Positions 1-35,560 of a stretch of DNA of 35,560 nt are shown here, in pieces; positions within the stretch are counted from its first letter, which is position 1, and each line of letters opens with the position of its first letter. Source of the stretch: a virus; IMG/VR virus record IMGVR_UViG_3300037826_000095, positions 1 through 35,560 of that record; one strand, 5' to 3'. Position numbers and translations under genes: made by a program. The notes beneath the pieces are model-generated. The model was not told the origin of the DNA. It worked only from the letters and a program-made list of their open reading frames with translations, and made no database searches.

Positions 1-428
1 CTGCTGCCACGCTCAGAGAGATCCACGTATCCCGCCTCCAGCACCTCCTGCCAGGCCTCGCGCCTCTCCTCATCCATCCGCGCCATCAGCTCCGCCACCG
101 TCTCCGGCTCCGCCGCCAGGCTGATCCACTCGGCGAATTCCGTCAGCTCGGCGACCGTCTCGCGCTCGGCCAGGAAGGCAGCCTCCACCTCTTCCCGCAC
201 CTGCTCACGCAGTTCTGCGCGGGTGCGCTCCTCCTCCTCCAGTTCCGCCAGCACCTCCTCGCGGATTTGCTCCCTCAGTTCATCCTCGTTCATAGCCTCC
301 TCCTCTTCGTTACTTGCCTGCTGATCCAGGACATCTTCCTCCGCATCCTCTTCGCCCGCCTCAACCTGCTCGAACACGCCGCGCACGGCGCTGACGATGC
401 GCTCAACCAAACTTTGCTCTAACTTCAT
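1..428 (-). CDS. nested in-frame scaffolding protein (gpZ-like), internal start, partial
   Basis: Inside the protease gene an ATG at 426-428, in the same frame, is preceded by GGGAGG (436-441) with 7 nt spacing, one of the best ribosome-binding sites in the window. Initiation here would give a protein made only of the Glu-rich, predicted coiled-coil C-terminal part (starting MKLEQSLVERIV). This is the arrangement known for Mu gpI/gpZ and for the lambda C/Nu3 pair, where the scaffold is translated separately from the 3' part of the protease gene. The site is seen directly; use of the start is inferred. Confidence 0.55.
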   Translation of the reverse strand, partial: MKLEQSLVERIVSAVRGVFEQVEAGEEDAEEDVLDQQASNEEEEAMNEDELREQIREEVLAELEEEERTRAELREQVREEVEAAFLAERETVAELTEFAEWISLAAEPETVAELMARMDEERREAWQEVLEAGYVDLSERGS

Positions 429-1067
429 CGTATAACCTCCCTCGGCCAGCTCCACCGGCTGCAAACCCTTCACCGCCGGGAAATTGACCAATGAAATCGA
501 CTTCAACACCTGCCGCGCCGTGTCAATCGTCGCGCTCAGGTACCGGTACACGCGCTCCCCGACCAGCTCCTCGCCCAGCGAGTTCCAGTCCACCCGCGCC
601 AGCAGCCGGTCGCCGCGCCGCCAGATCTCCGTCACCCAGCCCGCGGCCTCGCCCTTCTCGTGATCGACGTCGATCGGCACCTCTTGGCCCGCTGTCCCGG
701 CCTCGAAATTCGCCACCAACGCCTCCAGGTCCTCGCGCGTCACCTCCACCTCGCGCCCGTGTGCATCGGTGAACGTGCCCACCCGCAGGAATTCTACCGG
801 CTCGCCTTCCTGGAGATGCGCCTCGGCGAAGAGAAACTCCCCCGCCTCGGCATCCTGCCCGAGGGACTTCTTCACCCAGCGCCCATCCTCGACCTCGTAC
901 AAATCCTTGAACCGCGCAATAGCCGCCGCCCAGGGATTTTCTGGCCCGTCCTCCGCCTCCTCCATCGCGTCGGCCCAATCCGCGATCACGTTCGCCTGCT
1001 CCAGGCTTACCCTTGGCTCGATTCCTCTGATCGCCTCATTTACCTCGTCCCATTTACCGTACGGCAT
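1..1067 (-). CDS. Mu gpI-like prohead protease with C-terminal scaffold region (partial)
   Basis: The gene runs off the left edge; 355 codons are visible from the ATG at 1065-1067. The middle of the product has the hallmarks of the Mu gpI prohead protease family: a PIDVDH motif followed by AAGWV, then LSATI, then SLVNFPAVKGL. Members cleave the internal scaffold during prohead maturation. After about residue 213 the sequence becomes Glu-rich and predicted helical/coiled-coil, as expected for a scaffold. In Mu the protease (I) and scaffold (Z) share one reading frame in this way. The preceding genes (large terminase, portal, gpF, gpG-like) follow Mu head order, so a major capsid gene is expected just beyond the left edge. 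Family assignment comes from motif recognition only. Confidence 0.85.
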   Translation of the reverse strand, partial: MPYGKWDEVNEAIRGIEPRVSLEQANVIADWADAMEEAEDGPENPWAAAIARFKDLYEVEDGRWVKKSLGQDAEAGEFLFAEAHLQEGEPVEFLRVGTFTDAHGREVEVTREDLEALVANFEAGTAGQEVPIDVDHEKGEAAGWVTEIWRRGDRLLARVDWNSLGEELVGERVYRYLSATIDTARQVLKSISLVNFPAVKGLQPVELAEGGYTMKLEQSLVERIVSAVRGVFEQVEAGEEDAEEDVLDQQASNEEEEAMNEDELREQIREEVLAELEEEERTRAELREQVREEVEAAFLAERETVAELTEFAEWISLAAEPETVAELMARMDEERREAWQEVLEAGYVDLSERGS

Positions 1068-1086
1068 CAATTTACTCCCTGTCTAG

Positions 1087-1152
1087 CCATCCTGACCTGC
1101 TGAAGGATGGATCTACTTCCTACTCCATACTCCCTACTTCATACTCCCTACT
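1087..1152. repeat. REP-like hairpin followed by CTACTYC-type heptamers
   Basis: CCATCCT (1087-1093) pairs with AGGATGG (1104-1110). A run of degenerate 7-nt units of the CTACTTC/CATACTCC type follows up to the end of the gp10-like gene. The same hairpin-plus-heptamer combination recurs at 33932-34068, and the heptamers alone recur at 18032-18060, 20011-20033 and 33271-33298. It lies between two head genes and could act as a weak terminator or processing site; no T-run is present. Confidence 0.6.
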
Positions 1153-1159
1153 TCTGCCC

Positions 1160-1597
1160 TTACACCGCATCGGCTACCCTCTCCACTACATCCAGCCCCA
1201 CCTGCGCCATCATCGGCTCGATCTCAGACACGTGCTCGCGCACCACGTCCGCCGTCGTCTGCCACCTGCCGCGATGCACTGGCCTCTGCTCACCTTCTTT
1301 CTGCACCTTACGCGCGTACGGTATCGCGTTCTCAATCCGCGCATCGAGCACGTGCCCGCTCACCGTCACCTGCGGCTGCGCCGATGTCCAGGCCCGGCCC
1401 AGCGTCCGCGTCCGGCGGTAACTGCTGCCCGCGGGCTGCGGCGGGTAATCGGCCGCGTATGTACCCAGCAGCAGCAAGGCCCTGTGCACCGTATCCCGCA
1501 GGTCGTCCCGCAGCCCGCCGGTCGCCTCCTGCTCCAGCGCCTCCCGCAGCCGCTCCAACTCCCGCTGGAACTCCTCCAGATTTGTAATCTCGGTCAT
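1160..1597 (-). CDS. HK97 gp10 / Mu gpG-like virion morphogenesis (neck/tail completion) protein
   Basis: 145 residues. An N-terminal Leu/Glu-rich helix is followed by the usual layout of gp10-like/phage virion morphogenesis proteins: RTRTLGRAWT, then ARIENAIPYARKVQ, then a conserved basic stretch (RGRWQTTADVV) and a C-terminal helix. These proteins act at the head-tail junction. The ATG overlaps the stop of the portal-gpF gene by 4 nt (ATGA type), so translation is probably coupled. Position after the gpF-like domain and before the protease matches Mu gene G. The fold assignment rests on pattern and context, with no catalytic motif to confirm it. Confidence 0.7.
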   Translation of the reverse strand: MTEITNLEEFQRELERLREALEQEATGGLRDDLRDTVHRALLLLGTYAADYPPQPAGSSYRRTRTLGRAWTSAQPQVTVSGHVLDARIENAIPYARKVQKEGEQRPVHRGRWQTTADVVREHVSEIEPMMAQVGLDVVERVADAV

Positions 1598-3717
1598 TGC
1601 ACTTCACTCAATTTCTTGCCCAAGTATTTCTTCTTCTCCGCGCCCACGATCATCCTATGCAATTCCCGGCACCCGTTCACACGGCCCCAGGGCGTGCTGA
1701 CCGGCCGCTTGCACACCCGCTCATCCCTGGCCGTGTACCACACAATCACCCAGTCTCCGTTGTCCAGGAGCATCGGGTGCGTGGAGCACCGACAGCGCGG
1801 GTGCGCGGGCGCCTTGTAGCGCGTCCTCGGCAGCCCGATCCGCTGGCGCGTGATGTCATTCGCCTCGTCAAACGCGCGTGTCACCTCCGTGCTGGCGATC
1901 AGCTCCGCCCGCTGCGGCCCGAAGGTCGGAGCCAGCGTCTGCGTCAGCTCATCCAGCTCCGCGCCCGTCTCGATCCAGGTCGCCACCGCCTCGCGCACGC
2001 TGGCCCGGGTCGTCTCTGTCACATTCGTGATGAGCTCCCCGGCATATTGCCGCGCCCACTCAGCCGCCTGCTGGTTCACACCCGCCCAATCGACCCCGCC
2101 GCCGACCTCCTCCTCCGTGTCCGTCGCCGCCAGCCGTACCAGCTCCTGCACAGCCTGGACCAACCGGCTCAGGAACCGCTTCCGGAACCGTTCCTCCTCC
2201 TGCTGCCAGAAGGCGTCATCGTCGGCCAGGTTGCGGTTACGCTCCACCGCCTCCGCCACCCTCTCCTGCTGCTCGTCCAGGAACTCGGCGATGTCCGCCT
2301 TCAGCTCGTTCTCAAGCTGCGCCCGCTGCCGCGCCCGCCCCTGCTCCGCGAACTCCGCCAGCCCCTCCTCCGAATCCTCTGTAGGGCGGGTTTCCATACC
2401 CGCCGCCCCCGGCCCCAGCGACGGCATACCGGTTCTCTTCCTGATCCAATTCTCATCCTCCGGCGTCCACGTCAGCAAGTCGCCCACCTGCTGCAGCCAG
2501 TTGCCCAATTGCCCCAGCGCGGGTTTTTCTACTTTCGTATGCGTCAGCCGCGCCCGGCCCTTGATCTGCGGGTTATACGCCAGCAACCGCGGCACCGCGA
2601 AGCGGTTCACCACGCTCGCCAGCCGATCCAACGTCCCGTCCGTGGCCATCAAAAAGAGCTGGCTCTTATCGCTCCCCAGCGCCCACGATCCGGTCTGGCC
2701 CGTGCCCAGGTTGATGAAATCGGCCAGCATCGTCTGCAACATCAGCAGGCGATAATACCGAATCGTATTCAGCAGCGCCTCGGCGTTCGTGTTGCTCACG
2801 CTGGTCAACGAGAAATTAACGCCGCTCGGCACGCTCACATATTGTTTCGCGTCCACCGAGAGCGCCTGGCCCACGCTCTCGACCTGGCTCTGATCCTCGC
2901 TGCTCGGCTTCTCCTCGAATTCGAAGGTCGGCAGCCCCACAAAACTACGCTGCCAGCCAATGCCGTTGATGATTTGCAGATTCTTGAGGTAGTACCACGT
3001 TTCGTATAGAGATTCTAGAAGGGCAAACCCTTCGGGGTTGCCGCCATCCCGCTGGAACGTGAAATGAAGGCTCTTCTGGATTGGTATCTCGATCTCCTCG
3101 TAGTCCGGCGCCGGGCGCTGCACCAGCCCCTGGAGCCCGCCGGTCTCGTCGAACTGCCACTTGTGGAAGGAACTCTGCCGGCGCACGGCCCACTTCCGCC
3201 AGCCGATGTTGCCTTCTTGTGGTGAGCCTGTCGAACCAACCTGTGGTGAGCCTGTCGAACCAACCTGTGGTGAGCCTGTCGAACCAACCTGTGGTGAGCC
3301 TGTCGAACCAACCTGTGGTGAGCCTGTCGAACCAACCTGTGGTGAGCCTGTCGAACCACGCCGCTTGTAGCAGATCTCCAGCCAGGACCAGCCGAACATC
3401 ACGCACGTCAGCGCATCCTCAATCGCGTCCGCTGGCGTGTGGCTCATATCGTGCAGGCAATCGTCCAGAAAATCCGCCGCCGCCCGGTCCTCCGCGCTCT
3501 CACTCTCCGGCTCGAAGTACCACTGCGCCGTGCGAGAAAGCATCACCAGCGCATTCCACATCGTGCGGATCGTCGGGTCGCGCCTGCGCATCTCATCATA
3601 CACATCATACGCTGCGGGCCACTCCAATTTTGATGTATAAGACTCGGAGACCTGCCCAGAGAATTCCAGCAGCCCGGTTTTTCCGACCTCATTCATTGTC
3701 AGCGGTATCCGTACCAT
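1594..3717 (-). CDS. portal protein (Mu gp29/DUF935-like) fused to gpF/SPP1 gp7-like head morphogenesis domain
   Basis: The N-terminal two thirds resemble Mu gp29-type portals (RRRDPTIRTMWNALV, VMFGWSWLEI, then LHFTFQRDGGNPEG and a long helical region), forming the DNA-entry ring. The C-terminal part has the gpF/gp7 minor head signature, including HPRCRC near residue 640. In Mu these are two adjacent genes; here they form one 707-residue frame. The frame extends upstream to an ATG at 3771, but those 18 codons lie in the conserved left flank of the duplicated cassette. The ATG at 3717, preceded by GGGAG with short spacing, is therefore the more likely start. Residues about 121-166 are a tandem octapeptide repeat, described separately. 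Confidence 0.85.
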   Translation of the reverse strand: MVRIPLTMNEVGKTGLLEFSGQVSESYTSKLEWPAAYDVYDEMRRRDPTIRTMWNALVMLSRTAQWYFEPESESAEDRAAADFLDDCLHDMSHTPADAIEDALTCVMFGWSWLEICYKRRGSTGSPQVGSTGSPQVGSTGSPQVGSTGSPQVGSTGSPQVGSTGSPQEGNIGWRKWAVRRQSSFHKWQFDETGGLQGLVQRPAPDYEEIEIPIQKSLHFTFQRDGGNPEGFALLESLYETWYYLKNLQIINGIGWQRSFVGLPTFEFEEKPSSEDQSQVESVGQALSVDAKQYVSVPSGVNFSLTSVSNTNAEALLNTIRYYRLLMLQTMLADFINLGTGQTGSWALGSDKSQLFLMATDGTLDRLASVVNRFAVPRLLAYNPQIKGRARLTHTKVEKPALGQLGNWLQQVGDLLTWTPEDENWIRKRTGMPSLGPGAAGMETRPTEDSEEGLAEFAEQGRARQRAQLENELKADIAEFLDEQQERVAEAVERNRNLADDDAFWQQEEERFRKRFLSRLVQAVQELVRLAATDTEEEVGGGVDWAGVNQQAAEWARQYAGELITNVTETTRASVREAVATWIETGAELDELTQTLAPTFGPQRAELIASTEVTRAFDEANDITRQRIGLPRTRYKAPAHPRCRCSTHPMLLDNGDWVIVWYTARDERVCKRPVSTPWGRVNGCRELHRMIVGAEKKKYLGKKLSEVQ
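3218..3358 (-). repeat. 24-bp tandem repeat (5 full copies plus one partial) inside the portal gene
   Basis: The plus-strand unit starts TGTGGTGAGCCTGTCGAACC and is repeated without change from 3218 to 3358. Because 24 is a multiple of 3 the portal frame stays open, adding GSTGSPQV octapeptides. The core TGAGCCTGTCGAA is identical to the loop side of the REP-like hairpins at 33932-34068, so the array looks like a host-type dispersed repeat that expanded within a coding region. It lies between two conserved portal segments, probably in a surface loop. Confidence 0.95.
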
Positions 3718-3774
3718 CTCTCTCCCAATGTTCGCTCCAGTCACCGAATTGGTTCCCAGAGTTAACACCATCTG

Positions 3775-3783
3775 TGATATACT
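3775..3783 (+). promoter_or_regulatory. extended -10 promoter of cassette copy A
   Basis: TGATATACT fits an extended -10 element (TGn-TATAAT type). The predicted start lies about 7 nt downstream, at or next to the first arm of the leader (3791). No good -35 lies at 17 nt. A TTGGTT at 3749-3754 is kept at the same 23-nt distance in copy B (32767-32772) and may be an accessory site. The promoter faces against the head operon. Confidence 0.6.
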
Positions 3784-3790
3784 TATCGTT

Positions 3791-3945
3791 GAGCTAGCAA
3801 CTCATCGACAGGGGCGTTTTTGCGTTTCTGGCGCAATCGCATACAATTCACCTGTGAGCCCGTGGTGGAATGCGCCCCGTCGAGTTGCTAGCTCCCGGAA
3901 GCGCCGAATCCGCGGGCTCGCGCCATCGAGTAAAGGAGCTAGCAG
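3791..3945 (+). ncRNA. structured 5' leader (putative RNA switch) of cassette copy A
   Basis: A 155-nt leader from the predicted transcript start to the start codon. Arm 1 (3791-3803) GAGCTAGCAACTC is exactly complementary to arm 2 (3882-3894) GAGTTGCTAGCTC. The helix can extend with CGAC/GTCG and GGGGCG/CGCCCC (3811-3816 with 3873-3878). Arm 3 (3936-3944) repeats the first nine bases of arm 1 and overlaps the AGGAG ribosome-binding site. Arm 2 can therefore pair either with arm 1 or with arm 3, the latter hiding the Shine-Dalgarno. Copy B has the same length, and its arm changes are matched in all three arms. I do not recognise a known riboswitch class. Confidence 0.7.
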
Positions 3946-4194
3946 ATGAAGACCAGCAGAATCGATCCGAGCATCGTCACCGTCGAGCTCACCGCTCACG
4001 AGTGCGACCTCATCGCCCGCGCCCTCCACGCCCACACCGACCGCGCGGTCGAAAACGACGCCCAACTGAGCCAGATTCAATCCCTCTCCGATTCCTTCGA
4101 CCTCGCCTCCATCCTCGCCGTCGCCCTCTCCCACCTGCCGATGGATACCATCGAGCGCCTCCGCGAAGAGATGAAGGTCTCCATCCTCGCCTGA
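3946..4194 (+). CDS. 82-residue cassette protein, copy A (unknown function)
   Basis: Starts at an ATG after AAAGGAG. The product is small and mostly helical (ELTAHECDLIARAL, then SLSDSFDLASILAVAL, then DTIERLREEM), with no signal peptide, membrane segment or known motif. It is 71/82 identical to the protein at 32966-33214. Nucleotide differences between the copies fall mostly at third codon positions of this frame (about 10, against 7 first and 4 second), and the replacements are mild (I/L, D/E, H/Y). This frame is therefore the selected one, rather than the long antisense frame opposite it. It is antisense to the phage late genes and has its own promoter, leader and 3' hairpin, like a phage moron. 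Function unknown. Confidence 0.75.
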   Translation: MKTSRIDPSIVTVELTAHECDLIARALHAHTDRAVENDAQLSQIQSLSDSFDLASILAVALSHLPMDTIERLREEMKVSILA

Positions 4195-4202
4195 TCTCCC
4201 CC

Positions 4203-4239
4203 GTCTGGTCATCCTAAGCCCTTCGAGGGATGACCAGAC
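4203..4239. terminator. 3' hairpin of cassette copy A, shared with the end of the terminase gene
   Basis: A perfect 12-bp stem: GTCTGGTCATCC (4203-4214) with GGATGACCAGAC (4228-4239). There is no T-run. The equivalent hairpin in copy B (33222-33269) keeps the stem through one compensatory pair (T-A to C-G) and one wobble. The last codons and stop of the large terminase (minus strand, stop at 4209-4211) lie within it, so the terminase C-terminus is encoded by the hairpin. It could end or stabilise convergent transcripts. Confidence 0.6.
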
Positions 4240-6887
4240 AATTCTTGCGTCATCTCCCAGAAGCCCATATCAGTCACGGCCCCAAACGCATCCCACCGGC
4301 TGCGCACGTCCGGCGCCTGCGGCACGTCCGAGAAGCTCACCATCGCCGGGAGCATCTGCACCGCCCCGCTCACCGCGTCCACCTGGTCGTCGTGCTGCCC
4401 GCGCGGGAAGCTCAGCGCCTCCGCCACGAAATCATCGTTCCACGGCGCCCGCACCATCGCCACCAGCCCGTCCTCAATCCGGCTGGCCCAGACGTTGGCC
4501 CGCACTTCCTTGTTGCCCACCTTGCGCGGATCCACGCCCTTGATCGGCACGCCCGCCAGCGCATCGTCACGCTGGAGCTCCTGGAAGTAGCCGCCCTGCT
4601 GACCGCTCACCTCAATGCCCTGCTCCACTCTGGCCCCATCCCGCTGCATCGTCGCCACCATCCGCGGTCTCGCATCCGCCCACGGGCCGGGGAAACGCGC
4701 TATATCTAGAATGTAGAGCCGCCCCTCAGAGGAGCGCCCCACCTTCGCGCCCACGATGTAATCCGCGCTCTCGCGCCCGCTCACGGCCAGGTCCCAGTAC
4801 CGCGCCAGCCGCAGCCCCTGCGGCGCCTGGTCCACAATCGGAATCTCATTCGCCTTAATCAGCGCCCCTTCCAGTTGGCGCGGTCGCTGCTGGTACAGCG
4901 CATCCCAATCGTAGCCGCCCAGGTTGGCCCGGATCGCGTCCAGCGCCTCCCGGTCAAACTTCCCCGCCCACAGCGCCTCGCCCGGTTCCCGCCCCAGCGG
5001 ATCGCGGCTGATCCAATACCCCTGCCGCACCGCCTTCCGCACCATCTCCTCAAAATCCTGCTCCCCTGCTCCCCTGCTCCCCTGCTCCCCCTCAGCCTCC
5101 TGCGCCCACGCCTCCGCCAGCGCCGGGAGCGATAGGATCTCCCACCGGTCGCCGCCCTCCAGCATCCGCCGGATCAAGCGCCCCGCCAGGTCGTCGCTGT
5201 GCCATCGCTGGTGCATCAGCACAATCGCCCCCGCCTCTTCCAGTCGCGTGTAGAGCGTGCTCCGATACCACGCATCTACTTTGTCCCGCGTCGCCTGCGA
5301 TTCCGCATCGTTGCGGTCCTTGAACGGATCATCGATCACGGCCAGGTCCGCCCCCCGCCCAATGATCGAGCCGCCCACGCCCGCCGCCACCAGCCCGCCC
5401 CGGTGACCCTCGATATTCCAAGCGTCCACCGCCCGGCTTTCCGTCGAGAGCAACACCGGCTCCTGCTGGCTGCTCCGCGCCCCGAAAACTGCCTGGAACG
5501 GTGTATCCTTCACGATCTCCCGCACCCCGCGGGAGAAATCGTACGCCAGTGAACCCGTGCAACTGGAGAGAATCACCCGCTTGTCCGGATTCCGCCCCAA
5601 AAACCACGCTGGGAATCGCTTGGAGACCAACTCGCTGTTATGAGTTGGAATAAAATTTCTGCCTACTAGATAAATGCCATCCTTACTATCAACCTGTACG
5701 CACCGCCCCGTTTCAGGCTCAACTCTCTCCACCGCTACAATAGATACTCGTCGCTGCTTAGCAAGGCGACGGATCTCTTTTCTCTCCAACCTTGTTGGAA
5801 TCTGCATTGTCGGTTGAAAGCCAATGTAATAAACCGTTTTAGTCCCCACAATGCCCGATGTAGATGTTGTGGGGTCTTGCTCACAGACATATGGCCGGAA
5901 ACCAAGAGAGGCCAAAATCTCAACAATGTCATTACATAGTACTGGATCAGCAGTAACAATTCGCACACGGCTGCGTTTCCCAACGTGACCATCAGTATCC
6001 ACCAACCCTGCTATCAACTCCAGCCGTTGTTCGACATTGCTCCGCTTATAACATTCAGGGATGTGCTTGTTACCCCACACCCCCAATGCCTGTAATTCCC
6101 TGGTCATCCTGCCAGCCACACCAGGGCGAGGCCCTCCAAAATACGTTGTTAAAACCCCTGTTTCATTGTGTGTGCAGACTGTAGAGATGTCATAACCTTG
6201 TCTCTCGATTTCCTCTATCACAGAGTGCTCGTTAGGATCGTGCGTGATACACGGTTTAGTGCTAGAACCGTCACCCAACCAGGCTCCCAAGACATAGGGA
6301 TGAAGAGGTAATTCAGCTGTGGGATACTGGAGCGCCTCAATATTGGGGAGTTGGTAGATATATCGTCCCGCGCTTTTTAATTGCACTCGCTCGCCGAACT
6401 TCGTTTCGCGCATTAAAAAGCTCGTTTCAATCGTTTGCCATTTTCGCATTGAACGATTGTAAATGACCCATTCGTGGTTCTCGTGACAAAGAAAAGCTGA
6501 CCCGTCGCTCATCTCAATTCTGACATCAGCTAGTCCGGGCTGTGAAATAGCTAAGACATTAACCAATCCACCATCTAATCCAAATACCTGATCACCAGGT
6601 ACTAAATCACAATGAAGCTTCCACCCGCAAGCAGTGGGAACTAGTGTGTGATCTGCGAGCAGCTTCCCGTGACGCGGAGGCATAAATACCATCAGCCGCC
6701 CAATGCCCTCCTCGCCGCCGCTGGCGACGAACCGCTCGACCTCCTCCAGGTACTCGGCCAGCAGCCGATGCACCCCCGCCGCCTGGTATCGCCGGTATGT
6801 GTACCACGCAAACGCGATCAGATCCCGCCGCGCCAACTCCCGGCGAGCGAGCTCTTTTCTGGTCTCCTCTACGCGATCGTTAGTCAT
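4209..6887 (-). CDS. phage terminase large subunit (TerL) interrupted by an intein
   Basis: This is the ATPase-nuclease that packages DNA into proheads. The precursor is 892 residues; removing the intein (residues 76-417) leaves 550, normal for TerL. Extein motifs: Walker A PPRHGK joined to S across the intein, Walker B AVIDDP near residue 518, and a nuclease domain with YWDLAVS and HDDQVDA near the C-terminus. The start is the ATG at 6887, with GGA 6 nt upstream; an in-frame TTG at 6902 is less likely. A short octamer-derived linker (GEQGSRGAGEQ) lies between ATPase and nuclease. TerS lies upstream on the same strand, but a plus-strand operon sits between them. The C-terminal HPSKGLG comes from the cassette hairpin. 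Confidence 0.93.
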   Translation of the reverse strand: MTNDRVEETRKELARRELARRDLIAFAWYTYRRYQAAGVHRLLAEYLEEVERFVASGGEEGIGRLMVFMPPRHGKLLADHTLVPTACGWKLHCDLVPGDQVFGLDGGLVNVLAISQPGLADVRIEMSDGSAFLCHENHEWVIYNRSMRKWQTIETSFLMRETKFGERVQLKSAGRYIYQLPNIEALQYPTAELPLHPYVLGAWLGDGSSTKPCITHDPNEHSVIEEIERQGYDISTVCTHNETGVLTTYFGGPRPGVAGRMTRELQALGVWGNKHIPECYKRSNVEQRLELIAGLVDTDGHVGKRSRVRIVTADPVLCNDIVEILASLGFRPYVCEQDPTTSTSGIVGTKTVYYIGFQPTMQIPTRLERKEIRRLAKQRRVSIVAVERVEPETGRCVQVDSKDGIYLVGRNFIPTHNSELVSKRFPAWFLGRNPDKRVILSSCTGSLAYDFSRGVREIVKDTPFQAVFGARSSQQEPVLLSTESRAVDAWNIEGHRGGLVAAGVGGSIIGRGADLAVIDDPFKDRNDAESQATRDKVDAWYRSTLYTRLEEAGAIVLMHQRWHSDDLAGRLIRRMLEGGDRWEILSLPALAEAWAQEAEGEQGSRGAGEQDFEEMVRKAVRQGYWISRDPLGREPGEALWAGKFDREALDAIRANLGGYDWDALYQQRPRQLEGALIKANEIPIVDQAPQGLRLARYWDLAVSGRESADYIVGAKVGRSSEGRLYILDIARFPGPWADARPRMVATMQRDGARVEQGIEVSGQQGGYFQELQRDDALAGVPIKGVDPRKVGNKEVRANVWASRIEDGLVAMVRAPWNDDFVAEALSFPRGQHDDQVDAVSGAVQMLPAMVSFSDVPQAPDVRSRWDAFGAVTDMGFWEMTQELSGHPSKGLG
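5058..5089 (-). repeat. CTGCTCCC octamer x4 within the terminase gene
   Basis: Four perfect tandem copies of CTGCTCCC. The array encodes the Gly/Glu/Gln-rich linker of TerL between the ATPase and nuclease parts. Eight is not a multiple of three, so a change by one unit would break the frame. Confidence 0.9.
5637..6662 (-). mobile_element. intein with LAGLIDADG homing endonuclease in TerL, probable class 3
   Basis: A 342-residue in-frame insertion placed exactly between K and S of the terminase Walker A motif. The C-terminus is FIPTHN followed by Ser+1, a standard splice junction. The first intein residue is Leu, not Cys or Ser, so ordinary class 1 splicing is impossible. Instead it carries the class 3 signature: Trp two residues after the block B His (NHEW), a Cys at the start of block F (RCVQVD), and Thr just before the penultimate His (PTHN). 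Two LAGLIDADG motifs are seen, LGAWLGDG near intein residue 125 and LIAGLVDTDG near 216. The segment is clearly more AT-rich than the flanking terminase, indicating separate acquisition. Confidence 0.9.
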
Positions 6888-7025
6888 AATATTTCCAATC
6901 AATTACAAAAGCATAGATGCATTTTAGTTATGATAATTGGCGTTATGTGCGCTGCCTGCAAAATGCCTCGCCCAAAAACCCCCCTAAAATTGCCCAAAAC
7001 TTTAAGATTAGAGGCCCTTTTCGAC

Positions 7026-7053
7026 TTGCCATTGTATAGCAATATGCTATAAT
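7026..7053 (+). promoter_or_regulatory. promoter of the plus-strand small-gene operon with overlapping palindromic operator
   Basis: -35 TTGCCA (7026-7031), a 16-nt spacer, -10 TATAAT (7048-7053) preceded by TGC (extended -10). The perfect palindrome TATAGCA-ATA-TGCTATA (7035-7051) covers the spacer and most of the -10, the usual position for repression. The RHH protein encoded at 7416-7742 is the obvious candidate ligand. The rest of 6888-7107 shows only the terminase leader and an AT-rich stretch with no gene. Confidence 0.75.
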
Positions 7054-7107
7054 AGCGCACAGATGAGAGGGGGATGAGCCCCCACTAGAAAAAAAGGAGA
7101 GTAGGAA

Positions 7108-7368
7108 ATGGAACTAGTAAAAGCCTTAATGAACGTACAATACGACCGCAACTGGGAAATTTGGGCCAAAAGCACCAGCTCACGAGCGAAATCCCAGTAC
7201 ACCCAGGCGAGCAACAACAACACGATACTAGCCGACCAGGGATGGCAATACATCACCAATGGCGAGGAAATTGGTGACTACATCGCCCAGTATTGCGAAG
7301 GAATTCCAGCAGAAGATCGCCCTGATTTCGCCGAGGAAGCGGTTGAGCAATTCCTAGGCACTCTCTAG
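7108..7368 (+). CDS. small acidic hypothetical protein, first gene of plus-strand operon
   Basis: 86 residues, ATG preceded by AAGGAGAGTAGG, about 55 nt after a strong promoter. Soluble, rich in Gln/Asn in the middle and acidic at the C-terminus (IPAEDRPDFAEEAVEQF). No motif recognised. It is the promoter-proximal gene of three small plus-strand genes lying between TerS and TerL and opposed to the late genes. That setting resembles accessory (moron) loci such as anti-defence genes; this is context, not homology. Confidence 0.7.
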   Translation: MELVKALMNVQYDRNWEIWAKSTSSRAKSQYTQASNNNTILADQGWQYITNGEEIGDYIAQYCEGIPAEDRPDFAEEAVEQFLGTL

Positions 7369-7376
7369 CCACAATC

Positions 7377-7405
7377 GCCCCGCTCGCCCAACAAGCGGGC
7401 GGGGC
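7377..7405 (+). repeat. intergenic GC hairpin 1 of the small-gene operon
   Basis: GCCCCGCTCGC (7377-7387) pairs with GCGGGCGGGGC (7395-7405), 11 bp with one G-U, loop CCAACAA. It lies between the first stop and the second start. Related hairpins occur at 7752-7774 and 8105-8128. No T-run follows, so it is more likely an RNA stability or processing element than a terminator. Confidence 0.8.
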
Positions 7406-7415
7406 ACAAAAACCA

Positions 7416-7742
7416 ATGGCAAAAGATCAGGTAAATTTCCGGGCCAGTGATTTAACGATCAACCAGCTCGCCGATCTGCAGGAGTATTGGGGGACCACCC
7501 AAACCGACGCGATCAGTGAGTGCGTGTCCCGCGCCTGGCACGACGAGGCCGCCCGACGCGAGACTGGCGCACCCGCGATCTGGCGCGTACGCCCAGGCGA
7601 CTATTTCTTCGTCAGCCGCGAAGCTGCAGTGGGGTGGTTCGAGGCCCTCGACGCCGAACAGGTCGGTCCGAACGAATGGCTCGATGAGCGATCTGATACG
7701 TGGTACGAGCTAGAACAGGTCGCTTATAAATCAAGCGAGTAA
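7416..7742 (+). CDS. RHH-type DNA-binding protein with extra C-terminal domain (putative operon autoregulator)
   Basis: 108 residues. The N-terminus fits a ribbon-helix-helix fold: a short strand (QVNFRAS), then two helices (INQLADLQEYWG, QTDAISECVSRAW). Residues 50-108 form an unrecognised aromatic-rich domain (IWRVRPGDYFFVSREAAVGWFEAL). RHH proteins bind palindromes as dimers, and the 17-bp palindrome over the operon -10 is a fitting target. A weak ribosome-binding site lies within or after hairpin 1. Adjacent small genes plus an autoregulator is the layout of toxin-antitoxin and of acr-aca operons; neither is proven. Confidence 0.7.
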   Translation: MAKDQVNFRASDLTINQLADLQEYWGTTQTDAISECVSRAWHDEAARRETGAPAIWRVRPGDYFFVSREAAVGWFEALDAEQVGPNEWLDERSDTWYELEQVAYKSSE

Positions 7743-7751
7743 GTGATTATC

Positions 7752-7774
7752 GCCTCGCCCACAGCGGGCGGGGC
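7752..7774 (+). repeat. intergenic GC hairpin 2 of the small-gene operon
   Basis: GCCTCGCCC (7752-7760) pairs with GGGCGGGGC (7766-7774), one G-U, loop ACAGC. Same family as the hairpins at 7377 and 8105. It directly precedes the AAAGGA ribosome-binding site of the next gene. Confidence 0.75.
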
Positions 7775-7787
7775 AAAGGAAAAGCTA

Positions 7788-8093
7788 ATGTGGTGGACTG
7801 ATGGTTTTTTTGTGGTGACATTAAATGTAGAAATACCAGAATTCCCAGAAGGATTGGGGAATCCGATATGGTCCTGCATCAAGGGGTTTGGTGACGTGGC
7901 AGCCGCTGCTATAAGCGCCAATGAAGTGATTGTGCCCCAATGGGCAATCAAAGACATCGAAGGGTTTATAGAGGAACAGCGCCCAGCCACCGTGGAAGAT
8001 TTTGAAGAAGCGGCACAACTTCTAATCCAAGCTGGAAAGTGCGTTGATGGCGCATTAGATGTCAGGTACTGGATGGGACTTCCCCCAGATTAG
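7788..8093 (+). CDS. hypothetical protein, third gene of plus-strand operon
   Basis: 101 residues from the ATG at 7788, chosen because AAAGGA lies upstream. A longer frame from a GTG at 7743 would translate through hairpin 2. The sequence starts WWTDGFFVVTLNVEIPEFP, then has Trp/Cys residues and an acidic helix (TVEDFEEAAQLLIQAG). No family recognised. Lower GC than the late genes around it. It ends 12 nt before hairpin 3, followed by the operon terminator. Confidence 0.65.
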   Translation: MWWTDGFFVVTLNVEIPEFPEGLGNPIWSCIKGFGDVAAAAISANEVIVPQWAIKDIEGFIEEQRPATVEDFEEAAQLLIQAGKCVDGALDVRYWMGLPPD

Positions 8094-8104
8094 TATTTAA
8101 TTTT

Positions 8105-8128
8105 GCCCCGCTCTTAAGCGGGCGAGGC
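8105..8128 (+). repeat. GC hairpin 3 of the small-gene operon
   Basis: GCCCCGCTC (8105-8113) against GGGCGAGGC (8120-8128), one mismatch. It shares the GCCYCGCYC...GCGGGCGRGGC pattern of the two earlier hairpins. Confidence 0.65.
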
Positions 8129-8149
8129 AGCTCACATAATCGAGTTTAT

Positions 8150-8183
8150 CCCCGCAGTAGCCCGCCTACTGCGGGGATTTTTT
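8150..8183 (+). terminator. intrinsic terminator of the plus-strand operon
   Basis: CCCCGCAGTAG (8150-8160), loop CCCGC, CTACTGCGGGG (8166-8176), then A and six T. A perfect 11-bp stem with a T-run on the plus strand. It insulates the operon from the convergent terminase small subunit gene. Confidence 0.95.
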
Positions 8184-8225
8184 GCATCTATGCTTTTGTT
8201 AAGGTTCTTCACTGCTTGCTACCAG

Positions 8226-8849
8226 CTACCTGCTATCATCTTCAGGCAACTGCGCAATCGACGCCAGATCTTCCTCGCTCACTTCGCTCCAGTCCGATAC
8301 CTCGCCCGCCACCACCCCGACCTCCTGGCGCTTGACGTAATCGCCCAGCATCTCCAGCGCCAGCTTCCGGTCGCTGTGACTGCGCGGGTTCGGGTCGCTC
8401 GCGCTCTCGATCAGCGCCGCGTAAATCTCGGAGCGCGCCTTCGCCAGCGCCGAGGCCGTCAGCGCCTTGATCCGCGTCTGCATCGCCGGGTTCTCCGCCT
8501 TCCACTGGCTGACCACCCGGTCCGAGGTCAGCCCCAGCACCTCCGTCGCCAGTTCGTGCTGGTACCGCGGCCTGCGCTGGTCCGCTGGCTGCGCCGCCCA
8601 GAGCATAAATACCGCCTGGCGCCAGCTCCAGCCCTCCTCCAGGAGATCCCAGTAATCATCCATCCAAGGCCCGGCGTCGTGCTGCGCCTCGAATACCCGC
8701 CGCGCCCTCCGGCTGCGGAGCTGCGCCTCCGATAGCGCATTTACCTCGCCCGCCATCCCCGGCAGCGCCCGGATCGCGTCGAGGGCCTCGGCCTCATCTT
8801 CTCCGAGCGCCCCATCGCCATCCAGCAAATCCATCTCCTCAGTCGCCAC
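8226..8849 (-). CDS. terminase small subunit (TerS)-like
   Basis: 207 residues. The central part carries an HTH-like region (LATEVLGLTSDRVVSQWKAE) followed by long helices and a conserved-looking basic stretch (NPRSHSDRKLALEMLGDY), a layout common in small terminases that recognise packaging sites. It is the nearest late gene upstream of TerL on the same strand, and its start overlaps the end of the endolysin gene by 11 nt. The separation from TerL by a 1.3-kb opposing operon is unusual. Assigned from organisation and HTH pattern; sequence similarity could not be tested. Confidence 0.65.
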   Translation of the reverse strand: MATEEMDLLDGDGALGEDEAEALDAIRALPGMAGEVNALSEAQLRSRRARRVFEAQHDAGPWMDDYWDLLEEGWSWRQAVFMLWAAQPADQRRPRYQHELATEVLGLTSDRVVSQWKAENPAMQTRIKALTASALAKARSEIYAALIESASDPNPRSHSDRKLALEMLGDYVKRQEVGVVAGEVSDWSEVSEEDLASIAQLPEDDSR

Positions 8850-9429
8850 GCCGAATCATCGCCTCCACGAAAGCCGGGTCGATGTGCGCCTTCAGCACCG
8901 GCACCGGATCCACCCACTCGCGATCCGACAACCACTCATACCACTCGAACCGCTCTCCGGCCATATCGAAATGCAGATGGTCGCCCGTCCGCCAGTCGCC
9001 GAGCGCGCCGAGCCGGTCGCCCGCCACCACCTCATCGCCCGCCTCCACGAAGATCTCACCGAGATGCGCATAGCGCACGAAAAGCGGCTCGCCCTCGTGA
9101 TGGTGCTCGACCACCACCACGCCTAACCAGCCGTCCGAGCGGCCCACTTGGTCAACCACACCCTCGGCGATGGCCCAGATCGGGAAGCCGCGCTCCACGT
9201 CGCCCCACTGCGGTTCATCCAGATTGACGTCGAGGCCCGTGTGATCGGGCTTATGCCGCTGGGCCACGTACCAATGCTCCGGCGGGAACTCCTCCGTGCC
9301 CACCGGCAACATCCAGCCCAGCCCCACATCCTCGCGCAATCCCTCAGCCACCCTCTCCAGATCATCAGAATGCCTGCGCAATTCGCCAGCGATTTTAATT
9401 ACCTGCTCCACGGCCCAGGAATTACTCAT
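8839..9429 (-). CDS. M23-family peptidase (endolysin)
   Basis: 196 residues, a LytM/M23 zinc metallopeptidase. Metal-binding motifs: H63-x3-D67 (HTGLD) and H151-x-H153 (HLHFD), with a further His in VRYAHL (H122). M23 enzymes cut peptidoglycan cross-links. An N-terminal helix (residues 5-35) precedes the catalytic domain; no signal peptide, so export would rely on a holin. Neighbours are a membrane protein and a lipoprotein upstream, together a lysis module. It overlaps both neighbours by 8-11 nt. Confidence 0.88.
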   Translation of the reverse strand: MSNSWAVEQVIKIAGELRRHSDDLERVAEGLREDVGLGWMLPVGTEEFPPEHWYVAQRHKPDHTGLDVNLDEPQWGDVERGFPIWAIAEGVVDQVGRSDGWLGVVVVEHHHEGEPLFVRYAHLGEIFVEAGDEVVAGDRLGALGDWRTGDHLHFDMAGERFEWYEWLSDREWVDPVPVLKAHIDPAFVEAMIRRGD

Positions 9430-9631
9430 TTACCCGCTCCATCATCCGCATCCAGGCCTCAGTATTACGCTCAATTACCTGGCGCATTTCACAATTCATA
9501 TCCTGGAGATCAGCGGCGTACCGTTGGACCTCCTCTAGCCGTAGCTCCCAGGTACGATTTAGCATCCAAATCGCAAAAATCGCCAGGCCCAGCGTGCCGC
9601 CGTGCTGAGCAACGAGATCAATGACCTCCAT
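9422..9631 (-). CDS. small single-span membrane protein, putative holin
   Basis: 69 residues: a short N-terminus, one membrane segment (about residues 10-26, GGTLGLAIFAIWML), then a charged helical tail. Position directly before the endolysin and overlapping it by 8 nt suggests a holin or holin partner. No family motif recognised. Confidence 0.6.
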   Translation of the reverse strand: MEVIDLVAQHGGTLGLAIFAIWMLNRTWELRLEEVQRYAADLQDMNCEMRQVIERNTEAWMRMMERVNE

Positions 9632-9634
9632 ACA

Positions 9635-10123
9635 TTAGCCGCCAATCGCTACGTCGTACCATTGCTGCGCCAGCTCCGCGACGAGCGCATCCAACGACTG
9701 CCCGCGGAACCCAGCCCACACCCGCAGCAGCGCCTTCGCGTCGGCGGGCAGCTCCTCGATGAATTGGCCGATCACCCGCTCCATCTTCTCCGGCCCGCCC
9801 ATCTCGATCTCTTCCCTGGCCACCTTCTCCGCCTCCAGCATCAGCGATACGGCCAGAGCCCGCGCCTTCTTCAGGCCCCCACTGATCACCGATACCGCCA
9901 GGCCAGCCACAAGCGCGATCTCCTCAATGTGCTCCAGCACCCACTCCAGCGCGCTGGCGAAATCCAGGCCACCCTCGGCCCCCTCGGCCTCGCCAGTCAC
10001 TGCATCGCCGTCCGCCACCAGCGGAGATTCCGTCGGCACCGGCGAGCTCGTCGGGTCCCCATTGCACGCCGCCAATACTACTATCCCGATCAAAAAAAAT
10101 ACCAGAACCGTCCCCTTCTTCAT
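9635..10123 (-). CDS. lipoprotein with holin-like membrane segment
   Basis: 162 residues from an ATG preceded by a strong purine-rich site (GGGGAGGGGGG). A longer frame from 10222 is rejected because it would translate the terminator at 10146-10187. Residues 1-20 are a lipoprotein signal peptide ending in LAAC, with the acylated Cys at 20, followed by a Ser/Pro/Thr-rich linker. A second hydrophobic segment (EEIALVAGLAVSVISGG) precedes a charged helix (LMLEAEKVAREEIEMGGPEKMERVI) that resembles LLH-type phage holins. First gene of the lysis set. A spanin-like role is the alternative. Confidence 0.7.
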   Translation of the reverse strand: MKKGTVLVFFLIGIVVLAACNGDPTSSPVPTESPLVADGDAVTGEAEGAEGGLDFASALEWVLEHIEEIALVAGLAVSVISGGLKKARALAVSLMLEAEKVAREEIEMGGPEKMERVIGQFIEELPADAKALLRVWAGFRGQSLDALVAELAQQWYDVAIGG

Positions 10124-10145
10124 ACCCCCTCCCCTTTGAAACACC

Positions 10146-10187
10146 AAAAAACGCGCCGCCCGGACCCCCATAGATCCGAACGGCGCG
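10146..10187 (-). terminator. intrinsic terminator between the 63-codon gene and the lysis operon
   Basis: On the minus strand a 13-bp stem (10175-10187 with 10152-10164, two G-U pairs) is followed by six T (complement of 10146-10151). It would stop transcripts from the promoter at 10528-10556 before the lysis and packaging genes. No other strong promoter is visible between it and the lipoprotein start. Confidence 0.85.
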
Positions 10188-10300
10188 CTTCCTACGCTAA
10201 CACCGAGACCAGCCAGCGTCAACCGGCCCTATTCAATTGAAGCGATCCCCTAGCGTGGTTCGGGGACCGCGCCCTGCACATCCACGCCAGCGCTATGCCA

Positions 10301-10492
10301 TCAACGCAAAAGCGCCGGATTCACCCGCTCGCGCTCTTTCACCTCCGCGCTCACAGCCGATCCGGCGCAATCAAATGCAATCCGCACTTTCTCAGGAGCC
10401 GCCACTCTCTCGCGGCGTAGGATTAGCCAGCGCACCATTGTTGATACACGCTCACCAACCTCGACCTTCTTACCATCGATCATCAATTTCAT
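10301..10492 (-). CDS. 63-residue hypothetical protein behind a LexA-type promoter
   Basis: Small basic protein (KLMIDGKKVEVGERVSTMVRWLILRRERVA) with GGGGGG 9 nt ahead of the ATG. No known motif. It is the only gene between a consensus promoter with an overlapping LexA-type box and an intrinsic terminator, upstream of lysis and packaging. A regulatory role, for instance in late-gene control, is a guess from position. Confidence 0.6.
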   Translation of the reverse strand: MKLMIDGKKVEVGERVSTMVRWLILRRERVAAPEKVRIAFDCAGSAVSAEVKERERVNPALLR

Positions 10493-10512
10493 CCGGCAGC
10501 CCCCCGATAATT

Positions 10513-10556
10513 AGAACATCTGTTCTGATTATACCACGCCCACAACGACGTGTCAA
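10513..10556 (-). promoter_or_regulatory. consensus sigma70 promoter with LexA-type operator
   Basis: On the minus strand: -35 TTGACA (10551-10556), 17-nt spacer, extended -10 TGG-TATAAT (TATAAT at 10528-10533). The palindrome AGAACATCTGTTCT (10513-10526) covers the expected start site and matches the GAAC-N4-GTTC LexA box of Gram-positive-type bacteria. The same arms occur before the integrase at 22970-22983. This predicts DNA-damage induction. Confidence 0.8.
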
Positions 10557-10569
10557 ATCAACGCAGCCG

Positions 10570-10800
10570 TTAGGCCACTAGTTCCACATCCTCCAACACC
10601 ACCAGGCGAAAATCGCCGCCTCTCCCCGCGCGCGCACGCTTTGGCGCGCCGCAATTCAAGCAGATCCCCTCCACCTCATCGACCACGCCCCCACACTCGC
10701 ACCGGTCGCACCTCGGGCAAAGCCCCAGCTCGTCCAACACTCTCCCGCAACTCTCGCACACATCTCGCTGCTTTTCCATCAACTCCCTCCACTGGTTCAC
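10570..10800 (-). CDS. zinc-ribbon protein
   Basis: 76 residues with eight Cys in CxxC pairs: C15/C18, C28/C31, C34/C36, C47/C50, followed by a basic patch (PKRARAGRGG). This is a double zinc-ribbon pattern typical of small nucleic-acid-binding or transcription-linked phage proteins. GGAGGGAGT-like purines precede the start. It sits just upstream of the LexA-type promoter. The micro-ORF at 22639-22698 resembles its first ribbon. Specific function unknown. Confidence 0.7.
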   Translation of the reverse strand: MNQWRELMEKQRDVCESCGRVLDELGLCPRCDRCECGGVVDEVEGICLNCGAPKRARAGRGGDFRLVVLEDVELVA

Positions 10801-11149
10801 AAACTCCTAAAAATTCTCGCAGCCTTCCCCCCATCACCACCAAATCCTAAAATTTCAGACGGGGGGGGATTAGCGCACTATCCACAATTCACTGCGTATA
10901 TGCACAATTCTACGCAATCACACGCCAGTGATGATAATTCCTGTTATCACCACTGACCCGCTTTTCGCGCAAAAAACAAATCTCTCTCACAATCTCTCTC
11001 CCCCACAGAACTGCTACAACTGTTACTAGTGATGAAACTGGTACTAGTAGTAGCAGTAGTAACAGTAGTAGCAGTTCGCCACAGAGAGACTTCTCCGAGC
11101 AAGCCACACACATACTAAAAAAGAAAAAGCAGAATCATCTTTTCCTGGC
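10801..11149. other. non-coding region with long inverted repeat and G-run
   Basis: About 350 nt without a credible gene, between the primase-side genes and the zinc-ribbon gene. It contains a run of nine G near 10860, two similar AT-rich strings (TCCTAAAAATTCTC, ATCCTAAAATTTCA), and a near-perfect inverted repeat with 21-nt arms (11008-11028 and 11057-11077, one mismatch). The AGTAGTAGCAG microsatellite lies within the right arm. The flanks TCTCTC/GAGAGA continue the symmetry. An origin or a transcription-control structure is possible. The poly-Leu reading frame across the repeat is an artefact. Confidence 0.6.
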
Positions 11150-11509
11150 TTAATCAAAAGAAGCGCGACATTGCGCCTCGGCATCCAAGAGGCGTGCGAT
11201 TTCCTCCAGCAAGGCCGCATAGTGACGGCCCAGCTCCTCGGCGCGTTCGCGCTCGCCAGCCTCTTGTGCCTCGCGTATCATTTGCTCGCCACGTTCGAGC
11301 CGGTCTTCGACCTGGCCGATCTTGATGACCAGGCCAGCCCATACGGCCTGGCGCAATTGATAGCGCGTGTACGATGCCTCAATATTACCATCCTCTCGCC
11401 GCTTCCATTGGCCATCGATGGTTGGCATCGGCGAGTCCTCTGGTAATAAGAGCGTGACATAGATCTGCTTGCCATCCTCTTTCAGTTGATCCGGTAGCTC
11501 AATTGACAT
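11150..11509 (-). CDS. hypothetical coiled-coil protein downstream of primase-helicase
   Basis: 119 residues from the ATG at 11509, chosen because GGAG lies 7 nt upstream within the end of the primase gene. The longer upstream frame only mirrors the primase. The N-terminal half has short strands (KQIYVTLLLPEDSP); the C-terminal half is one long charged helix (residues about 65-115, Glu/Arg-rich). Two nucleotides separate it from the primase stop, so it is probably cotranslated and may assist replication. No family recognised. Confidence 0.65.
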   Translation of the reverse strand: MSIELPDQLKEDGKQIYVTLLLPEDSPMPTIDGQWKRREDGNIEASYTRYQLRQAVWAGLVIKIGQVEDRLERGEQMIREAQEAGERERAEELGRHYAALLEEIARLLDAEAQCRASFD

Positions 11510-11510
11510 T

Positions 11511-14500
11511 CTAAAACTCCACTGGCTCAGGCTCAGACTGTATTTTCTCCTGCGGCTCCAGCCCGAACTTTTTCGCGTATACCTTAAGCACCCGATGGTT
11601 CTGACCATTCGGTCCTTTGTATTGCAATGTCGTGTAGTTGCTTCCTGGCACTGCAATACCGGCTTCCGTCAGCCCGCTGTAGAACGCGTTGCGGTTGAGC
11701 GGATAGGGCTGGCCCGCTTTGCGACAACGCTCCTGGATGTACGATAGAGCGCTCTCGCCAAAGAGATACAGGAAATCGCGATCTACAAACCCAAGCTTCT
11801 CAGCGTATGGCGTCCGGCTCCCAGCCTGCGGAATATCCGCGATCTCCTTCGTCCCTTCGACCCATATTTTCCCTTGCGCGAAATCATCTCTAATGATTCG
11901 CACGAAGCGGTCAATCGGATCTTCCTCCTCGACTAGGATCGAGTGATCCATCGCATCTGAGAGGAGCGCATCGAAGAAGCGGTTGCGCCATTCCTGCGCA
12001 TCCTCGGCCGTGAGCGCACCCTGCGCCACGGCGAACTTCATTCCCTGGTCAAAACCGACGTACAGCTTGGCGATCACCGCCGGGATTCTCTGGTGCGTCA
12101 TCTGCGCAAAGCGCCGGTGATCGCGCAGGCCTTGCCAGGCCCCCGGCAGATCGCGCTTGAGATCGCCCCAATGGTCCCGCAGCCAGAGCAGATAACCGGT
12201 CATCGCGTGCGCATAGCGCTTCCGCTCTGCCTGACACGCATTGAGTTGCTCCATCGCGGCTTCATTTTCGACGAGATCATCGCGCACGACCTCGATTGGA
12301 AAAGAGCGACCAATGATCGATTGCCCGCTGGGCAACTGCTCGCCGCTGCTGATCACCAGCCCGCGCGGCGGGAAATTCTTCTGAGCGTCGAGGTTGCTCG
12401 TTCGCCTCGCCCGGCTGGTGCGATTAGCCCAGTTCCTGATCAGGTACTCGGCTTTGCGGTCGTGGGAGCGTGCCAGCCGCACATCCCGCGCGTAGTCGTC
12501 CACGACCAGCGGCGCATCCTTGACCAGGAACGCCTTCATCTCCAGCGCCGTGCGCGTATCATTCCAATTGGCTGGCATCCGATTATAATCCCAGCCCGGG
12601 CCGTAGTGGTTCAGCGCCAGCGCCGTGATAGTGCTCTTCATTGCGCCCGTCTTTCCATAGACGAAAATGACAAAATCCGGCTCCACGATCTCGCCCAGCG
12701 GAGCCAGATACATCGCCGCCCAGAGCGGACCGGTGATGCGCAGGTCGGTGAGCTCCAGGAATCGCAACGAGGCCTCCATTGCCTCGCGCACGTCCTCTGG
12801 CTGCTCGGGCAGCGTATATCCCTGCAGGCGACTATCGTCGACCTCGACATCGACCTCCGTCTCGCCGCTGCCCACGCCGCCACCGTTGAAGAGGAACACG
12901 CGCTGACCGTTCACGCGCCGCCATCCGACGTGGGTGTAGCACGTCGTCTTTTCTGGCTCTGATAACTCCTGGATGGCGCGGCGGAGGTGGTGCGGGCTTG
13001 CCTCCATCTGGTAGGCCGATGCGCCCCACTGGCCCGTGAGCCAGTTCAGGCGCGGGTACTCCTCGGCCGGGACCGTGATGGTCGGTAGCCGCGTTCCGTC
13101 GTTAAGTGTGCCCTCTATGACAAATTTTATCTCGCGGCGCACACCGTCGTCGTGGATGACCTCCTCGGTGATGCGCGCATCGAGCGGCGCCAGCGGCGAC
13201 CAGCGCGGCGTGCCGTCGTCGTCGAGGCCGTTCTGGCGGCAGATCATCCCCCAGCGCGTGGCGTACGGCGCGTTGGAGAGCCGTCGCTCCCACACGCTCT
13301 TCACCAAATTGTCCAGATCCCGCTTGCCAATATCCATCCTGTCACAGATGGAATCCTTGAGCTGGACCCGGATCGGGCGTGGCAGATCGCCGTACAGCGC
13401 CGCGATCTCCTCGCTCATCTCGGCCCGCTCCTGCGGATCCTCGAGCGCGTTGTACGCCTCAATGCGCAGATCCAGCCACGAAGGCGCATCCCGCAGCAGC
13501 CGCGCCACGTATGCGCCCACGTCCTCCGGCGCCTCGAAGCCCTCCGGCGCCTCCCGCGTGCCCGCCGCGATGCGCTGGAGGTCGTTGGCGTCCTTCTGCG
13601 GCCACGTCACCACGCGCGTAAGCGCACCCAGCCGCTCCGCCAACTCGCCCCGATGCCGCCGCCCGGTCTCGTCGTCGTCGAGGCCGATGTAGACGCGCCG
13701 GGCGTCGACCATCCGCTCCAGCAGCTCCTCGTCCTCCAGATCGGCCCCGGCGATAGCCACCGCCGTATCTACCGCCTCCCACTCGGCCCCGGCCGTCACC
13801 GCGCAGGCCTGCCCCTCCACGATCAGGATGCTCTCGGCCCGCTTGAGCGGCTTGCCCACGACGAAGGCCCGCCGCTCCCCGGCCAGCTTCCGCGGCGGAT
13901 TGTATTTGCTTTCGTGCGGCTCGACCTCGGGCCGGATCGCCCGCGCCGAGAGGTATACCACGCGCCCGTGGCGCCGGTGGACGTAGACCAGCGCCCCGCC
14001 CTTATGATAGGCAAAGCCCTGCACCTTCCGCGCCACCTGCGCCGCGCGGCTATCGGCCGCCATCTCGTGCATCCCGAAGTGGCCCAGCAGCGCCTCCAGG
14101 CCATCCTTCGGCGCGTAACCCAGCAGGCCGGAATCGATCACCTCGCCCGAGAAGCCGCGCTTGCGGGCGTAGGCCCGCCCGGGGCCATCCTCCTCGATCT
14201 GTTGCTGGAAGAAGCCCGCCCCCACCGCCAGCCTCTCCTGATAGCTGCGCTTCCTTTCATACGCCTTTCTGGCGGCCTCATTGTATTCCGGCATCTGCAC
14301 ATTGGCGCGGCGGGCGAGCTGGCGCACGGCCTCGATCAGATCCAGGCCCTGATGCCTCTGTACGAAATCAACCACGTCGCCACCCTCGTTGCAGCTCCCA
14401 AAACACTGCCATCTCTGGCTATCGGGAAAGACGACGAACGAGGGATCCTGCTCAGAATGGAACGGGCAGAGTGCCTTGTAGATGGTGCCTCTTCGATTTA

Positions 14501-14579
14501 GCTCGATGTGATCCTGGACCACGTCCACGATGTCCAGGCGGTCCTTGATCTGCTCAATAGTCTGTATCAGTGATGACAT
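11511..14579 (-). CDS. bifunctional primase-helicase (DnaG-type zinc finger + TOPRIM + P-loop ATPase)
   Basis: 1022 residues. Order: CHC2-type zinc finger (C38, H41, C59, C63; CPFH...CFGSC), a DnaG-like N-terminal region, a TOPRIM fold (ILIVEGQ near residue 255, YIGLDDDETG near 300), a linker, and a C-terminal P-loop ATPase with Walker A YGKTGAMKST near residue 640 and VVDDYA about 45 residues later. The arrangement matches phage and plasmid replication primases fused to a helicase-like motor, so it probably drives autonomous replication. The zinc finger has CxxxC rather than CxxC in its second half. The start codon lies inside the end of the AT-rich gene upstream (26-nt overlap). Confidence 0.88.
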   Translation of the reverse strand: MSSLIQTIEQIKDRLDIVDVVQDHIELNRRGTIYKALCPFHSEQDPSFVVFPDSQRWQCFGSCNEGGDVVDFVQRHQGLDLIEAVRQLARRANVQMPEYNEAARKAYERKRSYQERLAVGAGFFQQQIEEDGPGRAYARKRGFSGEVIDSGLLGYAPKDGLEALLGHFGMHEMAADSRAAQVARKVQGFAYHKGGALVYVHRRHGRVVYLSARAIRPEVEPHESKYNPPRKLAGERRAFVVGKPLKRAESILIVEGQACAVTAGAEWEAVDTAVAIAGADLEDEELLERMVDARRVYIGLDDDETGRRHRGELAERLGALTRVVTWPQKDANDLQRIAAGTREAPEGFEAPEDVGAYVARLLRDAPSWLDLRIEAYNALEDPQERAEMSEEIAALYGDLPRPIRVQLKDSICDRMDIGKRDLDNLVKSVWERRLSNAPYATRWGMICRQNGLDDDGTPRWSPLAPLDARITEEVIHDDGVRREIKFVIEGTLNDGTRLPTITVPAEEYPRLNWLTGQWGASAYQMEASPHHLRRAIQELSEPEKTTCYTHVGWRRVNGQRVFLFNGGGVGSGETEVDVEVDDSRLQGYTLPEQPEDVREAMEASLRFLELTDLRITGPLWAAMYLAPLGEIVEPDFVIFVYGKTGAMKSTITALALNHYGPGWDYNRMPANWNDTRTALEMKAFLVKDAPLVVDDYARDVRLARSHDRKAEYLIRNWANRTSRARRTSNLDAQKNFPPRGLVISSGEQLPSGQSIIGRSFPIEVVRDDLVENEAAMEQLNACQAERKRYAHAMTGYLLWLRDHWGDLKRDLPGAWQGLRDHRRFAQMTHQRIPAVIAKLYVGFDQGMKFAVAQGALTAEDAQEWRNRFFDALLSDAMDHSILVEEEDPIDRFVRIIRDDFAQGKIWVEGTKEIADIPQAGSRTPYAEKLGFVDRDFLYLFGESALSYIQERCRKAGQPYPLNRNAFYSGLTEAGIAVPGSNYTTLQYKGPNGQNHRVLKVYAKKFGLEPQEKIQSEPEPVEF

Positions 14580-15291
14580 AGTGTTCCTGATTCTCCCTAT
14601 TAAAAAGCGTGTTATAGGCGGTAATGAAGGGATCCTCCTCGTAATGTAGATATGGAAAATCCCTCTTTAGATTTGTGATATATGGAGATTGTGTGTGCAT
14701 TACCTGGACTTTTAGGATTCTGAATTGATCGAGCCACGGTATGCCTTGTAAAATTAGGCCATTATGTCCCTTGGAATCACAGAAGTCAATCATTGTATCT
14801 ACATCGGGAATTTCTCCAGTATAGTTGGGAACTACTCTTATGTAATATCCGCCCGGAAGCCCTATGGGATGAAGTAGCCAGAAATCGAAGAGGTCACTTT
14901 TTAATTTGCGAAATTCCATTTCTGCCTCGGCGAACAATCTTGGATAATAGACTTCCACTAAACAGAGTTTTTTCATAACATCACACTGTTCTGGTGGCAT
15001 AAGATTTACAAAAGGAGTTTCATTTGACAAGAACCGAACAGCTCCATATCGGCTATTAGAGATAATGAACTCTATGATATCGGATGAGCATTCAAACCAT
15101 TCCCCTTTTATTCTGTATTTGTCAAATCTGTTGTGGAGTTTTTCTTCTAGTGTTGTTTTGCCTGGGATAACTCCAATGAGCTTCAGATCCAGATGATTGC
15201 CTGTTTGTAGGCTATCTCGTCGATCTTCAGGATTTTTAGAGTATCCTATTTTAATTGGTCCATCATCTCCAGCCTGGAGGAAATAAATCAT
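14554..15291 (-). CDS. GIY-YIG-type (T5orf172-like) nuclease-domain protein
   Basis: 245 residues. The N-terminal 70 residues match the T5orf172 branch of GIY-YIG domains: IYFLQAGDDGPIKIGYSKNP, then RRDSLQTGN, then LEEKLHNRFDKYRIKGEWFE with the conserved Arg and Glu. The C-terminal 170 residues are unrecognised. The gene is strongly AT-rich beside its GC-rich neighbours, indicating recent transfer, and overlaps the primase start by 26 nt. Such nucleases are often free-standing homing or defence enzymes beside replication genes; the substrate here is unknown. Confidence 0.75.
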   Translation of the reverse strand: MIYFLQAGDDGPIKIGYSKNPEDRRDSLQTGNHLDLKLIGVIPGKTTLEEKLHNRFDKYRIKGEWFECSSDIIEFIISNSRYGAVRFLSNETPFVNLMPPEQCDVMKKLCLVEVYYPRLFAEAEMEFRKLKSDLFDFWLLHPIGLPGGYYIRVVPNYTGEIPDVDTMIDFCDSKGHNGLILQGIPWLDQFRILKVQVMHTQSPYITNLKRDFPYLHYEEDPFITAYNTLFNRENQEHYVITDTDY

Positions 15292-15335
15292 CGCCTAAGC
15301 CCCCTACCCCAAATGGCTGACAGTGGTGGTTTTCA

Positions 15336-15366
15336 GTGGTTGGCGCCTGGTTTCTCTGCCAACCAC
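15336..15366. repeat. intergenic inverted repeat
   Basis: GTGGTTGGC (15336-15344) pairs with GCCAACCAC (15358-15366), inside a tract of GGTGGT/ACCACC repeats between the membrane-protein gene and the nuclease gene. No T-run; a pause or protein-binding site is possible. Confidence 0.6.
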
Positions 15367-15392
15367 CACCAACCACCACCAGCAACCGCTTC

Positions 15393-16136
15393 TTATTCCA
15401 AATACTGCCGCAAAAACGCCCGCCCCGCCGCCGTGAGCTCGTTCGTGTTGCCGAGGTCAGCGAGCAGACCGCACTCGATCATCGCTCGATAAAACTCTGA
15501 ATATTCTTCTTGAGATAATATCTCACTCAGGCCACGGCGCGAGAATTTCTCGCGCTGCACAAATATCGCCTTCGCCACAGCTTCCAGATCAGTCCGGCCC
15601 AGCGGGATCTCCCCGAAGCGCATCCTCAGATTATTAGGCTGACGTTCGGTGACCTCGACCCGCGTTCGCGCGGGCTCAGGCCTCACGTCCACCCGGCGCG
15701 TTTCGGGCTCTCCTACTACGCCATCGCCATCCAGGTCGGCCCCGGACAGCTCCTCAATCTCCCAGAGAAGCGCCCGATGCTGACGTAGCAGCCAGAACCA
15801 CGTCACAGTCACCACGCCCGCCCCGCCCGCTGCCCCGACCAACCACGGCCTTGGCCAATCAGCCAACCCCGCCGCCGCCCCGAACGACACCGCACCCACC
15901 ACGCCAGAAAATAGCGCTTGCAGAATCGGCGTCGCCACGTCGCTTTCCACGTGCGGATCGCGCACCGGGCGGCGTCGCTGATACGTCGCCCCAGCCGGCA
16001 AGGCCGAGACATCGCCCAGGCCGAAGAGCGTGCTATCGCGCCGCTCCCACGGCCCCCAGGCCGGGCTCTGGAATTTCTGCGATTGCAGTACCTCGCGCCA
16101 GTTGGCGGGTGCTCCACAAATCGGGCAATTATCCAT
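15393..16136 (-). CDS. membrane protein with N-terminal zinc knuckle and EF-hand-like loop
   Basis: 247 residues. CPIC at residues 4-7 starts a possible zinc site. Two hydrophobic segments follow (about 70-90, FSGVVGAVSFGAAAGLADW; about 96-113, LVGAAGGAGVVTVTWFWLL). Next comes an EF-hand-like loop, DLDGDGVVGEPE, then a soluble C-terminal domain with a winged-helix feel (GLSEILSQEEYSEFYRAMIECGLL). It overlaps the membrane protein upstream by 8 nt. Neighbours are partition and replication genes. The combination suggests a membrane-tethered sensor or anchor; function unknown. Confidence 0.65.
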   Translation of the reverse strand: MDNCPICGAPANWREVLQSQKFQSPAWGPWERRDSTLFGLGDVSALPAGATYQRRRPVRDPHVESDVATPILQALFSGVVGAVSFGAAAGLADWPRPWLVGAAGGAGVVTVTWFWLLRQHRALLWEIEELSGADLDGDGVVGEPETRRVDVRPEPARTRVEVTERQPNNLRMRFGEIPLGRTDLEAVAKAIFVQREKFSRRGLSEILSQEEYSEFYRAMIECGLLADLGNTNELTAAGRAFLRQYLE

Positions 16137-16518
16137 TGCGCACCACCCACACCACGACTATGCCCCCCAGCACTAGCCCCTGAGAGACCCAGCCCAGCAC
16201 TACCCCCAGGAACAACGCCTGCCACACACTGAGCGCTGCCATCCGGCGCACGAAGCGGCTATCCCGCGCCGCCTCCTCCCCCAGCAGGCGGATCACGTAG
16301 GCCTCGGCCTCGTCCTTCTCTCGCTCCCCCTCAGCCTCGATCCGCGTCGCCTCGCTCTCGTTAGCCTCGGCCCGCGCTTCCTCGAGGTCTACCTGTACCC
16401 TGGTCAGCTCTGCCGCGGCCCTGTCATCCAGCCCCACCTTCGAGCCCACGGTCAGCACCCCAGCCCCCAAGCAGGCCACTACCAGTAACACTATTCCCGC
16501 GATCACAATCTCTCTCAT
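16129..16518 (-). CDS. two-span membrane protein with central coiled coil
   Basis: 129 residues: a membrane segment at 5-24 (VIAGIVLLVVACLGAGVL), a charged Glu/Ala/Arg coiled coil (33-95), and a second membrane segment (about 97-126). AAAGGGG lies ahead of the ATG. It forms an overlapping pair with the next membrane protein, and the two probably work together. No known family. Confidence 0.65.
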   Translation of the reverse strand: MREIVIAGIVLLVVACLGAGVLTVGSKVGLDDRAAAELTRVQVDLEEARAEANESEATRIEAEGEREKDEAEAYVIRLLGEEAARDSRFVRRMAALSVWQALFLGVVLGWVSQGLVLGGIVVVWVVRNG

Positions 16519-16848
16519 TTGACAACCCCTTTCTTTACTACTAAACTACTACATCCGGCGGGAGACTGACAACTCGCCCGCCCGGCGCCGGAGGACCACC
16601 CTCCGGCGCCAACACATTTTAGGACTAAAACATTGTGTCCAATCTTCTTTCATTTTGGCACCCCCTACCTTTTGAGCCATCTAATGCGCCTGGCGAGCTA
16701 TTGGCTCTCCATAACCCCGAACAAGGGTACCCCGTGCTTAGCGCCTTAGAGCGCATTCTAAGGGGTCAATCGGTGTCGATAACGGCGTCGTTAATCGGTG
16801 TCGTTAATCGGTGCCGTCGTAATACATCGGTGCCGTTAATCGGTGTCG
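16519..16848. other. non-coding region between partition genes and membrane genes
   Basis: About 330 nt. It holds a perfect GC hairpin (GGCGCCGGAGG 16584-16594 with CCTCCGGCGCC 16600-16610), an inverted repeat CCTTAGA/TCTAAGG (16744-16750, 16757-16763), and the iteron-like array. The open frame on the plus strand (16635-16874) is produced by the repeats and is not a convincing gene. Confidence 0.7.
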
Positions 16849-16861
16849 TTAATCGGTGCCG
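16769..16861. repeat. iteron-like direct repeats, putative partition centromere
   Basis: Six copies of ATCGGTG(T/C)CG starting at 16769, 16794, 16807, 16826, 16839 and 16852. Most are spaced 13 bp as GTTAATCGGTGYC units, with one or two degenerate units between. The array lies immediately 3' of the ParA-partner operon and covers the last codons of the partner gene. Such arrays next to parA and a small DNA-binding partner are usually the centromere; a replication iteron is the alternative. Confidence 0.8.
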
Positions 16862-17220
16862 TTGTTGGAAATAGTGCGGTGTAGCTTATCCGGTACTCCA
16901 AGATCGTACTCGATCTTAAGCGCATCGGGCCGTGGATCCTTCGATCGATAGATCAGCTCGCGCAGCTCCTGATTGCCATCGATATATTCTCCCATCGCCC
17001 AGGCCAGGAGCATCACCGCAAATTGGCTGGCGCTGGTTCCCAGGAGCTTGCCCTTCTTTTTCACGGCCTCGCGCAGCCAACGCGGACAATCGTACGTCAC
17101 CCGCACCCGCTCCGCGTCGTACCTCTCTTTCGCCGTCATCGAGCGGCACTTCTGCCGCTGCTGGCTCTCGCCCAGGATGGCGGCGACGCCCGCGTCCAGA
17201 TCAATCTGCTGCCTTGGCAT
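16849..17220 (-). CDS. small DNA-binding partner of ParA (ParB-equivalent, RHH-like)
   Basis: 123 residues. GGAGGTGAAGG precedes the ATG, and the gene overlaps the ParA stop by 20 nt. The centre (ERVRVTYDCPRWLREAVKKKGKLLG, then SASQFAVMLLAWAM) fits a ribbon-helix-helix: a strand followed by two helices. Type Ib partition systems use such small partners to bind repeat arrays, and six repeats lie directly downstream. The last residues (NNGTD) are encoded by the repeats. Confidence 0.7.
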   Translation of the reverse strand: MPRQQIDLDAGVAAILGESQQRQKCRSMTAKERYDAERVRVTYDCPRWLREAVKKKGKLLGTSASQFAVMLLAWAMGEYIDGNQELRELIYRSKDPRPDALKIEYDLGVPDKLHRTISNNGTD

Positions 17221-17989
17221 CCTTCACCTCCTCCTGGAACCGCGCCAGCACCTGCGCGTATCCTCCTCGCTGCCCACCGTTGATCTCCACGCCGCGCACG
17301 GCCCGCGTCTCTGGCGCGTACTCCCACAGCGTCTCGCCGTGCGCCGGGGCCTCGCGCACTCTCGTATCCTTCGGCACGGGCGGCCACACAAACCGCCCGA
17401 ACCGCGAGGCCAGCGTGACCAGTTGCTCGTGGCTCTCATTGGTCGAGCGCTCCCAGAACGTGGGTAACACGCCCAGGAACCGCCCGCCCAGATCCATCTC
17501 CTGCAGCGAGGCGAACGAGGCCAATGCATCCGCCGCGCCGACCACGGCCAGGTGATCCAGCGCCACCGGGATGACGAAGCCGTCCGCCGCCACCAGCGCG
17601 CCCACCTGCAGCACATCCACGCCCGGGGCCACGTCCAGGACGGCAAAATCGTAGTGGTGAGCTACGCCGTCCAGCGCCTTGCGGATCGCATATTCGCTAA
17701 AACTCTCCCCGACCACGATCTTCTTGGCCTTGACCGTGGACTTATCCGAGAGGATCACGTCCAGGCCCGTGCGCCCCGATCCGCTGGTGGCGTCGTGCCC
17801 CTCCACCAGGGCGCGGTACAAGGCGCCCTTTTTCTCCAGGCCCAGGCTATCTGCCACGTTGCCCTGCGCATCGAGATCGACCAGCAGCGCCCGCGCCCCG
17901 GATCGGGCCAGCCCGTGGGCCAGCGTCACAGCGGTCGTTGTCTTCCCCACACCGCCTTTCTGATTCACGATTGCTAATACGTACATCAT
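17201..17989 (-). CDS. parA: ParA-family partition ATPase
   Basis: 262 residues. Deviant Walker A KGGVGKTTT (residues 11-19), Walker A' LLVDLDAQGN (about 36-45), and a Walker B-like FAVLDVAPG. These ATPases move plasmid or chromosome copies using a DNA-bound partner; the partner and a repeat array follow directly. Two adjacent ATGs (17989, 17986) follow GGGAGGG; either may be used. Its presence in a phage with structural genes points to low-copy extrachromosomal maintenance, as in P1- and N15-type phage-plasmids. Confidence 0.92.
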   Translation of the reverse strand: MMYVLAIVNQKGGVGKTTTAVTLAHGLARSGARALLVDLDAQGNVADSLGLEKKGALYRALVEGHDATSGSGRTGLDVILSDKSTVKAKKIVVGESFSEYAIRKALDGVAHHYDFAVLDVAPGVDVLQVGALVAADGFVIPVALDHLAVVGAADALASFASLQEMDLGGRFLGVLPTFWERSTNESHEQLVTLASRFGRFVWPPVPKDTRVREAPAHGETLWEYAPETRAVRGVEINGGQRGGYAQVLARFQEEVKDAKAAD

Positions 17990-18031
17990 TCCCTCCCGAA
18001 AAACTCATCTGCCCAGCAGAACTCCACCCCG

Positions 18032-18060
18032 TTACTCCCTACTTCCTACTCCCTACCCCT
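18032..18060. repeat. CTACTCC/CTACTTC heptamer array
   Basis: Four degenerate tandem 7-nt units upstream of parA. Same family as at 1113-1152, 20011-20033, 33271-33298 and within 33960-34028. They also form the last codons of the Cys-rich gene ending at 18046. Confidence 0.7.
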
Positions 18061-18240
18061 ACGCCATATCTCCAACCACTCACCATCGCCTCCCACGCCC
18101 CTCTTGCACCTGGAGCGTAGCAAGCCGCACTCCTCCCGCTCCTCATCCCAGGCCATACAATCCTCCCGCAGGCAATACTCGCGCCGCGGCCCTGCCAGAG
18201 AGAGCGGGCAAATTCTGTTATCGCCACACTTACGCCTCAT
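18046..18240 (-). CDS. Cys-rich small protein
   Basis: 64 residues from an ATG that overlaps the end of the gene upstream (codons DEA-stop). Cys at 5, 11, 23, 28, 38 and 45, in an ICPLS...YCLREDCMAW...ECGLL pattern, suggesting one or two metal sites. Patterns like this are common in small phage and archaeal/bacterial accessory proteins. Function unknown. Its C-terminus runs into the heptamer array. Confidence 0.6.
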   Translation of the reverse strand: MRRKCGDNRICPLSLAGPRREYCLREDCMAWDEEREECGLLRSRCKRGVGGDGEWLEIWRRGRE

Positions 18241-18583
18241 CAAATACCGACCCATCCCAAGCCATTTTTTTTATTTCTTCCAACCCCTCAATTCCCCAGC
18301 GATTCACAATGGCACCATTAACCCTGGGGACATTCCAGTCCTCGGACGAACGCATCGCTAGAGCATAGGATTGCGCCACATCCCGCTCGCCCATATCCTG
18401 GTCCTGAATCTCCTGGAGAAGGAGCTCCGTGCAACGCCCTAACTCCCAATGCCCAGCTGAAACTTCCTGCTCTACCTCCGGATACGGCCCAGGCGTGAAA
18501 CAACCCGGGCAAATCCATTCCGGCCATCCCAAACCCCATCCCTCATCCTCAAACTCCAAATCACATACAGGACACGTAATCAT
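18230..18583 (-). CDS. zinc-ribbon hypothetical protein
   Basis: 117 residues. CPVC (4-7) and CPGC (25-28) form a clear zinc ribbon at the N-terminus, followed by a mainly helical acidic domain (CTELLLQEIQDQDMGERDVAQSY, then GIEGLEEIKKMAW). It overlaps genes on both sides by a few bases, within a run of three Cys-rich small genes. No specific family. Confidence 0.65.
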   Translation of the reverse strand: MITCPVCDLEFEDEGWGLGWPEWICPGCFTPGPYPEVEQEVSAGHWELGRCTELLLQEIQDQDMGERDVAQSYALAMRSSEDWNVPRVNGAIVNRWGIEGLEEIKKMAWDGSVFDEA

Positions 18584-18780
18584 TACCCACCCCTTATTGA
18601 CGCACGGGCAGAGAATACAGAATCGCCCTCGCTAAGCTCATCGCCTAATACTTGATACAGCTCCTCTGCCCCCGTCCATCGCTCCAGATTTACCTCAATC
18701 TCTCCGCAGTCACGACATTTGCGAATGATAATCCCGTCCGAATAATATACAATTTCAAATCTGCTATGTGGACACATCAC
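18583..18780 (-). CDS. small zinc-finger-like protein
   Basis: 65 residues. MMCPHSRF with Cys/His at the N-terminus and KCRDCGEIE about 20 residues later form a CxH...CxxC pair likely to bind zinc. A short helix follows. First of three adjacent Cys-rich genes; its stop overlaps the next start. Function unknown. Confidence 0.6.
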   Translation of the reverse strand: MMCPHSRFEIVYYSDGIIIRKCRDCGEIEVNLERWTGAEELYQVLGDELSEGDSVFSARASIRGG

Positions 18781-18804
18781 TACCTCCTCAATTAGTAATT
18801 CTGT

Positions 18805-19272
18805 TTAAGTTTTCCGCCGGCGCATCTTCTCCGCCAGCGCCGACAGCGGATCTAGATCCTCCACCATCCCCGCCACCAGCGCCATCATCACGATGTCGCC
18901 GAGTTCCGATTCTAGCAAATTGTCGTTGAAATCCGGATGCGCCTCCGGATTGTTCCGCACCCAGCCGCCCTCGCGGGCCAGCAGCAACTCCTTCGCCTCC
19001 GCCAGCTCCGTCAACAGCCAGTCCAGCGCCTCATCAGCGTCCGCGGGCCACTTCAGTCCGCGCTGCTCATAATACTCCGCGATCATCTCGTATGTGCTCT
19101 CGGCGCCGTTCAGATATCGCCGCCAGGCCTCAACCATCGCCATCTCGGCGCGGAAAAGCCCGTGTGGCACCCCCGCCGCCTGCTCCTCCGTCATCGGGTC
19201 ATCGCCCAGCTCCTCGTCGAGGTCGTGGAATGCTTCCCGGATGCGCTGCTCAATAAAATCAGCCCTCGTCAT
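18805..19272 (-). CDS. MazG-like nucleotide pyrophosphohydrolase
   Basis: 155 residues, all helical. The C-terminal half has the MazG/all-alpha NTP-PPase metal motifs ELAEAKE and LESELGDIVM (E-x-x-E and E-x-x-D type), ending DPLSALAEKMRRR. These enzymes hydrolyse NTPs or dNTPs, or lower alarmone signalling; phages often carry them. The start overlaps the end of the DpdA-like gene by 4 nt, suggesting joint expression and a shared role in nucleotide or DNA modification. Confidence 0.75.
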   Translation of the reverse strand: MTRADFIEQRIREAFHDLDEELGDDPMTEEQAAGVPHGLFRAEMAMVEAWRRYLNGAESTYEMIAEYYEQRGLKWPADADEALDWLLTELAEAKELLLAREGGWVRNNPEAHPDFNDNLLESELGDIVMMALVAGMVEDLDPLSALAEKMRRRKT

Positions 19273-20006
19273 AAATCCTCCAATAGCGAGAATTGAATCG
19301 GCTCACCACTCATCCAGGTATGGATCTGCCTGATGTTCTGCTTCGCGCACTCCTCGCGCGAAAGCTCTAGACCCAAATCATCGCATCTTATCCGGCGCCC
19401 GTCGCGCGTGAACAACTCACGTGCCTTCATCCCGGACAGCCAGGACTGAGAATCCGCCGAGGCGAACCACGGTTCTCGCCCAAATTCCGCCAGTATCCGT
19501 GCTGAAGACACGCCAAAAAAATGGGCCTTTGACCACGGCTGCAGAATCTGGCCGATGGCCTTAATCAGATACATAGCCTCATCGACGCTACGCTTGATGA
19601 CTGGCACCAATCCGCCAATACCGATTAAACTTTTATCCATCTCATTCTCAAGGCGTTTTAGAGACGCCCCGCCCTCGACCTGATATATCCAGAGCGGATT
19701 ACAATCCATTTCCTGGTGCAATCGCCTCCAATTGCGGTCACTGCCGCTCTGGTCGCCAATCACATCCAGGCTAGCGCACCACTCAAACCTATCACCGACC
19801 TCGTGGATCACCGATGCGTACCATTCCAAATCATCCACGCCCTGGAAAGCACCGGAATCGAGCACCAGCGGCACCTCCGGATACCGGCGGTAGGCCGCCT
19901 TCATCGCTGGCTGCGTGGCCACGGTGGCGTTCACCATCCCCGCCGCGCCCTCGCGCGCCAGGATCTCGATAAATCCCGCCCTGTCGATGCCGGAGAAATA
20001 ATACAT
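19269..20006 (-). CDS. TGT/DpdA-like transglycosylase (putative 7-deazaguanine DNA modification)
   Basis: 245 residues with the landmarks of the tRNA-guanine transglycosylase TIM barrel as seen in DpdA proteins: LDSGAFQ (Asp50, the position of the general Asp in TGT), SLDVIGD (80-85), YQVEGG (108-112), GIGGLVP (129-135), HFFGV (162-166) and SADSQSW (Asp185, candidate nucleophile). DpdA enzymes exchange guanine in DNA for preQ0-type bases, protecting phage DNA from restriction. No preQ0 synthesis genes are in the window, so the base would come from the host. No C-terminal zinc site of bacterial TGT is seen, arguing against tRNA modification. Confidence 0.7.
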   Translation of the reverse strand: MYYFSGIDRAGFIEILAREGAAGMVNATVATQPAMKAAYRRYPEVPLVLDSGAFQGVDDLEWYASVIHEVGDRFEWCASLDVIGDQSGSDRNWRRLHQEMDCNPLWIYQVEGGASLKRLENEMDKSLIGIGGLVPVIKRSVDEAMYLIKAIGQILQPWSKAHFFGVSSARILAEFGREPWFASADSQSWLSGMKARELFTRDGRRIRCDDLGLELSREECAKQNIRQIHTWMSGEPIQFSLLEDL

Positions 20007-20010
20007 CTCC

Positions 20011-20033
20011 CTACTCCCTACTCCCTACTCCCT
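20011..20033. repeat. CTACTCC heptamer array (three units)
   Basis: Perfect tandem CTACTCC units. They supply the final codons and stop (20018-20020) of the recombinase gene read on the minus strand. Confidence 0.85.
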
Positions 20034-20917
20034 AATACACCCTCCACCACGCGCGCGGGATTCTCCTCCCGCGCCGCGACCAGATGCACATACGCATCCG
20101 TCGTGCGCGGGTCCGCGTGCCCGGCCATCCGCTGCACGTGCTCGCGGCGCGCGCCGCCCGCGATCGCCAGCGTGATCGCCGTATGGCGGAAGATGTGGGA
20201 GGCCTGTCCCTCGCGTTTGCATCCGGCCTTGCGCAGGTAGCCATTCACGATCTTGCGCAGCCCGGAATCGGACAACCCGCCGCGCCCGGTCAGCCCCACA
20301 AACAGCCGGTCACTCTCCGTCGCAGGCCGCAGGGCCAGCCACCCCCGCAGCGCCCGCTCCAGCCCGTCCGTGAGCCACAGCACGCGGCGCTTACGGCCCT
20401 TCCCAGCCCGCACCACCAACCGCCCGCGGCCCAGGTCCAGATCGTCCAGCCGCAACGCCCGCAGCTCAGAGGCCCGGAGGCCCAGGGTGAGCAACGTGGT
20501 CAGGATCGCCCGATCCCGCGCACGCCGCTGCGGGTCGTCCACCGCATCCACCACCGCCAGCACCGCCCGCGCCTCCTCCACCGTCAGAAACTCAATCTCC
20601 TCCTGCGGCGGGGTGGGGTCGGGCGGGGCCTGCACGCCCTCGGCCGGGTTCGGCTCGCGGCCCAGCGCGTCGTACAGGTGCCGCACGCACTGGAGCTTGA
20701 GCTGCACCGTGGCGGCCTTGTAGCGCGCCACCAGTTCGGCGCGGTAGGAGACCACATCCTCCTCCGTCGCCTTGCGCGGCTCGACGCCGTGCTCCCGGCA
20801 CCATTCCAGCCAAAGCCGCGCCTGCGTGCGGTAGCCCCGCACCGTGTGCTCGGACGGATTCCCCCGCGCACAGCGCCGTCGGACGTAATCCTCAAACGTG
20901 CTCAGCAGCTCAGTCAT
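20018..20917 (-). CDS. tyrosine recombinase, XerC/D-like
   Basis: 299 residues from the ATG at 20917, chosen because GAGG lies 9 nt upstream; an ATG at 20932 is possible. An N-terminal SAM-like core-binding domain is followed by the catalytic domain with R148 (GLRASELR), K173 (AGKGRK), H241/R244 (HIFRHT), H267 (GHADPRTT) and Y276. The short linker and lack of an arm-binding domain resemble Xer-type enzymes, which resolve multimers, rather than lambda-type integrases. With ParA present, dimer resolution is likely; integration is the alternative. Confidence 0.9.
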   Translation of the reverse strand: MTELLSTFEDYVRRRCARGNPSEHTVRGYRTQARLWLEWCREHGVEPRKATEEDVVSYRAELVARYKAATVQLKLQCVRHLYDALGREPNPAEGVQAPPDPTPPQEEIEFLTVEEARAVLAVVDAVDDPQRRARDRAILTTLLTLGLRASELRALRLDDLDLGRGRLVVRAGKGRKRRVLWLTDGLERALRGWLALRPATESDRLFVGLTGRGGLSDSGLRKIVNGYLRKAGCKREGQASHIFRHTAITLAIAGGARREHVQRMAGHADPRTTDAYVHLVAAREENPARVVEGVLGSRE

Positions 20918-21125
20918 CGCAGAATACCTCATTGCTCTGTGTGATGGTAAAATTCCGAAATAACGTTATCTCTCGGTTGTTGATCTCGGCCATCTTATTG
21001 CCAGCGCAAAAGATTGTCAGCCTAGGACCAATGATGACGAATCCATCTGGCAGCAGCTTGTCGCTGATGCCTATCGTCATATTCATAAATTCCTCGGCCC
21101 GATCGAATAATTCATCACTCAGCAT
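20910..21125 (-). CDS. small hypothetical protein upstream of recombinase
   Basis: 71 residues from an ATG with GGAGGAG 8 nt upstream. Sequence: MLSDELFDRAEEFMNM, then DKLLPDGFVIIGPRLTIFCAG, then NNREITLFRNFTI, a helix followed by strands, with Asn/Ile-rich composition. Overlaps the recombinase start by 8 nt. No family recognised. Confidence 0.55.
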   Translation of the reverse strand: MLSDELFDRAEEFMNMTIGISDKLLPDGFVIIGPRLTIFCAGNKMAEINNREITLFRNFTITQSNEVFCDD

Positions 21126-21142
21126 CGAAATACTCCTCCACA

Positions 21143-21619
21143 TCACTTGCCATTGTATTCCCCCTGCCGCGCATCCCTGACCAGCCGATTGATCCGGTGC
21201 GCCTTGCGCAGCGCCCGGCTGAGCACCAGCACCCGCTCGCCCTCCTCGCCCTCCAGGAGCTCGTCCAGCAACTCGATCAGCTCCGCCGAGAGGGCGATGG
21301 CATCCTCCATCCCCCACAGGATCTTGTAGCCGCTGGGGAGCTTGGGCCGTGACCGCGCGTTGATCAGGCTGCGGACGATGACGCCCACAGACGAGAGCCC
21401 TATCACCATCCACAGCTCCCACCACAGCGCCCCGATGCCCAGCAGGAGATCGACGCCCACGCCGATCACCACGCTCACCCACGTCCGCTCATCGGCCAAA
21501 AATTGCCCCAGCCGATGATGCTGCAGGAACGTGGCGTAGAGCACGCCCCACAAAAAAGCCATCAAACAGCGGCCAATCAGCAGCCAATCTACCGAAATCT
21601 CCAACAGCGTGCCATTCAT
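21143..21619 (-). CDS. membrane protein with three hydrophobic segments
   Basis: 158 residues from the ATG at 21619 (AGGGAGA upstream). Hydrophobic stretches at about residues 10-30 (DWLLIGRCLMAFLWGVLYATF), 45-62 (VSVVIGVGVDLLLGIGALW) and 63-80, then an acidic helical cytoplasmic-type tail (SAELIELLDELLEGEEGERV). Function unknown; possible superinfection or regulatory membrane protein by position. Confidence 0.65.
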   Translation of the reverse strand: MNGTLLEISVDWLLIGRCLMAFLWGVLYATFLQHHRLGQFLADERTWVSVVIGVGVDLLLGIGALWWELWMVIGLSSVGVIVRSLINARSRPKLPSGYKILWGMEDAIALSAELIELLDELLEGEEGERVLVLSRALRKAHRINRLVRDARQGEYNGK

Positions 21620-21701
21620 TTGATATAATCTCCCTGGAAGGCAGAGAGGCGGCAGCCCCCGCACTCTCTCCTTCCCGTCTCTAACGACTAACGATTAACA
21701 G

Positions 21702-21833
21702 TGACCGGGCGGGGAGTCGAACCCCTGGGGACCATCAGCAGTGACCGCAGCCCCTGGCGCTCACCCATCGAGGCGACACCTGGCGCCTCGCCGTCACACT
21801 TCACCGCCGCGCAGCCCCGCGGCCCACCCGGTC
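21702..21833 (-). tRNA. tRNA-like element with acceptor stem and T-arm, oversized middle
   Basis: On the minus strand GACCGGG (21833-21827) pairs perfectly with CCCGGTC (21709-21703), followed by A as discriminator. A T-arm with loop TTCGACT lies at 21726-21710 directly before the 3' acceptor strand. About 132 nt in total is too long for a normal tRNA, and a good anticodon arm is not obvious. It may be a tRNA with an insertion, or a tRNA-derived attachment site. It lies between the recombinase-side genes and the RHH gene. Confidence 0.3.
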
Positions 21834-21839
21834 AAGGTG

Positions 21840-22127
21840 CTACGAGCGCCTGAGCATCTCCTGGCCCTTTTCCGTGATGGAGATGGGCAACGGGAGATGC
21901 ATCACGACCTCGGTCAACCGCTCCAGCGCCTCCTCCGCGGTCACCAGATCGAGCAGATACGCCTGGCCCAGCGCCATCATCCGCTCCGCGACGGGATGAT
22001 TGCGCACGATCAGGCGCATCGCCGAACTGCGCCCATTGCCGTGCCTTTTCGCCACCTCGTCCACGATCTCCCAGTCCTTTGGTAGCATCGAGATGCCGTT
22101 CGTGACGTACTCAGTTTTCTTGTTCAT
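21840..22127 (-). CDS. RHH-like small regulator
   Basis: 95 residues. KTEYVTNGISMLPKDWEIVDEVAKRHGNGRSSAMRLIVRN fits a ribbon-helix-helix N-terminus (strand, helix, turn, helix), followed by a helical region (LLDLVTAEEALERLTEVVM). First gene after a consensus promoter, divergent from the XRE regulator, so it is in the place of a Cro-like or early regulator. Confidence 0.65.
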   Translation of the reverse strand: MNKKTEYVTNGISMLPKDWEIVDEVAKRHGNGRSSAMRLIVRNHPVAERMMALGQAYLLDLVTAEEALERLTEVVMHLPLPISITEKGQEMLRRS

Positions 22128-22206
22128 AATCCCCTCTCAAATTATTTGCTGGTTCATTTTCAATACTTTATCTTACCTGTAGTCAATTCTTCTCTGCCTA
22201 ACGACA

Positions 22207-22235
22207 ATTATACACCAAGTTGCAACCGTTGTCAA
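22207..22235 (-). promoter_or_regulatory. consensus early promoter in the divergent regulator region
   Basis: Minus strand: TTGACA (22230-22235), 17-nt spacer, TATAAT (22207-22212). The small palindrome CAACCGTTG (22223-22231) lies between -35 and -10 and could bind the divergently encoded XRE repressor. It would drive the RHH gene and perhaps the early minus-strand genes. Confidence 0.75.
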
Positions 22236-22271
22236 GGGGTAATTTAACTCTTCCCACAGGAATGTATCCTT

Positions 22272-22655
22272 ATGGTAAAATTTGATTGTCAAATGGCAAC
22301 TCACAGAGAATTTTCGAATTGGCTGATAGAACAACTTGATAAGCGCGAATGGACGCAGGCAGATTTGTCCAAACGCAGTGGGGTTACTACGTCTCAAATT
22401 TCGCGCATTCTATCTGGAACTCGTGGTATCGGTATTGATGCCTGCCGAGCCATCGCCAGGGCCTTTCACATTCCAGAGGAGCGCGTTTTCCGCAAGGCGG
22501 GCTTCTTGCCTAATCGCCCCTGCATCATCGGTGAGCAGAAAGGGGAGCTGGACGATTACTACGAGGCACTGAGCCAGGATAATCGCGACCGGCTCGTCGC
22601 CATCGCCAAAACGCTGCACGAGCAGCAGGAAAGCTATGATGTCGGAGAAGATTGA
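22272..22655 (+). CDS. XRE-family HTH transcriptional regulator (putative lysogeny repressor)
   Basis: 127 residues. HTH of the Cro/C1 type at about 13-60: FSNWLIEQLDKREWTQADLS, then GVTTSQISRILSG, then IDACRAIARAF. There is no peptidase domain, so it is not a self-cleaving CI. It is divergent from the RHH gene across a promoter with a palindrome. AGGA lies about 10 nt before the ATG at 22272; an internal ATG at 22293 is possible. As a non-cleavable repressor it would need another route for SOS release, which the LexA-type boxes could provide. Confidence 0.85.
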   Translation: MVKFDCQMATHREFSNWLIEQLDKREWTQADLSKRSGVTTSQISRILSGTRGIGIDACRAIARAFHIPEERVFRKAGFLPNRPCIIGEQKGELDDYYEALSQDNRDRLVAIAKTLHEQQESYDVGED

Positions 22656-22698
22656 GCTTTGTGAGCAGTGCGGGACAGAGCTGGACGAGCTGGAGTGA
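22639..22698 (+). CDS. 19-codon Cys-pair micro-ORF
   Basis: Overlaps the end of the XRE gene (GGAAAG upstream). It encodes MSEKIELCEQCGTELDELE, one half of a zinc ribbon resembling the start of the zinc-ribbon protein at 10570-10800 (CESCGRVLDEL). It may be a remnant or a real micro-protein. Confidence 0.3.
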   Translation: MSEKIELCEQCGTELDELE

Positions 22699-22750
22699 CC
22701 CCCATCCTAACGGCTGCCATTTTTGATGCTCTACCCGCGACCGTAAGGCG

Positions 22751-22843
22751 TCCTCCCTGCCCCATCCGTCCGCCCGCCGGTAAACCGCCATCGACGGCGG
22801 GCTGTTAACCGGTAGGCTGAAGGTTCAAATCCTTCCCGAGGAG
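22751..22843 (+). tRNA. tRNA-Asn-like sequence, intact 3' half; probable attachment-site relic
   Basis: The 3' half reads like bacterial tRNA-Asn: GGCGGGCTGTTAACCGG (anticodon loop with GTT), T-arm GAAGG-TTCAAAT-CCTTC (22819-22835), and acceptor end ending GAGGAGCC. The 5' half is degenerate: TCCTC (22751) can pair with GAGGA (22838-22842), but the D-arm region is oversized and forms its own hairpin (GCCCGCCG/CGGCGGGC). The integrase starts 160 nt downstream, so this is likely the tRNA-derived core of an att site. Confidence 0.4.
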
Positions 22844-22886
22844 CCTCAGACCATACGGACACCGCCGCAAGCCATCCGTACCATCG

Positions 22887-22993
22887 CCGGTAGGTTATCG
22901 TTGGCACGCTCGCTCACCCGCGACCTAACGATGTACCGAAAAGCGCCCTCTACACCCTCGCGGCGCTTTAGAACATACGTTCTAACCTACCGG
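22887..22993. promoter_or_regulatory. inverted CCGGTAGGTTA sites flanking the integrase leader
   Basis: CCGGTAGGTTA at 22887-22897 and its exact reverse complement at 22983-22993; CCGGTAGG also at 22809-22816 in the tRNA-like sequence. Candidate arm-type integrase sites or excisionase/repressor sites. The rest of 22699-23004 has no gene. Confidence 0.45.
22970..22983. promoter_or_regulatory. LexA-type box ahead of the integrase
   Basis: AGAACATACGTTCT: AGAAC/GTTCT arms with a 4-nt centre, the same arms as the box at 10513-10526. It lies 22 nt before the integrase start codon, where binding would block transcription or its start. Confidence 0.65.
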
Positions 22994-23004
22994 AGGCCAT
23001 ACGG

Positions 23005-24009
23005 ATGAACACAGACATCACCTTCGAGCAGGCCGTCGAGGGCTACCTCCTCGACGCCCGCGCGCGGCAGCTATCGCCGCGCACCATCGGCGATTACATC
23101 AATTCGTTCAACCACTTCCGGCGCTGGCTCGACGGCGCGGATCCGCGCATCGCGGGAATCGACGCCGACGAGATTCGCCGCTTTCTGGATTGGCTGGGCA
23201 ACTCTCGCGCACCCCACGGCGGCGCTGCGCCACGCCAGCCGGTCGAGCTCTCGCAGAAATCCATCCTCAATATCCACACCGCGCTCTCCGCACTGTGGAC
23301 CTGGGCCACGGCCGAGGGCTACGCCGACGATCACATTGTGCGAGCCGTCAACGTCAAACGGCCCGATCCGCCCGCCATCGAGCCTTTTTCTCGCGACGAC
23401 GTGCAGGCGCTCCTGGAGGCCTGCGATTACACCGACAAATACGACCGCCCCGGCAAATCCCCCTGCCGCAACCGCCGCCCCACCGCCGCCCGCGACCGCG
23501 CGCTGATCCTCATCTTTCTTGATACCGGCGCACGCAACGGCGAGATCTGCTACAGCCCGCGCCTCGATAAGCCCGGCCTGCTCGTCGGCCAGGTCGACCG
23601 CCGCAACCTGAGCACCAAGGTGGTCGGGAAGGGCAGCAAGGAACGCGTACTGCGCATCTCCCACCGCACGATGAAGGCCGTGTGGGAATATCTCCTCGAG
23701 CGCGACGATGCGCGGCCCGATGATCACCTCTTTCTCTCCTCAAAAGGCCACAAGCGCCCGCTGACCACGGACGCTTGCTATCATCTCATACATCGCCTCG
23801 GCGAGCGCTGCGGCATCGAGGCCTACCCGCATCGCTTCCGGCATACCTTCGCTATTAACTTTTTAAGGAACGGTGGCAAGACCCTGGAGCTGCAGCAGTT
23901 CCTGGGCCACGCATCGCTGAAGATGGTCAAGCGCTACGTGGCTATCGCCCAGGTCGACCTGGACGAGGCCCACAAGCGCGCCTCGCCGGTCGCTAACTGG
24001 CGTCTGTAG
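23005..24009 (+). CDS. int: tyrosine integrase
   Basis: 334 residues. Catalytic residues visible: R177 (TGARNGE), K209 (VVGKGSKER), H276/R279 (PHRFRHTF), H302 (LGHASLK) and Y311 (KRYVAI). The N-terminal SAM-like domain spans about 5-110. CCGGAGG lies ahead of the ATG. A tRNA-Asn-like half, inverted CCGGTAGGTTA sites and a LexA-type box precede it, the usual int-attP arrangement. The only large gene on the plus strand. It overlaps the convergent small gene at its 3' end by 17 nt. Confidence 0.92.
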   Translation: MNTDITFEQAVEGYLLDARARQLSPRTIGDYINSFNHFRRWLDGADPRIAGIDADEIRRFLDWLGNSRAPHGGAAPRQPVELSQKSILNIHTALSALWTWATAEGYADDHIVRAVNVKRPDPPAIEPFSRDDVQALLEACDYTDKYDRPGKSPCRNRRPTAARDRALILIFLDTGARNGEICYSPRLDKPGLLVGQVDRRNLSTKVVGKGSKERVLRISHRTMKAVWEYLLERDDARPDDHLFLSSKGHKRPLTTDACYHLIHRLGERCGIEAYPHRFRHTFAINFLRNGGKTLELQQFLGHASLKMVKRYVAIAQVDLDEAHKRASPVANWRL

Positions 24010-24373
24010 TCTCTTCCTCTGTGCCCACCGCCGGATCCACGCCCAGCTTTTCGCACAGCGCCAACAACATCATATCGCCCATTGACCAATCCTCGCCCTT
24101 GTTTTTTTGGCGCACGTGGTCCTCGAGGACGCGCGCCACCAGGTGCGCGGCCTCGCGGTCGGCGATCTCGACCTCGAATTCGTGCTCCGTGTCACGCCAC
24201 TGCACACCTCGCGAGGTCTGCTGGTACCCGACGAGATCCTTCTCCTCGTCCGTCAGCTCCAGCGCATCCAGTGCCTTCATCCCTTTGCGCACGGTCGCGA
24301 GGTTAGTCCCCTGCAACTGCGCGATCAATTGCTGCAATCGTTCTCTCTCCCACGTCGTCAACGTCCAGGTCAT
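23993..24373 (-). CDS. small hypothetical phage protein downstream of tail operon
   Basis: 126 residues, strong AGGAGGA site. The pattern ERERLQQLIAQLQ, then KALDALELTDEEKDLVGY, then VQWRDTEHEFEVEIADREAAHLVARVLEDH resembles a widespread small phage protein of unknown role (LTEEE...V.W motif with a C-terminal helix). It ends convergent with, and overlapping, the integrase. It lies past the hairpin that ends the tail operon. Confidence 0.6.
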   Translation of the reverse strand: MTWTLTTWERERLQQLIAQLQGTNLATVRKGMKALDALELTDEEKDLVGYQQTSRGVQWRDTEHEFEVEIADREAAHLVARVLEDHVRQKNKGEDWSMGDMMLLALCEKLGVDPAVGTEEETTDAS

Positions 24374-24410
24374 ATTCCTCCTAATGTATCATCTCAATAG
24401 CTCGGGGAAA

Positions 24411-24441
24411 GAAACCAGGTTTTTCTAAAAAACCTGGTTTC
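24411..24441. terminator. hairpin at the end of the tail operon
   Basis: GAAACCAGGTTTTT (24411-24424) pairs perfectly with AAAAACCTGGTTTC (24428-24441), loop CTA. On the minus strand the stem base is followed by TTTCCCC. The symmetry and T-rich stem allow termination in both directions. It lies 6 nt after the last tail-side gene. Confidence 0.7.
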
Positions 24442-24447
24442 TCATCC

Positions 24448-24660
24448 CTAATCAATTATCGATATTATCAACCTCACCCACGGCCCCACCAACATCGCCG
24501 TGGTGAACGCAATCAAAACACCCCACCACAACGCCCGCGGCAAAATTCTACGGGCGTATACCTTTTTTTGTCGCGGCATCCATAGCGAATCATCCTCCAC
24601 CAGCTCGCTCGCCGCAAAGCCCCGTACTACTCTATCCACATCATTACGACGCATCGTCAT
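24448..24660 (-). CDS. small membrane protein after the tail fibre gene
   Basis: 70 residues. A charged N-terminus with a basic stretch (RQKKVYARRILPR) precedes one membrane segment (about 45-66, LWWGVLIAFTTAMLVGPWV). It overlaps the 3' end of the fibre gene by 17 nt, so translation is probably coupled. Two start codons are possible (24660, 24654). Could be a second holin-type or host-membrane protein; not recognised. Confidence 0.6.
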   Translation of the reverse strand: MTMRRNDVDRVVRGFAASELVEDDSLWMPRQKKVYARRILPRALWWGVLIAFTTAMLVGPWVRLIISIID

Positions 24661-27600
24661 AATCCGCGATTTTCAATTTCTTGCCATCGCCCCACATCAC
24701 GTATACGCTATTGTCGCCGCCCGCGGTCGCGATGTGGTACAAAAACACGCCATCCGACGGATCGCTCGGATGCGACGAGCCTACATCATCCAGTCGAACT
24801 TTATCCACATTTTTTATCACATTACCATTAAGATCAATATCCCCCGACATCGCTCGGCCACCCGATGCCAAAAAATACTGCGAGTGATCATCGTCGCCCT
24901 TGCCACTCAAAGCCCCGTGGTCAATGGTGCCTCCGTCACCGCCATTGTGGTTGTGAGAGTTGCCATTAGTAACGTGACTGCCGGAAAGACCCGAGTGCCA
25001 GGTATTGGCCCGCGAATCATTGTGATACTGCGAGTGATCGTCGTCTCCCTTGCCACTCAAAGCCCCGTGATCAATGGTGCCTCCGTCACCGCCGCTGTGG
25101 TCGTGGGAGTCGCCGTTGGTGACGTGCGCCCCGGATAAATTCCCGTGCCAGGTGTTGGCACGGGAATCATTGTGGTACTGCGAGTGATCATCGTCGCCCA
25201 GCCCGCCCAACCCGCCGTGATCCACGCCATCGGCGTAGGCCTCGGTCGCCAGATCCCTCCACGCGCTGGCGGCCCGTAGTCGCATCTTGTCTGTGTCGGT
25301 GCGATAGAATATCATCCCGTCGCTGATGCTCGCCGTCGGATCACTGCTGCCAGTGCCCGGCCGGAACGGCACCGACTGTAGTCGCAAATAATCGTACGTG
25401 CATTGCATCACGTAGCGATTATTCCCACCATCCTGGATGAAGAAATCAATCTGATTTAGGTGAAAACTGATATTGGACTGATTGTTGGCGTCGTGACGAA
25501 TGCCGACGTTGAAGACACCATTTGTGCTCGCGGTCGGGTCCGTCTCCTGCAAATTCGCGAAGGCAAACATATCACCGTAGCTCGTCACGTCCTCGTTCAC
25601 CCATCGGATGTAGTTGCCTGAATCCCCGCTGCTCGTGATGGTCTGGCGCGTCGCATTTAATTTGATCGCCCCAGCCCCCGCGACGATAGCGCCATCAGAA
25701 TCTACCTTGCATTGGATTGTCCCGCCCTTGGTGGCGCGAGTGGTGAAGGCCGCGTCAGTGCCGTAGATGTTGATGCCATTAACAGCGTCAATCTCCACGC
25801 CGCTGTAGTCGTACCACTCCCCGTCCGCCACCAAATCCGAGGTGAGCTTGATGTGGCCTGAACTTATCTCCGTGGATAGCACCATCGCATATGTCCCGTC
25901 GGACACATCCGTCAGCCAATCACTGCCCTGCGGATTATCCGCCGTCACATCTGCCCCGCTCGCCACATCCGAGATGGATGCCGCCGAGCCATCGAACGCC
26001 TCCACATCCGATATATCCCCGCTCGCGATAGTATTCGTGAGCGTGATACTGCCCTTCATCTCCAATGTCCCCGCCGACTCATCCCATAGCAGGTAATTGT
26101 CGGCCTGGCGCCCGATCTGCATATCATTCTGGTCCAGCGTGCCGCCATCCCAGGATAACCCATCCTCAAGCGCCAGCGCAAACGCCGCGTTGCCAGCGCT
26201 ATTCCACGCCCGCCAGCCACTGGCATCAATCTCCGTCCGTGCCCCGCTGGTGCTCGTCGCCAGCGAGAACCGCCCGTCCAGAATGTAGATGCCCGGCGTA
26301 TCATACGCCCCCGTATCCACCAGCGGCGCGTTACGCTGGTACAGTGCGGAGATTTCCTCGGGGGTAAGGATGGAATCGAAGATAGCCAGTTCACCATATG
26401 ATGCTGCGCCAATTGAGCCGCCACTGTATGAGCTACCCAGATTTAGCTGATTCAGCGTAGGTGCTGAGAGAGAAGAGCTGTCACTAGCGACAGACTCACC
26501 ATTTAGATACAAGTTATAATCATCGGAAGAAAAATCTACGGTTAGGGTCACCAATATCCAATCACCGCGACTGTATTGCAGTGCAGAGGATGGCGTGACG
26601 AAGGCGGTACTTCCGCCTGATTCCACTTCCGCTCTAACCTTGTTGGAACTTCTGTCAATCAGTATTTTAATCGCGTTGTCGGAGTCGTAATACGCCTCAA
26701 ATACGCGACCATAGGAAGAGGGTAGGGTGTCATCGTAGTCATATAGTGCCTGGAACCACACACTAACAGTGAATGTATCGTTGGTGCTGATTAGACCAGC
26801 CGCATCATTCGCTCGTACCTGTGTAGCCAGGCGGGTACTGGTGCTGCTGTGTGCTGTGCCTGACCAAGAACACCAGGCCAAGTCGCCGTAGCAGAATGAG
26901 GTAGGTGACTCTCTTCGCTCAGTTTGTAGCCCATCAATACGTATAACAGCGTCGCTAGACAACGTGCCAGAATCATTCCAGATACAATGCCATTCAGGAC
27001 GGCTCGCCCCGCCTGTCGTCACCTGGCTTGTCGCTCTGTGCCAGCAACCGTCGGCGATCAGGGTAAGAGTAGACCCACCGTGATACCCATTAGCCTTGAA
27101 TTTCCAGGTTCCACCACCATCATTGACAATTTTGTAATAGAGCGTCAGCGAATATGTGTCAGCGTAAGGCATCGTTTCTGCATTGGCTTTCCAATACGTG
27201 GTGCTGATACCAGACCCACTTCCAGACGCGAACGTTAGAACCTGGCTGTGGCTCCCGAAAACCTTATCGTCTGTAGTGCGCGTGATAGTACAATTTCCGC
27301 TCCCCCCTGTGTTTTCACCGCCGACAAATGCAGGGTTGATATCTACTAGATTTGTTGTGCCATACTCAACCATCAGTGCCTTCGTCCCCGCCCACGCCCC
27401 CGCTACCTGATGGAATGCTCCTGAGATGGTCGCCTCCTGCCCGCGCAAGCTCGTCCAACTCGTCTCCGTGATCGGGCAGTTGGGGCCGAGGAGCAGCAGG
27501 CCGTCGGCCTCGCTGAAAATCCCCGCATCTCCCAAATCGATCTGATTCGCCTTGATCTTATCGATCTCCCCCGCCGCATTCCACACGATCGGCTCATACG

Positions 27601-30133
27601 AGCTACTACCGATCTGCCCGCTGCCGTCCACGTCGAATTGCGCCGTGAGCACGTCGCTGGCGTTGAACACGCGAATGCCATCCGTACTATCCTGCACCAC
27701 CCGCGCGCCGCTGGCCGCCGTGCGGATCGTCGCCCCGGTCACCGTCCCGGCCGTGATGCTCCCCATATCGGCGGCGATAGCCGAGAGCTGGCTCACGCTC
27801 ATCTCCGTCGCCGTGATAGTGGAGGCCGCGATCTCGCTGGCGGTGATTGTATCAGCCGCGATCTGGCCCGCGCCAATGGTGTTGGCCGCAATTTGGCTGG
27901 CCGTGATAGTGGAAGCCGCGATCTCATTGGCGGTGATGGTGTCGCTGGCGATCTCATTGGCCGTGATGGTGCCCGCCGCGATCTCCGTCGCCGTCACCGC
28001 GCCCGCATTGATTTTCGCCGTCGTCACCGCATTGGCCGCCAGCTCATCCGTATCAATCGCCCCCGCCGCGATCTCCGTCGCCGTCAGCGTGCCCGCCGCG
28101 ATCTCCGAGGCCGTGATGGTGGAAGCGGCTATCTCATTCGCCGTGATGGTGTCGCTGGCGATCTCGTTGGCCGTGATGGTGTCAGCAAAAATCTTCGCCG
28201 CTGTCACCGCATTGGCCGCCAATTTATCAGTGTCCACCGCCCCATCGGCGATTTTGCCCAGCTCGACCGCCAGATTCGCCAAGCTATCAGTATCCACCGC
28301 TCCACTGGCGAGCTTGGCAGTTTCCACTGCATTATCCGCCAATTTATCAGTGTCCACCGCCCCCTCGGCGATCTTCGCCAGCTCCACGGCATTATCGGCC
28401 AGCTTGTCCGTCAACACCGCGCCATCGCTCAGATCACCGGATTGAATCTGATCTGCGCTTACCGAGCTGGCAATCTCTACCCAATTGCTCGCGTTCCCGC
28501 TGGTGTCCACGGCCCGCACGCGGTACCAGTAGCTCGTCCCGATGGTCACCGTGTTGTCGATGAAGAAATTCAGGCTGCACGTCGCCAGGTCAGAGTACGC
28601 GCCGCCATCCGGCTTGCGCTGTATCTCATAGTGTGCCAGATCGCCCTCGCTGTTGGCATCCCAGGAGAGATGCACGCTCACCGGCGTCGCCACCGCGCTC
28701 ACGCCAGTGGGGTCGCTAGGTGCGCTGTTATCCTTCGCCGAGGTGAAGGAGTGCGCCGAGCCGCCGCCATAGTCCCAGTCGCTGTCGTTGCCTACCCAAT
28801 CGGTGGCCCGCACGCGGACATAGTACGTCGTGTTCCCCAGCAGCCCCGCGAACCGCTCGGATCGGTCCCCGCCCGCCGGATGCGTGCGCGTAGTCACATC
28901 GCTGCTGAAATCCGCCTGCGTGCTCAGCTGCAGCTCGTAGTGGTCCAGGTCGCTATCCGTGACCTCGGACCAGGTGATCTCGGCCCACACGATCTGCTTG
29001 CCGTCGGCGTCCTCGGAGACGCCGGTGGAGATGTTCCCCGCGCCCAGGGCATTCGGCGCCGAGGGCGCGTCGGTGTCGTACACCGTATCTCCGACGCTGT
29101 TGATCTCCGTCTCCACCCGCGCGATGTGCTGCTGCAATTGCCGCGCGTTGCGGCTCGGCTCCGGCGCCTCGTCGTTCAGCTCCAGGTGGTGCCTGCGCAG
29201 CTCGCCATCCTTGCCGATCACCTCCGTGCGCACGCGGCGGATATAGAAGCTGTCGTTGATGTCCCAGGTCTCGTTGACCAGCGCCACGCTCATCCCCGCC
29301 CGCAGCCCATCCTTTTCCGTCCAGAGTCGGTAGGTCACCGACTCCGTGTTGTAGCGGTCGTAGATCGCCTTCCCGCGGTCGGTGACGCCCTGCGCGGTCG
29401 TGATCCGCTGGTCGCGGCTCACGGCGTGCCGCTCGCTGCCGTCATAGGCTGGCGTCCCGGCCGGATACCAACCGGAAACTTCTTTTCCAAGCACGTAGAC
29501 TTTATCGGCGATGCGCGAGCCGTCGCGCACGCGGCGGAAGCCGCCAAAAGGGTAGCTGTTGGCGAAATCCGGGGAGGTGGAGAGGTCAAAGCTGGCGCTG
29601 CTGGCCTCGGTGTCGAACCAGTGGAGGTATTTGTCATAATCGATGTAATACCGCGCACCGGTGCGGGAAGCCAGGTCGTCCAGGATCTCGCGCAGGCTCA
29701 TACCCGCGTAATCTACCGCCTCCATCGAGGCATCCAGCGTGCTCACGTGCGTCGTGGAATCGATGTCGCTGCGGTAATTCGTGAAGAGATCATCGATGAT
29801 ATCCGCGTCCGAGGTACCATGCGCGTAAGACTCACTCTCGATGACCGTCTCGTCCAGCAGGATGTTATAGTCGTGGCACGTCACGCGCCACGTTTTTGCA
29901 ATCCCCTCTTGGCCCTCCTCGGCCCGCGCCACCTCGCCAGCGAAGATCGTCGTGCCGTCGTCGTCGACGTCGACGGAATCCTTCGCCGAGATTGAGACCG
30001 TGCCGCTGTGGTCGCGCACCACAAAATTGCAGGTGGCCACGATCTCCGTGCCCACCTCCTCGATGCTGATAGATTCGACGTCAACGTAATCCGTGATGTC
30101 GTTCCCGCCGACCGTGATGGTCAGTCCTGCCAT
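24644..30133 (-). CDS. giant tail tip / fibre protein
   Basis: 1829 residues combining tail hub and receptor-binding parts. Residues 1-330 look like a baseplate/hub domain (ITVGGNDITDYV at the N-terminus). Two fibronectin-III domains follow (about 355-450 and 465-550). About 560-790 is a long run of short repeats (DTITANEIAAS, GAVDTDKLADNAV types), typical of trimeric fibre shafts. A LamG/concanavalin-like carbohydrate-binding domain lies at about 1110-1270 (FTVSVWFQ, YNLYLNGE, LAIFDSILTPEEISALY). The C-terminal part has 50-residue His/Asp-rich repeats (GDDDHSQYHNDSRANTWH). It is last among the tail genes, as in siphoviruses. Confidence 0.85.
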   Translation of the reverse strand: MAGLTITVGGNDITDYVDVESISIEEVGTEIVATCNFVVRDHSGTVSISAKDSVDVDDDGTTIFAGEVARAEEGQEGIAKTWRVTCHDYNILLDETVIESESYAHGTSDADIIDDLFTNYRSDIDSTTHVSTLDASMEAVDYAGMSLREILDDLASRTGARYYIDYDKYLHWFDTEASSASFDLSTSPDFANSYPFGGFRRVRDGSRIADKVYVLGKEVSGWYPAGTPAYDGSERHAVSRDQRITTAQGVTDRGKAIYDRYNTESVTYRLWTEKDGLRAGMSVALVNETWDINDSFYIRRVRTEVIGKDGELRRHHLELNDEAPEPSRNARQLQQHIARVETEINSVGDTVYDTDAPSAPNALGAGNISTGVSEDADGKQIVWAEITWSEVTDSDLDHYELQLSTQADFSSDVTTRTHPAGGDRSERFAGLLGNTTYYVRVRATDWVGNDSDWDYGGGSAHSFTSAKDNSAPSDPTGVSAVATPVSVHLSWDANSEGDLAHYEIQRKPDGGAYSDLATCSLNFFIDNTVTIGTSYWYRVRAVDTSGNASNWVEIASSVSADQIQSGDLSDGAVLTDKLADNAVELAKIAEGAVDTDKLADNAVETAKLASGAVDTDSLANLAVELGKIADGAVDTDKLAANAVTAAKIFADTITANEIASDTITANEIAASTITASEIAAGTLTATEIAAGAIDTDELAANAVTTAKINAGAVTATEIAAGTITANEIASDTITANEIAASTITASQIAANTIGAGQIAADTITASEIAASTITATEMSVSQLSAIAADMGSITAGTVTGATIRTAASGARVVQDSTDGIRVFNASDVLTAQFDVDGSGQIGSSSYEPIVWNAAGEIDKIKANQIDLGDAGIFSEADGLLLLGPNCPITETSWTSLRGQEATISGAFHQVAGAWAGTKALMVEYGTTNLVDINPAFVGGENTGGSGNCTITRTTDDKVFGSHSQVLTFASGSGSGISTTYWKANAETMPYADTYSLTLYYKIVNDGGGTWKFKANGYHGGSTLTLIADGCWHRATSQVTTGGASRPEWHCIWNDSGTLSSDAVIRIDGLQTERRESPTSFCYGDLAWCSWSGTAHSSTSTRLATQVRANDAAGLISTNDTFTVSVWFQALYDYDDTLPSSYGRVFEAYYDSDNAIKILIDRSSNKVRAEVESGGSTAFVTPSSALQYSRGDWILVTLTVDFSSDDYNLYLNGESVASDSSSLSAPTLNQLNLGSSYSGGSIGAASYGELAIFDSILTPEEISALYQRNAPLVDTGAYDTPGIYILDGRFSLATSTSGARTEIDASGWRAWNSAGNAAFALALEDGLSWDGGTLDQNDMQIGRQADNYLLWDESAGTLEMKGSITLTNTIASGDISDVEAFDGSAASISDVASGADVTADNPQGSDWLTDVSDGTYAMVLSTEISSGHIKLTSDLVADGEWYDYSGVEIDAVNGINIYGTDAAFTTRATKGGTIQCKVDSDGAIVAGAGAIKLNATRQTITSSGDSGNYIRWVNEDVTSYGDMFAFANLQETDPTASTNGVFNVGIRHDANNQSNISFHLNQIDFFIQDGGNNRYVMQCTYDYLRLQSVPFRPGTGSSDPTASISDGMIFYRTDTDKMRLRAASAWRDLATEAYADGVDHGGLGGLGDDDHSQYHNDSRANTWHGNLSGAHVTNGDSHDHSGGDGGTIDHGALSGKGDDDHSQYHNDSRANTWHSGLSGSHVTNGNSHNHNGGDGGTIDHGALSGKGDDDHSQYFLASGGRAMSGDIDLNGNVIKNVDKVRLDDVGSSHPSDPSDGVFLYHIATAGGDNSVYVMWGDGKKLKIADYDDAS
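24870..25220 (-). repeat. 150-bp repeats encoding His/Asp-rich fibre units
   Basis: Two near-identical 150-bp units (the string TGCCACTCAAAGCCCCG at 24901 and 25051) and a third, diverged one near 25200. Each encodes a 50-residue DHG-L-G-GDDDHSQYHN... unit. His-x-His clusters suggest metal-bound trimer tips. Confidence 0.8.
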
Positions 30134-30483
30134 TATGCCTGCTCCCCGCTCTCAATCAGCCCCGCGTCCTCGCGTGCCTCCGTGCGCGTCCAGCCGTCGA
30201 TAGCCACCAGTGCCTGCCGAATATCGGCCGGTATCTGGTCCAGCGGAATGTCCCGCTTGATCTCACGCGCCGGTAGCTCCCGCACGACCTCGCCCGCATT
30301 ATCCACCATACGATAGGTGCGCTTGAATCTCAGTAGCGCCGGCCGGGCCTTCTGGGCCACGTACTCCTCGCCCGTCTCCGGGTCCGTCGCCGTGATCTCC
30401 TCCCGCGCAGGGCGCAGGACCATAATCGTCAGCGGCCCCAGCTGTACATCCGCCGCCGTGATCGTAATCGGCGTTATCGCCAT
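30133..30483 (-). CDS. small tail-module protein between tape measure and fibre
   Basis: 116 residues, no membrane segment; starts MAITPITITAADVQLGPLTIMVLRPAREEI, ends acidic (EAREDAGLIESGEQA). It occupies the slot of distal-tail or small tail-assembly proteins. Its stop and the fibre start touch at 30133, and it begins 2 nt after the tape measure stop. No motif recognised. Confidence 0.65.
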   Translation of the reverse strand: MAITPITITAADVQLGPLTIMVLRPAREEITATDPETGEEYVAQKARPALLRFKRTYRMVDNAGEVVRELPAREIKRDIPLDQIPADIRQALVAIDGWTRTEAREDAGLIESGEQA

Positions 30484-30484
30484 C

Positions 30485-32725
30485 CTATACCTCCCAGTTT
30501 CTCACGCCGCGGATATTCAGGATCTCCTCCTGTCGCCGCGCGATCTCCTCGATGTCGTCGTAGCTGCGCACACTACCCGCGCCAAAATGATTGTGGATTT
30601 CGTAGCGCGCGCCCGCGCCGCCGCCACCCGCGCCCGCCATCGCCATCTGCGGCTGCGCCCCCTGCACACTCAGCGAGGCGCTCAGATCCGGCAGATTGCC
30701 GATTGCATCGCCCACGCCGCGCAGTCCGACCTCGAAGGGCGTCGGGCTGCCCGGGACCAGCCAATCTGGGACAGCATCGGCGATACTATTAAGCCCTTCC
30801 TTGAAGGCGTCGCTAAAGAATCGCACCGCGTCCGGCAAATCTTTCAAATCCTCGATCAATTGTGTGGTGAAATCTACCAGCAACTCTAGTGGTTTCAGAG
30901 ATAATCTCATCAAAATCCCACTGAGTTTCAAGAATGCCTCCACAGCATTCCCCACGAATTGCCCCGCGATCCTGAAGTCCGCCTTAATAGGCTCCATATC
31001 ATCACTGGTTAATCCCAGCGCTTGGCCTAAATCTCGCAATGATTCCAACAAGTCGTTGAATGTGTCGCGCTGAATCAACCTCAGCTCGCCTAGCGTTTGT
31101 CTTACATCTCGCCCCATTCCGTCGCGGAACCCACGCCCGAAATCCGCCACAGCATCCTTAGCCTCGCGTGCTGCTGCCGGTATATTATTGCGCAACCAAT
31201 CAACTACATTACCAAGGTGCTCATCTGCCAGATTAGAGAACCAGGAGAGGTAAGCGCGTGCAATGCCGATTTTTTCACGAAGCGTGAGGGTCATCTTGCC
31301 CCACCATTCATTCAATACACTCACGGCTTCTGGGATTTTCTCGGAGAGCCAACTTCTCAAATCCTCCGCAACCGGGAAGACATTCTCGCGTACCCAACCC
31401 CAAACAGCCTGCAATGCCGGAAGTAGCCGCTCTCCCCAGAACGAAACAAGCGTATCAATCGCCTGTGGTATTTTCTCTTCTAACCAGGAGCGGAGGCGCT
31501 GTGCAACCGGGAAGACATTCTCGCGTACCCACCCCCAAACAGCCTGTAATGCCGGAAGTAGTCGCTCTCCCCAGAACGAAACAAGCGTATCAATCGCCTG
31601 TGGTATTTTCTCGGAGAGCCAAACGCTCAATGATTCAATATGCGGTATAGCCTGATCAACCGCCTCGCCCATCATATCGCCCAGCGGCGCCAGATTCGTC
31701 TGTACCGTACGCCACAGGCGCTCCAGCGCGGGGACGATGCCCTTCTCCATCGCCTGGCCCGCCGCGTCCGTGGCACCACTCATATTCTCGATAGCGTCCT
31801 GGGCCTGGCCTGCCGCCAGGAACACATCGCCGCCCACGTCCTCCCACTTGCTCCCAAAAAGCGCCGCCCCGGCCTGCGCCCGCAGCGTCTCGCTGTCCAC
31901 GTCGCCCAGCGCGCCCGTGATCGTCTCCATCGCGTCGGCGACGGTGATCTCCCCGGCCTCGTATTTGGCGTAGAGCTCCTCGCTATTGATGCCAATCGAG
32001 TCCAATGCTTGCACCGCGCTCTCCTCCGCCGCGCCGAAGCGAATCCCGAATTCGCGGACGCCGTCGGCCACCACATCGGTGTTGTAGGCGCCCTCGTCCA
32101 GCCCGGCGTTGAGCGCGCCCAGCGCCTCCTCGGCCGTGAAGCCCAGACGCTCGAAGTCGCTGGAATACTCGCGCACCGTATCGCCGAAGTCGCCCGCCTG
32201 GTTGAGGCCCTCCTGAAAGCCCTTGGTGATCAGGTCGAAGGCGGCTTCCGAGTTCTCGACCAGGCCAGATTTCACCGCCGCCCCGGCGATGCTCGCACCC
32301 TCGGCCACCTCGACGCCGAAGGTATCCCGCAGCACCATCGCCCGGCGCGTGCTCTCCTCCAGCGCGTCGCCCTGCTCGCCCAGCACCTGGTTCACGTTGG
32401 CCATCGCGTCGGCGATGCCCTCCACGTTCTCGCCCCAGCCGCTCTCGAAGACGTCCAGGGCCTGCGTGCGGAAGTCGGCCATCTCGTCCGCGCTGGCGCC
32501 CACCTGGGCCTGGAAACGGTTCATCGCCTGGTCCGTGGTCTGCGAGAAGCTGAAAGCCTTCCCCGCCACGGCGGTCACCGCGGCACCGGCGGCGGTCAGG
32601 CCACCCACCGCCACCTTGCCCGCCACGCCGCCCAGGTTGCCCAGCGCGCCGCTGGCCTGCTCCAGCGCGCCGCTGGCCTCATCCCGCGCCTGCAAAATTA
32701 TCTCTAGTGCTGCCTGGCTTGCCAT
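30485..32725 (-). CDS. tail tape measure protein
   Basis: 746 residues, helical, Ala/Gly-rich. The N-terminal 350 residues match the phage tape-measure domain (ARDEASGALEQASGALG; FSQTTDQAMNRFQAQVG; GASIAGAAVKSG; ALNAGLDEG). Tape measure length sets tail length and the protein guides DNA ejection. Two 45-residue tandem repeats rich in Trp lie in the middle (KIPQAIDTLVSFWGERLLPA...). A Gly-rich segment is near the end. It follows the chaperone genes, as expected, except that the plus-strand cassette copy B is inserted between them. GAGGAG precedes the ATG. Confidence 0.9.
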   Translation of the reverse strand: MASQAALEIILQARDEASGALEQASGALGNLGGVAGKVAVGGLTAAGAAVTAVAGKAFSFSQTTDQAMNRFQAQVGASADEMADFRTQALDVFESGWGENVEGIADAMANVNQVLGEQGDALEESTRRAMVLRDTFGVEVAEGASIAGAAVKSGLVENSEAAFDLITKGFQEGLNQAGDFGDTVREYSSDFERLGFTAEEALGALNAGLDEGAYNTDVVADGVREFGIRFGAAEESAVQALDSIGINSEELYAKYEAGEITVADAMETITGALGDVDSETLRAQAGAALFGSKWEDVGGDVFLAAGQAQDAIENMSGATDAAGQAMEKGIVPALERLWRTVQTNLAPLGDMMGEAVDQAIPHIESLSVWLSEKIPQAIDTLVSFWGERLLPALQAVWGWVRENVFPVAQRLRSWLEEKIPQAIDTLVSFWGERLLPALQAVWGWVRENVFPVAEDLRSWLSEKIPEAVSVLNEWWGKMTLTLREKIGIARAYLSWFSNLADEHLGNVVDWLRNNIPAAAREAKDAVADFGRGFRDGMGRDVRQTLGELRLIQRDTFNDLLESLRDLGQALGLTSDDMEPIKADFRIAGQFVGNAVEAFLKLSGILMRLSLKPLELLVDFTTQLIEDLKDLPDAVRFFSDAFKEGLNSIADAVPDWLVPGSPTPFEVGLRGVGDAIGNLPDLSASLSVQGAQPQMAMAGAGGGGAGARYEIHNHFGAGSVRSYDDIEEIARRQEEILNIRGVRNWEV
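31369..31611 (-). repeat. 135-bp tandem duplication inside the tape measure gene
   Basis: CAACCGGGAAGACATTCTCG at 31369 recurs at 31504 with only a few changes over more than 100 bp. It encodes two 45-residue units; a third, more diverged unit lies on each side. Unit gain would lengthen the tail ruler. Confidence 0.85.
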
Positions 32726-32792
32726 CCGCTACTCCTCAAAGAAAACTGTTTACTCCAGTTACCAAATTGGTTCCCACAGTCAAAGCCTGATG

Positions 32793-32801
32793 TGGTATAA
32801 T
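32793..32801 (+). promoter_or_regulatory. extended -10 promoter of cassette copy B
   Basis: TGGTATAAT, a consensus extended -10, with the leader arm starting 10 nt after it. TTGGTT lies 23 nt upstream, as in copy A. Confidence 0.7.
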
Positions 32802-32810
32802 TTCGATACT

Positions 32811-32965
32811 GAGATACCAACTCATCGGCAGGGGCGTTTTTGCGTTTCTGGCACAATCGCATACAATACACCTGTGGGCCCGTGGTGGAATGCGCCCCGT
32901 CGAGTTGGTATCTCCCGGAAGCGCGAAAGCCGCGGGCTCGCGCCATCGAGTAAAGGAGATACCAA
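32811..32965 (+). ncRNA. structured 5' leader (putative RNA switch) of cassette copy B
   Basis: Same 155-nt length as copy A, 14 differences. Arm 1 GAGATACCAACTC (32811-32823), arm 2 GAGTTGGTATCTC (32902-32914), arm 3 GAGATACCAA (32956-32965, overlapping the GGAG site). The two substitutions in arm 1 relative to copy A are mirrored as complements in arm 2 and repeated in arm 3, so six of the 14 differences are concerted. An extra change in the outer helix gives G-U in place of A-U. The loop region (TTTTTGCGTTTCTGG...) is nearly unchanged, as expected for a sensor or protein-binding part. Confidence 0.72.
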
Positions 32966-33214
32966 GTGAAGACCCGTAGCATCGATCCGAGCCTCGTCAC
33001 TGTCGAACTCACCGCTCACGAGTGCGACCTCATCGCCCGCGCCCTTTACGCCCACACCGACCGCGCGGTCGAAACTGAAGCTCAACTGAGCCAGATCCAA
33101 TCCCTCTCCGATTCCTTCGAGCTCGCCTCCATCCTCGCCACCGCCCTCTCCTACCTGCCGCCGGATACCATCGAGCACCTCCGCGAAGAGATGAAGGTCT
33201 CCATCCTCGCCTAA
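32966..33214 (+). CDS. 82-residue cassette protein, copy B (unknown function)
   Basis: GTG start after AAAGGAG, in the position of the ATG in copy A. 71 of 82 residues are identical to copy A; the C-terminal EEMKVSILA is unchanged. Predicted helical and soluble, no motif recognised. Lies on the plus strand between the tail chaperone and tape measure genes, antisense to late transcription. The existence of two full copies with intact frames, promoters and hairpins argues for selection on the whole cassette. Confidence 0.75.
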   Translation: MKTRSIDPSLVTVELTAHECDLIARALYAHTDRAVETEAQLSQIQSLSDSFELASILATALSYLPPDTIEHLREEMKVSILA

Positions 33215-33221
33215 CCCCACC

Positions 33222-33269
33222 GCCTGGTCATCCTTCGCTTGCACTAGCAAAGCCGAGGGGTGACCAGGC
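33222..33269. terminator. 3' hairpin of cassette copy B
   Basis: GCCTGGTCATCC (33222-33233) pairs with GGGTGACCAGGC (33258-33269). Relative to copy A one pair changed from T-A to C-G and another became T-G, so the stem is maintained while the loop differs. Heptamers CTACTCC x4 follow (33271-33298). Confidence 0.6.
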
Positions 33270-33270
33270 C

Positions 33271-33298
33271 CTACTCCCTACTCCCTACTCCCTACTCC
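33271..33298. repeat. CTACTCC heptamer array (four perfect units)
   Basis: Four exact CTACTCC units directly after the cassette hairpin and directly before the stop (33299-33301, minus strand) of the frameshifted chaperone extension. Confidence 0.95.
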
Positions 33299-33896
33299 CT
33301 ATCCCATCCTCGCCCGTGCCTCTCGCGCCTTCCGCCGCTCCCGCTGCACGATGGACCGCTTCTGCAAATACGCCTTGATGTCGCGCACCACCCAGGCTGG
33401 CGTGCGCATTAGCTCCTCCCACGTCCAGCCCAGCTCCAGGCACACCACGATGTCCGGGTCCAGCGGCAGCGCGCTATTCCTTCGTAGCGCCGTCTCCAGG
33501 TCGATCTCGAAAGGATTCCTGCTCGTCCTCCGTCCGCTGGCGGCGCGGGTTCAAGTCGTTGATCGCCGAGAGGATGAAGTCCGCGTCTTGCTCCGTCAAT
33601 TGCTCGATGGCCTGGCGCGTCACCGGGATCGGCTCGCCCTCCTCGTCCGTCCAGGCCACAATACCCCGCTCCAGAATCGCCAGATTCATCCGGTCGATCT
33701 GGAAGTCGGCCACCGCATCCTCCTCGGACGCGCCCGGTTTCATCCCCATCGCCACCGTCTGCCCGGCCAGCCACTGCCGGTCGCCGTATCCGAATTTCTT
33801 GATCGTGCAGGTCTCCAGCGGCGTTCCATCCTCTTTTTTCGCCCACCAGGGCGCGCTAATCGTCTTCCTCTGCGAATCATCCACAAATCTTGGCAT
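33299..33896 (-). CDS. tail assembly chaperone, frameshifted long form (gpGT-like)
   Basis: A second frame, +1 relative to the short form, is open from 33550 to a stop at 33299-33301 and has no start of its own. It encodes a sensible tail: EIDLETALRRNSALPLDPDI, then WTWEELMRTP, then RDIKAYLQKRSI and a basic end. The +1 frame has a TGA at 33551-33553, so the shift must occur between about 33550 and 33510. UUU CGA at 33512-33507 (UUU can re-pair as UUC before a slow CGA) is a candidate; the product would be 198 residues. Equivalent to lambda G/GT (-1) and Mu (-2) shifts before the tape measure. Confidence 0.65.
33474..33896 (-). CDS. tail assembly chaperone, short form (gpG-like)
   Basis: 140 residues. 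Position between tail tube and tape measure, and the domain pattern (WAKKEDGTPLETCTIKKFGYG, then DFQIDRMNLAILERGIVAW, then LTEQDADFILSAINDLNP), fit tail assembly chaperones that coat the tape measure. A purine-rich site (GGGGAGA) precedes the ATG. The normal stop yields this form; the +1/-2 shift near its end yields the long form. Confidence 0.75.
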   Translation of the reverse strand: MPRFVDDSQRKTISAPWWAKKEDGTPLETCTIKKFGYGDRQWLAGQTVAMGMKPGASEEDAVADFQIDRMNLAILERGIVAWTDEEGEPIPVTRQAIEQLTEQDADFILSAINDLNPRRQRTEDEQESFRDRPGDGATKE

Positions 33897-33931
33897 AATC
33901 TCCCCTTTTCGCTCTCTACGTGCCTCTCAGA

Positions 33932-34068
33932 TAGCCATCCTGAGCCTGTCGAAGGATGGCCCTACTCCCTACTTCCTACCTAGCCATCCTGAGCCTGTCG
34001 AAGGATGGCCCTACTCCCTACTTCCTACCTAGCCATCCTGAGCCTGTCGAAGGATGGCCCTACTCCAG
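33932..34068. repeat. 49-bp tandem REP-like units (three copies)
   Basis: Units start at 33932, 33981 and 34030; each has a hairpin GCCATCC...GGATGGC with loop TGAGCCTGTCGAA, followed by CTACTCC/CTACTTC heptamers. The last unit is cut short at the tail tube stop. The loop sequence equals the core of the portal 24-mer. Confidence 0.95.
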
Positions 34069-34073
34069 CCGTC

Positions 34074-35105
34074 CTACGTCGGCAACGCACTCAGGCTATT
34101 CAGCAGCGCCACCTCGAACAGCTTCGCGTAGGAGCTGTTGTACACGCTGTACGCCGTCACCTCGAATGTGCTGGCGCCCTCGTCCTCGCCCCAGGACGGC
34201 CAGGCCTCGTATCGCACCGCCTGGTCAAGCTGCAAATACGGCGGGTTGTCCTGCCCGCTGTCGAGCTCCGTCTGTCCATTGAGCTCGATGCGCATCAGGC
34301 GCGTGCTGCGGCTCTTGTAGTGCCCTTCCTCCGTGTCGGCGTCACTGTTGTACCGGTAGGTCAGCGAGAGCTCCACCGCCTTCGGGCTTTCCGTCACAGA
34401 GCCATAGCTCAAATCCCCGTCGGCGGTGTAGAACGCTGCGAACTTCGTGTTCAGCGTCCAGGTGAACCCGCGCAGCAAACCCGTCTTCTGCGTGCTGCCC
34501 ATCGTACCACCGCTGTCATCGATGTAGAATTTCGCCAGGTTGAACGGCGCGCGCTGCACGCTCTGCACGCTCAACCCGCCCGTGAACGATATGTCCGTCT
34601 TCTTGTCGCCCACGATGTCCAGGGAGAACTGACAGACCTCGTTCGGCGCGCCACTGATCTCCAGGTTGGCCCCGAAACAGTAGGCCATCTCCCAGGCCTG
34701 CGTATTGTCGCCGTACTCAAACGTGAACGTCTCGATGCCGTTGGCCTGATCCGGCGTGTTGGCGCTCGTCACCGCCGGTGCTATCGTCCATTTGTACGCA
34801 TTCGGCTCGTTGGTCGCATCTGGCTGCGTCGGCGTGATGTTGCCGCGGATGCTCGTCAACAGCGCCCACAGGATGTGGCGGAAATTCAAATCCCCCGTCC
34901 ACGTGGCCACGGCCTTCTCGCTGACGAACTCGTCATCTTCGAAGTACTGTGATAGCGAGTTGCGCTCCTCCTCCGGGCGATGAAGTTCGTACTCATCCTC
35001 CCAAGTGCTCATCGTGCCCAACAAAATCTCCGTCGCCGCCTCGGCAGTCCCCGGCGTGTCCTCGACGTTCGATGCCTGAATCTTGCGAAAAGCCTCTAAT
35101 CCCAT
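34074..35105 (-). CDS. major tail tube protein
   Basis: 343 residues, beta-rich, no membrane segments. N-terminus MGLEAFRKIQASNVEDTPGTA followed by alternating strands (SYGSVTESPKAVELSLTYRYNSD) is typical of phage tail tube proteins of the long type. Gene order (tube, chaperones, tape measure, fibre) supports it. Its stop lies 6 nt from the REP-like array. Confidence 0.8.
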   Translation of the reverse strand: MGLEAFRKIQASNVEDTPGTAEAATEILLGTMSTWEDEYELHRPEEERNSLSQYFEDDEFVSEKAVATWTGDLNFRHILWALLTSIRGNITPTQPDATNEPNAYKWTIAPAVTSANTPDQANGIETFTFEYGDNTQAWEMAYCFGANLEISGAPNEVCQFSLDIVGDKKTDISFTGGLSVQSVQRAPFNLAKFYIDDSGGTMGSTQKTGLLRGFTWTLNTKFAAFYTADGDLSYGSVTESPKAVELSLTYRYNSDADTEEGHYKSRSTRLMRIELNGQTELDSGQDNPPYLQLDQAVRYEAWPSWGEDEGASTFEVTAYSVYNSSYAKLFEVALLNSLSALPT

Positions 35106-35126
35106 CTTACTCCTCCAGTCTCTGCT

Positions 35127-35560
35127 CTATTCTGTATCTCGACTGATTACCCGCGCCTGCTCGCGCCATTCCAGTATCTGCCGCTCGCTCACGCGCGGTA
35201 TACTGTCCGCAATCGTCTTCAATTGCTCGCCATTGAGCGCTGCCAGATCGGCTACTGTGCCAATATCCCGCTGGCGCAGATCGGCCGCCGTCTCCGGCCC
35301 GATGCCACTTATCTGCGTCAGCGCCCCGTGCCGCTCGCAGCGCAATCCCCACGCCGCTACCGGCTCCCGGCAGCGGCCATCCTCCAGCGGCGCGCCACAG
35401 AACGGCGCGATCTCGGCAAATTCGGTCGGCTCATACAGCCCGCTCAGGCGGATCTCCTCCTCCGTGATGCCCTCGCGCTCCTCCAGCTCCAGGAGATCGC
35501 GTGGGCGCAGGTCGCGGGCCGGGACCGCGTTCAGGTACTGGCCCTCGCGACCAACGAATC
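35127..35560 (-). CDS. HhH-domain phage protein (5' end outside window)
   Basis: 144 codons are visible, with no start inside the window. The middle has four Cys/His-type residues (PFCGAPLEDGRCREP, LRCERHG), possibly one metal site. The C-terminus is a helix-hairpin-helix domain (SGIGPETAADLRQRDIGTVADLAAL), a DNA-binding fold, followed by a helix (SERQILEWREQA). It lies directly before the tail tube gene, where head-tail connector proteins are usual. Similar HhH-ending proteins occur near phage tail genes, but the role is not known to me. Confidence 0.65.
   Translation of the reverse strand, partial: FVGREGQYLNAVPARDLRPRDLLELEEREGITEEEIRLSGLYEPTEFAEIAPFCGAPLEDGRCREPVAAWGLRCERHGALTQISGIGPETAADLRQRDIGTVADLAALNGEQLKTIADSIPRVSERQILEWREQARVISRDTE

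Follow-up and report, generated by a model that had tools for sequence, protein, structure and literature searches.

What could be the role of a phage leader in which one short sequence occurs three times, once inverted, and changes in all three places together? The window, that is, the whole stretch of DNA analysed (positions 1 to 35,560 of the IMG/VR virus record IMGVR_UViG_3300037826_000095), contains two such leaders, at 3791-3945 (w1) and 32811-32965 (w2), each followed by an ORF for a small protein.

Two cassettes with tripled arms

In w1, arm 1 (3791-3803, GAGCTAGCAACTC) is followed by its exact reverse complement, arm 2 (3882-3894), and by arm 3 (3935-3944, GGAGCTAGCA), which repeats arm 1 and covers the Shine-Dalgarno sequence AAAGGAG (3932-3938) of the 82-aa ORF. 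The same arrangement in w2 consists of arm 1 (32811-32823, GAGATACCAACTC), an exactly complementary arm 2 (32902-32914) and arm 3 (32955-32964, GGAGATACCA), again over the Shine-Dalgarno sequence; all features of the two cassettes lie on the plus strand. The first-pass annotation described these three arms correctly in both copies, as well as their concerted change: arm 1 differs at positions 4 and 7, and both differences recur in arms 2 and 3, with no gap. The partner of arm 2 can be arm 1 or arm 3, and the two mutually exclusive pairings proposed at that stage are supported by the complementarity of the arms and, in both cases, also by covariation (see below).

Each cassette appears to be a moron-like unit, with a promoter-like extended -10 element and an apparent end hairpin, neither of which had been annotated before. 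The extended -10 elements, identified by eye at 3775-3783 (TGA-TATACT) and 32793-32801 (TGG-TATAAT), belong to a pattern (TGn followed by a TATAAT-like hexamer) that is located 7-9 nt upstream of arm 1 in all six cassettes known to us, although consensus scans did not list it; from this position, the transcript is predicted to start at arm 1 (about 3790 in copy 1). Downstream of the ORFs, there is a terminator-like inverted repeat at 4203-4239 and an imperfect one at 33223-33268 (CCTGGTCATCC...GGGTGACCAGG), the latter found by eye, with none listed by a perfect-stem search. The stems of the window copies have no long T-tract, whereas a distant homologue, L20a, carries a clear terminator with a T-tail. 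The cassette is absent from relatives at the corresponding sites, so it is apparently an accessory unit. In L013 (1862-2095), the terminase-portal gap contains a different small ORF in place of window copy 1, at a site that accepts accessory genes. Short repeats, GAGCCTGTCGAA and ACTCCCT, are present in gaps near both cassettes (3300-3360, 33270-33300 and 33940-34000), and in L020 a small G+C-rich hairpin within the leader (8361-8373) was flagged as terminator-like on both strands.

The ORF of copy 1 (3946-4194) encodes an acidic 82-aa protein, and that of copy 2 (32966-33214, GTG start) a protein of the same length that is 85% identical to it. Members of the family are 80-82 aa long, with pI 4.7-5.0 and best 19-residue hydropathy of 0.9-1.45, and show no clear membrane segment. 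The two window proteins had no match in PHROGs and only below-cut-off matches in Pfam (H2TH, E = 0.053; GCP5, E = 0.096), where L20a had none. Among four proteins, PADLOC gave no match and NCBIfam gave one, for P0001 alone (NF004981, E = 0.063, 12.6 bits against a cut-off of 117). The best hit of a solved-structure profile search had E = 0.11, and an AlphaFold model (pLDDT 79) had no PDB match with E below 0.7. We read the weak Pfam, NCBIfam and structure-profile matches as chance. Two coding interpretations of the leader itself were rejected: the codon-position GC pattern and the lack of inter-clade similarity (E = 1.0) speak against a minus-strand ORF over it, and a leader peptide is, in our reading, not conserved, with frames that differ between copies.

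On the minus strand of the window, the terminase gene (4209-6902) contains about 317 residues (80-397) that are absent from close relatives and include DnaC/primase PHROG matches, probably an intein, and an ORF at 14554-15291 matches the homing endonuclease family phrog_18411 (E = 2.7e-7). A queuine tRNA-ribosyltransferase-like gene (19269-20006) is perhaps involved in DNA or tRNA modification. ParA-like and integrase genes (17201-17989 and 20018-20932) indicate that the phage is probably temperate.

Homologous leaders and their covariation

Four further copies of the cassette were found in three related phage contigs, for a total of six leaders with five arm sequences. The near relatives L003 and L004 came from a protein search of viral contigs. 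A terminase search yielded additional relatives, and tblastn of the 82-aa protein against these detected locus L020, whose contig carries a second cassette in L049; these two copies are denoted L20a and L20b, respectively. The distant copies were thus recovered through protein similarity, not through structure. The L003 arms (GAGCAACCAACTC) are a third variant, altered in all three arms, and those of L004 are identical to the arms of w2. The arms of L20a and L20b (GGTCTGGCAACCT and GGTCGACAAACC) are unlike those in the window and unlike each other; even so, each has a complementary arm 2 and, ahead of the start codon, an arm 3 that repeats arm 1. Their proteins are only about 30% identical and the letters of their leaders are largely dissimilar, and all three arms are retained in both. 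Homologues with non-complementary arms would have spoken against the initial proposal; all six cassettes, an effective sample of five variants in two clades, have arm 1 identical to arm 3 and to the reverse complement of arm 2, with arm 3 positioned over the Shine-Dalgarno sequence.

Such triples rarely arise by chance. In 3000 dinucleotide shuffles of each of the w1 and L20a leaders, a triple of the form (K, rc(K), K) with an 8-mer K occurred once for w1 and never for L20a, and a 9-mer triple in neither; in 2.05 Mb of mononucleotide-shuffled sequence, there were no matches with arms of at least 10 bases. A scan of the relatives' contigs for triple arms detected these cassettes and short-repeat arrays, and nothing else; the triples in L027, L035, L037, L019, L050 and L061 were set aside as short repeats in arrays. 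In L027 (3896-4130) and in L035 and L037 (minus strand), short repeats in direct and inverted orientation form dense, iteron- or operator-like arrays. No credible relative of the protein or the leader was detected in phage and plasmid records (leftover matches had E of 0.2 or weaker) or in GTDB scans, a weak kind of negative evidence because these scans use short peptide patterns.

Between close copies, the arms change and the scaffold is largely kept. The sharpest contrast among six pairs is that of w2 and L003, which differ at 7 of 37 arm positions versus 1 of 118 positions in the rest of the leader, at a synonymous divergence (dS) of 0.125; w1 and w2 differ at 7 of 37 arm and 7 of 118 other positions. 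Cognate arm duplexes have predicted energies of -18.6 to -25.6 kcal/mol, and cross-duplexes formed by the arms of two copies from the same phage are weaker by about 7 to 15 kcal/mol (-7.2 to -14.9 kcal/mol). A conserved scaffold with co-changing arms is as expected of a pairing-constrained expression platform that stays distinct in each copy within a phage.

The scaffold includes a 10-bp helix, H, missed in the first-pass annotation, which encloses arm 2 in its loop (3856-3865, GAGCCCGTGG, with 3910-3919, CCGCGGGCTC, in copy 1; 32876-32885 with 32930-32939 in copy 2). The 78-nt 'apical part' that had been assigned the sensing function (leader positions 14-91) does not stand alone: its positions 66-75 form pairs with positions 120-129, on the 3' side of arm 2. 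In copy 1, the arm 1-arm 2 helix, P1, is extended by P1b (GGGGCG, 3811-3816, with CGCCCC, 3873-3878), and a weakly supported H2 joins UGGC (3829-3832) to GCCA (3922-3925). A local TTGCG/CGCAA hairpin of w1 was dropped, being broken in w2, L003 and L004.

In a structure-blind MAFFT alignment of the six leaders, two-sided changes are found in 9 of the 13 pairs of P1 and in 5 of the 10 pairs of H, where G-U pairs are retained. Together, P1 and H are paired in 99.3% of cells with 14 pairs changed on both sides, a result matched in none of 500 shuffles, and slid registers pair in 26-46% of cells. With helix segments laid out by hand, two-sided changes affect 15 of 19 pairs of P1 plus P1b and 5 of 14 pairs of H plus H2, where P1b and H2 were selected because they pair. 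The same selection applies to the register of arm 3, in which arm 2 and arm 3 are 100% paired (93.3% before the L20b register was adjusted), with two-sided changes in 7 of 10 pairs. RNAalifold recovers P1 unaided. The cores of the two clades show weak likeness only. In agreement with the earlier failure to recognise a leader class, an Rfam search of the window returned no match, and w1 and L20a searched at E up to 10 gave matches far below the gathering cut-off. Judged by its sequences, this leader is a previously undescribed RNA whose distant relatives apparently keep the folds while the letters change. We consider it probable that it is a cis-acting RNA switch that governs how a small accessory gene of the phage, within a self-contained transcription unit, is translated.

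Alternative explanations

The 5' stem could merely stabilise the mRNA or lower translation constitutively, with no switching. A helix at the 5' end should in general protect mRNA, and the putative switch has no known trigger; a stem of this kind, however, gives no reason for arm 3 to be a copy of arm 1, as it is in all six leaders, and we regard this explanation as unlikely.

The arms could also be three copies of a DNA operator, two direct and one inverted, surrounding the promoter and start, so that their co-change follows the specificity of a repressor. This would fit the coincidence of arm 1 with the predicted transcript start and the repeat arrays that occur in related contigs (TGTAACAG, GTATCACA). 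It does not predict the covariation of H and P1b, neither of which copies the arms, and leaves unexplained why arm 3 is fixed on the Shine-Dalgarno sequence in all six cassettes; further full copies of the arms are absent from the contigs checked. The covariation, including that of H, favours RNA pairing, and operators are in our view quite improbable.

In hok mRNA, the 5'-terminal and translation-start segments compete for one complementary segment. Coupled covariations in hok mRNAs are reportedly the subject of a 1997 paper by Gultyaev et al., whose title is cited in PMC6733600. The phage leader likewise has a 5' segment and a start segment that compete for one complement, but it comes without a membrane toxin or a 3' fold-back element, no antisense RNA was found, it has the H pseudoknot scaffold, and the sequences are unrelated. 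A type I toxin-antitoxin locus in the hok or timP style, with a folded toxin mRNA and an antisense RNA, would likewise be built on pairings around the Shine-Dalgarno sequence that exclude each other. The timP (RyfA) mRNA of the timPR locus adopts mutually exclusive conformations, with a leader that controls translation through a covariation-supported pseudoknot and a product that is a small membrane toxin silenced by TimR (PMC11228461). The likeness to timP lies in the exclusive leader conformations and the covariation-supported pseudoknot; in contrast, the phage protein is acidic and soluble-looking, the architecture differs, and the leader has no Rfam match. A toxin-antitoxin locus appears very unlikely: at 80-82 aa and hydropathy 0.9-1.45, the acidic proteins show no clear membrane segment, no consistent antisense sigma-70-like site was detected (by a scan that did not pick up the sense extended -10 sites either), and the copies share no 3' element that is complementary to arm 1, with no complementarity of at least 7 to the 5' end conserved across them. 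The hok and timP mRNAs are the closest in logic, and the leader belongs to neither family.

Finally, arm identity could be maintained by mutation, through inverted-repeat template switching that corrects arms 1, 2 and 3. Among close copies, all three variable arm positions are transversions through mismatches, without G-U intermediates, and between w2 and L003 the arms changed more than the scaffold. The original claim that concerted change is difficult to account for without selection for pairing is overstated for these copies, where template-switch correction could also produce it. The claim does gain support from the distant homologues, which are the stronger argument because H and P1b covary there too. 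Moreover, H retains G-U pairs, and the arrangement survives to about 30% protein identity. The covariation of H speaks for selection on pairing as well, beyond template-switch correction; template switching may be the source of the changes rather than the reason for persistent pairing, and as a complete explanation it deserves very little credence. A retron is unlikely, with no match to the reverse transcriptase family RVT_1 in the four contigs, which are possibly fragments.

A putative translational switch

Under the preferred interpretation, a cis-acting RNA switch, transcription would begin at arm 1, which duplicates the ribosome-binding region of the same gene, and the loop of helix H would present arm 2 as the anti-RBS. 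Because arm 1 emerges before arm 3, it would pair with arm 2 first and leave the ribosome-binding site free, so that the default state would be ON. If arm 1 were bound, cut off or displaced, arm 2 would pair with arm 3 and hide the Shine-Dalgarno sequence, the OFF state. In the four leaders compared, the pairing of arm 1 with arm 2 is longer and 0.9-6.4 kcal/mol more stable than that of arm 2 with arm 3, which suggests that the OFF state needs a trigger; our first guess is autogenous control, or else an effect on the scaffold of some other protein or a ligand.

When arm 1 is blocked in silico in the four window-type leaders, the predicted pairing of arm 2 with arm 3 rises from 0-0.04 to 0.98-1.00, and the unpairedness of the Shine-Dalgarno sequence falls from 0.63-0.69 to 0.37-0.40. 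This effect is not predicted by nested folding for L20a and L20b, where H is preferred and neither arm pairing forms in the full leader, in tools that do not score pseudoknots. With arm 2 enclosed by H, any arm pairing formed alongside H would create a pseudoknot, and in these two leaders the switch model depends on such pseudoknots.

H-type pseudoknot translational riboswitches such as SAM/SAH (PMC7367207) may be comparable in that, among close relatives, the scaffold is kept and the arms at the Shine-Dalgarno sequence vary within the limits set by pairing. The phage leader, in contrast, has no matching Rfam family or assigned ligand, and the function of its gene is unassigned. The autogenous leader of phage T4 gene 32 (PMC535899) is a phage mRNA structure that controls its own gene, as the leader described here would. 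The T4 leader contains a pseudoknot, without an anti-RBS/decoy arm pair.

More tentatively, these leaders might represent a new class of translational RNA switches, in which a 5' decoy copy of the ribosome-binding site competes for an anti-RBS in a pseudoknot loop, concerted divergence of the arms insulates the copies within one phage, and the scaffold senses a protein or ligand. Such a class would bring with it a structured leader and a protein family that are both new to description. With this leader, it would also be possible to tell selection for two alternative pairings apart from mutational templating. Three arms that diverge together on a nearly fixed scaffold would amount to natural orthogonal switches, produced by arm changes only and useful to RNA design.
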